Shown: positions 1-51,229 of the stretch, one piece after another | Position numbering within the stretch: position 1 is the first letter of the stretch | Layout of the letters: each line of letters begins with the position of its first letter | Source: an uncultured Pelagibacteraceae bacterium | Lineage (GTDB): Bacteria; Pseudomonadota; Alphaproteobacteria; Pelagibacterales; Pelagibacteraceae | Direction of reading: 5' to 3' | Assembly: GCA_902536085.1 (NCBI GenBank) | Contig: CACAWF010000006.1 | Coordinates: 1-51,229, forward strand | Length of the DNA: 51,229 nucleotides | Made by a program: the position numbers and the translations under genes | Notes under the pieces: generated by a model | Databases searched by the model: none | What the model was told of the DNA's origin: nothing | What the model saw: the letters and a program-made list of their open reading frames with translations, nothing else

Positions 1-724
1 TTAGATATAGTCCTTCTGCAGGAGCGGGAGGTGCACATCTTTGCCTGTTTTTGGACTTAAATACTTCTTTGTAAATTAACAAACTCCATTTTTTTGTTGC
101 TAAATATCCAAGACATCCAACCATTGAGCGAACTTGATTTTGTAAAAAGGATTTTGATTTAAAAGTTATGTAAATGTTATTTCCGTTTTTTTTAACTTTT
201 ACTGCATTCATTTTTTTTACAGGAGATTTAGATGAGCATGAAGATGCTCTAAAAGTAGAGAAATCATGCTTTCCCTCTAAAATTTTAGCTCCTTTTTTGA
301 GTAAATTAAAATCTAATTTTTTTTTTAAATGCCATGCTCTTTTTTGGCTCAAAGATAGAGGGCTAGATCTATTTATTATTAGATATTCATAAATTCTCTC
401 TTTTGCTGAGAATCTTGCATGAAAATCTAAATTTTTTTTTTTAATTTCTATTATTGTTATTAAGAATTTTTTCAAAAAGAAATTTACTGAATTTAAAAAT
501 TTTTTAAGATCTTTTATTTCTGTTGAAATCTTGAAATGAGCACATTGGTTAAGAGCATGTACACCTTTATCAGTTCTGCCAGCACCAACGATTTTAATTT
601 TTTTATTTAAAATTCTCCTAAACACTCGTTCAATTTTTTCCTGAATAGAAATTCCATTTTTTTGGTATTGCCATCCAACAAAATTAGTTCCATCATATTC
701 AACTTTTATTAAGTAATTGAACAT
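1..724 (-). CDS. truA: tRNA pseudouridine(38-40) synthase TruA (3' end cut by window edge)
   Basis: Converts uridines 38-40 of the tRNA anticodon arm to pseudouridine in the cytoplasm. Translating the minus strand from ATG at 724 gives an open frame of 241 codons that reaches base 1 without a stop. It opens MFNYLIKVEYDGTNFVGWQY, carries the family signature GAGRTDKGVHA with catalytic Asp52, and near the window edge reads PAEGLYL, close to the usual TruA C-terminus, so only a few residues are missing. The start lies next to the fmt stop, with one base between them, as the last visible gene of a leftward run with def and fmt. The gene contains a run of 11 T on the plus strand (about 432-442), but the frame is intact across it. 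Family call is secure. Confidence 0.95.
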   Translation of the reverse strand, partial: MFNYLIKVEYDGTNFVGWQYQKNGISIQEKIERVFRRILNKKIKIVGAGRTDKGVHALNQCAHFKISTEIKDLKKFLNSVNFFLKKFLITIIEIKKKNLDFHARFSAKERIYEYLIINRSSPLSLSQKRAWHLKKKLDFNLLKKGAKILEGKHDFSTFRASSCSSKSPVKKMNAVKVKKNGNNIYITFKSKSFLQNQVRSMVGCLGYLATKKWSLLIYKEVFKSKNRQRCAPPAPAEGLYL

Positions 725-725
725 T

Positions 726-1649
726 TTACAGAATTGACCCGACTTCCAAGTTATAGCCTTTGAGAAATTCTGAAGCTGACATACTTTTTTTTCCCTCTTT
801 CTGTAATTCTATTACTTGTAAAGCATTTCTTGAACAAGCTATTGTAAAATTTTTATTCAAAACTTCACCAGGTTTACAATTATGATTTTTCTCGATTGTT
901 CTTGCTTTTAATATTTTTACTCTAAATTTTTTGAGCTCAAACCATGTTCCTGGGTTAGGATTTAAGGCATTAATTTTAGCATTCAATTTTTTTGCGTCTT
1001 CTTTCCAATTTATTTTTGCTTCCTCTTTTTTAATTTTATTTGCATAAGTTGCTTCTTCCTCATTCTGGGGTATAAATTTTGCTGTTCCATCTTTCAACAA
1101 CTTAAATGCCTCTATGATCATTGAAGAGCTAAGCTTTGACATAATACTGCTTAAGTTTATAAAAGTTGTAGTTTTATCGATACTTATTTTTGACTTCATC
1201 ATAACTGGGCCAGTATCTAATTTCGAAGAGATTTTCATTATTGAAATACCAGTTTCTTTGTCCATATTCATAATTGCTCTTTGTATTGGAGCTGCACCTC
1301 TCCACCTTGGAAGAAGTGATGCATGAATATTTATAAAAGTAATTCCTTTTATATTTAGAAATTCATCAGGTAAAATTTTACCATAAGCAACAACTACTAC
1401 TACATTTGGTTTTATTTTTTTTAAGTGTTGTAGCTCAATCTCATTATTCAATGTTTCAGGACATCTTAAATTTAAATTAAATTCTTTAGCTATACTGTAA
1501 ATAGGTGAAACACTTATTTTTAAACCGCGATTTTTTTTTTTAGGTGGTTGAGTGTATACTTCAATTATTTCATTGTTTGAATTATGAATCGATTTTAAAA
1601 TTGGGACCGCAAATTCAGGTGTTCCCATAAAAATAATTTTTAACGCCAT
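726..1649 (-). CDS. fmt: Methionyl-tRNA formyltransferase
   Basis: Formylates Met-tRNA(fMet) with 10-formyl-THF to make initiator tRNA. The 307-residue length is normal for the family. The N-terminal Rossmann domain opens MALKIIFMGTPEFAVP. The catalytic region is at about residues 106-123, with INIHA followed by SLLPRWRGAAPIQ (residues 111-123), and DTGP at 145-148. The C-terminal part (about 205-307) fits the small OB-type tRNA-binding domain. It sits 5 bp after def and almost touches truA, so formylation and deformylation enzymes are almost certainly co-transcribed, as in many bacteria. ATG start; no other good start nearby. Confidence 0.97.
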   Translation of the reverse strand: MALKIIFMGTPEFAVPILKSIHNSNNEIIEVYTQPPKKKNRGLKISVSPIYSIAKEFNLNLRCPETLNNEIELQHLKKIKPNVVVVVAYGKILPDEFLNIKGITFINIHASLLPRWRGAAPIQRAIMNMDKETGISIMKISSKLDTGPVMMKSKISIDKTTTFINLSSIMSKLSSSMIIEAFKLLKDGTAKFIPQNEEEATYANKIKKEEAKINWKEDAKKLNAKINALNPNPGTWFELKKFRVKILKARTIEKNHNCKPGEVLNKNFTIACSRNALQVIELQKEGKKSMSASEFLKGYNLEVGSIL

Positions 1650-1654
1650 TAGAA

Positions 1655-2179
1655 CTAAATTACTATTTTATTTAAGTTATTTTTTTGTTTTTTAAGTTTT
1701 TTAATTATCATATCTTTTTTAAGTTTTGATAAATAATCAATAAATAATATGCCGTTGAGATGATCTAATTCATGCTGAATACATGTTGCTAAAAGACCTT
1801 TAGCTTTAAGTTCTTGTTTCTTCCCATGATAATCCAAATAGTCTAAGTGACACTCTGCAGGTCTCTCAATTTCGGCAAAATAACCTGGTAAAGAAAGACA
1901 GCCTTCCTCATAAATCGAAGTGTCTTTTGATTTATATGTAATTGTGGGATTCACTAGAAATAATGGGGATTTTTTTTCAGGCTCTTTTGAAATATCAATT
2001 ACGATGACTCTTTTTAAAATTCCGATTTGTACAGCTGCTAGACCTATTCCTGGTGCCTCATACATTGTTTCGAGCATATCGTCCATTAAAATTTTTAATT
2101 CAGAGTTTACTGTTTCGATTAATTTACTTTTTTTTCTTAATATCGGATCTGGCTCTATGATAATATTTCTCTTTGGCAT
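1655..2179 (-). CDS. def: Peptide deformylase
   Basis: Removes the N-formyl group from nascent proteins. All three PDF motifs are present in 174 residues: GIGLAAVQ (44-51), EGCLS (92-96, metal ligand Cys94) and HELDH (136-140, metal-ligand histidines and catalytic Glu). The C-terminus is lysine-rich. It is transcribed leftward between the exported protein (18-bp gap) and fmt (5-bp gap). Start is ATG at 2179, giving MPKRNIIIEPDPILR, the usual PDF beginning, which supports the start choice. Confidence 0.97.
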   Translation of the reverse strand: MPKRNIIIEPDPILRKKSKLIETVNSELKILMDDMLETMYEAPGIGLAAVQIGILKRVIVIDISKEPEKKSPLFLVNPTITYKSKDTSIYEEGCLSLPGYFAEIERPAECHLDYLDYHGKKQELKAKGLLATCIQHELDHLNGILFIDYLSKLKKDMIIKKLKKQKNNLNKIVI

Positions 2180-2197
2180 TTTAAAATTATATTCTAA

Positions 2198-3937
2198 TTA
2201 AGTTCTTTGGGGTAGAGCTGAAATTAAAACCTTATTTCTTATATTAATTAAATCTGTTCGATTTAATAAATTGGTAATGAAGTAGATTGTTTCTGGATCT
2301 AATTGATATGGCTCATCTTCTCCAATGATTTCGACAATTTTCAACGCTAAAAATGCCTTTTGTTTTTTTTCACTAAGTTGCAAAAGGTTTTTTGGAATAT
2401 CATACTTTTCTGCAATTTCCTTGTATTTAAAATTTGCTGGAATTTTAATTCCGTCTTTCGAGAGAGACTCTACTAAAGCAATGTCCTTGGCAGAAAAAAA
2501 GTATTTTTTGTTTTTATTTATCTTCTTTAAAATTTTATCTAGATCTTTTTGAGTTTTTTTTTCATTTTCACCTTCAATATAAAACTTAATTATTTTTGAT
2601 TGATGTAGTACTTTATCATTATATTTAATTTTACCTAAAATCTTTTCTTCATTTAAAATTTTGCTCTGAGAAATTTCTTTATAATTTTCTGGAATATTGT
2701 CTATTCCAATTTCTTGAATTGCGTTACTGAGTAAGCTGGAATGAATATTCTTTAGATCGTTTTTATGAAATAGCTCATCTAGCAAAAATAAATATTCTAA
2801 TTTTGACTCTGTACTTTCGGACAAAAGATATTTCTGATAAATTAAAGATCTAGCATCACTCTCATCTAGCGTCTGATATATATTTTTTGCATTTATTAAT
2901 GTGCTTAAATTAAAGGAAATTTGTTTATATATATCAAAGATAATATTATCATCTATTTGATCTTCATTGGCTGCTAACTCTAAACTTTTTAATTTTTGTT
3001 TATCGTTAATATCATCAATCTTAATGAGATTGGCTGCGTTCAAATATTGCCAAATTTCTTTTTTAGTTTTTTTTGAAGTCTCATAATTAAAATTTTTTAT
3101 TGTGACACTTGACAAATAAAAATTCAGCAAATTTTTTTCATTTATTTTATCGGATGTTTTCTCAGAAATCCCTAAGAGAAAGTCAATTTTATCGTCAAAA
3201 AATTTATCTGATTGTTTTTGCTCTCTGAGAAGGTTCAGCAAAAGTTGAGCTTGAGAGTTTTTTTTATTAAATACTAAACAATATATTTTAAACTTTTCAA
3301 GATAAGGATCTTTAATCGTTGTATCAATAAACTCTATTTTTTCGCAACCTTGTTTTAAATTAGCTTGTGCTATATTTTGATCAACAAGAAATTGTACTGC
3401 CCTTTTTTTTCCATTAAAATTTTTATTTTGATTTAAAAAACTTTCAATTAATTCAGAGCGATTATTTTCTATTAACCAACTTATTTTTAAATTGGCAAAT
3501 TCTTTTTCGTCCATACCCTGCGGAGGAAATGAAAATGACATTAAAATACTTTCCAATATTTCATTTGATGTTTTGGATAATCTCATTTTTTTTATTCGCT
3601 TAAGACTTGCTCTTACATCCTCTGCTTTGGTTGGAGACCACATATTTAAATCAAAATCATTTTGGGATGGGTCATAAATTCCAAATACTTTTGCTTCTTC
3701 GGAGTCGTTAGATAAATTTTCCTCTATCTTAATTTTTTGGTCTAAAGGAGTTTGAGAGTTAGTTAGAATATTTATATTTTTTTCTTTTGAAAAGTTTTGA
3801 TCAGTTTCTATTTTAACATTATTCTTTTTTTCTTTTGTGTTTTTCCAAATATCTATTTTTTCTTCTCCCTTTAGAATAGATGCAAAAAGCAAAATTACAG
3901 ATAAGCTAAAAAAAAACTTAAAGCTTTTTAATTTCAT
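2198..3937 (-). CDS. Exported protein of unknown function, 579 aa
   Basis: I do not recognise a named family. The protein opens with a classic Sec signal: a Lys-rich n-region, then a hydrophobic stretch (about residues 9-20) ending near LKGEE. This suggests a periplasmic or lipid-anchor-free secreted protein. Beyond residue 25 there are no membrane segments. The rest is highly charged and mostly helical by eye, rich in Lys, Asn, Asp and Glu, with a low-complexity linker at about 30-90 and a more conserved-looking tail (IAEKYDIPKNLLQLSEKKQ). Its start overlaps by 20 bp the end of a 59-aa membrane ORF and its end lies 18 bp before def, so it is probably the second gene of a def-fmt-truA operon. 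A helical-repeat scaffold role is possible but is only a guess. Confidence 0.7.
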   Translation of the reverse strand: MKLKSFKFFFSLSVILLFASILKGEEKIDIWKNTKEKKNNVKIETDQNFSKEKNINILTNSQTPLDQKIKIEENLSNDSEEAKVFGIYDPSQNDFDLNMWSPTKAEDVRASLKRIKKMRLSKTSNEILESILMSFSFPPQGMDEKEFANLKISWLIENNRSELIESFLNQNKNFNGKKRAVQFLVDQNIAQANLKQGCEKIEFIDTTIKDPYLEKFKIYCLVFNKKNSQAQLLLNLLREQKQSDKFFDDKIDFLLGISEKTSDKINEKNLLNFYLSSVTIKNFNYETSKKTKKEIWQYLNAANLIKIDDINDKQKLKSLELAANEDQIDDNIIFDIYKQISFNLSTLINAKNIYQTLDESDARSLIYQKYLLSESTESKLEYLFLLDELFHKNDLKNIHSSLLSNAIQEIGIDNIPENYKEISQSKILNEEKILGKIKYNDKVLHQSKIIKFYIEGENEKKTQKDLDKILKKINKNKKYFFSAKDIALVESLSKDGIKIPANFKYKEIAEKYDIPKNLLQLSEKKQKAFLALKIVEIIGEDEPYQLDPETIYFITNLLNRTDLINIRNKVLISALPQRT

Positions 3938-4097
3938 TCGTTATATCTATATTAAAATTTTTTTTTGGACTTGGAAAATTTATCTTTTCAATTAAGAAAA
4001 TAGAAATGATAAAAACTAAAATAACAAAAAACAACTTAATCAGTGTTTTTATAATTGAACTTCCTAAACTTGGTTGTCTGTTGTATTTCAGTTGCAT
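3918..4097 (-). CDS. Small single-pass membrane protein, 59 aa
   Basis: Short ORF with ATG at 4097 and TAA at 3918-3920. It begins MQLKYNRQPSLGSS, then has one strongly hydrophobic segment (about residues 20-37, FFVILVFIISIFLI), then a polar Lys/Asn-rich tail ending NEIKKL. This fits a bitopic inner-membrane protein with a short basic cytoplasmic N-terminus. The last 20 bp overlap the start of the downstream exported 579-aa protein in another frame, which suggests translational coupling and possibly a partnership at the membrane. The ORF faces aroK across a 73-bp divergent spacer. I do not recognise a family. The main alternative is that it is spurious, but the overlap, membrane segment and position as first gene of the run argue for it. 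Confidence 0.6.
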   Translation of the reverse strand: MQLKYNRQPSLGSSIIKTLIKLFFVILVFIISIFLIEKINFPSPKKNFNIDITNEIKKL

Positions 4098-4170
4098 AGT
4101 TTTTGATTTTATTTAAACTCAATAAATAAGACATATTTATGAAAAATCAAATTCAAAATCGGATATTAAA

Positions 4171-4680
4171 TTGAAAAAAAACCTTGTTTTAACTGGAATG
4201 ATGGGTGTGGGTAAATCCACAGTTGGAAAAAGTTTAGCTAAGAAGCTTTCTTTTAAATTTATTGATATTGATAAAGTTATAGAATTGAAAGAAGGATGTT
4301 CTATCAACCTTATATTTAAAAAAAAAAGTGAAAGTTATTTTAGAAAATTAGAAAATGATATTAGTCTTGAAAAATTGCAGGAAAATAATGTAGTTATTTC
4401 TTTAGGTGGAGGAGCATTTCATAATAGATCTATTAGGCGAGCCGTGAAAAATTCTGCTGTTAGTTTCTGGTTAGATACTGATGTAAACGAATTAATTAAA
4501 AGATTAAAAAAAACTAAAAAAAGACCTTTATTATATAAAAAAAATTTAAATGTGATGGTCAATAAAATTTACTTGGAGCGTAAGAAAACTTATAATGAAG
4601 CAGATTATAGAATAAAATGTAATTTTTTAAGAGCTGATATAATAGTTGATAAAATACTTAAAATTTATGAAAAATCGTGA
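4171..4680 (+). CDS. aroK: Shikimate kinase
   Basis: Phosphorylates shikimate to shikimate-3-phosphate in chorismate synthesis. The 169-residue protein has a Walker A loop GMMGVGKST (9-17), the shikimate-binding FIDIDKVIE stretch, SLGGGAF in the substrate site, and the lid with KKRPLL. The start is TTG at 4171; no in-frame ATG lies upstream, and the product MKKNLVLTG begins exactly where the family does. An out-of-frame 11-codon ORF (ATG 4139, TGA 4172-4174) ends on this TTG. The gene overlaps aroB by 14 bp, so the two shikimate-pathway enzymes form one transcription unit. Confidence 0.95.
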   Translation: MKKNLVLTGMMGVGKSTVGKSLAKKLSFKFIDIDKVIELKEGCSINLIFKKKSESYFRKLENDISLEKLQENNVVISLGGGAFHNRSIRRAVKNSAVSFWLDTDVNELIKRLKKTKKRPLLYKKNLNVMVNKIYLERKKTYNEADYRIKCNFLRADIIVDKILKIYEKS

Positions 4681-5779
4681 GATTAAATTTGAAAATTCAA
4701 ATCACAGTTACTCTATTGTAATTGGAAATAATTTACTAGGAACCCTTCCAAGTCGAATAAGACTTTTGTGCCCTAAAACTAAAAGAGTAGCAATTATTTT
4801 TGATAGAAAAATCCCAAAAAAGTTTAAAAGAATTTTAAAGTTAAAACTAAAAAAATATAAACCCACATTTATTCCTTTTAATTCTAATGAAAAATCAAAA
4901 TCTTTTAAAACTGTAGAGTTTTACTTAAATAAGTTGCTGAAACATAATTTTAATCGATCAGATTTAATTATTTCAGTTGGCGGGGGAATTACGGGAGATA
5001 CTGTTGGATTTATTGCTAGTATTTTTAAAAGAGGTATAAATTTTATTAATGTTCCAACTACATTGTTAGCTCAAGTTGACTCGGCGATCGGCGGAAAGAC
5101 AGGTGTAAATTCGACTTATGGTAAAAATTTGATTGGATCATTTTACCAACCTAAATTAGTGTTAAGTGACACAGCTTTTTTGAAATCATTGCCAAAAAAA
5201 GAAATTATTTGCGGGTATGCTGAAATACTTAAGCACGCAATAATCAAGGATAAGAATTTCTTTGGATGGTTAAAAAAAAATACTAAAAAAATTTTAGAGA
5301 AAAATATTAAAGAGCTTATGTATTCTATTAAAAAAAGTTGTGAGATTAAAATTTTTTTTGTAAACAAAGATGTGCATGAAAGAAATTTAAGAATGATTTT
5401 AAACTTTGGGCATACTTTTGCTCATGCTATTGAGGCAAAAAATAACTTTTCAAAAAAAATTTCTCACGGTGAGGCAGTTTTAGCTGGTATGATTTTGGCA
5501 ACAAAATTATCAGTTATAAAGAAAATTTGTAATAATAATGTTTTGAAGGAATTGAAGACAATTTATGAAAGGAACAAACTTTCATATACTTATAAAGACT
5601 ATTCAAGTAGATCAAAAATAAATAGTTTAATACCTTTTTTGAAAAATGATAAAAAAAATAATGATGATAAAATAAATTTTATTCTTATTAAAAAAATAGG
5701 AAAAATTGATAAGCCTAATAAACACAAAATTTCTATTAAAAGTTTAAAAAATGTCTCAAAAGTTATTGCTCAATACTGA
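4667..5779 (+). CDS. aroB: 3-dehydroquinate synthase
   Basis: Cyclises DAHP to 3-dehydroquinate using NAD+ and a divalent metal, the second shikimate-pathway step. Family landmarks: GGGITGDTVGF (NAD-binding), NVPTTLLAQVDSAIGGKTGVN-type active-site block, GYAEILKHAI, and metal-binding FGHTFAHAIE plus SHGEAV. I place the start at ATG 4667 rather than an in-frame TTG at 4646. The ATG gives MKNREIKFENSN, a 370-residue protein of normal length, and a 14-bp overlap with aroK. The 3' end overlaps the convergent bolA gene by 17 bp. Confidence 0.96.
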   Translation: MKNREIKFENSNHSYSIVIGNNLLGTLPSRIRLLCPKTKRVAIIFDRKIPKKFKRILKLKLKKYKPTFIPFNSNEKSKSFKTVEFYLNKLLKHNFNRSDLIISVGGGITGDTVGFIASIFKRGINFINVPTTLLAQVDSAIGGKTGVNSTYGKNLIGSFYQPKLVLSDTAFLKSLPKKEIICGYAEILKHAIIKDKNFFGWLKKNTKKILEKNIKELMYSIKKSCEIKIFFVNKDVHERNLRMILNFGHTFAHAIEAKNNFSKKISHGEAVLAGMILATKLSVIKKICNNNVLKELKTIYERNKLSYTYKDYSSRSKINSLIPFLKNDKKNNDDKINFILIKKIGKIDKPNKHKISIKSLKNVSKVIAQY

Positions 5780-6020
5780 TTTCAAGCGCGTGAATTTTAT
5801 TTTGCAAATCATCTTTAAGAATTTTCATGATTAATTTTTGCGCGTTTAATCTTGAAATTGAGCTTAAATAAATAGATTTTATTTTTAAATGTAAATGGAA
5901 TCTTTCTTTTGAAAAAAACCTATGTCCTTTGTGTTTGTGTGAATTATCAATAATTTCAATATTTTCCAATTTTATTTCTTTTGAAATTTTAGTTTTTATT
6001 TCTTCAAAATAATTTTTCAT
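5763..6020 (-). CDS. bolA: BolA family protein
   Basis: An 85-residue BolA-like protein. BolA proteins act with monothiol glutaredoxins in Fe-S cluster trafficking, and some act as regulators. Visible hallmarks are the short length, HSHKHKGH-like region (here NSHKHKGHRFF, about 27-37), the FHLHLKI strand, and the RLNAQKLIMKIL helix followed by IHALEISI. The C-terminal histidine of IHAL is the usual cluster-ligand position. It converges on aroB with a 17-bp overlap and diverges from the J-domain gene by 30 bp. BolA next to a J protein and CobS/CobT is an arrangement I associate with alphaproteobacteria. Confidence 0.9.
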   Translation of the reverse strand: MKNYFEEIKTKISKEIKLENIEIIDNSHKHKGHRFFSKERFHLHLKIKSIYLSSISRLNAQKLIMKILKDDLQNKIHALEISIEQ

Positions 6021-6050
6021 TTTAATAATTTTACTATATAGAATTGTTTA

Positions 6051-6566
6051 ATGAAAATTATTTGTGATTGGAAAAATTGTAAGGAAACTGGTTCTTATAA
6101 AGCTCCTGTAGAGAGAGATAACAGCAAGAAATATCGCCTGCTATGTCTTACACATATAAAAGAGTTTAATAAAAATTGGAATTATTTTGAAAATATGAAT
6201 GATGCTGAAATAGAGTTCTTTATTAAATCAGATTTAACTTGGCATAAATCAACAAAGAAATTTGGTTCTTCAGATAATTTTTTTAATATTTTATGGAACA
6301 ATGCTTTAGATGATAAACTAAATATATTTAAAGGTTCAAATTTTAAAGATTTTAAAAAAACAAAGATTTCTCAAACAGATAAAGATGCTCTGAATGTTAT
6401 GGAGCTAAATGATGAAGTAAAATGGGATCAAATTCACGCCCGATTTAAAGAACTTGTAAAAAAATATCATCCTGATAAAAATCATGGGAACAAGGAATTT
6501 GAAAATAAATTAAAAAAAATAACCTTAGCTTACAGTCAGTTAAAAAAAACTTTAGGAAAAAAATGA
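6051..6566 (+). CDS. J-domain protein with N-terminal Cys/His motif (alphaproteobacterial DnaJ-like)
   Basis: Co-chaperone that should stimulate a DnaK-type ATPase. The J domain is C-terminal (about residues 112-171) with the essential HPD at 140-142 in KKYHPDKN. The N-terminus carries Cys5, Cys10, Cys32 and His35 (CDWKNC and CLTH), which looks like a small zinc-binding site. This differs from canonical DnaJ, which has its J domain first and a central zinc-finger region. The stop overlaps the CobS-like start as ATGA, so it is co-translated with the AAA+ and VWA proteins downstream. The substrate is unknown; the context suggests it helps the CobS/CobT-like pair. Confidence 0.88.
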   Translation: MKIICDWKNCKETGSYKAPVERDNSKKYRLLCLTHIKEFNKNWNYFENMNDAEIEFFIKSDLTWHKSTKKFGSSDNFFNILWNNALDDKLNIFKGSNFKDFKKTKISQTDKDALNVMELNDEVKWDQIHARFKELVKKYHPDKNHGNKEFENKLKKITLAYSQLKKTLGKK

Positions 6567-7540
6567 ATTCAGAACAATTATCACAAAAACCTGATATCAA
6601 ATTATCAGTAAAACAAACTTTTGGATTTGATAGTGATATGAAAGTAAGTGCCTTTTCAAAAAAAAATGATTATGTTCCAAAAATAGATCCTGATTATAAA
6701 TTTGATAAAGATACAACTTTAGCAATTCTAGCTGGCTTCTCTTTTAATAAACGTGTCTTAATACAAGGGTATCATGGAACAGGTAAATCCACGCACATTG
6801 AGCAAGTTGCAGCAAGATTAAATTGGCCGTGTATAAGAGTGAACTTAGATAGTCATATCAGTAGAATTGATTTAATTGGAAAAGATGCAATCACTTTGAA
6901 AGATGGAAAACAAATTACTGAATTTAAAGAAGGTATATTGCCATGGTCTATTCAGAATCCAATTGCTTTAGTTTTCGATGAATACGATGCAGGAAGACCC
7001 GATGTGATGTTTGTTATTCAGAGGGTTCTTGAAAGTAATGGAAATTTTACATTATTGGATAAAAACAAAGTTTTAGAACAACATGATTTTTTTAGGATTT
7101 TTGCAACTACAAATACAGTCGGTCTTGGGGATACTACTGGCCTCTATCATGGAACTCAACAAATAAACCAAGGTCAAATGGATAGATGGAATATTGTTTC
7201 AACTTTAAATTACCTGCCTTTTGAAAAAGAGTTAGAAATTACTTTAGCAAAAAATAAAGTTTTAAATAATAAAGAAGGCAAAGAGCTGCTTTCTAACATG
7301 ATTAAAGTTGCGGACTTAAGTAGAAAAGGTTTTATAAATGGAGATATATCGACAGTTATGAGTCCAAGAACTGTATTGCATTGGGCTGAAAATACAGAAA
7401 TTTTTAAAGATAAAGGATATGCTTTTAGAATAACATTTCTAAATAAATGTGATGATTTAGAAAAAAAGATTATCTCTGAATATTATCAAAGGTGCTTCGG
7501 TGAAGATCTGCCTGAGTCATCAATAAACGTCTCGTTATAA
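6563..7540 (+). CDS. cobS: CobS-like AAA+ ATPase (annotated in relatives as cobaltochelatase subunit CobS)
   Basis: Member of the MoxR/CobS branch of AAA+ ATPases, 325 residues. Walker A is GYHGTGKST (69-77), Walker B is ALVFDEYD (135-142), and sensor-type residues follow in FATTNTVG. True CobS works with CobT and CobN to insert cobalt into hydrogenobyrinate a,c-diamide. No CobN or other corrin genes are in view, and SAR11 bacteria are known B12 auxotrophs. Here it is more likely a MoxR-type chaperone ATPase paired with the VWA protein that starts 3 bp downstream. The start overlaps the J-protein stop (ATGA). Confidence 0.88.
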
Positions 7541-7542
7541 AA

Positions 7543-9342
7543 GTGGATACAAAAAAAGAAAAGTTAGAGAACTTTAAAATAGCTATAAGTTCTACTGTTA
7601 GATCTTTATCCAATTCTCAAAAAATTGAGGTTTTGTTTGGAAATCAAACTGTGACATCCGATAAAAATTCAATAAAATTACCCGAATTAGATGGGGTAAA
7701 TCAAAGATTAAATTATGAGGAGATTAGAGCTGTTGCTGACTCCAAGTCTTTGAGAATAAGATTCTCTAACAAAGAAATATTAAAAAGATTCGAACCAGAA
7801 GGAAAAATTTCAAAAAAACTTTACGATATTTCCGAAAAGATACGATGTGAAAAAATCGGATCAAATTATTTTAAAGGAGTGAAAAATAATATTGAAAAAT
7901 TTTACCAATATAGAATTAATGGTTTAGACCTAAAAAGTAGTGAAGATAAAATTATTGAGTCTTTTGAAAATTATCTAAGAATTAAGTTTTTGGATTTTAA
8001 CAATAATAATCAAATTGATAAGAAATTTAAATCTTACAAGAAAGATCTTAATGATCAGTTTAAAAATAAAATTTCTAAACTAAAAGACTTAACTTTAAAT
8101 CAAGAAAAATTTAATAGTCTAATATCTGAACTTATTTCTAATTTAAGTCTTGATGAAGAGATAAGTGAAGATGAAAAAAGAGAGGAAGATGATAAAAAAG
8201 AGGATAAACAATCTAAGCCAGAAAATCAAAACCAGAAAGCTCAAGAAAAAAAAGAAGAGCAAGACGAGATGTCTATTGATATGGGGGTGCCTGATTTAGA
8301 AAATTTATCTAAAGACTCGGATAAAGGTCAGGAAGATTTAGAAATTGAGGATAGTTCAAGACCAGATTTAAAGAAGAGAGGAAATTTAAACTTTGGCGAT
8401 TTAAAGTATAAAGCTTACACCGAGGAGTTTGACGAAATAGTTAAAGCAGAGGAACTTGAGGGTCCGGATGAACTTGCAAGACTGAGGAAAAATCTTGACC
8501 AACAATTACTACAACTTAAGAATTTTATTTCTAAGTTGGCAAATAAATTACAAAGAAAATTATTAGCTAAACAAAACAGATCTTGGAATTTTGACTTGGA
8601 AGAAGGTTTATTAGATACTTCAAAACTTCCAAGAATTATCATGGATCCTTTCAATTCTCTCTCTTTTAAAAAAGAGAAAGACATAGAGTTTAAAGATACG
8701 CTTGTGACAATTCTTATAGACAACTCAGGCTCAATGAGGGGTAAACCAATTTCAGTCGCAGCAATTTGTGCAGACATACTGTCAAGGACCTTAGAAAGAT
8801 GTATGGTTAAGGTAGAGATTTTAGGATTTACTACTAAGCATTGGAAAGGTGGCTCTTCAAGAGAAAAATGGATGAAGAATGATAAACCGAGTTTGCCCGG
8901 TAGACTTAATGATTTAAGACACATAGTTTATAAATCTGCAGATACACAATGGAGGCAAGCGAAAAATAATATGGGCTTGATGTTAAAGGAAGGTCTTTTG
9001 AAAGAAAATATAGACGGTGAAGCTCTCAAATGGGCATTTAATAAAATGAATAAGAGAAAAGAGGATAGAAAAATTTTGATGGTAATTTCTGATGGCGCCC
9101 CAGTTGATGACTCTACCCTATCCACTAACACTAGCGATTATTTAGAGACTAATTTAAAGAAAACTGTAAAATGGATAGAAAGTAAATCAAATATTGAGCT
9201 ACTAGCTATTGGTATTGGTCACGATGTAACAAGATACTATAATAAAGCAGTAAAAATCACCGATGTTCAAGATCTTGGAGACGTAATGATAAACCAATTA
9301 ACAGATTTATTTGTAGAAAAAAATAAGAAAACGCTTCATTAA
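7543..9342 (+). CDS. cobT: CobT-like VWA-domain protein
   Basis: Partner of the CobS-like ATPase, 599 residues. The N-terminal half is helical. The middle (about 200-270) is a very acidic, low-complexity Glu/Asp/Lys/Gln linker, as in CobT. The C-terminal half is a von Willebrand A domain whose MIDAS motif DNSGSM starts at about Asp393, with a second acidic site near SDGAPVDD. The start is GTG at 7543, two bases after the cobS stop; it gives [11 protein letters not shown] and no better start is nearby. The stop overlaps the convergent transporter gene by 4 bp. Whether it really serves cobalt chelation is doubtful without CobN. Confidence 0.87.
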
Positions 9343-9914
9343 AGCTTAATTCTAGTTGTCGATTCATCTGTGAAATCTTTTATATAATTTAATAAAATTC
9401 TGAAAGGAATTAACATTAATAAAGATATCAAAAGTTTTACTGATAAATCGCCTAACGCTAATGTGACCCATGGGATTCCAGTGGCATAAAAAGATATTGA
9501 AAAAAATAAAAAAGTGTCAGTTATAGAGCCCAAAGTCGACGAGGTTAATGGGGCGACAAACCAGCTTTTTTTTCTTAATTTGTCAAATATTTGGATGTCC
9601 AAATTTTGTGAAATAAAAAAAGCTAAACCAGAACCAATAGCTATTCTGATTGAAATAATATCTTCAAAATTAGTTGAAACAAACAGGGTGAGCAAAATTC
9701 CAATGATAAAACCAAAGTAGACTACTTTCCTTGCTATAATTTTACCATAAGCTCGATTGGCTAAATCTGTTATTAAAAATGTTACTGGATAGCTGAAAGC
9801 ACCATAAGTTAAAATCTCACTTAAGTTTAAATACTGAACGGGAAATTGGACTAGATAATTAGAACTAACAACTACAAGACCCATCAAAATAGATAGTTTG
9901 TAATACAAGCTCAT
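9339..9914 (-). CDS. Queuosine-precursor transporter, YhhQ/VUT family
   Basis: Integral membrane protein of 191 residues with about six hydrophobic segments. It resembles the YhhQ family, which imports preQ0/preQ1-type precursors for queuosine in tRNA(GUN). Family-like features are [22 protein letters not shown] in the second membrane region (conserved PVTFLITD and YGK) and the [10 protein letters not shown] segment. It begins one base after the rpmB stop and overlaps cobT by 4 bp at its tail. I assign the family by pattern, not by search; transport specificity is inferred. Confidence 0.85.
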
Positions 9915-9915
9915 A

Positions 9916-10194
9916 TTATATTTTTGCTGAAATAGATGCTTTTATTTTTTTTACTTTTTTTGATAATTTATTATTTTTAGCTGTCCTCAAGTATTTATCG
10001 AGACCACCTTTGTAATCTACAGTTCTTAAGGCTGCGTTGGCTACATTTAATTTGATATCTCTTTTTAAAACATCGCTTCTAAAAGTAACCTTTTTCAAAT
10101 TGGGTAAAAATCTACGCTTAGTTTTGTTTTTTGCATGACTTACGTTATGACCTTTAAGTGGTGAAATACCTGTTAATTCGCATCTTTTAGACAT
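9916..10194 (-). CDS. rpmB: 50S ribosomal protein L28
   Basis: A 92-residue basic protein opening MSKRCELTGISPLKGHNVSH, the L28 hallmark, followed by KNKTKRRFLPNL and the core VTFRSDVLKRDIKLNV. It is slightly longer than E. coli L28 (78 residues) through a Lys-rich tail, as is common in alphaproteobacteria. The canonical neighbour rpmG is not here. It lies 42 bp after pyrD and is followed closely by the YhhQ-type transporter. Confidence 0.96.
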   Translation of the reverse strand: MSKRCELTGISPLKGHNVSHAKNKTKRRFLPNLKKVTFRSDVLKRDIKLNVANAALRTVDYKGGLDKYLRTAKNNKLSKKVKKIKASISAKI

Positions 10195-10236
10195 AAATTT
10201 TTTCCTTAAGCTATATAAGTAAAGTGAAGCGAGGGG

Positions 10237-11283
10237 TCAAGTATTAATTCCTACTGCTTCCCTAATATTTTTAAGTTTTTCTTTTTTTAAAATTGATATT
10301 AGGTCTTTTTTCATCTCTTTAACTAATCCTGGGCCTTTGTATACCATTCCTGTATATAGTTGAATTGCATTTGCTCCTGCAGAAATTTTTTCAAAAGCTG
10401 TCTGTCCTGAGTCCACTCCCCCAACACCTATTATTTGTATTTTTCCTTTTGTTTCTTTATAAAACTTTTTAATAAGTCTAGTTGATAAATTTTTGAGTGG
10501 TTGCCCAGACAAACCTCCCTTTTCATTTTTTTGTCTATCTGATAAATTTTCACGATTACTATCAGTCGTATTAGATACAATTATTCCATCAATTTTATAT
10601 TTAATAATTATTTCAATTATTTTACTAATACTGGTCTCATTCATATCTGGTGAAAGTTTAACTACTAATGGTTTTGTTATATTTTTATTTTTTTTAATTT
10701 TATTTATTCCCGAAAGAAGTTTATCAAGTTCCTTTTGTTCATGAAAATCTCTTAGTCCTTCGGTGTTAGGCGAAGATATGTTAATTGTTATATAACCTGC
10801 ATAAGATGATAATCTTGATAAACACATGTAATAATCCTCTTCTTTGTTTAAAGTATCTTTATTAGGACCAATATTTATACCTAAAAATCCACTTGGTAAG
10901 TTTTTTTCTATCCTTTTTGATACAACTTCAGATCCATGATTATTAAAACCAAGTCGGTTAATTAAAGCTTGGTCTTTTTCTAATCTGAAAACTCTTGGTT
11001 TGGAATTTCCAAGCTGTCTTCTTGGAGTAACAGTTCCAACCTCAACAAAACCATAACCAAGTTTAAATATAGAATTGTAAACCTCTGCACTTTTATCAAA
11101 TCCCGCTGCTAAACCTATAGGATTAGGTATTTTTTCATTTAACAAATTTGTTTCTAAGCAATCTTCATTTTCAACACTAAAAAAACTTTTAGGTAAAACA
11201 TTATACTTTAGCGATTTGATCGCCAGATCATGTGCAACCTCTGGATCTAAAGAAAAAATGTAAGGTCTTAAAATTGAAAACAT
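10237..11283 (-). CDS. pyrD: Dihydroorotate dehydrogenase (quinone), class 2
   Basis: Oxidises dihydroorotate to orotate in pyrimidine synthesis, passing electrons via FMN to membrane quinones. The 348-residue length and an N-terminal membrane-association helix (MFSILRPYIFSLDPEVAHDL) mark class 2. Motifs: PNPIGLAAGFDK-like region (IPNPIGLAAGFDKS), VGTVTP, INRLGFNN, ISSPNTEGLR with the class-2 catalytic Ser, KLSPD, NTT, and the C-terminal FMN phosphate site GVGGVDSG with GANAIQLYTG. The ATG overlaps the lysyl-tRNA synthetase stop by one base (TAATG). Confidence 0.97.
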   Translation of the reverse strand: MFSILRPYIFSLDPEVAHDLAIKSLKYNVLPKSFFSVENEDCLETNLLNEKIPNPIGLAAGFDKSAEVYNSIFKLGYGFVEVGTVTPRRQLGNSKPRVFRLEKDQALINRLGFNNHGSEVVSKRIEKNLPSGFLGINIGPNKDTLNKEEDYYMCLSRLSSYAGYITINISSPNTEGLRDFHEQKELDKLLSGINKIKKNKNITKPLVVKLSPDMNETSISKIIEIIIKYKIDGIIVSNTTDSNRENLSDRQKNEKGGLSGQPLKNLSTRLIKKFYKETKGKIQIIGVGGVDSGQTAFEKISAGANAIQLYTGMVYKGPGLVKEMKKDLISILKKEKLKNIREAVGINT

Positions 11284-12845
11284 TAATTTATTCTATCATT
11301 TATTAATTCGATTGTTTGTTTAAGTCCAAAAAAACTTATAAAAAATCCCATTCTTGGTCCATTCTTTTCTCCAAATACAACCTCATAAATAAGTTTGAAC
11401 CAATCTCTTAGGTTGCTTTCGTATCCATTTTCTTTTCCGACTGTATAAATATGAGTTTGAATTTCCTCAGGTTTTAATGATTGATCTAATTGCTTAAGTT
11501 TTTTTATTAAATTTTCTAAAGCTTTTTTTTCATCTACATTAGGAGTTTTAAATTTTTTACTTGGCTCAACCTTATCTTTAAAATAATTAATAGCATATTC
11601 AGTAAGACTGTTGAGTATCGAATACTCTTTAGGATCTATTTCTTTATGAAATCTATTTATAAATTTCCAAAGTATTTCTTTATTATCAGCGTTACTTGAA
11701 CCTACTAGATTAAGAAGCATTGAAAAAGGCATGACAATTTTTTCTTTAGGTGGATTACCATAATGTACATGCCATACAGGATTTAATATTTTATCTTTTA
11801 GTTCTTGATTTGGGTATTTTTCAATATTTAATAAATAATCATCTACTGTTTTTGGTACTACCTCAGAGTACAGTTTTTTTGCTCTCTTTGGATTAGGGTA
11901 CATATACATAGCTAAACTTTCTGGAGAAGCATATCTTAACCATTGTTCTATTGAAATCCCATTACCCTTGGATTTGGATATCTTCTCACCTTTTTCATCT
12001 AAGAATAATTCGTAAGCAAAACCATTAGGAGGAGTTTTTCCAAGTGACCTACAAATCTTATTTGATAATATAGCACTCTCAGTCAAATCTTTTCCGTACA
12101 TCTCAAAATCTACATCAAAAGTAAACCAGCGCATTGCCCAATCAACTTTCCATTGCAATTTGCAATTTCCATTTAAAATATTTGTTTTAATTTTTTCGCC
12201 ATTATTGTCAAAAATTACTTCTCCAGATTTGAGGTCTTTGCTTATTAAAGGAATTTCTAAAACTTTACCTGTTTTTGGACAAATAGGTAAAAATGGACAG
12301 TAAGTTTTCCTTCTCTCTTCTCTTAATGTCGGTAGAATTATATTCATTATTTCATCGTATTTTTCTAGTACTCGCATTAAAGAATTATTAAATATACCTT
12401 TTTGGTAATTCTCGGTGGAGCTTCTAAAATTAAATTTAAAGTTAAATTTTTTTAAAAACTCTTTTAACATTTCATTATTATGCTCTCCAAAACTACTGAA
12501 CTTGTTAAATGGGTCGGGAATTGACGTCAGAGGCTTTCCTAAGTTTTTTTTTAAAATTTCATCATTTGGAATATTGTCTGGAACTTTTCTTAATCCATCC
12601 ATATCATCGGAAAAAGTGATAAGCTCATGTTCAATTTTTTCAATATGATTAAGTGCATTTATCATCATAGTTGTTCTCGCAACTTCGCCAAATGTACCAA
12701 TGTGAGGAAGTCCACTTGGCCCGTAGCCAGTCTGAAATGTTATTTTATTCTTTTTTTTTATAAGGTCTTTTCTATCCTTTAAAAGCTTTCGAATTTCAAC
12801 AAAAGGCCAAGACGATGTAGATTGAATAATGTCGTTATCAAGCAT
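11283..12845 (-). CDS. lysS: Lysyl-tRNA synthetase, class I
   Basis: Charges tRNA-Lys using the class I Rossmann fold rather than the common class II enzyme. Signatures are PSGLPHIGTFGE (HIGH motif, about 43-54) and KISKSKGNG (KMSKS-type, near residue 288). The length of 520 is right for class I LysRS. This class is typical of archaea, spirochaetes and alphaproteobacteria, so it supports the taxonomic reading. The first gene of a leftward unit with pyrD; it diverges from trkH across 93 bp. The symbol lysK is also used for this class. Confidence 0.95.
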   Translation of the reverse strand: MLDNDIIQSTSSWPFVEIRKLLKDRKDLIKKKNKITFQTGYGPSGLPHIGTFGEVARTTMMINALNHIEKIEHELITFSDDMDGLRKVPDNIPNDEILKKNLGKPLTSIPDPFNKFSSFGEHNNEMLKEFLKKFNFKFNFRSSTENYQKGIFNNSLMRVLEKYDEIMNIILPTLREERRKTYCPFLPICPKTGKVLEIPLISKDLKSGEVIFDNNGEKIKTNILNGNCKLQWKVDWAMRWFTFDVDFEMYGKDLTESAILSNKICRSLGKTPPNGFAYELFLDEKGEKISKSKGNGISIEQWLRYASPESLAMYMYPNPKRAKKLYSEVVPKTVDDYLLNIEKYPNQELKDKILNPVWHVHYGNPPKEKIVMPFSMLLNLVGSSNADNKEILWKFINRFHKEIDPKEYSILNSLTEYAINYFKDKVEPSKKFKTPNVDEKKALENLIKKLKQLDQSLKPEEIQTHIYTVGKENGYESNLRDWFKLIYEVVFGEKNGPRMGFFISFFGLKQTIELINDRIN

Positions 12846-12938
12846 AAATATGGTTTATTAAATTTTATACTCAAAATACAGATATAATTGCATGATATTA
12901 AGTTGAATTTTAAAACTATTTAAATAATCTTAATTTTT

Positions 12939-14387
12939 ATGGCCACAAACAAAACAGTCTTTTTTTTAATAGGTATATTATTAATAGTTTTGGGTGCTGC
13001 AATGTTAGCGCCATATGCTATTCAAGTGATTTTGAAAGAGAATAGCCATAGTTTTGTCTCTGCGTCATTTGTTACTATTTTTATAGGAGTTTTATTTATT
13101 CTGGCTAATCTTGAAAAAGAGTTCAAGCTTAACTTAAGGCAAACATTCCTATTTTCATCATTAGCCTGGATTTTAGTTGCGGCATTTGGAAGTTTGCCAT
13201 TTTTACTTTCTACTCAAGATTTTACTTTTAGTGAAGCTTTTTTCGAAAGTATGTCAGGAATAACTACAACCGGTGCTACAATAATTTCCGACTTAGATAA
13301 CAGTCCCAAAAGCATTCTTTTGTGGAGAGCAATAATGCAATGGTTAGGTGGAATAGGTATTGTTGTTATGGCAATAACAATTTTACCTTTGCTTAAAGTT
13401 GGTGGAATGCAATTATTTAAGATGGAAGGGCCCGATAGTACGGAAAAAATTCTTCCAAGAACAATTGAGGTAGCAGCAATAATTATTTCTACTTATATAA
13501 TTCTCACACTTCTCTGTGGTTTCTTTTATTGGATATTCGGCATGACAATATTTGACTCAGTAAGTCATGCTATGACTACTATCGCTACTGGAGGCTTCTC
13601 TACGCACAATGATTCAATAGGTTTTTTTAAAAGCTCAAATATAGAGATAGTTGCAAGTATTTTTATTATTTTAGGCAGTATACCATTCATATCTTATTTA
13701 AAGTTTGCTCAAGGAAATAGAAAAATTTTTTTTCAAGATGTTCAAATTAAAGGTTTAATTTATTTATTAATTGTCTCAATAGTAGTTATGTTTTTTTATT
13801 TAATTTTCATAAATTATGAAAGTAACTTATTTGATAAGGTAAGAATTTCCTCATTTAACGTAATTTCAATTCTATCAGGAACAGGTTATGTGACTGATGA
13901 CTTTGGTTTATGGGGAAAATTTTCACTAATATTTTTTCTTTTACTTATGTTTATAGGAGGTTGTGCAGGTTCTACAGCATGTGGGATTAAGATATTTAGG
14001 TTACAAATGCTTTTAATTTTTTTAAAAAATCAAATTAAAAAATTACTTTCACCAAACAGTGTTATAATAACGAAATATAATAATCAAAAAATTTCCGATG
14101 ATTTTATAAATTCAATAATAATATTTATCTTTACATTTCTGTTTATCTTTTTAATTATTGCTATGCTTTTATCAATAAGTGGTTTGGATTTTATTACATC
14201 GATATCAGGTGCGGCAAGTGCGATTTCTAATGTTGGTCCTGGTTTAGGGGATGTAATTGGGCCTAATGGAAACTATAAAAGTATACCTGAGCTTTCAAAA
14301 TGGATTCTTGCAGTTGGAATGTTGTTAGGTAGATTAGAACTTTTCGCAGTTTTAGTTTTATTTTTCCCCTCTTTTTGGAGAAACTAA
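12939..14387 (+). CDS. trkH: Trk-type potassium transporter membrane subunit TrkH
   Basis: Polytopic membrane protein of 482 residues with the four-fold pore repeat of the Trk/Ktr family. Selectivity-filter-like segments are visible as TTGAT (about 112), TGGFSTH (about 222), SGTGYVTDD (third repeat) and SNVGPG (fourth). Imports K+ usually with the peripheral nucleotide-binding subunit TrkA, which is not in this window. A plus-strand TATAAT lies at 12883-12888 in the divergent spacer. The stop is 2 bp before the start I choose for the AmpG-like gene, so the two are probably co-transcribed. Confidence 0.95.
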   Translation: MATNKTVFFLIGILLIVLGAAMLAPYAIQVILKENSHSFVSASFVTIFIGVLFILANLEKEFKLNLRQTFLFSSLAWILVAAFGSLPFLLSTQDFTFSEAFFESMSGITTTGATIISDLDNSPKSILLWRAIMQWLGGIGIVVMAITILPLLKVGGMQLFKMEGPDSTEKILPRTIEVAAIIISTYIILTLLCGFFYWIFGMTIFDSVSHAMTTIATGGFSTHNDSIGFFKSSNIEIVASIFIILGSIPFISYLKFAQGNRKIFFQDVQIKGLIYLLIVSIVVMFFYLIFINYESNLFDKVRISSFNVISILSGTGYVTDDFGLWGKFSLIFFLLLMFIGGCAGSTACGIKIFRLQMLLIFLKNQIKKLLSPNSVIITKYNNQKISDDFINSIIIFIFTFLFIFLIIAMLLSISGLDFITSISGAASAISNVGPGLGDVIGPNGNYKSIPELSKWILAVGMLLGRLELFAVLVLFFPSFWRN

Positions 14388-14389
14388 TT

Positions 14390-15763
14390 ATGGAAATTGA
14401 AAAAAAACAATCATTGTCAGAAACTTTTAAAGTATATTTTGATAGAAGAATGATAAAAATTCTTCTTCTTGGTGCAATTAGTGGTTTTCCGTGGGTTATA
14501 ATAGGAAGTAGTCTTAGCCTTTGGCTAAAAGAAGATGGTTTAAGTAGGAGCACTATCGGCTGGGCAGGTTTAATTTTTGCTGTTTATGCTTTTAATTATT
14601 TATGGGCTCCAATTATAGATAGAATTAGAGTTCCTTGGTTGACTGAAAAAGTTGGGCATAGACGAGGGTGGATAATTTCGATGCAAACTATGATCTTAAC
14701 TTGTCTTATTTGTTGGAGTCTAATAAATCCAACCACAAATTTAGCTTTAGTTATTAGTATTGGCTTAATAATTGCAATTGCATCTGCTACCCAAGATATA
14801 ACTGTTGATGCGTTGCGAATTGAGCAAATTGGCGAGCATGAGGGAAAATCGATGCAAGCTGGTGCAGCAATGGCTGTTGTTGGCTGGTGGACTGGCTATA
14901 AATTAGGTGGTGTTGTAGCACTAAATTCAGCTGAGTTTTTTCAGAAAGCTGGTTTTGAAAACTATTGGCAAGTTACTTTTTTAATTTTAGGAATACTTAT
15001 AATTGGTTGCAACATTGGTCTTATGTTTATTAATGAACCTCCGCCGACTGATAGAGCAGAAAGTCAAAGACAAACTGATAAAATTATTGAAGGTAAATTA
15101 GGAACTTCAAATATCTTTACAAAAATTATAGCTTGGTCAACAGGTACTATAATTGGTCCTGTAATAAGTTTTTTCAAAAAAAATGGTTTTAAAATCGCAA
15201 TAGCAATTTTAGGTTTTGTTTTTCTTTTTAAAATTGGTGAGGCTTTCTTAGGAAGAATGTCAGTAATTTTTTATAAAGAGATAGGATTTACTAAGTCAGA
15301 TATCGCTTTATATTCAAAGGGACTTGGATGGGTTACAACTGTTATATTCACTTTGCTAGGGGGACTTTTTGCAATTCGTTCTGGAGTTATAAAAGCTATG
15401 TTTGTATCAGGAATATTAATGGCTTCAACAAATCTATTATTTTCTTTACTGGCTTGGTCAGGAAAATCTGAAATTTTATTTGCTGTAGCAGTAATTTTTG
15501 ATGATATGGCTGCTGCTTTTGCGACAGTAGCATTTGTCGCTTTTATATCATTGCTTGTAGACAGAACTTATACAGCTACTCAATATGCTTTGCTTGCTTC
15601 TATTGGAACAGCAGGAAGAACTACTTTGGCTGCATCTTCCGGAGCTTTAGTTGATTGGTTAAATGGAGATTGGGGAATATTTTTTATCATTACAGCAGTA
15701 ATGGTAATACCGTCACTTATTTTTCTTTATATGATAAAAGACAAGCTTAAATTGAATGACTAG
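14390..15763 (+). CDS. AmpG-like MFS permease (PAT family)
   Basis: Major facilitator protein of about 457 residues with 12 or so hydrophobic segments. It has the AmpG/PAT-family feature ATQDITVDALRIEQ in the loop after helix 4 and LWAPIIDR in the loop after helix 2. AmpG proteins import anhydro-muropeptides for peptidoglycan recycling; other PAT members carry acetyl-CoA, so the substrate is inferred. I place the start at ATG 14390 rather than an in-frame TTG at 14375, because GGAG at 14377-14380 sits 9 bases before the ATG. The stop overlaps the NlpC/P60 peptidase start by 8 bp, which supports a cell-wall recycling role. Confidence 0.85.
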   Translation: MEIEKKQSLSETFKVYFDRRMIKILLLGAISGFPWVIIGSSLSLWLKEDGLSRSTIGWAGLIFAVYAFNYLWAPIIDRIRVPWLTEKVGHRRGWIISMQTMILTCLICWSLINPTTNLALVISIGLIIAIASATQDITVDALRIEQIGEHEGKSMQAGAAMAVVGWWTGYKLGGVVALNSAEFFQKAGFENYWQVTFLILGILIIGCNIGLMFINEPPPTDRAESQRQTDKIIEGKLGTSNIFTKIIAWSTGTIIGPVISFFKKNGFKIAIAILGFVFLFKIGEAFLGRMSVIFYKEIGFTKSDIALYSKGLGWVTTVIFTLLGGLFAIRSGVIKAMFVSGILMASTNLLFSLLAWSGKSEILFAVAVIFDDMAAAFATVAFVAFISLLVDRTYTATQYALLASIGTAGRTTLAASSGALVDWLNGDWGIFFIITAVMVIPSLIFLYMIKDKLKLND

Positions 15764-16496
15764 GTATTTAACAAATAATCTTATTTATACGAATCTATAC
15801 AAAAAACCTTCGATTAAATCTGAAATCGTAACACAAATGATTTATGGAGAAAGTTTCTCAATTACAAGAAGAAGTAGAAAGTGGTTAAAAATAAAAATTA
15901 AGGAAGATGGTTATAAAGGTTATATTAAGAGTCAGAAATTTAGTAAATTTATTAAACCCACACATAAAGTTAAAGTATTAAAATCAAAAGTTTTTAAGTT
16001 TCCTAATAAGAATAAAAAAATGAGCGAGATATCTTTTGGTTCAAAAATAAGAGTTTTAGAAAATAAAAAAAAATTTTTTAGATTTTCGAAAGGATGGATA
16101 TACAAAAGTGATTTAAAACCAATCAATTATCAGGAAAAAAACCCTTTTAGAAATATATCTATTTTTAAAAATATTAAATATAAGTGGGGTGGAAAATCTT
16201 TTAAAGGAATAGATTGCTCTGCTTTAGTTCAAATTTTTTTAAATTTTAACAACAAATTTTGCCCAAGAGACGCCAAAGATCAGGTAAAATTTTTTAAGAA
16301 AAATATAAAATTCAAGAAGATAAAAAAAAATGATATTATTTATTGGAAGGGACACGTAGCTGTAGCTCTCTCTAACAAAAAACTTATCCATGCTTATGGT
16401 CCAAGGAAAAAGACAATTGTTATGGGAATAAATCAAACAATCAAAAAAATCGAACAAACTGCTAAATTAAAGGTGATTGGAATAAAGAGACTGTAA
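15756..16496 (+). CDS. SH3-domain NlpC/P60 peptidase, cytoplasmic type
   Basis: Cysteine peptidase of 246 residues with two bacterial SH3-like domains (about 1-65 and 70-125), then an NlpC/P60 domain. The catalytic Cys154 is in GIDCSALV, His200 in KGHVAVAL, and the third polar residue is His212 in KLIHAYG. NlpC/P60 enzymes of this layout (YkfC-like) cut the gamma-D-Glu/diamino-acid bond of murein peptides. There is no signal peptide, so it should act in the cytoplasm on imported peptides, consistent with the overlapping AmpG-like permease gene. Basic composition (many Lys) matches the AT-rich genome. Confidence 0.87.
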   Translation: MTRYLTNNLIYTNLYKKPSIKSEIVTQMIYGESFSITRRSRKWLKIKIKEDGYKGYIKSQKFSKFIKPTHKVKVLKSKVFKFPNKNKKMSEISFGSKIRVLENKKKFFRFSKGWIYKSDLKPINYQEKNPFRNISIFKNIKYKWGGKSFKGIDCSALVQIFLNFNNKFCPRDAKDQVKFFKKNIKFKKIKKNDIIYWKGHVAVALSNKKLIHAYGPRKKTIVMGINQTIKKIEQTAKLKVIGIKRL

Positions 16497-16503
16497 CGAC
16501 AAA

Positions 16504-16529
16504 GGCAGCTTCAGTCTCCCTCCACTGCC
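16504..16529 (+). other. GC-rich hairpin with CU-rich loop, downstream of the NlpC/P60 gene
   Basis: In an otherwise very AT-rich spacer, GGCAG (16504-16508) can pair with CTGCC (16525-16529). A competing inner stem CAGT (16512-16515)/ACTG (16524-16527) is also possible. Both leave CTCCCTCC (16516-16523) unpaired. On the minus strand the same hairpin is followed by TTTGTC and could act as a weak terminator for the convergent methyltransferase gene. No function is proven. Confidence 0.4.
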
Positions 16530-16605
16530 CTTAATAACAACTTATCTGATTCGTGAAATTAATTTAAGACTCTTTCAGGTTGTATGTGGATTAATTTATT
16601 TATTT

Positions 16606-17382
16606 TTAGGCTAAACACGTATGAAAACGAATGACATCTCCTTGTTCACTTTCCATCTCTTTTGATCCAGAAAATGTTTTGCAATAATCAACTTTAGAAA
16701 ATTTATTTAAAAAAAATTTCCTAGTAAAATAATATGTGTGTGGTGGAGAAATAATTTTGTTATTTAAGCAATTTGGAACTTCAAAAAAATATACCGAATC
16801 TGGCTTGGATATCCTTTTAAAAATTTCTAATGTTTTATTAATATCATGTACATGTTCTAAACTATGGCTACCATAGATAAGGTCAAATTTTAAATTAGTA
16901 TCATCTATTGATTGTATATTGTGCCATCTTTCATTAAAGGGATTTTTTTTTGTTGCCCCAAAATCATAATTATAAATATCATGATTAGCGGCGTGAAATA
17001 GAAAAGATACTCCTCCATGGCCAGCACCAAAATTTAAAATTTTTTTTGTATTCGAATTAAAAAATTTATAAAAATTTATAATTTTATCAAAATGTTCAAT
17101 ATCCCTAAGTCTAACAGGATAATTTATATCTGTTCTTGATTGCCAATAAGTTTTTTCATAATACTCATTTAAAAAATTTAAATTTGGCATAGGTTCAAGA
17201 TAATAATAACCGTTTTTATTGTATTCCAATTTTGATCTTAAAAAAGTTTTATTATATTTTTCTCTTAAAAATAATGATCTAGCTTTTCCTTCAAAATCTT
17301 TCGGAATTAGCCTTATTCTATAAAGTACGATAGCAATAAAATTTTTTATTTTATGAGAATTTAAAATTAAAAATTTAAGCAT
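16606..17382 (-). CDS. SAM-dependent methyltransferase (class I, type-23 like)
   Basis: 258 residues. The SAM-binding glycine motif is ILNFGAGHGGVSFLF near residue 115. It is followed by the acidic post-motif and the GSHSLEHVHDI segment (about 170), typical of Methyltransf_11/23 proteins that modify sugars, lipids or small molecules. The N-terminal about 90 residues (NKTFLRSKLEYNKNGYYYL and MPNLNFLNEYYEKTYW) resemble those of methyltransferases found in polysaccharide clusters. It lies downstream of tRNA-Ser and two glycosyltransferases, so a surface-glycan role is plausible; the substrate is unknown. Confidence 0.8.
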   Translation of the reverse strand: MLKFLILNSHKIKNFIAIVLYRIRLIPKDFEGKARSLFLREKYNKTFLRSKLEYNKNGYYYLEPMPNLNFLNEYYEKTYWQSRTDINYPVRLRDIEHFDKIINFYKFFNSNTKKILNFGAGHGGVSFLFHAANHDIYNYDFGATKKNPFNERWHNIQSIDDTNLKFDLIYGSHSLEHVHDINKTLEIFKRISKPDSVYFFEVPNCLNNKIISPPHTYYFTRKFFLNKFSKVDYCKTFSGSKEMESEQGDVIRFHTCLA

Positions 17383-17441
17383 ATCTCATATTATAAGTTT
17401 ATTTATAAAAATAAAATATATTTAATTTAAAGATACAAAAA

Positions 17442-17531
17442 TGGCGGAGAGAGAGGGATTCGAACCCTCGAAACGGTTTCCCGTTTACACGCTTTCCAAG
17501 CGTGCGCCTTCAACCACTCGGCCACCTCTCC
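17442..17531 (-). tRNA. tRNA-Ser (GGA)
   Basis: Read on the minus strand this is a 90-base class II tRNA with encoded CCA (complement of 17442-17444). Acceptor arm GGAGAGG pairs with TCTCTCC (one G-U). The D arm has GGCCGAGTGGTTGAAGGC. The anticodon stem CACGC/GCGTG encloses TTGGAAA, anticodon GGA. A long variable arm is formed by ACGGG/CCGTT-type pairing. The T arm is GAGGG-TTCGAAT-CCCTC. It lies 16 bp after the 656-aa membrane glycosyltransferase gene. Confidence 0.97.
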
Positions 17532-17547
17532 TAAATCTAAATCAAAT

Positions 17548-19518
17548 CTACTTATAAAAAATAACTTCATTCAATCCAGCATTTTTAATTTTTAATTCTT
17601 GTATATCAATTTGTACCTTAATAATCTTTTCCTTGTTATCTATGTTAAGAGATGTCCAATAAGGAAATAAATTTAATTTAATAAATTTTTCTCTGGTCTT
17701 TGAATTCTCAAAATGAAGAATAATTTTTAAGTCTAATCTATCAATATTCCTCTTACTTCCTAAGAACATCAATTTTGAAATAAATGAGGGATTTTCTAAA
17801 TCAAAATCTATTAAATCATCATCAAGTTTACTAAAGTAAACAGAGTCGTCACAAATATCTTCTGTTACACTTAAATCTTTTAGTTTGAGATAAGCATCAT
17901 TATTTTTTGAAATTTTGTAAGGAATATTTTTTGATATAAAAAAATTATAATTTTGGTTATCTAAAAAATAATCTGGACAGTTTATGTTTAATTTGCTTAA
18001 TTTTTTATAATTTCTGTTTGTAAATTCATTCAATTTTTTAAAACTTTCAATATTTTGACTTGGTTTGTCATATCTAAAACTTTTTTCTTTAACAAAATCA
18101 ATTATTAAATCTGGTTTATTCTCTCTCAAGTCATTTAGAAGCCTGCTTCTATAATAGTCTCTATTAATATTTTTGATAATTTGCTTTTCAGAAATTGTCT
18201 CTCTAGAGGATGGTGTCATGTAGCTTAATATGTACCACTTAGGCATCCAACCCCAAATATAAAGTTTCGTCTGTTTATCTTCATCAAATAAATATTGAAA
18301 TATTCTTGGGCTGCTTAAATGGATATTTTGTTTTTTAAAAGGTATACGATCAAATTTTTTACTATAAAATTTATCTTTCTCCAAAAACGCTGAAATCATA
18401 GTTAAAATTAAAAAACCTGTACTGAAAAAGGTTAAAAATGAAAATCTAGTCTCTTTTTTAAAATCAGAGATAATTAAGCACATAAGTTGTGAGATAAATA
18501 TTGGTAGAAATGGCACTAAAGCGATTAAATAATGTCTGTGCATTTTTCCGGGTATTAAAATAACAGCTACTAATGATAATATTATTAAAGATATAAAAAT
18601 TATATCTTTATTGAAAATAATACTTTTAAATCCAATTTTTATTGCCTTAAATAATAAAAGAAGAGATATAAAAAAATAAAAATAAATTATGTGAAAGACT
18701 AAATTTAAAGTTAGATGTTTTTTAAATCCTTCCCCTACTGAGATAGGAGTATTTATTTTTTTCTCAGAATATACTTCAAATAAAATATTTTTGGATTGAC
18801 TAAATGAAATAAAATCATAAGCAAATATAAAGTTATTAATAAAAAAATCTTTTAAGTTTCCGGAAACAAATAATAAAGTAAATATGATAAAAGATGGTAG
18901 TAAAAAAAAAAAGACAGATATAAAATATTTACGTAAGTCTTTTTTTTGTAAAAAAAGCTCAATTAAAATTATTAAAAAAATAATTATCGCAACTGGAAAA
19001 AATTGAATTTTTGAAAAAAAAACTAGCCCTAATAAGATAGGAGCTATAATTATAGTATTTTTTTTTGAAAAATTTTTATCTAGTTTGATTAGTAAATAGC
19101 TTAAGGTTAAAAATGTAGTAGAGAGTAATTCAGTACTATAATGTAAAAAATCAGGATCTTTTGTGAATAGAAAAAAAATCCATAAAGGTGCAATCAAAAT
19201 TAAAGTATGATAAATTTTTTGAATTTGAAAGTGTATAATTTTTAGTACGCATAATATAATCATTGCTAAAAGAATAATGGCGGTGACTCTAGTTGATAAA
19301 AAAGTAATATCTAAATTAAAAATTTCCGGCCACCCGAGTATCAAAGAATTAAGAATTCCTGATGTTGTTCCATCGAATTTCAAAAAAGCGTTGCCTTTAT
19401 TAAAAATACCGATCGCATTTGACATCATTTGCGTTTCATCTGGATTTAAAATTTGAAATCCTAGAAGATGAGAATTAATTTTTGCTAATAATAAAGATGT
19501 AAAAATTAATAAAAACAT
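17548..19518 (-). CDS. Membrane glycosyltransferase, ArnT/PMT-like (GT-C fold), 656 aa
   Basis: Large integral membrane protein. About 11-12 hydrophobic segments fill residues 1-390; the remainder is a soluble, probably periplasmic, domain. The first extracytoplasmic loop has NPDETQ (about 25-30), matching the acidic Asp/Glu motif that GT-C enzymes of the ArnT/PMT type use for catalysis and metal or lipid binding. Such enzymes move sugars from polyprenyl-phosphate carriers to lipids, glycans or proteins outside the membrane. Start ATG at 19518 follows the stop of the GT4 gene directly, so it is translated with it. The acceptor is unknown. Confidence 0.75.
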
Positions 19519-19519
19519 T

Positions 19520-20542
19520 TTAACTTGTATTTGAAATTAATTTACTTAAATTTTCTATAAATTGAGATTTGGTTGGCAGTTCGTTTTTTCTTAATTCTTT
19601 TTGGATCTTATTATAATTTTTTTTAATGTAATTTAGAGTTCCAAATAAACTTACAAAATTTCTTTTAGATACAAAAATTCCTTTTTGGTTTGTTATAATA
19701 TGTTTTATGTCTTCAAAAATTACAATTGGTCTTCTACGAGCTAATGACTCCAAAACTACCATTGGATATCCTTCTGTAAAAGATGGTAAAATAAATATAT
19801 TGTGATCATCGTAAAATTTTATAAGCTTCGATTTATTGCTCTCATTGATATGAGTACTAATGTTTTTAAAATCTATTTTACTGGTTGTATTATGCTCTGC
19901 GCCTACAATTGTTAAAGATATATCTCTTTTATTTTTTAAAATATCAACTAATGAAAAAATACCTTTTTCTTTTCTAATTCTTCCAACGTAAAGTAATTTA
20001 AATTTTTTAATTTCTATACTTTTAGTTTTTTTAAACCACGAAGTGTCTAATTGAGATGGTTTGACTAATACACCTTTTTTACCTCTTAATATATAATCTC
20101 TACAACTCACAAAATTTGAAACTAATGAGGAGATATTAAACATCAAATGATATACAAATTTTCCAAATAACCCAAGAATTGCTTTGTATTCACCGTAACC
20201 GTCACTTCTTAAATAAATCAAAGGTTTTTTTCCTAATATCCTTAATAATAATGAAATAATAAATGTGTAAGGAGTAATTGAAATTACAAAGTATTTTGAA
20301 TCTTTATTTTTAGAGGAAGAAATTACTTCAGTAATATACGAAAAAATATTAGTAAAAATTTTAATCTTTTTAAGTTTGACTTCGTGTGACCTTTTTTTAT
20401 ATGATTTTCTCGCAAATAAGTTAACATCAAAATATTTAGAAAGACCCTCTGGTGTAGATTTTAGATCTATGTTGTCACAAAAAAACTTATCGTTATTTAA
20501 ATAAATACTTTCATTAGAAAAAATAAATAGTTTCTTTTTCAT
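19520..20542 (-). CDS. Glycosyltransferase, GT4-like (GT-B fold)
   Basis: 340 residues. The C-terminal GT-B domain is clear: LLYVGRIRKEKGI (about 195-207), then HNIFILPSFTEGYPMVVLESLARR with the conserved nucleotide-sugar-binding Glu pair (E-x7-E type, GYPMVVLE). The N-terminal half is less typical but holds a Rossmann-like hydrophobic stretch (YFVISITPYTFIISLL). Its ATG shares a base with the lepA stop (TAATG), and its stop touches the next membrane glycosyltransferase, so both ride on the translation operon. Donor and acceptor sugars are unknown. Confidence 0.85.
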   Translation of the reverse strand: MKKKLFIFSNESIYLNNDKFFCDNIDLKSTPEGLSKYFDVNLFARKSYKKRSHEVKLKKIKIFTNIFSYITEVISSSKNKDSKYFVISITPYTFIISLLLRILGKKPLIYLRSDGYGEYKAILGLFGKFVYHLMFNISSLVSNFVSCRDYILRGKKGVLVKPSQLDTSWFKKTKSIEIKKFKLLYVGRIRKEKGIFSLVDILKNKRDISLTIVGAEHNTTSKIDFKNISTHINESNKSKLIKFYDDHNIFILPSFTEGYPMVVLESLARRRPIVIFEDIKHIITNQKGIFVSKRNFVSLFGTLNYIKKNYNKIQKELRKNELPTKSQFIENLSKLISNTS

Positions 20543-22350
20543 TAAGTTTCTTTATTTATTTTTAAAACTCCGATAAAAGCCTCTTGAGGTATCTCTACTT
20601 TGCCGAATTGTTTTGATCTAGCTTTACCTTTTTTTTGTTTTTCTAATAATTTTCTTTTTCTATCAGTTGCTCCTCCACCATGTATTTTAGTCAGAACATC
20701 CTTTTTAAAACCTTTTATTGATTCTCTAGCAACGATCTTACCCCCAATTGCTGCTTGGATTGGAATCATAAAGTTATGTCTTGGTATTAAATCTTTTAAT
20801 TTTTCACATACTTGTCTACCCGTAGATTGTGCAAAATCTTTATGAATTATCATCGCAAGTGCATCAACGGGCTCAGAGTTCACTAAAATTCCTAATTTTA
20901 CAAGATCACCTTCTCTGTAACCAGAAATTTCATAATCGAAACTTGCGTAACCACTTGAAACAGATTTAAGTCTATCATTAAAATCAAATACTACCTCGTT
21001 AAGAGGTAAATCATACGATATAACGGCTCTATTTCCTGAGTAAGATAAATTTGTTTGAACTCCCCTTTTATCTTGGCATATTTTTATTATCGAGCCTAAA
21101 TATTCATCTGGAGTAATTATTGTAGATTTAATCCAAGGCTCCTCAATTTTAGTAATTTGTGAGGGATCTGGCATATTTGAAGGGTTTTGAAGGTCAAGGA
21201 TCTCACCTTTTATTTTGTGAACTTTATAAATTACTCCTGGAGTCGTAGTAATTAGATTTACATCAAACTCCCTTTCTAACCTCTCTGTAATAATTTCTAA
21301 ATGTAATAAGCCTAAAAAACCGCACCTAAAACCTAAACCCAATGCACTTGATGACTCAGGTTCATAAGAAAAGCTTGCATCATTTAATTTAAGTTTAGCC
21401 AAACCATCTTTTAATTTTTGATACTCTGAACTATCAACTGGAAACAAGCCACAAAATACAACAGGTTTACTAGGCTTAAATCCTGGTAATGGATCATTTA
21501 TTGGGTTTGAAGCATCACAAATTGTATCACCGACCTTAGTCTCGGATAGAGATTTAATTCCAGTGATTATATATCCAATTTCACCCGAGTTTAATTCCTG
21601 TATATCATTAGGTTTTGGAGTAAAAACTCCCACTTTTTCTATTAAATACTCTTGGTCATTAGACATAAGTTTTACCTTCATGCCTTTTTTTAATTTACCA
21701 TTAATAACACGAACTAAAATTACTACACCTAGATAACTATCATACCAACTATCTACTAATAAACATTTTAATTTTTCCTCAATAATTCCTTTTGGGGCTG
21801 GTAACTTATCAATAATTGCCTCTAAAATATCATCTATTCCCTCACCAGTTTTGCCTGAACATGGAATAGCATTTGATGTATCTATGCCAACAACATCTTC
21901 AATTTCTTTTTTTGTTTTTTCAATATCAGAAGCTGGTAGATCAATTTTATTTAAAACTGGTATAACCTCATGATTTATTTCAAGAGCCTGATAAACATTA
22001 GCAAGTGTTTGAGCTTCTACTCCTTGTGTGCTATCAACAATTAAAAGTGAGCCTTCACAAGCAGATAAAGACCTGCTTACTTCATAACCAAAATCTACAT
22101 GGCCTGGTGTATCAATAATGTTGAGTCTATAATTGTTCCCATCTTTCGCTTTATAATTTAATTTAACTGTTTGAGCTTTAATAGTAATACCTCTTTCTCT
22201 CTCTATATCCATTGAGTCAAGAACTTGTTGTTTCATTTCACGCTCTGTTAAACCTCCACATTTATGAATTATTCTATCAGCTATTGTAGATTTTCCGTGA
22301 TCAATATGCGCAATTATAGAAAAATTACGTATTCTTTTTATATCTGTCAT
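20542..22350 (-). CDS. lepA: Elongation factor 4 (LepA), ribosomal back-translocase GTPase
   Basis: 602 residues, the usual size. GTPase motifs: G1 AHIDHGKST (about 14-22), G3 DTPGHVDF, G4 NKIDLP. Domains II, III and V-like follow, and the LepA-specific C-terminal domain ends with [29 protein letters not shown]-like basic segment (positively charged, ribosome-binding). The start shares a base with the pheT stop (TAATG). A secure call; in many alphaproteobacteria lepA is not in the pheST operon, so the join here is a local rearrangement or lineage trait. Confidence 0.97.
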
Positions 22351-24752
22351 TAGGATCTAATTGTAGCACCAGTTTTTTTACTTACCGCATCAATTATTTT
22401 TTTACTAATTTCATCTAAATCATTCTCGGTTAAAGTTTTATCGAAAGCCTGTAAAGTAACATTAATTGCAACTGATTTTTTATCTTTTGGAATATTTTCT
22501 CCCTCATAAACATCAAAAGTAGACACATTTTGAATCAATTTTTCATCTACCTCTCTTATGATATTCTCTAGTATTCCTATTTTAAAAATTTTATCTATAA
22601 CAAAAGCAAAATCTCTTTCCGATTTCTGGTAATCTGAGGGTTGAAAACTTATTTTGCTTTGTCTTAATTTTTTGTTTGGTTCAGGAATATTTTTTAAAAA
22701 AATTTCAAATCCAAAAATATTTTTGTCTTTACAATCCAAACTTTTTGTAATTGCAGGATGTATTTCGCCAAAATAAGCTAAATGAGGGCCTTTTTCTGAT
22801 TTTAAAGTAACAGATCCTGATCTTCCAGGATGATAACAATATTTAGTATTATCATTAACAAAAAGATTTTTTTCTTCAATGCCAAGTTCAACTAAAGTTG
22901 TCATAACATCGCCTTTAATATCAAAAATATCTACATTTCTTTCCTTATCTAACCAACTTTTTCTATTTATTTTTCCAGATTTCAAACCTCCAACCACGAT
23001 TTGTTGTTCTCCTGGATTTTTTCCAGAGAATGTTGGGCCAATTTCAAATAAAGATAAGTCATCGTATCCTCTGTCTTGATTTTTTTTTATATAAATAGCT
23101 AAATTAGAAAAAATTGAACGTCTTAAAACATCAAGATCAGATGAAATTGGATTAAAAATTGAAATTTCTTTTTCACCTTTTGAAAACTGTTTATCAATTT
23201 TTGAATCTGTAAATGACCAAGTTACTATTTCCATATACCCTTTAGAAGCTAAAGATCTTTGTGCTAGGTGGAAAAGTTTTTGTTTAAAATTTAAAGTATC
23301 TTGGGTCCTATTTTTGATAGGTTCAATTAATTTTATATTATTAAACCCTTTGATCCGAATTAGTTCCTCAATTAAATCTTCATCCAAACTTATATCTGGT
23401 CTCCAGCTTGGCACTTCTACTTTTATATCTTTTGTACTTTTTTTACATTTAAAACCTAGAGAGGATAAGATTTTGTCGATTTCGTTTGCAGTGATTGAAA
23501 TACCAATTAGTTTTTCAAATTTTTCTTTTTTAAAGTTAATTACCTTTTTTTTTTGGCTGTTTTTACCTGTAATTTGGAACTTACTTGCTTCTCCTCCACA
23601 AATTTTCAAAATTAGTTCAGTCGCAAGTTCAAGCCCCTCTTTGATAGACTCAGGATCGATACCTCTTTCAAATCTATATTTTGCATCAGTATTTATATTA
23701 AGTGCCCTAGCTGTTTTTCTTATTGAGGATGGGCGGAAATGGGCAGCTTCTAAAAGTATATTTTTTGTACCTAATTCAGTTGAGGTTGTTATTCCTCCAA
23801 TTATTCCGCCTAATCCAAGAACGCCAGATTTATCGGAGATGACGCACATGTCTTTTTTTAATTTATATTTTTTATTATCTAAAGCCTCAAACATTTCACC
23901 TTCTTTGGCATTTCTAACTATAATTTCTTTGTTAATTTTATCTGCGTCGTAAGCATGCAAAGGTCTATTTAAGTCAAACATTACATAGTTTGTAATATCC
24001 ACGACAGCCGAGATGGGTTTTAATCCTAATGCAATTAGTTTATTTTTTAACCATTCAGGGCTTTCTCTATTAGTAATGTTTTTAATGTAACAGCTTCCAA
24101 AGATATCACACCCTTGATTTTTTTCTTTTTTAATCGATGTTTTTATTTGATGTTTTATATTTTGTTTTATTTTCTTTCTTTTTATTTGTATTAATTTTCC
24201 AACTCCTGTTGAAGAAAGATCTCTTGCAATACCCCTAACACCTAAACAATCAGCACGATTAGGAGTTATGGAAATATCAATAACTTTTTGCGGGCTACTT
24301 TTAAAGTAGCTTTTTCCTATATCTTTCTCTTTATTTCTAAGTTCGATAATCCCTTTACTTTCGTCAGATAAGTTTAATTCGCTTTCAGAGCAAAGCATTC
24401 CTCTCGACTCGATGCCTCTTATTTTAGCAACCTTTAATTCAAAATTAGTTTTTGGTATTACAGACCCAGGAGGTGCATAGATTGTGATTAAACCTTCTCT
24501 AGCATTTTGAGCTCCACAAACAACTTTTAGAATCTCTTTTCCACCAATGGAAACGTCACAAACTTTTAATTTATCAGCATTTGGATGTTTTTCAGTTTTT
24601 AAAACTTTGGCAATTTTAAACTTACCTAATTCTGTAGAGTTTTCTGTTACACCTTCGACTTCAAGTCCGATGTTTGTAAGCCGATCAATTATTTCATTTT
24701 CTTTAGCTGATGTTTTAAGATGTTCTTTAAGCCAAGGAATTGTAATGATCAT
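22350..24752 (-). CDS. pheT: Phenylalanyl-tRNA synthetase beta subunit
   Basis: 800 residues, full length. Domain order: the EMAP-type tRNA-binding module (about 40-150, with [12 protein letters not shown] and VCGAQN), B3/B4 editing core with DITNYVM and [12 protein letters not shown]5 domain, the synthetase-like core, and a C-terminal ferredoxin-fold anticodon-binding domain (about 705-800, [13 protein letters not shown]). Forms the alpha2-beta2 enzyme with pheS. The ATG overlaps the pheS stop by 4 bp (ATGA), the arrangement that supports stoichiometric synthesis. Confidence 0.97.
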
Positions 24753-25816
24753 TTACTTAGACCTCTATAGTTTGTTGGAACATCCAACGGGTCGAATCCG
24801 AAATGACTTAGCCACCTATAATCTGCCTCGAAGAAAGCTCTTAGGTCATTAATTCCGTATTTCAACATTGCTAGACGATCGATACCCATTCCAAAAGCAA
24901 ATCCTTGGTACTTCTTCGTATCAATTTTTACATTTTTTAATACATTAGGATGAACCATTCCACACCCTAAAACTTCTAACCATTTATCTCCTTCTCCAAT
25001 TATTATTTTTCCTTTTTCAATTTTGAAACCAATATCAACTTCTGCAGATGGTTCCGTAAAAGGAAAATGACTTGGTCTAAATCTCATTTTTACATTTTTG
25101 ACCTCAAAAAATTCCTTTATAAAATAATCAAGGCAACCTTTGAGATGTCCCATAGTGATGCCTTTATCTATATGGAGACCTTCTAGTTGATGAAACATCG
25201 GAGCGTGAGTTTGATCGCTGTCACATCTGTAAGTTCTTCCAGGAACTATTATTTTAAAAGGTGGTTTGCCTGACATCATTGTTCTAATTTGAACTGGAGA
25301 TGTATGTGTTCTTAAAAGTAGTTTTTTATTTTCTTCTAAATAAAAAGTATCATGCATGTCTCTTGCAGGGTGTTCTTCTGGTGTATTTAAAGCCGTAAAA
25401 TTATTATATTCTGACTCAACATCAGGCCCTTCGGCAACTGAAAATCCTATTTCTGAAAAGATAGAAGATATTTCATCTATAACTTGCGAGACTGGATGAA
25501 TTTTGCCCTGCCGACTTGGTCTTATTGGAAGCGTAACATCAACTTTTTCATTTTTAAGTTTTTCATTTATTTCCTTAGTTTCAATTTCAATATTTTTTTT
25601 GTCTAATTGCTGTGTAAGGTCTTCTTTTATTTTATTTAAATTTGAGGCAAATTCTTTTCTTTTTTCATGGTCTAAAGATCCAAGAGATTTAAATTGTAAA
25701 GTAATTTGACCATTTTTTCCAAAGAATTCTGTTTTGATATTTTGTAAATCTTCCTTAGTTTTGACAGAATCGATTTTAGCATTAAATATGGAATTTATTT
25801 TATCCAAATCACTCAT
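24749..25816 (-). CDS. pheS: Phenylalanyl-tRNA synthetase alpha subunit
   Basis: Catalytic subunit, 355 residues. The N-terminal coiled-coil (about 1-100) binds tRNA. Class II motifs follow: motif 2 [19 protein letters not shown] and motif 3 [33 protein letters not shown] forms the phenylalanine pocket. It starts 48 bp after rplT and overlaps pheT by 4 bp. Confidence 0.97.
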
Positions 25817-25864
25817 GGGTTATTTGATTTTTTATATTAAGTTGAAGATAAATCAAAGACCCTT

Positions 25865-26221
25865 TTAATTAAGGGAGGATTGAACCTTTTTTACCACTGA
25901 TTTAAAGACTTCTGGATTGTTATAAGCAAGCTCAGCTAAAACCTTTCTATCAAGTTTTATTTTAGATTTAGCCAAGCCATTGATAAATTTTGCGTAAGTT
26001 AAACCTTCAGCTCTTACACCGGCATTGATCCTTTGAATCCAGAGTGATCTAAATTCTCTTTTTTTTGCTTTTCTGTCTCGATAAGCATATTGCATTGCTT
26101 TTTCCATAGCTTGACGAGCTATTCTTATAGTATTTTTTCTCCTTCCATACTGACCTTTAACTGATTTAAAAACTTTTTTATGTTTAGCTCTACTTACAAC
26201 ACCTCTTTTTGTTCTAGCCAT
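25865..26221 (-). CDS. rplT: 50S ribosomal protein L20
   Basis: 118 residues, the standard size. It has [17 protein letters not shown] at the start and the [15 protein letters not shown] and [12 protein letters not shown] segments, all L20 signatures. It binds 23S rRNA and is needed early in 50S assembly; in other bacteria it also represses its own operon. It lies one base after rpmI. Confidence 0.98.
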
Positions 26222-26222
26222 A

Positions 26223-26429
26223 TTATCCTCTTAAGTTATATGGCATGTACGATTTTACAATTTTAGTATCTTGTTTTGTCATAATCGTTGTGCCTCTTTG
26301 TTTTCTTATTTGTGAGTTAGTTCTTTTGATCATTCCATGGCGCTTACCAGCTTGTGGCATTTTAATTTTACCAGAGGCTGTAAACCTAAATCTTTTTTTT
26401 GCTGAACTTTTTGTTTTTAATTTTGGCAT
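26223..26429 (-). CDS. rpmI: 50S ribosomal protein L35
   Basis: 68 residues starting [21 protein letters not shown], the typical L35 beginning, and continuing [19 protein letters not shown]. It sits between infC and rplT in the order found across bacteria. The 59-bp spacer before it contains a possible hairpin. Confidence 0.97.
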
Positions 26430-26450
26430 AAATAATTCGGACTTATATAG

Positions 26451-26475
26451 GCATTATCTCACCTTATCAAGATGC
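26451..26475 (-). promoter_or_regulatory. Possible hairpin in the infC-rpmI spacer
   Basis: On the minus strand GCATCT can pair with AGATAATGC, leaving a two-base bulge and a 10-base loop. It ends 21 bases before the L35 start and is not followed by a T tract, so it is not a classical terminator. L20 or another product could use such a structure for feedback in this operon, as in enteric bacteria and Bacillus, but the sequence alone does not show this. Confidence 0.25.
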
Positions 26476-26488
26476 TTTTATGATTGAT

Positions 26489-27034
26489 TTAGATAGGTTG
26501 AATAATCATCACCATTTGTTTTCCCTCGAATTTGGGCTGGCTTTCAACTTTTGCTACATCTTTAGTTTCTTCAATTATTTTATTCATCAAGTCTTTTCCA
26601 AGATCTGTATGTTGCATTTCTCGGCCTTTAAATTTTACAGTAAATTTTACCTTATCTCCTTTACTAATAAATTTTTTTGCGTTCTTAATTTTAAAATTAT
26701 AATCATGGGTCTCAGTGCCAGGTCTTAATTTTATTTCTTTTAACGAAACAGTTTTTTGTTTTTTTTTAGCCTGATTAGCTTTTTTTTGTAAATCATATTT
26801 ATACTTTCCCATATCCATAATTTTGCATACAGGAGGATTAGCGTTAGGTGATATCTCAATTAAATCTAAGTCTTCTTGTTTTGCCATCTCTATAGCTTTT
26901 TTCAATGGCATTGCTCCAAGATTTTCCCCACTGCTGCCTATAACTTGAACGTCTAGTGCTCTAATTCGTTCATTAGCTCTAGGTCCTTGAGGTTTTGTTC
27001 TTCTTTGAAAATAATTTGGTTTTGAGTTTGACAC
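26489..27034 (-). CDS. infC: Translation initiation factor IF-3
   Basis: 181 residues with both IF3 domains: the N-terminal part RTKPQGPRANERIRALDVQVIG through SPNANPPVCKIMDMGKYKY, and the C-terminal part with KEIKLRPGTETHDYNFKIKNA. It binds 30S subunits and checks start-codon pairing. The start is GTG at 27034, immediately after the thrS stop. The best-known infC start is the rare AUU used for autoregulation in E. coli, which this gene does not have at the position chosen. The alternative would be a start further inside, which would lose the conserved N-terminus. Confidence 0.96.
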   Translation of the reverse strand: MSNSKPNYFQRRTKPQGPRANERIRALDVQVIGSSGENLGAMPLKKAIEMAKQEDLDLIEISPNANPPVCKIMDMGKYKYDLQKKANQAKKKQKTVSLKEIKLRPGTETHDYNFKIKNAKKFISKGDKVKFTVKFKGREMQHTDLGKDLMNKIIEETKDVAKVESQPKFEGKQMVMIIQPI

Positions 27035-28954
27035 TTAGTTTAATGGCAACTTATTTAGATCTAGCATATGTTTAATCAGATCTTCTTTTTTCATAATCTC
27101 TTGTTTGTCTGAGCCAAGTTTTCTCACAGTCACAGTATTATCTGCAACTTCTTTTTTTCCACAAACAATTATATAAGGAATTTTTGCAAGAGAATGCTCT
27201 CTTACTTTATAACTAATTTTTTCATTTCTTAAATCCATTTCACATTTTATACCTTCTTTAAACAAATCTTCAAATAACTTTTTAGCATAATTATTGTTCT
27301 CTTCTGCTATTGAACACACTACAGCTTGTGCTGGTGATAACCAAAGTGGTAACTTACCAGCGTAGTTTTCTATTAAAATTCCTATAAACCTCTCTAAAGA
27401 GCCAAACAATGCTCTATGTAACATAACTGGAACCTTTTTAGTTCCGTCTTTAGATACATAGGATGCTCCTAACCTGCTGGGTAAATTTAAATCTACTTGT
27501 AAAGTTCCACATTGCCAATCTCTTCCAATTGCATCTCGTAAGACAAATTCAATCTTAGGCCCATAGAAAGCGCCTTCTCCTTTATTTATTGAGTATTCTA
27601 ATTTTGATTTTTTTATTGCTGCTAAAAGGGCAGCCTCTGATTTATCCCATATATAATCTTCACCAACTCTTTGATCAGGTCTATCTGAATATTTTAATAT
27701 GACATTATTAAAACCTAAATCTTTATATATTTCTAAGATTAGATTTGTTACTGACAGGCACTCTTGTGTGATTTGATCCTCAGTGCAAAATATGTGTGCA
27801 TCGTCTTGTGTAAATGCTCTAACTCTTAATAATCCATGTAAGGCACCTGAGGGTTCGTATCTATGTACTTTTCCAAATTCAGAAAGCTTTAAGGGTAAAT
27901 CTCTATAACTTTTTAATCCTTGATTAAAAACTTGAACGCAGCCAGGACAATTCATAGGTTTTACAGCAAAAATTTTTTCATCAGGTGTTTCTGATGTAAA
28001 CATATGCTCGCCAAATTTCTCCCAATGACCAGATTTCTCCCATAAAGTTTTGTCTAAGAGTTCTGGTGTATTTATTTCTTTATAGCCCGCTAACCTTTGT
28101 TTCATTCTCATAAATTCGACTAGTCTTTGAAATAATAACCAGCCTTTTTCGTGCCAAAAAACAGATCCGGGACTTTCTTCCCTAAAATGAAAAAGATCCA
28201 TTTCCTTTCCTAGTTTTCTGTGATCTCGTTTTTCAGCTTCCTCTAATCGATGCAGATAATCGTCAAGCTCTTTTTGCGAGTTCCAACATGTGCCATAAAT
28301 TCTTTGTAACATTTCATTATTTGAATCTCCTCGCCAGTAGGCGCCTGAAACTTTTGTGAGCTTAAAGGCTTTTCCAATTTTTCTGGAAGACGCCAGGTGT
28401 GGTCCTCTACATAAATCATGCCAGGTATCTCCATGATGATAAATAGATAGCTCTTCATCTTTGGGAATACTTTCTATTATTTCTGCTTTGTATTTTTCCC
28501 CAATTTTTTTAAAGTGAGAAATAGCCTTATTTCTTTCCCATACCTCTCTTCTTGTTTTCACATCTCTATCAATTATTTCAGACATTTTTTTTTCTATTTT
28601 ATTCAAATCTTCACTAGTGAATGGTTCTTTTCTAGCGAAGTCATAATAAAATCCATTTTCAATAACAGGTCCAATAGTCACTTGCGTACCAGGATAGAGC
28701 TCTTGCACCGCCATAGCCATTATATGGGCAGCATCGTGGCGTATAACTTCTAGACCTTCTTTGTCTTTAGTTGTGATTATTCTCACTTTTGAATCTGTGG
28801 TTATTTCATGACTTAAATCTTTTAGTTCTCCATTTACTTCCATAATCAAAGCAGATTTCTCCAAAGATTTGCTAATTTTTTTTGTTAATTCAAATCCACT
28901 AATCGATTTTGAAAAAGATATTTTTTTTCCGTCTAATAGTATTACTTGTGGCAT
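27035..28954 (-). CDS. thrS: Threonyl-tRNA synthetase
   Basis: 639 residues in the standard order. TGS domain (1-60), editing domain with HDAAHIMAMAVQELYPG (HxxxH, about 75-91) and YHHGDTWHDLCRGPHL, then the class II catalytic core with the zinc-binding KPMNCPGC region, RVRAFTQDDAHIFC, and GSLERFIGILIENYAG (motif 3). The anticodon-binding domain closes the protein. The ATG shares a base with the preceding glycosyltransferase stop (TAATG). Confidence 0.97.
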   Translation of the reverse strand: MPQVILLDGKKISFSKSISGFELTKKISKSLEKSALIMEVNGELKDLSHEITTDSKVRIITTKDKEGLEVIRHDAAHIMAMAVQELYPGTQVTIGPVIENGFYYDFARKEPFTSEDLNKIEKKMSEIIDRDVKTRREVWERNKAISHFKKIGEKYKAEIIESIPKDEELSIYHHGDTWHDLCRGPHLASSRKIGKAFKLTKVSGAYWRGDSNNEMLQRIYGTCWNSQKELDDYLHRLEEAEKRDHRKLGKEMDLFHFREESPGSVFWHEKGWLLFQRLVEFMRMKQRLAGYKEINTPELLDKTLWEKSGHWEKFGEHMFTSETPDEKIFAVKPMNCPGCVQVFNQGLKSYRDLPLKLSEFGKVHRYEPSGALHGLLRVRAFTQDDAHIFCTEDQITQECLSVTNLILEIYKDLGFNNVILKYSDRPDQRVGEDYIWDKSEAALLAAIKKSKLEYSINKGEGAFYGPKIEFVLRDAIGRDWQCGTLQVDLNLPSRLGASYVSKDGTKKVPVMLHRALFGSLERFIGILIENYAGKLPLWLSPAQAVVCSIAEENNNYAKKLFEDLFKEGIKCEMDLRNEKISYKVREHSLAKIPYIIVCGKKEVADNTVTVRKLGSDKQEIMKKEDLIKHMLDLNKLPLN

Positions 28955-30111
28955 TAATTTTTTAATAATTTTTTATATTCTCTTAAGTTTGAGTCACACA
29001 TTACTTCAACGTCAAATTTTTTTGTAATATTTTTTCTACCTTCGTTTCCCATAGATTTCAACTCTTCTTGAGTTAACTGAATAACAGTATTTAGATTTTT
29101 CGCAAGTTCTCTTGGATCATCATATTTATACAAAAATCCAGATTTTTTATTTAAAATAGTTTCTTTTGAACCACCTATATTACTAGCAATAATAGGTTTG
29201 CCCATTGACTGAGACTCGACTGCAACTCGGCCGAACGCCTCTGGCTCAACAGATGCAGAAACTACTACATCAGATAATGAATACGCTAAGGGCATTTCTC
29301 TGCAATGACTTATGAATTTTACTTTTTTTGTTAAAGAATATCTCTCTACTAAGCTATTGAGTTTTTTAGAATAAACCTTTCTTCCTTGATCCGAACCAAG
29401 CAAAATAGCTTGAAAATTTGTTACATTGTAATCTTCTATTAAAATATTTAGAGACTCGATAAATTTTTCTTGTCCTTTCCAATATGTGAGTCTCCCAGGC
29501 ATTAAAATTGTAAATTTATTAGCTTCGAGTTCCCATTCTCTCTTTAATTTTTCTTGCTTTAAAATTGATATATTTTTTTGACTAAAGTAGTCAACGTTTA
29601 TTCCTCTAAAAATTACTCTCAATTTTTTTTTTTTATTTAAGAATTCACTGTAATTATCATTAATATGTCCGAAGATAAAATTTGAACCAGCGATAGTTAA
29701 CTTAGACCTTAACATGATACTATTATAAAATTTTTTAAATTTACTTTTATAATTGTAAGTTCCATGAAAAGTTGTCACGAAAATTGTATTTGTAAAAATA
29801 CATGCTAAATAACAAGACCAGGCAGGTGCCCTGCTTCTGGCATGAACAATATTTATTTTTTTAAAAAGAATAAAAAACGATAAAATTATTGAATTTAGAA
29901 TTATTAAAATAGGATTTTTTGTATGAACTGGAAGTTTAAATATTCCAACTTTATTTTTTTTGACAAACTTTAATAATTCTCCTCCAGATGTTGCAATAAA
30001 TGAACCACAATCTTGCTCGGCTAAAAAGTGAGCAATATCGTAACAACCTGTTTCAGCTCCTCCATAACCAAGTTTGGGAATTACTTGCAAAACATTTATT
30101 TTAGAACTCAT
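28954..30111 (-). CDS. Glycosyltransferase family 4 protein
   Basis: About 385 residues. The N-terminal acceptor domain has the GT4 glycine motif VLQVIPKLGYGGAETG; the C-terminal donor domain has ILMPGRLTYWKGQEKFI and EPEAFGRVAVESQSMGKPIIAS, including the E-x7-E pair. It resembles lipopolysaccharide-type transferases. I choose ATG 30111 (MSSKINVLQ) over an in-frame TTG at 30132, which would add seven hydrophobic residues unlike the family. It is the first gene of the thrS transcription unit, so a surface-sugar enzyme appears to share a promoter with translation genes. Confidence 0.87.
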   Translation of the reverse strand: MSSKINVLQVIPKLGYGGAETGCYDIAHFLAEQDCGSFIATSGGELLKFVKKNKVGIFKLPVHTKNPILIILNSIILSFFILFKKINIVHARSRAPAWSCYLACIFTNTIFVTTFHGTYNYKSKFKKFYNSIMLRSKLTIAGSNFIFGHINDNYSEFLNKKKKLRVIFRGINVDYFSQKNISILKQEKLKREWELEANKFTILMPGRLTYWKGQEKFIESLNILIEDYNVTNFQAILLGSDQGRKVYSKKLNSLVERYSLTKKVKFISHCREMPLAYSLSDVVVSASVEPEAFGRVAVESQSMGKPIIASNIGGSKETILNKKSGFLYKYDDPRELAKNLNTVIQLTQEELKSMGNEGRKNITKKFDVEVMCDSNLREYKKLLKN

Positions 30112-30121
30112 TTTATTTATA

Positions 30122-30127
30122 TATAAT
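30122..30127 (+). promoter_or_regulatory. Candidate -10 box for the alpha/beta hydrolase
   Basis: TATAAT lies 20 bases before the hydrolase ATG in a 36-bp divergent spacer. No good -35 partner is visible, and the sequence is AT-rich, so this can be chance. The spacer must hold promoters for both directions. Confidence 0.25.
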
Positions 30128-30147
30128 AACAATTATTTAATCGTTAT

Positions 30148-30903
30148 ATGAAAAAATTTAAGTTTATAAAAATTTCCAATACTAAAAAGCTTAGATATAT
30201 AGACAATTATTTTAAAAAGAAGCTATATATAATTTTTCTTCCAGGTTTTATGTCGGATCTAGAAGGCGAAAAACCTCAAACTCTTTTTAAATTTGCAAAA
30301 AAGAACAAATTGGGTTTTTTGAGTTTAGAATACTCTGGGCATGGAAAGTCTTCGGGTGTTTTTACTAGAGGAAATATAAGCATTTGGTCAAATGATACCA
30401 AGAGTATAATAAAAAAGATTATTAGGAAAAATAATTTCATCTTAATTGGCTCGAGTATGGGAGCCTGGATTGCGCTAAATCAATTTAAATATTTTAAATC
30501 TCAAATAAAAGGATTTATTGGTATTGGTTCGGCTCCAGAGTTTTTGACAAGGTTAATGTGGAATAAGTTTCCAAAAAAAACAAAAAAAGAATTAATTCAA
30601 ACAGGGAAAATTTTAATCAAGAGTGGAAGCTATGAATATCCAATTACTTTACAATTAATTAGAGATGGTAAAAAAAATAGAATTTTAAGTAAAAAGATCA
30701 ATTCAAAAATAAAAGTAACAATGATACATGGGCAAAAAGATGAAGTTGTTCCAACAATATACTCGAGGTATGTTTTAAAAATATTCAGTAAAGCCAAAAA
30801 GAAAATGGTAATTATAAAAAATGGAGATCATAGTTTATCTAATCAAAGGCCATTAAGAAAAATAGTTGAAGAATTAAAGATTATTATTAAAGATATAATT
30901 TAA
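30148..30903 (+). CDS. Alpha/beta hydrolase, 251 aa
   Basis: Serine hydrolase fold. The oxyanion region LPGFMSD is at about 31-37, EYSGHGKSSG at 61-70, and the nucleophile elbow GSSMG is at 101-105 (Ser103). The acid is probably the Asp in HGQKDEVVP and the base is the His in NGDHSLS near the C-terminus. No signal peptide, so cytoplasmic. Close relatives are often annotated as carboxylesterase or peptidase-like; the substrate cannot be told. The 3' end overlaps the convergent SDR gene by 30 bp. Confidence 0.85.
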   Translation: MKKFKFIKISNTKKLRYIDNYFKKKLYIIFLPGFMSDLEGEKPQTLFKFAKKNKLGFLSLEYSGHGKSSGVFTRGNISIWSNDTKSIIKKIIRKNNFILIGSSMGAWIALNQFKYFKSQIKGFIGIGSAPEFLTRLMWNKFPKKTKKELIQTGKILIKSGSYEYPITLQLIRDGKKNRILSKKINSKIKVTMIHGQKDEVVPTIYSRYVLKIFSKAKKKMVIIKNGDHSLSNQRPLRKIVEELKIIIKDII

Positions 30904-31752
30904 CCCTTCTACGTATGTTGGAAATTTTAAATTATATTTGAAAAAGGCTTTCATTTTTTTATTATTTACTTTTTTTGAGTCCTTATAAAAACTTTGTAAC
31001 ATCTCACTTTCAACTTCCTCAAGACTCACTGAATTTGGTTGATCTATTTTAAGTAACTTAGCACCATAGGATGCAATTTCACTTTGTGAAGCAGGCTTAT
31101 CATCACAAATATTATAAATTTCATTATTCTTAAAATTATAAAGAGATTTGAATAAAATATTAGCTATATCCTCGACATGAATTCTTGAAAAGAAATGATT
31201 TTTTTTATTTACTATTTGCAATTTACCGGTTAGCAATCTTTTCAAAATATTATATTCATTTGAATATATTCCGGCTAGTCTAAAAATTTGTAATGGATAT
31301 TGGTATTTATTTGATAATTTTATCCAGGAGTTTTCTGCCTTTAATCTACTCAAACCATTGATTGAGGATGGTTTGGTAATGCTTTTTTCATCCACCCAGC
31401 CACCTTTATGATCACCATACACACTTGTTGCAGATAAATAAGTTATCCATTTGCAATTCTTTATTTGTTTTAAATTTTTATCAACATACTTGACAACAAT
31501 ATCCTCACCGTCAATAGGTGGAATAGAAATTAGAATGTAATTAGCATTCTCTAATTTTTTAGTAATAGAGCTATCATATTTATCATTAGTAAAGTGATAT
31601 GATGTTATTTTAAAATTATTTAGCTCAATTTTATGAGTTTCTTGTCTAGATGTAATACTTAAATCAAAAACTTTTTTTTCTTGAATTAGTTTATTGATAA
31701 AACATTCTGCTACTTGGCCAAAACCAAAGCAAAAGACATTTATTTTACTCAT
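30874..31752 (-). CDS. NAD(P)-dependent epimerase/dehydratase-like (SDR, YeeZ type)
   Basis: 292 residues. A Rossmann start (INVFCFGFGQVAECFI) is unusual in having GFGQVA in place of the common GxxGxxG, as in the YeeZ group. LSATSVYGDHKGGWVDE (about 108-124) and NGLSRLKAENSW follow. The position where classical SDRs have the YxxxK pair reads LSRLK, so the tyrosine appears absent. Function is unknown. The start shares a base with the gltB stop (TAATG), so it is the third gene of the gltDB unit. Confidence 0.75.
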   Translation of the reverse strand: MSKINVFCFGFGQVAECFINKLIQEKKVFDLSITSRQETHKIELNNFKITSYHFTNDKYDSSITKKLENANYILISIPPIDGEDIVVKYVDKNLKQIKNCKWITYLSATSVYGDHKGGWVDEKSITKPSSINGLSRLKAENSWIKLSNKYQYPLQIFRLAGIYSNEYNILKRLLTGKLQIVNKKNHFFSRIHVEDIANILFKSLYNFKNNEIYNICDDKPASQSEIASYGAKLLKIDQPNSVSLEEVESEMLQSFYKDSKKVNNKKMKAFFKYNLKFPTYVEGLNYIFNNNL

Positions 31753-34700
31753 TAACCTGCCTTCTTAACATGAGGCTTCAAACTAATAGGATTATCTAGT
31801 TTATCAAGCATTTCTAGTGGGCAAACTTGCTTGAAATTTTTAAGTTCGGCATCAAAATTTTCCAATATTTTTTTTGCTTTGATGGAAGAAGTTTTGGACT
31901 CGAAATCTATAATGCTCTCTTTTAAAAATTTTTTCCAATAATTTGTTTCTACTGACTGCCAGATAATTGATACTGGATTTGCAAAATTTTCGAATTCATT
32001 TTTTTCATCATATACGAAGGCCATTCCGCCTGTCATGCCTGCTCCAAAATTATCTCCAACCGCGCCTAATATAATTGCATTTCCTCCTGTCATATATTCG
32101 CATCCGTGAGCACCGCAACCTTCAACAATTGCAAAACTTCCTGAATTTCTAACTGCGAACCTCTCCCCAGCTTGCCCAGAAGCATATAGTTTTCCGGACG
32201 TAGCTCCGTATAAAACTGTATTACCAATAATTGTGTTTTGATCTGGAATTAGTTTACTTTTACTTGAAGTTTTAACAATTATTCTTCCTCCAGACAAACC
32301 TTTACCTACATAGTCATTACAATCTCCCTCAACTGTGAGACATATTCCTTTTGTAAGAAATGCTCCTAAAGATTGACCAGCCGAACCAGTTAATTTGATA
32401 TTAATTGTCTCATCAATTAGCTTTTCATTTCCGAATTTTTTGTAAACATGATGCGAAAGTCTTGTTCCAACAGATCGTGACGTATTTTCAATTTCGTATT
32501 CAAAATTGTTTTTTTCAGTAATATTAATTTTGTCCCTTATATCTGACCAAATTAATTCATCTAAAGTTTCAGGAACTTTATTAATATGGTTATCTTTGCA
32601 GTATCTTAAATTTTCTCCTGGGTCTGCTTGAACTAATAAAGGATTTAAATCTAGATCATCTAAATTTGATGCTCCTTTATTTACTTGAGATAATAAGTCT
32701 GTACGACCAATAATTTCATTTATAGACTTAAATCCTAATGATGATAATATTTCTCTAACTTCGGTAGCAACAAATTTAAATAAATTTTCAACCTTTTCAG
32801 GTGTACCGGTAAATTTTTCTCTTAATGAAGGATCTTGACTACATACACCAACTGGACAAGTGTTTGAATGACACTGTCTTACCATTATGCAACCCATTGC
32901 AACTAAAGACGAGGTGCCCATACCGTATTCTTCTGCACCCATCATTGCTGCAATAACTACGTCTCTTCCTGTTTTTAATCCACCATCTGTTCTAAGTGTA
33001 ACTTTATGTCTTAAATTATTTAAAGTAAGTATCTGATTAGCTTCTGTTAAACCCATTTCCCATGGTATACCTGCGTACTTTATGCTTGTTTGAGGACTAG
33101 CACCAGTTCCTCCCGAATGACCAGATATTAAAATAATATCTGCTTTTGCTTTTGCTACTCCAGCAGCAATTGTACCTATCCCTGTTGAGGCAACAAGCTT
33201 TACTCCTACTCTAGCTTTAGGGTTTATTTGTTTTAGATCATAAATTAATTGAGCTAAATCTTCGATTGAGTAAATATCATGATGAGGCGGAGGTGAAATT
33301 AAAGTAACTCCGGGAGTTGAATGTCTTAATTTGGCTATTTCCTCAGTCACTTTAAAACCTGGAAGTTGTCCTCCTTCACCTGGTTTTGCGCCCTGGGCGA
33401 TTTTGATCTCTATTTCATTTGCGTTATTTAAATAATCTACTGTAACACCAAACCTCGCAGATGCAATCTGCTTTACCCTTGAATTAGCGCTATCCCCATT
33501 TGGAAGAACTTTGAACCTTTTAGCATCCTCTCCTCCCTCGCCGCTACAAGAGGCTCCTTTAATTCTATTCATGCCCATAGCAAGTGTCTCATGAGCTTCA
33601 GCAGATAATGCTCCATGTGACATACTCCCACTTCCGAATCTCTTTAAAATTTCCTCAAGTGGTTCAACTTCATCAACGCTTATAGGATCTTTAGATTTTT
33701 TAAATTCTAATAAATCTCTAATATTAATTGGTGGGAGATTATGTATGCCTGCTGAATACTTTTTATACTGCTCGTAGGAACCGCTTCCCACAGCGCTTTG
33801 AAGCAAGTGTATCAATTTACCTTGATATTGATGATCTTCTCCACTTTTTCTATACCTATAAAGACCCCCTATAGGCAATGTAAATATATTTTTTTCGTTA
33901 AATTTTTCGTTAAGTTCTTTAATTTTTTTCTCAATACCTATAACACCTATTCCAGAAATTCTTGATGACATCCCTGGAAAATAGTCAGAGACTATTGCTC
34001 TACTAAGACCTACGGCTTCGAAATTACATCCCCCCCTATAAGAGCTTATTACAGATATTCCCATCTTTGACATAATTTTTAATAACCCCGCGTCAATAGA
34101 TTTTTTGAATTTAATTACACAGCTTTCAAAATCTGCTTTACCGAATAATTTTTTTTCAAATCTTTGGTATATGCTATCAATGGCTAGGTAGGGATTTACA
34201 GTTGTTGCACCTACACCAATTAATACTGCGAAAGAATGTGTGTCTAAAGCATCTGAGCACTCTAAATTTAATGAACAATATCCTCTTAAACCTTGTTTGA
34301 CTAAATGTGAGTGTACAGCCCCAACAGTTAAAATACTAGGAATGCATGCTCTTTGATTGCTAATATTCTTATCAGATAGAATTAAACATGTGCTTCCCTC
34401 TCTTACTGATGTTTCAGCCTCTTCTCTTATCTCTTCAATCCTATCTTTTAAAGATGAAGTGATGTCAAACGTACAATCGATAACTTTTGTTTTTTTTGAA
34501 AAAAATTTTTTAAATTTTTTAAATTGTGAATTAGTTAGAATGGGACTATTTAAAACATAAATATTTTCTTCGGTTAAATTATCAAAATCTAGAATATTTC
34601 CTAAATTTCCAAATCTAGTCTTTAAGCTCATCACTTTATTCTCTCTTAAAGAATCAATTGGTGGATTTGTCACTTGGCTAAAGTTTTGTCTAAAGTAATG

Positions 34701-36248
34701 TGAGACTGGTCTAAAGTGACTGGACAGTACTGCAACAGGAGTATCGTCTCCCATTGAGCCTGAGGCCTCTTTGCCTTCCTCAGCCATAGGATGGAGAATT
34801 AATTCTAAATCCTCTAAACTTAAGCCAGATAAATATTGTCTCTTTTTTAAATCTTCCCCTGTAAAATTTGGTTTTTCATTTTCATTAGAAATTTTTTTTT
34901 CTAGATCAATTATTTGCTTATTATATTTTTTATAATCTTTTGCTAATAGATCTTTAATCGCTTTATCTTTAAATAATTTCCCTTTTTTTAAATCTATCGC
35001 AATAATTTGTCCTGGACCTAACTTTCCTTTTTCTATAATTTTTTCTTCAGGAATTTTTATCATTCCTGTTTCCGAACCTGCAAAAAATAAATCATCTGAA
35101 GTTATTGTATACCTTAAAGGCCTTAAACCATTTCTATCTGAAGATGCTAAAACCCATTTTGCATCAGTTGCGCATATTGCTGCCGGTCCATCCCATGGCT
35201 CAATTGTGCTATTTAAAAAATTGAATAAGTCTTGATGGTTTTTTGGAACAGTCTTACTTCTTTTTGACCATGCATCCGGTATCATCATTAATTTTATCAG
35301 TGGCGCGAGTTTGCCAGAGTGAACTAATAACTCGAAGACATTGTCAAGTGCTCCAGAATCAGATGAACTTCTTATAACTGGTTTTAAGTCTTTTACATTT
35401 TTGAATAAAGAACTAGACATGTCCTGTTCATGAATTTTCATCCAATTTATATTGCCTTTAAGAGTATTTATCTCACCGTTATGTGCCAACGTTCTAAAAG
35501 GTTGCGCAAGGTCCCAGCTTGGAAACGTATTAGTTGAGTACCTTTGGTGAAAGACAGCAAATCTTGAAGTTAGTTTTTCATCATTAAGATCAGGATAAAA
35601 CTCTGATAGCATTTCTGCTAGAAACATACCTTTATAAACTATTGATCGCGAACTGAATGAACAGATATAAAAATCTTTCAACTGACTATCTCTCGCTATT
35701 TTTTCAATTTTTTTTCGAGTTTCAAATAAATCTCTCTCAAGATCATTAGTTTTCAAATTTTCATTTTTTTTGAACATAACTTGCGCTATTTCAGGACGGC
35801 TTTGATCGGCAGTTTTTCCTAGAACGCTAGGGTTTATTGGAACTTGTCGCCATCCGTAAATATAATAATTGCCATCTAATAAAGCAGACTCAATTATTTC
35901 TCTGCACTTTTCTTGCTCCGAATAATCAGTTCTTGGTAGAAACACCATGCCAACACAAATTCTTTTTTCTTCATCAAGTGTGTGACCTGTGTTTAAAATT
36001 TTTTCTTTGAAGAAATCTGGAGCTATTTCAATTTGTATACCTGCGCCGTCCCCTGATTTTCCGTCAGCATCTACCGCACCCCTGTGCCAAATAGCTTTTA
36101 AAGCTTCAATTCCATATTCGACAACCTTTCTAGACTTTTTTCCATTCGTAGATGCAATTAAACCTACCCCACACGCATCGTGTTCCATTTCATCCTTATA
36201 ATTGTGAGTTTTTTTAAGAAGACTTTTATTTTTTTTATAATTATCCAT
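31752..36248 (-). CDS. gltB: Glutamate synthase (NADPH), large subunit
   Basis: Makes two glutamates from glutamine and 2-oxoglutarate. 1498 residues, the usual size. An N-terminal class II amidotransferase follows a short propeptide; the mature nucleophile is Cys26 in HDACGVG. A central domain, then the FMN-binding synthase barrel (GVKLVASTGIG, AKADIILISGHSGGTGASP), the 3Fe-4S site CHSNTCPVGVC (about 1122-1133), and the C-terminal glycine-rich GXGXG beta-helix domain (LSGGRIIV, GATSGKLYASG, GGMAFVYD) complete it. It directly follows gltD. Together with glutamine synthetase it assimilates ammonium. Confidence 0.98.
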   Translation of the reverse strand: MDNYKKNKSLLKKTHNYKDEMEHDACGVGLIASTNGKKSRKVVEYGIEALKAIWHRGAVDADGKSGDGAGIQIEIAPDFFKEKILNTGHTLDEEKRICVGMVFLPRTDYSEQEKCREIIESALLDGNYYIYGWRQVPINPSVLGKTADQSRPEIAQVMFKKNENLKTNDLERDLFETRKKIEKIARDSQLKDFYICSFSSRSIVYKGMFLAEMLSEFYPDLNDEKLTSRFAVFHQRYSTNTFPSWDLAQPFRTLAHNGEINTLKGNINWMKIHEQDMSSSLFKNVKDLKPVIRSSSDSGALDNVFELLVHSGKLAPLIKLMMIPDAWSKRSKTVPKNHQDLFNFLNSTIEPWDGPAAICATDAKWVLASSDRNGLRPLRYTITSDDLFFAGSETGMIKIPEEKIIEKGKLGPGQIIAIDLKKGKLFKDKAIKDLLAKDYKKYNKQIIDLEKKISNENEKPNFTGEDLKKRQYLSGLSLEDLELILHPMAEEGKEASGSMGDDTPVAVLSSHFRPVSHYFRQNFSQVTNPPIDSLRENKVMSLKTRFGNLGNILDFDNLTEENIYVLNSPILTNSQFKKFKKFFSKKTKVIDCTFDITSSLKDRIEEIREEAETSVREGSTCLILSDKNISNQRACIPSILTVGAVHSHLVKQGLRGYCSLNLECSDALDTHSFAVLIGVGATTVNPYLAIDSIYQRFEKKLFGKADFESCVIKFKKSIDAGLLKIMSKMGISVISSYRGGCNFEAVGLSRAIVSDYFPGMSSRISGIGVIGIEKKIKELNEKFNEKNIFTLPIGGLYRYRKSGEDHQYQGKLIHLLQSAVGSGSYEQYKKYSAGIHNLPPINIRDLLEFKKSKDPISVDEVEPLEEILKRFGSGSMSHGALSAEAHETLAMGMNRIKGASCSGEGGEDAKRFKVLPNGDSANSRVKQIASARFGVTVDYLNNANEIEIKIAQGAKPGEGGQLPGFKVTEEIAKLRHSTPGVTLISPPPHHDIYSIEDLAQLIYDLKQINPKARVGVKLVASTGIGTIAAGVAKAKADIILISGHSGGTGASPQTSIKYAGIPWEMGLTEANQILTLNNLRHKVTLRTDGGLKTGRDVVIAAMMGAEEYGMGTSSLVAMGCIMVRQCHSNTCPVGVCSQDPSLREKFTGTPEKVENLFKFVATEVREILSSLGFKSINEIIGRTDLLSQVNKGASNLDDLDLNPLLVQADPGENLRYCKDNHINKVPETLDELIWSDIRDKINITEKNNFEYEIENTSRSVGTRLSHHVYKKFGNEKLIDETINIKLTGSAGQSLGAFLTKGICLTVEGDCNDYVGKGLSGGRIIVKTSSKSKLIPDQNTIIGNTVLYGATSGKLYASGQAGERFAVRNSGSFAIVEGCGAHGCEYMTGGNAIILGAVGDNFGAGMTGGMAFVYDEKNEFENFANPVSIIWQSVETNYWKKFLKESIIDFESKTSSIKAKKILENFDAELKNFKQVCPLEMLDKLDNPISLKPHVKKAG

Positions 36249-37694
36249 TTAAGCTGCTTCTGAAGATTTGTTTTTAATTATTTTAGTTTTCAAATATTTC
36301 TCAATTTGAATTGCTGCATCTCTACCGTCTCTTATAGCCCAGACAACTAATGAAGCTCCTCTGACTATATCGCCAGCAGCGAAGACCCCGTTTAAATTAG
36401 TTTGCATTGTTTTAAGGTTTATTTTTATTGTACCCCACTGAGAAATAGCTAGTTCTTTCGCTTTAAAAAGACTAGGAAGGTCCTCAGGGTCAAATCCGAG
36501 AGATTTAATTACTAGATCAGCCTTTATTTTATATTCTGATCCTTTTTCAATTTCTGGTCTTCTACGCCCAGATGAGTCAGGATCTCCAAGTTTCATTTTA
36601 TTAACTTCGACTGCTTCGACATTTGCTTTACCAAGAAATTTTTTTGGGCTCGTTAACCACACAAATTCTACTCCTTCTTCAATTGCATTACCCACTTCCC
36701 TAGCTGAACCTGGCATATTTTCTCTATCTCTTCTATATAAACATTTTACTGATTTTGCTTTTTGTCTAACAGATGTTCTCACGCAATCCATAGCGGTATC
36801 ACCTCCGCCTATTACTACCACATCTTTACCTTCAGCATTAAGAGTTCCGTTGTCAAATAATTCAACTTTGTCACCTAATCCCTTTCTGTTAGAAGCTGTT
36901 AAAAATTCCATTGCTGGAAAAATATTCTTCAACTCATGTCCTGGTATGTCAATTTCTCTTGCTTTATAAACACCTGTCGCAATTAAGATAGCGTCATGTT
37001 TATCTTTTAGCTCATAAAGAGACTTGTCTTTTCCTACTTCAAAATTTTGGATAAATTTTATACCGCTGTCTTTTAAAAGTTTTGTTCTTCTTTCAACTAC
37101 AAATTTCTCAAGTTTAAAATTAGGTATACCATAAATAAGAAGCCCGCCCGGTCTATCATATCTATCGTAAATGGTGACCTGATAACCAGTTTTTCTTAAT
37201 TCTTCTGCACAAGCAAGTCCAGCTGGACCTGCTCCAATAATTCCCACTGATTGTTTTAATTCTTTTTTTACAGATATTGGTTTGACCCAACCTTTTTCCC
37301 AAGCTGTATCGTTAATATATTTTTCTATTGAGCCGATTGTAACTGTACCGTGTCCAGACTGTTCAATTACGCAATTACCTTCGCAAAGTCTATCCTGTGG
37401 GCATATTCTTCCACAAACCTCGGGCATATTATTTGTGCTTTGTGATATCTCATACGCTTCCTTTAACCTGCCCTCAGCTGTAAGTTTCAACCAATCAGGT
37501 ATATTATTACTTAACGGACAGTGTATCTGACAGAAAGGCACTCCACATTGAGAACACCTGCTGGATTGTTGACCTGCTTTATCCTTTATAAATTCATTAT
37601 AAATTTCGTTAAAGTCTCTCTTTCTAGAAGAGGTGCTTCTTTTGACAGGGGTCTCCTGTTTAAGATCTACGAATTGCAACATCTTTTTTTTCAT
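36249..37694 (-). CDS. gltD: Glutamate synthase, small subunit
   Basis: Supplies electrons from NADPH to GltB through FAD and Fe-S clusters. 481 residues. Cluster cysteines: Cys47, 50, 55 and 59 (CSQCGVPFCQIHC) and Cys94, 98, 104 and 108 (CGRICPQDRLCEGNC). FAD motif GIIGAGPAGLACAEEL, then NADPH motif VVIGGGDTAMDC, and the C-terminal GVFAAGDIVRGASLVVWA. Start ATG 37694; an in-frame ATG at 37682 would also be possible. Upstream lies a good sigma70-like promoter and a TGCA-N9-TGCA palindrome. Confidence 0.97.
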   Translation of the reverse strand: MKKKMLQFVDLKQETPVKRSTSSRKRDFNEIYNEFIKDKAGQQSSRCSQCGVPFCQIHCPLSNNIPDWLKLTAEGRLKEAYEISQSTNNMPEVCGRICPQDRLCEGNCVIEQSGHGTVTIGSIEKYINDTAWEKGWVKPISVKKELKQSVGIIGAGPAGLACAEELRKTGYQVTIYDRYDRPGGLLIYGIPNFKLEKFVVERRTKLLKDSGIKFIQNFEVGKDKSLYELKDKHDAILIATGVYKAREIDIPGHELKNIFPAMEFLTASNRKGLGDKVELFDNGTLNAEGKDVVVIGGGDTAMDCVRTSVRQKAKSVKCLYRRDRENMPGSAREVGNAIEEGVEFVWLTSPKKFLGKANVEAVEVNKMKLGDPDSSGRRRPEIEKGSEYKIKADLVIKSLGFDPEDLPSLFKAKELAISQWGTIKINLKTMQTNLNGVFAAGDIVRGASLVVWAIRDGRDAAIQIEKYLKTKIIKNKSSEAA

Positions 37695-37718
37695 AAGTGA
37701 GCCAAAATAGTTAAAAAA

Positions 37719-37747
37719 ATAGTAGAATTACAGAAAATAAAGGTCAA
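37719..37747 (-). promoter_or_regulatory. Sigma70-like promoter of gltDB
   Basis: Minus strand TTGACC (37747-37742), 17-base spacer, TACTAT (37724-37719). This matches five of six -35 and four of six -10 consensus positions at ideal spacing, and predicts a start about 18 bases before the gltD ATG. It is the best-formed promoter I see in the window. Confidence 0.6.
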
Positions 37748-37795
37748 TGAATATTACCTATATTTTATAAAACCTTGATTTTAAAAGCTAATTTA

Positions 37796-37812
37796 TGCAT
37801 AGCTGATATGCA
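37796..37812. promoter_or_regulatory. TGCA-N9-TGCA palindrome upstream of gltDB (NtrC/NtrX-like candidate operator)
   Basis: Perfect inverted repeat: TGCATA and TATGCA around a 5-base centre GCTGA, 17 bp in all, extended by A and T to seven-base arms. The arrangement of TGCA half-sites at this spacing resembles the NtrC-family site TGCACY-N5-RGTGCA. It is about 50 bp upstream of the -35 box of gltD and also upstream of uppP. The match lies in half-site spacing, not the full consensus. Confidence 0.4.
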
Positions 37813-37860
37813 TTAGAAAAAGTCATCAAAAAAACATCCTTCACATTTAATTCTCAATTG

Positions 37861-38619
37861 ATGATTGAAGTATTGATTCTCTCTTTAATACAAGGCGTAA
37901 CAGAGTTTATACCGATTAGTTCGTCTTCACATTTAATACTGATTTCTGAGTTTATTAGATTTGATAATCAAAGTTTATCTATTGATGTAAGCTTACACAT
38001 CGGTTCTTTTTTAGCGATTGTCTTTTATTTCAAGAATGAAATAGCTAACTTTTTTTTAAATAAAGAACTTTTTTTTAAGATTTTTATTTCATCAACTCCT
38101 GTTTTATTGTTTGGATTTTTACTTGTGCAAACTAATATAATTGATGAAATCAGAAATATTAAAATAATTGCATGGACTACATTAATTTTTGGGATAATTT
38201 TACACTTTAGTGACAAGTTTAAATTGAAAAAAAATTTAGAGAGTGATTTCACATTGAAGTCTGCCTTATTTATTGGTTTTTTTCAAATTTTATCTTTAAT
38301 ACCTGGAGTTAGCAGATCTGGAATTACTATCACTGCAGCAAGAATTTTAAATTTTAAAAGAGTTGATGCAGCTAAAATTTCTTTTTTATTATCAATACCA
38401 ACACTTGCTGGTGTTTCAATATATGGTTTAAAAAATATAATCTCATCTCCAGATATTAATTTTTCCATTTTAAATTTTATCTCAGTTTTATTTTCATTTT
38501 TTTTTTCTTTAATAACAATAAAGTTTTTTTTAAAATTTCTTAAAAAATTTAGTCTACAGATTTTTGTTATTTATAGGATTATTCTTGGTCTAGGTTTGCT
38601 AATTTTTGCTTATTTATAA
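37861..38619 (+). CDS. uppP: Undecaprenyl-diphosphatase UppP (BacA)
   Basis: Recycles undecaprenyl pyrophosphate to the carrier lipid for peptidoglycan and surface glycans. Integral membrane protein of 252 residues with about eight hydrophobic segments. Catalytic motif 1 is GVTEFIPISSSSHL (about 12-25), motif 2 is GVSRSGITITAAR with the essential Arg-Ser. ATG 37861 is preferred to an in-frame TTG one codon upstream. It neighbours glycan genes and overlaps by 6 bp the end of a 28-aa ORF on the other strand. Confidence 0.95.
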   Translation: MIEVLILSLIQGVTEFIPISSSSHLILISEFIRFDNQSLSIDVSLHIGSFLAIVFYFKNEIANFFLNKELFFKIFISSTPVLLFGFLLVQTNIIDEIRNIKIIAWTTLIFGIILHFSDKFKLKKNLESDFTLKSALFIGFFQILSLIPGVSRSGITITAARILNFKRVDAAKISFLLSIPTLAGVSIYGLKNIISSPDINFSILNFISVLFSFFFSLITIKFFLKFLKKFSLQIFVIYRIILGLGLLIFAYL

Positions 38620-38700
38620 AATAATTGTTAAAAAAATCAAAAAAATAAGGATAATTATAAAAAATATAATTACTGACTTTTGTAAAGATAAATTTTTCAT
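38614..38700 (-). CDS. Tiny hydrophobic membrane peptide, 28 aa
   Basis: ATG at 38700 and TAA at 38614-38616. It starts MKNLSLQKS and then is an unbroken run of Ile, Phe and Leu to the end (about residues 10-28, containing IIFFIIILIFLIFL). The start overlaps the stop of the GT2 gene as ATGA, the mark of translational coupling. The tail overlaps uppP by 6 bp. It is probably a single membrane helix that anchors or regulates the glycosyltransferase. It could still be a chance ORF in very AT-rich DNA; hydrophobic codons are AT-rich. I know no family. Confidence 0.5.
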   Translation of the reverse strand: MKNLSLQKSVIIFFIIILIFLIFLTIIL

Positions 38701-39410
38701 TTCTTTATATTTAATAAAATTTTCTCAATAAAACAATATATTAGTGTGAATAAATATTTTGAGCCTAGCTCTTTAATTTTAAATTTTGACTTTCCCTTTT
38801 TTCTTCCTATCCAATTTATTGGAATTACTTTATATAAATATTTTCTGGATATAATTTTTAAAGGCATCTCAAGAAAGATATTAAAACTCTCAGAGACCAA
38901 AGGTAAGATCTCAATCAAAACTTGCCTTTTGTATATTTTAAAAGCATTTGTGTAATCATTATAACTATTTAAAAATATTATACTTACGAAAAAGTTAAAT
39001 ATTCTATTTAAAATAAGTTTTTGCAATGGGTAGTCTGATACTCTTGAAGATTTCATAAATCTTGATCCTAATACTGCATCTAAGTTCTCAGACTTTATAA
39101 GATGATAGTATTTCTTAAGATCTTCAATATCATCAGATTGATCGGCCATCATAATAACTAAAAATTCTCCAGTTGAATGGTTTATTCCAAAATTTATTGC
39201 GCCACCTAATCCTTTTTTTGTGTTATTTAATATTTTGAATTTTTGATTTTTTTGCCCTAAGAGTTTTGCTTTTTGTAAAGTGTCATCATCACTAAAATCG
39301 TTGATAATAATAACCTCAAAATCAATACCATCAAGATTTTTATCAAAATAATTAAATAAATCAGCTAAACTATTAGACTCGTTTCTAACTGGTATTAAAA
39401 TTGAAAGCAT
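38697..39410 (-). CDS. Glycosyltransferase family 2 protein
   Basis: 237 residues, GT-A fold. SILIPVRNESNSLADLF opens the protein, VIIINDFSDDDT (about 33-44) is the nucleotide-binding region, and MMADQSDD (about 91-98) is the DXD-like segment. It resembles dolichyl- or polyprenyl-phosphate sugar synthases. No membrane tail of its own beyond a weak C-terminal hydrophobic stretch. The gene is followed by the overlapping 28-aa membrane peptide, which may supply the anchor. It diverges from the first epimerase gene by 43 bp. Confidence 0.88.
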   Translation of the reverse strand: MLSILIPVRNESNSLADLFNYFDKNLDGIDFEVIIINDFSDDDTLQKAKLLGQKNQKFKILNNTKKGLGGAINFGINHSTGEFLVIMMADQSDDIEDLKKYYHLIKSENLDAVLGSRFMKSSRVSDYPLQKLILNRIFNFFVSIIFLNSYNDYTNAFKIYKRQVLIEILPLVSESFNIFLEMPLKIISRKYLYKVIPINWIGRKKGKSKFKIKELGSKYLFTLIYCFIEKILLNIKK

Positions 39411-39453
39411 AAGTTTGTTTATTTTTTATTATTTGTAAGATATTTATTTTACA

Positions 39454-40482
39454 ATGAAAATACTAATTACAGGTGGTTGTGGTTTTGTTGGTTCAAATAT
39501 TAGCGTTTATTTAAAAAAAAATTTAAAAAATGCTCAAATTTCTAGTTTGGATAATTTTTCTAGGCATGGGTCTAAAATTAACTTTAAGAGATTAAAAAAA
39601 AATAACATAAAAAACTTTCATATAAATATTGAAAGATTCAGTAAAATTAAAGTCTTGCCAAAATTTGACCTTATTATTGATTGTTGCGCTGAACCTGCAA
39701 TAGAGGCTTCAAGAAAAGATCCAGATAGAGTTTTTCAGACAAACCTTGTCGGAACTTTTAATATCTTAAAGAAATGTTTAAAAGATAATGCAAATATAAT
39801 TTTTTTATCATCTAGTAGAGTTTATTCTATTTATAAATTAAGAAAATTAGTAAATAATTTGAATTTGTCGAAACCTCTAAAAATCCGTAAACCAATAAAT
39901 GAAAACTTTGAGACTTCTGAACCTAGTTCGCTTTATGGATTTACTAAACTTGCTTCAGAAAAATTAATTAAAGAAATGTTTTTTAATACAAATTTAAAGT
40001 ACATTATTGATAGATTCGGTGTTATAGCTGGACCATGGCAATTCGGGAAACAAGACCAAGGATTTGTATCCTTATGGTTAGCAAAACATTTTTTTAAACA
40101 AAACCTTTCATATATTGGTTTTGGAGGGAATGGTAATCAAATAAGAGACGTAATTCATATTAACGATGTATGTGAAATCGTTTTAATGCAAATTAAAAGG
40201 TTAAATAAAATTTATAATGATACTTTTGTTATAGGAGGAGGAAAAAAAAATTCTTTGTCTTTGAAAGAGCTTACATCAAAATGTGAAAAAATAACTAAAA
40301 ATAAAATTAATTTTGCAAAAATTTCTGCAACATCAATTTACGATATACCTTATTTTGTATCTAATAATTCAAAGATTAAAAAAAGATACAATTGGCAGCC
40401 ATCAAAAAATATAGATGCTATTTTATTTGATATTCACAAATGGCTTATAAATAATAAAAGGTTGAAGAAATTTTTCAGATGA
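39454..40482 (+). CDS. NAD-dependent epimerase/dehydratase (extended SDR)
   Basis: 342 residues. The NAD motif GGCGFVGSN is at residues 7-15, the SSSRVY catalytic serine region and the YGFTK (YxxxK) motif are present. Resembles sugar-nucleotide epimerases of the CDP-paratose/UDP-glucose group. Its stop overlaps the second epimerase start by 4 bp (ATGA), so the two act together on surface sugar synthesis. The exact substrate cannot be assigned. Confidence 0.86.
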   Translation: MKILITGGCGFVGSNISVYLKKNLKNAQISSLDNFSRHGSKINFKRLKKNNIKNFHINIERFSKIKVLPKFDLIIDCCAEPAIEASRKDPDRVFQTNLVGTFNILKKCLKDNANIIFLSSSRVYSIYKLRKLVNNLNLSKPLKIRKPINENFETSEPSSLYGFTKLASEKLIKEMFFNTNLKYIIDRFGVIAGPWQFGKQDQGFVSLWLAKHFFKQNLSYIGFGGNGNQIRDVIHINDVCEIVLMQIKRLNKIYNDTFVIGGGKKNSLSLKELTSKCEKITKNKINFAKISATSIYDIPYFVSNNSKIKKRYNWQPSKNIDAILFDIHKWLINNKRLKKFFR

Positions 40483-41531
40483 AATTAGCTCTCATAACAG
40501 GTTCTTGTGGATTAGTAGGGTCTGAGTCGGCTATTTTTTTCTCAAAAAAAAATTTTAAAATATTAGGGATTGATAATAATTCAAGAAAATCTTTTTTTGG
40601 AAAAGATGGCGATATCACCTGGGTAAAGAATAAACTCAAAAAAGATCTTAAAGATTATGACCATTATAATACTGATATAAGAAATTTTAAATCTCTGAAA
40701 AAAATTTTTCAAAAATATAAAAATAATATTAAAATTATCATTCATGCCGCTGCCCAACCTTCCCACGATTGGGCCAGGAATAAACCTTTTATAGACTTTG
40801 ATATTAATGCAAAAGGGACACTCAATCTTTTAGAATTAACAAAATTATATTGTCCCAGAACTCCCTTTATTTTTATGTCTACTAATAAAGTTTATGGTGA
40901 TAATCCTAATTATTTACCATTAATAGAAAAAAAAACCCGATGGGAAATAAATCCAAATCATAAATTTAAGGATGGGATTAATGAAACAATGTCTATCGAT
41001 AGTTGCACTCATAGTTTCTTTGGTGCTTCTAAATCCTATGCAGATCTTATTGTCCAAGAGTTTGGAAGAAACATAGGTCTCAAAACAGCATGTTTTCGAG
41101 CTGGATGTATTACTGGCCCTAACCACTCAGGAGCAAAGCTTCATGGATTTTTATCTTACCTTGTAAAATCGTCTTTAAAAAATAAAACATATAATCTTAT
41201 TGGATATAAAGGCAAACAGGTCAGGGACAATATTCATAGTGAAGATTTAGTGAAATGTTTTTGGGAATTTTATAAAAGACCAGGATCTGGAAAAATTTAT
41301 AATACAGGTGGTGGTAGGTTTTCTAATTGTTCAATAATTGAAGCTTTAAATATAGTTGAAAAAATTACAAAAATTAAGATTAAAAGAAAAATTTTAAAAC
41401 AAAATAGAATAGGTGATCATATTTGGTACATAACTAGTATGAAAAGATTTAAAAAGGACTATCCTAAATGGAAACAAAAGTACTCAACCTTTAAAATAAT
41501 AAAGCAATTAATTAAACAATTTTCTTTTTAA
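40479..41531 (+). CDS. NAD-dependent epimerase/dehydratase, FGASK subfamily
   Basis: 350 residues. The NAD motif is GSCGLVGSES (about 8-17), MSTNKVYGD the serine/threonine region, and the site where extended SDRs have YxxxK reads FFGASK: Tyr is replaced by Phe. The following RAGCITGPNHSGAKLHGFL and YKGKQVRDNIHSEDLV segments are distinct and look conserved. I recall relatives with the same FGASK in polysaccharide clusters, so the change seems to be a subfamily trait. The 3' end overlaps the convergent membrane glycosyltransferase by 24 bp. Confidence 0.84.
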   Translation: MKLALITGSCGLVGSESAIFFSKKNFKILGIDNNSRKSFFGKDGDITWVKNKLKKDLKDYDHYNTDIRNFKSLKKIFQKYKNNIKIIIHAAAQPSHDWARNKPFIDFDINAKGTLNLLELTKLYCPRTPFIFMSTNKVYGDNPNYLPLIEKKTRWEINPNHKFKDGINETMSIDSCTHSFFGASKSYADLIVQEFGRNIGLKTACFRAGCITGPNHSGAKLHGFLSYLVKSSLKNKTYNLIGYKGKQVRDNIHSEDLVKCFWEFYKRPGSGKIYNTGGGRFSNCSIIEALNIVEKITKIKIKRKILKQNRIGDHIWYITSMKRFKKDYPKWKQKYSTFKIIKQLIKQFSF

Positions 41532-42749
41532 ATATCTAAAAAATTCTAAAGATAATAATAACTGCACTGGTAAAAAAATTAAACTATACCTAGGCAAAAT
41601 GAAAAATATAGAAAATAGTAGGATGTTTAAAAAATAGTAAATTGATAAGTACTGAAAAAAACCTTTTTTGTTAATTACCATTATGCCACCTATTAAACTC
41701 GAAATAGAAAGAAAAATTTTTGGTATAATATGAAATATATTATAATAATCTGGATATGTTGATTTCATATCGATAAATAAAAAAGAAAAAATTTTCAGAA
41801 AGTAGAGTTTTACATAAGCAACTGGATCCTGTAAAATATATTCAATAGCTTTATCTTTATAAAAATTATCAAGTTTAATTTCATATCTTTTATCTGTTTT
41901 AATTTTAAGTTCTTGTTTATCAAATTCTTTGTTTATAAAGTCTGCATTTCCCTCAATAATTTTCGATGGGTTATTACCTTTCAATAAATTGTATCCAAAA
42001 GATTTAGTTAGAACAAGAGTATCAAATTGTTGATAATTTCTATTTAGATAAGGGGAAATAACGAGAATTGTTATAAACAAAGATAAAAAAAGCTTTGTTA
42101 AGTTTTTTTTAAAAAATACAAAAAAATAAAAAACTGTGAAAAAATAAAAAATTAAAAATTCTCCCCTTATTAAAATTAATAAACCAGATATTATTGAAAA
42201 AAAAAAGAGGTATTTTATTTCCTGTTTTCGACTGTAAGTGATTAAAAAAAAGAAAAATAAAATTGTTAAAAATAATTGCAAAGTTACGGAAGAAATCTGT
42301 AACGAGGCATAAATATTTATCGGAAACAAAGCAAATATTGCTGTTAGAAATAATGCGCTTACTTCATCTTGACCAAAATTTTTTAGAATTTTATGAAAAA
42401 TATATATTGAAACAGTGCTTAAAATAATTTGAGAGAAAATTACTAAATACACGATGTTTAAAAAATTATTAGTTAAAATCTTTAATAAGTAAATATAATA
42501 AAAGTAAAGAGGGGGCATAAAAACTGTTGGAAGGACAATTTCACCAGCCTCTGCAAACTTTGGTGTTGCGCTAAATTCATTATTAACTACGTTGAAACCA
42601 AAAGTACCAGAAATTTCAAAATTATGAAGAATTATACCCCACTCATTATCCAAAAAACTGTCGCTAAAGATAAAGGCAAAAATAATCTTGATTAAAAGAC
42701 TTAAAAATATCAAATTGTTAATAGTTAATGCTTTTTTTCTTTTAATCAT
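41508..42749 (-). CDS. Membrane glycosyltransferase, PMT/ArnT-like (GT-C), 413 aa
   Basis: Polytopic protein with about ten hydrophobic segments. The first large loop has DNEWGIILHN (about 34-43), an acidic motif in the position GT-C enzymes use. The middle has typical short charged loops and KGNNPSKIIEG. Shorter than the 656-aa enzyme at 17548, with no large soluble tail. Probably transfers a lipid-linked sugar outside the inner membrane. Begins 4 bp after the 3' end of tRNA-Arg on the same strand. Substrate unknown. Confidence 0.75.
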   Translation of the reverse strand: MIKRKKALTINNLIFLSLLIKIIFAFIFSDSFLDNEWGIILHNFEISGTFGFNVVNNEFSATPKFAEAGEIVLPTVFMPPLYFYYIYLLKILTNNFLNIVYLVIFSQIILSTVSIYIFHKILKNFGQDEVSALFLTAIFALFPINIYASLQISSVTLQLFLTILFFFFLITYSRKQEIKYLFFFSIISGLLILIRGEFLIFYFFTVFYFFVFFKKNLTKLFLSLFITILVISPYLNRNYQQFDTLVLTKSFGYNLLKGNNPSKIIEGNADFINKEFDKQELKIKTDKRYEIKLDNFYKDKAIEYILQDPVAYVKLYFLKIFSFLFIDMKSTYPDYYNIFHIIPKIFLSISSLIGGIMVINKKGFFQYLSIYYFLNILLFSIFFILPRYSLIFLPVQLLLSLEFFRYLKRKLFN

Positions 42750-42753
42750 GATA

Positions 42754-42830
42754 TGGCGCGCCTGCTAGGATTTGAACCCAGAGCCTCCTGGTCCGTAGCC
42801 AAGCGCTCTATCCAGTTGAGCTACAGGCGC
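42754..42830 (-). tRNA. tRNA-Arg (ACG)
   Basis: Minus-strand tRNA of 77 bases with encoded CCA (complement of 42754-42756). The acceptor stem GCGCCTG/CAGGCGC pairs perfectly. D arm TAGCTCAACTGGATAGAGC, anticodon loop CTACGGA with anticodon ACG, T arm TGGG-TTCAAAT-CCTA. A34 is normally edited to inosine by TadA to read CGN codons. Confidence 0.97.
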
Positions 42831-42944
42831 TGATAAAATTTTAATAATTTTTCTCATATAAAATATAATTCGAAATTTTTACAAAAAATACTGTTTTTTT
42901 AAACGAAATTATTAATGTATAAATAAACTTCTTTATTCTTAAAA

Positions 42945-44282
42945 ATGAGTTTAATTTCAATTATTGACAATAAAAAAAGAGCGTTTCTAAGCATATTGAT
43001 AGCTTTAATGCCGTTTAGTTTTATGGCTGGAAACATGATCTTAAGTTTAAATACAATTTTTCTAATTTTGATGCCAATTTTATTTTTTAGAAAGGATGTA
43101 TTCAGAATAAACTTTTTCATTTTAGATAAAATATTAATCACTTTTTTTATTTTAATTTTGATAACTGGTGCGATTAATAATTTCCATCTCTATCCTATTT
43201 ATAAAACTTGGGGCACTTCCATTGAAATATCTCTAGATGAATATTTTCTTACAATAATCAAATCTATTTTATTTCTGAAATATTTATTGTTATATATTGT
43301 TATAAGATTTTTAATTGAAAAAGATATTATCAATCTAAAATTCTTTTTTATTTGTAGTGCTATTGCATCTTTATTTGTATGTTTTGATATTTTTTTTCAA
43401 TTTTTTTATGGGAAAGATATTTTTGGATACGCTGCCACTGGGAGAAAATTATCTGGTCCATTTGGTGATGAATTAATTGCCGGAGGTTTTGTGCAAAGAT
43501 TTTCATTATTTGCTTTTTTTATAATTCCTCTATTTTATAATAGTCATAACAAGTACTTAAAATTTATTATCCCTTTTTTATTTATAATTTTTTTTACAGG
43601 GATCATACTTTCAGGAAATAGAATGCCTCTATTGCTTTTTGTTTTTGGCATTTGTTTAATTGTTTTATTTCAAAGACAAACAAGAAAATTTTTTCTTCCT
43701 TTTATAATTATTTTTTCGTTAATATTTTTTTTAATTTTTAACTTTAATAAATTTGTTAAAGATAATTTCTTAAGTTTTTATGGCCAAACGTCAGAGATGA
43801 TTAAAATTGTGACAGAAAAAGATTTTAAAAATGAAAATGCTCCGCAGTACTTTAAAGAATTTTCTACTTTTTATGATACTTGGCTAATTAACAAATATAT
43901 TGGTGGAGGGATCAAAAACTTTAGATATTATTGTCACAAAAGAGAGAACATAAATACAAATCAAAAATTTATTTGCAATATGCACCCTCATAATTATTAT
44001 TTAGAAATTTTAACAGAAACAGGAATTATTGGTTTTATATTGGTGTTGTTAATTTTTACGATCACATTATATAATTCATTTCTTAAAAAATATTTTTTAG
44101 ATACCCCTTTGAAATATAATAATATAATTATACCTTTTATTTTTTTATTCATTGTTGAGATATTTCCACTAAAAAGTACTGGTAGTTTTTTTACTACCGG
44201 TAATGCAACATATTTATTTTTAATTATGGCCATTTTAGTAGGGTTATCGGGAAAAGAAAATTTAATTGAAAAGAAAGATTAA
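42945..44282 (+). CDS. O-antigen ligase/polymerase-like membrane protein
   Basis: 445 residues with about 11 hydrophobic segments, typical of the Wzy/WaaL superfamily. It includes the large periplasmic loop (about 270-350) with a Wzy_C-like end: IGGGIKNFRYYC then CNMHPHNYYLEILTETG (conserved HPHN with Tyr and Glu). These histidine-containing loops are characteristic of O-antigen ligases. It joins polysaccharide to lipid A-core or polymerises repeats; which is not decidable here. 17 bp before the thiolase, possibly co-transcribed. Confidence 0.85.
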   Translation: MSLISIIDNKKRAFLSILIALMPFSFMAGNMILSLNTIFLILMPILFFRKDVFRINFFILDKILITFFILILITGAINNFHLYPIYKTWGTSIEISLDEYFLTIIKSILFLKYLLLYIVIRFLIEKDIINLKFFFICSAIASLFVCFDIFFQFFYGKDIFGYAATGRKLSGPFGDELIAGGFVQRFSLFAFFIIPLFYNSHNKYLKFIIPFLFIIFFTGIILSGNRMPLLLFVFGICLIVLFQRQTRKFFLPFIIIFSLIFFLIFNFNKFVKDNFLSFYGQTSEMIKIVTEKDFKNENAPQYFKEFSTFYDTWLINKYIGGGIKNFRYYCHKRENINTNQKFICNMHPHNYYLEILTETGIIGFILVLLIFTITLYNSFLKKYFLDTPLKYNNIIIPFIFLFIVEIFPLKSTGSFFTTGNATYLFLIMAILVGLSGKENLIEKKD

Positions 44283-44299
44283 TTATATAAATTCTGGTT

Positions 44300-45472
44300 A
44301 TGGAAAATGTTGTAATAACGTCTGCTACTAGAACAGCCGTAGGCTCTTTAAACAAAAGTTTAAAAAATGTTCCAGGATATAAGTTAGGTTCTGCAGTAAT
44401 CGTAGACTCAATAAAAAAATCTAATATTAAAAAAGAGGAAGTAGATGAAATAATAATTGGTCAAGTATTGACTGGTGGAGCAGGACAAAATCCTGCTAGA
44501 CAAGCATCTATATTGTCAGGGGTGCCAAAGGAAAAACCTGCTTATATTGTGAACCAGGTATGTGGGTCAGGAATAAGATCTATTGCATCTGGGTTTCAAA
44601 GTATAAAGTCTGGCGATGCAAAAATTGTAATTGCTGGTGGGCAAGAAAGCATGTCGTTAGCTCCACACGCAATACACCTTAGGGATGGAAAAAAACTTGG
44701 TGATATTGAATTAACTGACACAATGATCAAAGATGGTCTTTGGGATGCTTTCCACGGTTATCATATGGGTATTACCGCAGAGAATGTTGCTGAAAAATTT
44801 CAAGTTACAAGAGATGAACAAGATAAATTTGCTATTAAATCCCAAGAAAAAGCCATTATAGCTCAAAAAGAAAATAAGTTTGAGGATGAAATTGTTAATT
44901 TTAAGATAAAATCAAAAAAAGCAGAAATAGATTTTAAAAAAGATGAACACCCAAGAGATGGAATTAATTATGAGGCATTAAAAAGATTAAAACCAGTTTT
45001 TAAAAAAGATGGAACTGTAACTGCTGGTAACGCTTCAGGAATAAATGATGGAGCAGCAGCTGTGACGTTAATGTCAGAATCAGAAGCAGAAAGAAAAGAG
45101 ATTAAAAAGTTAGTTTCAATAAAGTCATGGGCAAGCTGCGGAGTTGATCCTGCTTTGATGGGTACAGGACCTATACCCTCATCAAAAAAGGCATTAGATT
45201 TAGCTGGTTGGTCTGTAAAAGATGTAGATCTTTTTGAAATAAATGAGGCTTTCGCAGCACAAAGTTTAGCAGTTTTAAAAACTCTTTCTATTCCAGAAGA
45301 AAAAGTAAATGTTAATGGCGGGGCTATAGCTCTAGGCCATCCTATAGGGGCTTCAGGAACAAGAATTATTGTTACACTCATACACGAAATGATAAAAAGA
45401 GATGTTAAAAAAGGACTGGCGACTCTTTGTATCGGAGGTGGAATGGGTATTGCAATGTGCGTCGAAAGATAA
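44300..45472 (+). CDS. Acetyl-CoA C-acetyltransferase (biosynthetic thiolase)
   Basis: Joins two acetyl-CoA into acetoacetyl-CoA, or the reverse. 390 residues. The nucleophile Cys88 is in NQVCGSG, the His in LGHPIGASG (about 348), and the second catalytic Cys in LCIGGGMG (about 378). Names atoB and phaA are both used. It lies 14 bp before an HDAC-family gene and faces acetoacetyl-CoA synthetase, so a local acetoacetate module is likely. Confidence 0.94.
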   Translation: MENVVITSATRTAVGSLNKSLKNVPGYKLGSAVIVDSIKKSNIKKEEVDEIIIGQVLTGGAGQNPARQASILSGVPKEKPAYIVNQVCGSGIRSIASGFQSIKSGDAKIVIAGGQESMSLAPHAIHLRDGKKLGDIELTDTMIKDGLWDAFHGYHMGITAENVAEKFQVTRDEQDKFAIKSQEKAIIAQKENKFEDEIVNFKIKSKKAEIDFKKDEHPRDGINYEALKRLKPVFKKDGTVTAGNASGINDGAAAVTLMSESEAERKEIKKLVSIKSWASCGVDPALMGTGPIPSSKKALDLAGWSVKDVDLFEINEAFAAQSLAVLKTLSIPEEKVNVNGGAIALGHPIGASGTRIIVTLIHEMIKRDVKKGLATLCIGGGMGIAMCVER

Positions 45473-45486
45473 AATATCATCTTTAA

Positions 45487-46380
45487 ATGGAACTCCCTGT
45501 GGTAAATCATCCAGATTACGTTGCTAAAATAAACGAAGATAATAAATTTCCAATTAAGAAATTTGGAGCTTTAGCAAACCATTTATTAGAAAAAGAAGTT
45601 ATAAAAAAATTTCATATTCCAAAAGAGTGTTCTACTGAAACAATGAAAACTTCTCATTCATTAAAATATATAAATGATATTAGAAATAAGACCTTAAATA
45701 TAAAGGCTCAAAAAAAAATTGGATTCCCAATTAATGATAGTGTTGTAAGAAGATCTTTTGTAGCCACTGGGGGAACAGTTCTTGCAAGCAAACTGGCATT
45801 AGACTCGAGACTTGCGTGTAATACAGCTGGAGGAAGTCATCATGCTACCTTTGATTTTGGAGCAGGATATTGTGTTTTTAATGATACAGCGGTTGCCGCT
45901 AATTATTTAAAAAACAAAGGTTATGCTAAAAAGATATTAATTTTAGATTTGGATGTTCATCAAGGTAATGGTAATTCAGAAATATTCCAAAATGACAAAG
46001 ATGTGTTCACTTTTAGTATGCATTGTGCTTCAAATTATCCTGCAAAAAAATCTAAAAGCGATATTGATATCGAGCTTAAAGAAAATATGGAAGATAACGA
46101 ATACTTAAATGTTTTAAATCAAAATCTAAAAGAGTTAAATAATAATACTTATGATTTTGTTTTCTATGTTGCAGGAGTTGATATTCATCATGAAGATAGA
46201 CTAGGAAAACTTAAAATTACAGACACGGGTATAAATAAAAGAGATCAAATAGTTATTGAAAACTTTTATTCAAAAAAAATTCCTTTATGTGGTGTCCTCG
46301 GGGGAGGTTATAATAAGAGTTTTAATAAATTAATTGAACTTCATTCAATGCTTCATAAAAATTGTGCTGAATATTTTTGA
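45487..46380 (+). CDS. Histone-deacetylase family hydrolase
   Basis: 297 residues of the arginase/deacetylase fold. GGSHHATF has the active-site pair His118 and His119. Zinc ligands are Asp156 and His158 in LDLDVHQGNG, with the Asp of AGVDIHHEDRLGKLKI as the third. The catalytic Tyr is probably that of GGGYNKS. Bacterial members deacetylate acetylpolyamines or acetyl-lysine enzymes such as acetyl-CoA synthetase (AcuC type). Next to a thiolase and an acyl-CoA ligase, a regulatory or metabolic link to acetyl metabolism is plausible, but not shown. Confidence 0.88.
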   Translation: MELPVVNHPDYVAKINEDNKFPIKKFGALANHLLEKEVIKKFHIPKECSTETMKTSHSLKYINDIRNKTLNIKAQKKIGFPINDSVVRRSFVATGGTVLASKLALDSRLACNTAGGSHHATFDFGAGYCVFNDTAVAANYLKNKGYAKKILILDLDVHQGNGNSEIFQNDKDVFTFSMHCASNYPAKKSKSDIDIELKENMEDNEYLNVLNQNLKELNNNTYDFVFYVAGVDIHHEDRLGKLKITDTGINKRDQIVIENFYSKKIPLCGVLGGGYNKSFNKLIELHSMLHKNCAEYF

Positions 46381-46382
46381 TC

Positions 46383-46428
46383 GGTCCTGGCTTTAGATGG
46401 ACTAAACTTAGGGACTAAAGCCAAGACT
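46383..46428 (+). terminator. Hairpin after the thiolase-deacetylase unit (possible terminator)
   Basis: TGGCTTTAG (46388-46396) pairs with CTAAAGCCA (46415-46423), and the stem extends after one mismatch by a few more pairs (GTC with GAC). The 18-base loop holds GACTAAACTTAGGGA. The tract after it is AT-rich but not a clean T-run, so this may be a weak or rho-assisted terminator or an mRNA-stabilising stem. Confidence 0.5.
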
Positions 46429-46468
46429 TAATTAAATTTAACCTTTGTAAAATATAGTTTAATTAATA

Positions 46469-46503
46469 AAACTGCCGCGCTACAATTTTAACTGCGGCAG
46501 TTT
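46469..46503 (-). terminator. Rho-independent terminator of acetoacetyl-CoA synthetase, stop codon in the loop
   Basis: On the minus strand AAACTGCCGC pairs perfectly with GCGGCAGTTT (10 bp, GC-rich core) around a 15-base loop, followed by TTATTAATT. The stem's 5' arm lies inside the coding region, and the stop TAG (46482-46480) falls within the loop. Confidence 0.75.
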
Positions 46504-48408
46504 ATCAAAAAATTTAAGAGATTCAGGGTTTGCAATCGCTTCTTTATTATTTATTTTTTCACCATTTATAATCTGTTTCACAGCTAACTCCATAATTTTA
46601 CCGCTTTTTGTTCTAGGGATCTCTGGAACTTTAATAATAATTGCAGGCACATGCTTAGGAGAACAGTTTTTTCTAATCCTAGATTTAATTAATTTGATTT
46701 TTTCATCATCAATATCTTGATCATTTTTAGTAGTCACAAATAAAATAATTCTAACATCATCATCAAAGTCTTGGCCTACAACTAGCCCCTCTGTTATAAA
46801 ATCTATATCTTCTACTTGCTGGTAAATTTCAGAAGTTCCTATTCTTACTCCACCTGGATTTAAAGTAGCATCAGATCTACCACGCATAATAAATCCATTT
46901 TTATCAGTTCTTTCAATAAAATCTCCATGATGCCATATATTTTTAAATCTTGTGAAATAAGCTTTATGATATTTTTGACCATCATCATCGCCCCAAAACT
47001 GAATTGGCATAGACGGGAAAGGTTGTTTAACAACTAATTCTCCTTTATCTCCATCTGCTGCGCTACTTCCATCATCGGTAAAAACATCGACATCAATGCC
47101 CAAACTTTGCCCTTGGATCTCACCTTTATGAACATTTGAAAAAAGATTTCCAAGCACCAAACACCCAACTAAATCTGTTCCTCCAGCAATGGAGGCAAGG
47201 TGAACATCTTTCTTAATATTATCGTATACATATTTAAAACTTTCCTCTGCTAACGGGGAGCCAGTCGAGGTTATAATTTTAACAGAATTTAAATTTAAAT
47301 TTTTACTATTGTAATTTTCGTTTTTTAAATGATCAATATATTTTGCACTAACACCGAATAAATTGATTTTTTTGTTTTGACAATACTCAAGCAGAACATC
47401 TATCTTTGGATAAACTGGAGCTCCATCAAAAAGAAAAATTGATGATCCTGTAGCAAGCCCCCCTACCAACCAATTCCACATCATCCAACCAGTTGTTGTG
47501 TAATAAAACAACTTTTCATTATCTTTTATATCACAATGAAGCATGAACTCCTTATTATGCTCAATTAGTACATTTCCAGTTCCATGGGTAATACATTTCG
47601 GTTTTCCAGTAGTTCCACTTGAAAAAAGAATATAAATTGGATGATTAAATTCAAACCTTTCAAAATTTTCATCTATCTCAATTTTTAAAGTCTCTTCAAA
47701 ATCAATAAAATTTTTAAGGTTTTCTTTTTCTTTTTTGTTATAATTATAAACTATTACTTTTTCAATTGACGGGATCTGTTTGAGAACTTCATCAACTTTA
47801 TTTAAAATATTAATTTTTCTTCCATTATAAAAATAATAATCACTTGTAATTAAAACTTTTGGCTCAATTTGTTTAAATCTATCAACTACACCTTGAACTC
47901 CAAAATCTGGAGAACATGATGACCAAATTATCCCATTTTTAGCGCATGCTAAAAAACTAATTATGGTTTCTATTTTGTTGGGTACATACGCAGCAACTCT
48001 ATCACCTTTTTTTAAACTCAGTTTTTTAAGATAATTAGAAAACTTACAAACCTTTTCGTATAAGTTATTCCAAGTTATATGTTCTTCAAAACCTTTTTCA
48101 GATAAAAAGTTTATAGCTATATCATTTGATTTTTTCTTAAGAATATTTTCTGCGTAATTTAATTTTGAGTCTGGAAAAAATTTTGTTTTATTAAAAATCT
48201 TATCTTTTTTAATTATTTCCGATCCTTTGTCTCCTATAATTTTTGAGAAATCCCAAAACTTTGACCAGAACTCTTCGGGATTTTTTACTGACCATTGCCA
48301 TAATTCTTTAAAACTATCTGATGATTTAAAATCAATAAATTTGCAAAAATCTTGCAGGATAGACTCCTGTTTTAATTTTTGAGACGGTTGCCATAGAGGT
48401 TTGTTCAT
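46480..48408 (-). CDS. Acetoacetyl-CoA synthetase (acetoacetate-CoA ligase)
   Basis: ANL-superfamily adenylating enzyme of 642 residues, the AACS size. The N-terminus KPLWQPSQKLKQESILQDF and LNYAENIL (about 90-97) are AACS-like. AMP-binding motif P-loop LFSSGTTGKPKC (about 259-270), then TTTGWMMWNWLVGGL. The C-terminal hinge has HGDFIERTDKNGFIMRGRSDATLNPGGVRIG, and KSGKIMELAVK holds the catalytic Lys. Acetoacetate becomes acetoacetyl-CoA, which the neighbouring thiolase can cleave. It converges on the thiolase-HDAC unit. Confidence 0.92.
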   Translation of the reverse strand: MNKPLWQPSQKLKQESILQDFCKFIDFKSSDSFKELWQWSVKNPEEFWSKFWDFSKIIGDKGSEIIKKDKIFNKTKFFPDSKLNYAENILKKKSNDIAINFLSEKGFEEHITWNNLYEKVCKFSNYLKKLSLKKGDRVAAYVPNKIETIISFLACAKNGIIWSSCSPDFGVQGVVDRFKQIEPKVLITSDYYFYNGRKINILNKVDEVLKQIPSIEKVIVYNYNKKEKENLKNFIDFEETLKIEIDENFERFEFNHPIYILFSSGTTGKPKCITHGTGNVLIEHNKEFMLHCDIKDNEKLFYYTTTGWMMWNWLVGGLATGSSIFLFDGAPVYPKIDVLLEYCQNKKINLFGVSAKYIDHLKNENYNSKNLNLNSVKIITSTGSPLAEESFKYVYDNIKKDVHLASIAGGTDLVGCLVLGNLFSNVHKGEIQGQSLGIDVDVFTDDGSSAADGDKGELVVKQPFPSMPIQFWGDDDGQKYHKAYFTRFKNIWHHGDFIERTDKNGFIMRGRSDATLNPGGVRIGTSEIYQQVEDIDFITEGLVVGQDFDDDVRIILFVTTKNDQDIDDEKIKLIKSRIRKNCSPKHVPAIIIKVPEIPRTKSGKIMELAVKQIINGEKINNKEAIANPESLKFFDKLPQLKL

Positions 48409-48560
48409 ACAAGCTAATTTAGCTCTTATGAAATTATCTTAATAGATATTTTTTTAATAGAAATTTCTGAACAATTTGACCTTGATTGCTTTTTATTTCT
48501 TTCTTTTTAAACAATAAATTAATTAACCATTTCATATCTAATAGAAACATCTAGAGGTGA

Positions 48561-48591
48561 CAAAAAATGGCAAAAAATGTGTCAAAAATTG
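48561..48591. repeat. Three short direct repeats (CAAAAAATG-like) upstream of the pyruvate dehydrogenase gene
   Basis: CAAAAAATG at 48561-48569 and 48571-48579, and a variant CAAAAATTG at 48583-48591, spaced 10 and 12 bases. This is about one helical turn, a common layout for repeated protein-binding sites. The first repeat carries an ATG preceded by GAGG (48554-48557); it opens a 13-codon ORF reading MAKNVSKIELFNL, ending TGA at 48606-48608. Confidence 0.35.
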
Positions 48592-48663
48592 AACTATTCA
48601 ACTTATGAGCGCTATTCTTTATAGTTTATTATTCAATAACTTTTTTATATGTTCCATCCAGTT

Positions 48664-48669
48664 TATAAT
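48664..48669 (+). promoter_or_regulatory. Candidate -10 box of aceE close to the start codon
   Basis: TATAAT lies six bases before the ATG at 48676. If used, the mRNA would begin at or next to the start codon, a leaderless or near-leaderless transcript. No clear -35 exists 17 bases upstream (the stretch is T-rich). An alternative promoter is TTGAAC (48589-48594) with TATTCT 18 bases later. Confidence 0.3.
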
Positions 48670-48675
48670 AGAGTT

Positions 48676-51229
48676 ATGGCTCAGAATATTTCAGTTCCAG
48701 ATATAGGTGATTTTAAAGACGTTGAAGTAATAGAAATTTTAGTAAAACCTGGTGATCAAATAAATAAAAACGATCCTATAGTTACAATCGAAAGTGATAA
48801 ATCCAGTGTAGAAATTCCATCTCCTTCAGCTGGCCAAATAAAAGATTTAAAAGTAAAAATAGGAGACAAAGTATCTGAGGGAAGCTTGTTGGCAACTATT
48901 GAAAATGGTCAAGCAGCTTCTTTGCCAAAACAAGAAATGAAACGAGAAGTTGTTAAAGAAGAATTAATCCAAGAAAAACCAAAAACAAACGGCAACTTAA
49001 ATCCTGTAAAACAAGTTAAAAAGGTTTTTGCAGAACCAGCTTCAAAAGATGACATTGATCCAGTTGAAACTAATGAATGGATAGAGTCATTAAACTCTGT
49101 AATTGAATCCGATGGAGCACCAAGAGCAAGCTATCTATTAAATAAAGTTATTGATCAAGCTTATAAATCTGGTTTGGTTTTACCTGATACAAGAACAACA
49201 CCATATATAAATACTATTCCACCAGAGGCAGAGGCCAAATCCCCGGGTGATCAAAATATTGAAAAGAAATTAAGAGCAATTATTAGATGGAATGCCGCTG
49301 CCATGGTTGTAAAAGCTAATAAAAAAAGTTCTGAACTAGGCGGACACATAGGAACTTTTGCGTCAGCAGCAACATTGTATGACGTTGGTATGAATCATTT
49401 TTGGAGAGCAAAAAATAATAAATTTGGTGGAGACTTAGTATATTTTCAAGGTCACTCAGCACCGGGTATGTACGCAAGAGCATTCTTAGAGGGAAGGCTC
49501 TCAGCAAAACAATTAGATGGATTTAGACAGGAGGTTGGTAAAGATGGTCTATCATCTTATCCTCACCCTTGGTTAATGCCTGACTTTTGGCAGTTTCCAA
49601 CAGTATCGATGGGTCTTGGTCCTATCATGGCAATTTATCAAGCTCGGTTCTTAAAATATCTAATCAATAGAGGTTTAGTAAAAGATGAGGGTAGAAAAAT
49701 TTGGGTATTCTTAGGAGATGGAGAAATGGATGAACCCGAGTCAATGGGTGCAATCGGTTTAGCTGCAAGAGAAAAATTAGACAATTTGATCTTTGTAATT
49801 AATTGTAATCTTCAAAGACTTGATGGACCTGTTAGAGGTAATGGAAAAATTATTCAAGAGCTCGAAGGAAGTTTTAGAGGAACTGGTTGGAATGTTATTA
49901 AAGTAATCTGGGGTTCTTATTGGGATAAACTACTAATGAAAGATAAATCTGGCCTACTAGTAAAAAGGATGAACGAATGTGTCGATGGAGAGTATCAAGC
50001 TTTTAAAGCTAAAGATGGTTTATATGTAAGAGAAAAATTTTTTGGGAAGTATCCTGAATTAAAAGAAATGGTTTCTACAATGACAGATAAAGATATATGG
50101 AGATTAAATAGAGGTGGTCATGATCCACATAAAGTTTATGCTGCCTATCATTCAGCGATGCAGCATACTGGTTCTCCAACTGTTATTCTTGCAAAAACAA
50201 TAAAAGGTTACGGTATGGGAAAATCTGGTGAAAGTATTAACACCACCCATCAACAGAAGAAACTAGATGAGGAGGATTTGCTTTATTATAGAGATAGATT
50301 TGGTGTGCCTCTTACTGACAAGCAGGTAAAAAATATTGAGTATTACAAACCAGGTGAAAACTCTGAAGAAATTAAATATCTAAAAGATCAAAGAATAAAG
50401 CTTGGCGGTTTTATTCCAGAAAGATCCTCTTTTGCAAAACAAATCAAAGCTCCTCCTAAGGAAATTTTCGATAACTTTATGAAATCTACAGGAGATAAAG
50501 AAATGTCGACTACAATGGCATTAGTTAGAATGCTAACTGCATTACTGAGAGATAAAAATATATCACCAAGATTAGTTCCTATTATCCCAGATGAAGCAAG
50601 AACTTTTGGTATGGAGGGATTCTTCCAAAAGATAGGAATATATGCGCATGAAGGTCAAAAATACGAGCCTGTGGACTCAGAACAGTTAAGTTCTTACAGG
50701 GAAGATAAAAGCGGCCAAGTATTAGAAGAGGGAATAAATGAGTCAGGAGCAATGTCTTCTTGGATTGCAGCTGGTACTGCTTACACAAATCACGATTTAG
50801 AAATGATACCAATTTATATTTTTTACTCTATGTTTGGTTTTCAAAGGGTTGGGGATTTAGCGTGGGCCGCTGGAGACTCGCAAGCAAGAGGTTTTTTAAT
50901 TGGTGCTACTGCTGGCAGAACGACTTTAGCTGGAGAAGGACTTCAGCACCAAGATGGTCATAGTCATTTACTTGCATCAAATATTCCTAACTGTATTAGT
51001 TATGATCCAACGTTTGCTTATGAAATGGCTGTAATATTAAGAGATGGACTAAAAAGAATGCATGAAAAAAAAGAAAATATTTTCTACTACATCACTGCAA
51101 TGAATGAAAATTATTCTCACCCAGAAAAGCCTAAGGGTGCCGATGAAGGAATTTTAAAGGGAATGTATTTATTTAAAGAAAATAATAACAAGAATAAAAC
51201 TAAAGTGCAGCTTTTAGGTTCAGGAACAA
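48676..51229 (+). CDS. aceE: Pyruvate dehydrogenase E1 (AceE type) with N-terminal lipoyl domain (3' end cut by window edge)
   Basis: Decarboxylates pyruvate with ThDP and passes the acetyl group to lipoyl-E2. An 851-codon open frame without stop starts at ATG 48676; I checked the frame at several anchors up to the edge. Residues 1-78 form a lipoyl domain (opens MAQNISVPDIGDF; lipoylated Lys42 in ESDKSSVEIPSP). A Lys/Glu-rich linker leads to about residue 125, where an AceE-type homodimeric E1 begins (DPVETNEWIESL). Further landmarks are GGDLVYFQGHSAPG, the ThDP motif FLGDGEMDEPES with NCNLQRLDGP, RGGHDP, IPDEARTFGMEG and QHQDGHSH. About 175 residues are missing at the C-terminus if like E. 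coli AceE. The lipoyl domain at the N-terminus of E1 is unusual. Confidence 0.93.
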   Translation, partial: MAQNISVPDIGDFKDVEVIEILVKPGDQINKNDPIVTIESDKSSVEIPSPSAGQIKDLKVKIGDKVSEGSLLATIENGQAASLPKQEMKREVVKEELIQEKPKTNGNLNPVKQVKKVFAEPASKDDIDPVETNEWIESLNSVIESDGAPRASYLLNKVIDQAYKSGLVLPDTRTTPYINTIPPEAEAKSPGDQNIEKKLRAIIRWNAAAMVVKANKKSSELGGHIGTFASAATLYDVGMNHFWRAKNNKFGGDLVYFQGHSAPGMYARAFLEGRLSAKQLDGFRQEVGKDGLSSYPHPWLMPDFWQFPTVSMGLGPIMAIYQARFLKYLINRGLVKDEGRKIWVFLGDGEMDEPESMGAIGLAAREKLDNLIFVINCNLQRLDGPVRGNGKIIQELEGSFRGTGWNVIKVIWGSYWDKLLMKDKSGLLVKRMNECVDGEYQAFKAKDGLYVREKFFGKYPELKEMVSTMTDKDIWRLNRGGHDPHKVYAAYHSAMQHTGSPTVILAKTIKGYGMGKSGESINTTHQQKKLDEEDLLYYRDRFGVPLTDKQVKNIEYYKPGENSEEIKYLKDQRIKLGGFIPERSSFAKQIKAPPKEIFDNFMKSTGDKEMSTTMALVRMLTALLRDKNISPRLVPIIPDEARTFGMEGFFQKIGIYAHEGQKYEPVDSEQLSSYREDKSGQVLEEGINESGAMSSWIAAGTAYTNHDLEMIPIYIFYSMFGFQRVGDLAWAAGDSQARGFLIGATAGRTTLAGEGLQHQDGHSHLLASNIPNCISYDPTFAYEMAVILRDGLKRMHEKKENIFYYITAMNENYSHPEKPKGADEGILKGMYLFKENNNKNKTKVQLLGSGT

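Follow-up and report, generated by a model that had tools for sequence, protein, structure and literature searches.

The window analyzed here is a 51,229-nucleotide stretch of an uncultured Pelagibacteraceae genome, whose assembly comprises 758,679 bases and is rated 72% complete. In the gap between a GT2 glycosyltransferase gene and the convergent uppP gene lies a small open reading frame (sORF) with the product MKNLSLQKSVIIFFIIILIFLIFLTIIL, 28 residues followed by a stop codon. This ORF had been put forward from inspection of the DNA in an original prediction that gave no strand; it is read from the minus strand, while over this interval the plus strand contains stops and is not an open frame. 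As described in that prediction, the sORF begins inside the GT2 stop codon (ATGA) and spans the whole gap up to uppP, which it even enters by 6 nt. The layout of the peptide was likewise borne out: a short, lysine-bearing polar head precedes a single long hydrophobic helix, with a best 19-residue Kyte-Doolittle mean of 3.71. Across relatives, the peptide ranges from 25 to 33 residues with one hydrophobic stretch, and its 24-residue core follows the pattern SLQK-S/A-V...FF...LT.IL-stop. The surrounding features are listed in Table 1.

Table 1. Features at the microprotein locus and its surroundings (window coordinates)
Feature	Position	Strand	Remarks
uppP/bacA (PF02673), convergent neighbor; start predicted	37858..38619	plus	last sense codon and sORF stop (TAA) are reverse complements
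sORF, gene for a predicted 28-aa single-helix membrane microprotein	38614..38700	minus	core SLQKSVIIFFIIILIFLIFLTIIL
GT2 glycosyltransferase (PF00535)	38697..39410	minus	stop and sORF start share ATGA; belongs to the block separating tRNA-Arg from the sORF
NAD-dependent epimerase/dehydratase (PF01370), in block	39454..40482	plus	
NAD-dependent epimerase/dehydratase (PF01370), in block	40479..41531	plus	
413-aa membrane protein, weak PMT_2/Alg9-like (GT-C) match below the curated cutoff	41508..42749	minus	start 4 nt past the tRNA-Arg 3' end
tRNA-Arg (anticodon ACG)	42754..42830	minus	sORF directly behind it on the same strand in GT2-less relatives
O-antigen ligase-like gene (PF04932, Wzy_C), neighbor on the far side of the tRNA	42945..44282	plus	

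Both the constant length and the third-position substitutions anticipated for a coding sequence were recovered among relatives. The length of the core up to the stop codon is the same in 102 distinct DNA versions, with one version (L049) ending differently. Owing to its different C terminus, L049 was left out of the coding test, as well as the helix-face and core-identity statistics. Across 84 nearest-neighbor pairs, differences at the first, second, and third codon positions numbered 441, 112, and 664, a distribution indicative of purifying selection, and pN/pS came to 0.336 for the full set and to 0.165 among the 19 closest pairs. The nonsynonymous fraction was 0.529, compared with 0.743 (standard deviation, 0.010) under the null model, which would introduce a stop codon in 47% of pairs. 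Control pN/pS values were 0.85 and 2.99 for the frame-shifted readings and 0.68, 0.43, and 1.94 for the antisense frames; because low antisense values can arise from shared codon geometry, the case for coding is built on the peptide itself and on the comparison with the null. At the level of individual loci, the ORF is present in all distinct Pelagibacteraceae loci that carry GT2 in this position (27/27). On these comparative grounds, the sORF is almost certainly a real protein-coding gene, and one that is not dedicated to GT2.

The distribution of the peptide was assessed with profile searches at an E value of ≤0.001. Within the order, profile A2 matched 228 of 297 genomes, 131 of 150 good-quality genomes, and 7 of 11 genera. 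Detection counts are partly circular where they were scored with profile A3, which includes some of the counted sequences; the order- and class-wide genome draws are less affected. Most genomes carry a single copy. Going by the order of the search table, 16 genomes of the family lacked a match at this threshold, as did every genome of the second family of the order. When six of these 16 genomes were searched again, one (G150) matched at an E value of 0.0014, and the other five returned nothing at an E value of 0.5. In four of the five, the best tRNA-Arg match was the TCG isoacceptor rather than ACG, and the fifth had no tRNA-Arg match; as none of them yielded tRNA-Arg(ACG), the region may simply be missing from these assemblies. 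In a class-wide draw of 385 genomes, matches beyond the family were limited to two weak, partial ones, neither of which resembles a homologue, and no comparable short hydrophobic ORF was listed behind the tRNA in f2 genomes that have tRNA-Arg(ACG). Searches of titles and the beginnings of abstracts, including those of SAR11 small-ORF catalogues, found no paper describing the peptide; such catalogues deposit sequences in supplements and databases, and an unnamed cluster may exist there. In the listed table of PMC2704228, tRNA-containing intergenic regions had been removed, which would exclude the sORF locus from that table wherever the ORF follows a tRNA.

The ATGA overlap and a short, soluble type of GT2 enzyme with no clear membrane tail had led to the proposal that the peptide is a separate anchor for GT2. 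Close relatives of this GT2 are found in uncultured Pelagibacteraceae and "Candidatus Pelagibacter," and a GT2 match anywhere in the genome (E ≤ 1e-50) occurs in only 17 of 150 relatives. We used uppP, which is present in 113/150 relatives, as an independent anchor. The uppP sample (L044 to L113) covered all 69 places in the window's genus and one from another family; dropping four loci at contig edges (L086, L094, L111, and L112) left 66 loci with an intact 3' end. The ORF is present at 61 of these, 17 with GT2 (window included) and 44 without GT2 within the fetched stretch. Among the five ORF-less loci, L113 comes from the other family, and L109 represents a second uppP copy, its genome being 7% contaminated. 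L092/L167 instead has a different 32-residue hydrophobic ORF behind tRNA-Arg(ACG), possibly a very divergent copy of the microprotein. At L101, the copy is frameshifted within a poly-T run, which may be an assembly error, and L100 has no recognizable copy.

At the 44 GT2-less loci, a different neighbor recurs. In 39 of them, the peptide gene shares the strand of a tRNA-Arg(ACG) and sits close behind it, with 9 to 60 nt typically separating the tRNA from the start codon; at L104, the tRNA end touches the ATG. A tRNA-Arg(ACG) gene upstream of the peptide gene is also found in other genera. Judging by the similarity of their starts, the O-antigen ligase-like gene occupies the same far side of the tRNA in many GT2-less relatives as it does in the window. 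The window's block of GT2, two epimerase genes, and the 413-residue GT-C-like gene (positions 38697 to 42749) lies exactly between the tRNA-Arg and the sORF, and cell-surface genes appear to have been inserted repeatedly at the spot between tRNA and sORF. An insertion of this kind can make an unrelated microprotein gene seem to be the partner of an inserted enzyme gene.

Across the loci fetched, no neighboring gene is constant. In three genera (g12, g14, and g15), the end of a DoxX gene adjoins or overlaps the peptide gene: at eight listed loci, the DoxX stop overlaps the sORF start as TAATG or lies 3 nt away. DoxX was found in all five genomes tested from these genera and in none of the 19 tested from g1, g13, g16, and g17, all of which have a peptide match. 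Dependence on uppP was rejected as well: five loci of the window's genus have some 1.3 kb between uppP and the peptide gene, and a search of the loci fetched from other genera detected no uppP next to the peptide gene in most of them.

These distributions bear on two readings that tie the peptide to a neighboring gene. In eukaryotes, DPM3 anchors dolichol-phosphate mannose synthase; it is larger than the sORF peptide and dedicated to DPM1. The window pair presumably invites the same interpretation, with a small membrane protein beside a DPM1-like GT2 that has no evident membrane tail, and the peptide would then be the anchor in a bacterial analogue of DPM3-DPM1. A GT2 of the PF00535 type with a short C terminus and a peptide made of one hydrophobic helix fit this proposal. 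So does the spacing at the 27 distinct GT2 loci: the ATGA overlap was conserved in 19 of them, and in the other 8 the peptide has its own ATG 4 to 9 nt past the GT2 stop, sometimes in another frame. Unlike DPM3, however, the peptide mostly occurs without its supposed partner, both at the 44 GT2-less loci and in other genera. Relatives with the GT2 gene and no adjoining ORF, which the original prediction had named as the observation that would count against it, do exist: at four SAR11 loci with a GT2 57 to 68% identical, no peptide adjoins. Three of these four genomes carry the peptide elsewhere, in two cases behind tRNA-Arg(ACG) and in the third with tRNA-Arg(ACG) on the same locus but further off. 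Finally, the consensus is nearly the same with and without GT2, with a mean core identity of 0.63 within the GT2-associated peptides and 0.58 between these and the GT2-less ones. We rejected GT2 anchoring as a general function and consider the anchor reading very unlikely; what stands of the original prediction is a membrane microprotein gene that is coupled to GT2 in the GT2-bearing lineage, where GT2 may have recruited the peptide secondarily. A second reading would have the peptide originate as an accessory of DoxX and keep working, once DoxX had disappeared, with a different redox or membrane protein. The stop/start-coupled pairs in g12, g14, and g15 are in line with such an origin, as is the arrangement in g14, where DoxX sits between the peptide gene and a tRNA-Arg some 0.5 kb upstream. 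The absence of DoxX from all 19 genomes of the other four genera, with the peptide matched in each, argues against DoxX dependence as a general function and makes this origin improbable, albeit less so than the GT2 anchor.

The conservation pattern of the helix offers a different view of function. Conservation entropy along the helix is periodic at about 95 to 100 degrees (permutation P = 0.0002, an approximate value, since the test permutes columns of related sequences and overstates their independence). As read from the entropy table, the conserved face consists of core residues L2, V6, F9, F10, V13, L17, L20, T21, and L24. Such a face suggests packing against a membrane partner; it could instead reflect self-association. 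In the mechanism we propose, the peptide would consist of a short, positively charged head and a single transmembrane helix running up to the stop codon. Upon membrane insertion, the head would stay in the cytoplasm, in keeping with the positive-inside rule, and the conserved face would pack against a partner in an inner-membrane complex found throughout the family. The role of the peptide there would be that of an accessory subunit or regulator, comparable to CydX, KdpF, or AcrZ, and its partner would probably be none of the variable neighbors GT2, uppP, thioesterase, and DoxX. In the window's lineage, a surface-glycan block lies between tRNA and sORF, and the GT2 coupling would provide co-translation rather than define the function.

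Small proteins with a single helix that serve as membrane-complex subunits or regulators have precedents in CydX (PMC4325964 and PMC6005532) and AcrZ (PMC7267776). The sORF peptide resembles CydX, KdpF, and AcrZ in having fewer than 50 residues and one (here predicted) transmembrane helix, and presumably in packing against a larger membrane protein, as its conserved face suggests. In contrast to these proteins, the peptide is without a database counterpart, with no significant Pfam or NCBIfam match among the 35 members scanned and no PDB chain matched at an E value of ≤10. Its gene also lacks a constant partner gene and commonly lies behind a tRNA gene. We rate the chance that the peptide serves a family-wide membrane complex, whether as accessory subunit or as regulator, slightly above even. 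The explanation that best covers the data as a whole, and which we regard as reasonably probable, is a Pelagibacteraceae-wide single-helix microprotein that is independent of GT2, linked to a tRNA, and accessory to an inner-membrane complex.

Other readings dispense with a membrane partner or with the protein itself. The size and hydrophobicity of the peptide would suit a membrane-active type I toxin-like peptide, or a nonspecific stress peptide that perturbs the membrane, such as YohP or TimP. A mostly single-copy gene at a locus that recurs across the family fits poorly with such peptides, and one conserved helix face is unexpected for a nonspecific membrane perturber; we judge this reading to be quite unlikely. 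It has also been considered that no protein is made and that the conservation belongs to an RNA element or tRNA trailer, given how often the ORF directly follows a tRNA. The codon-position pattern, the depletion of amino acid changes, and the lack of stops leave this explanation with hardly any credibility. Moreover, the peptide is retained even as its start codon falls in differing frames relative to GT2, and the Rfam matches in the window are two tRNAs only. Both a programmed frameshift and a C-terminal extension of GT2 were rejected, as the peptide is kept in other frames relative to GT2 and with TAA or TAG as the GT2 stop. A leader peptide is unlikely, as the next gene is the convergent uppP in the window's genus and a thioesterase gene in another, with no constant gene downstream.

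Returning to the accessory microprotein, its usual site directly downstream of tRNA-Arg(ACG) implies that the sORF is probably transcribed with that tRNA. A promoter scan was uninformative (32 sites versus 31.7 expected). Protein genes are known from tRNA operons of Escherichia coli, for example, tpr behind tyrT and the secG-leuU pair. What the sORF locus has in common with them is a protein-coding gene that immediately follows a tRNA in the same orientation, whereas the products are unrelated and the sORF arrangement recurs in several genera. A more far-reaching version would make the peptide a hitherto undescribed core microprotein of SAR11, one of the most abundant bacterial groups of the ocean. 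It would be transcribed with tRNA-Arg(ACG) and belong to a central inner-membrane complex (e.g., respiratory or translocation) as a subunit that is essential or nearly so. We advance this version tentatively, as possible rather than probable. If it is true, synthesis of the peptide would be tied to tRNA output and hence to growth rate.

SAR11 genomes are strongly streamlined, and a 28-codon gene under family-wide purifying selection in such genomes suggests that a core function of very abundant marine bacteria has been missed. By the comparisons made here, the sORF is an overlooked, family-wide gene for a predicted membrane microprotein of the Pelagibacteraceae (SAR11). The result is a defined microprotein family, open to testing, in which one helix face is conserved.

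Gene order around the microprotein gene varies further among relatives. Other surface-glycan or membrane genes lie between tRNA-Arg(ACG) and the microprotein gene at L063, L067, L077, L099, and L101. In a divergent group (L106, L107, L108, L110, and L095), uppP and the microprotein gene are separated by an O-antigen ligase-like gene roughly 1.3 kb long. The DoxX-microprotein loci of the three genera described above, with the TAATG overlap or 3-nt spacing, are L153 to L161. In most cases in one genus, a 4HBT thioesterase gene comes within a few bases after the peptide gene; thioesterase-like genes (4HBT, one member scanned) a few bases past the microprotein gene were seen in other genera at L130 to L134, L138 to L141, and L146 to L151.
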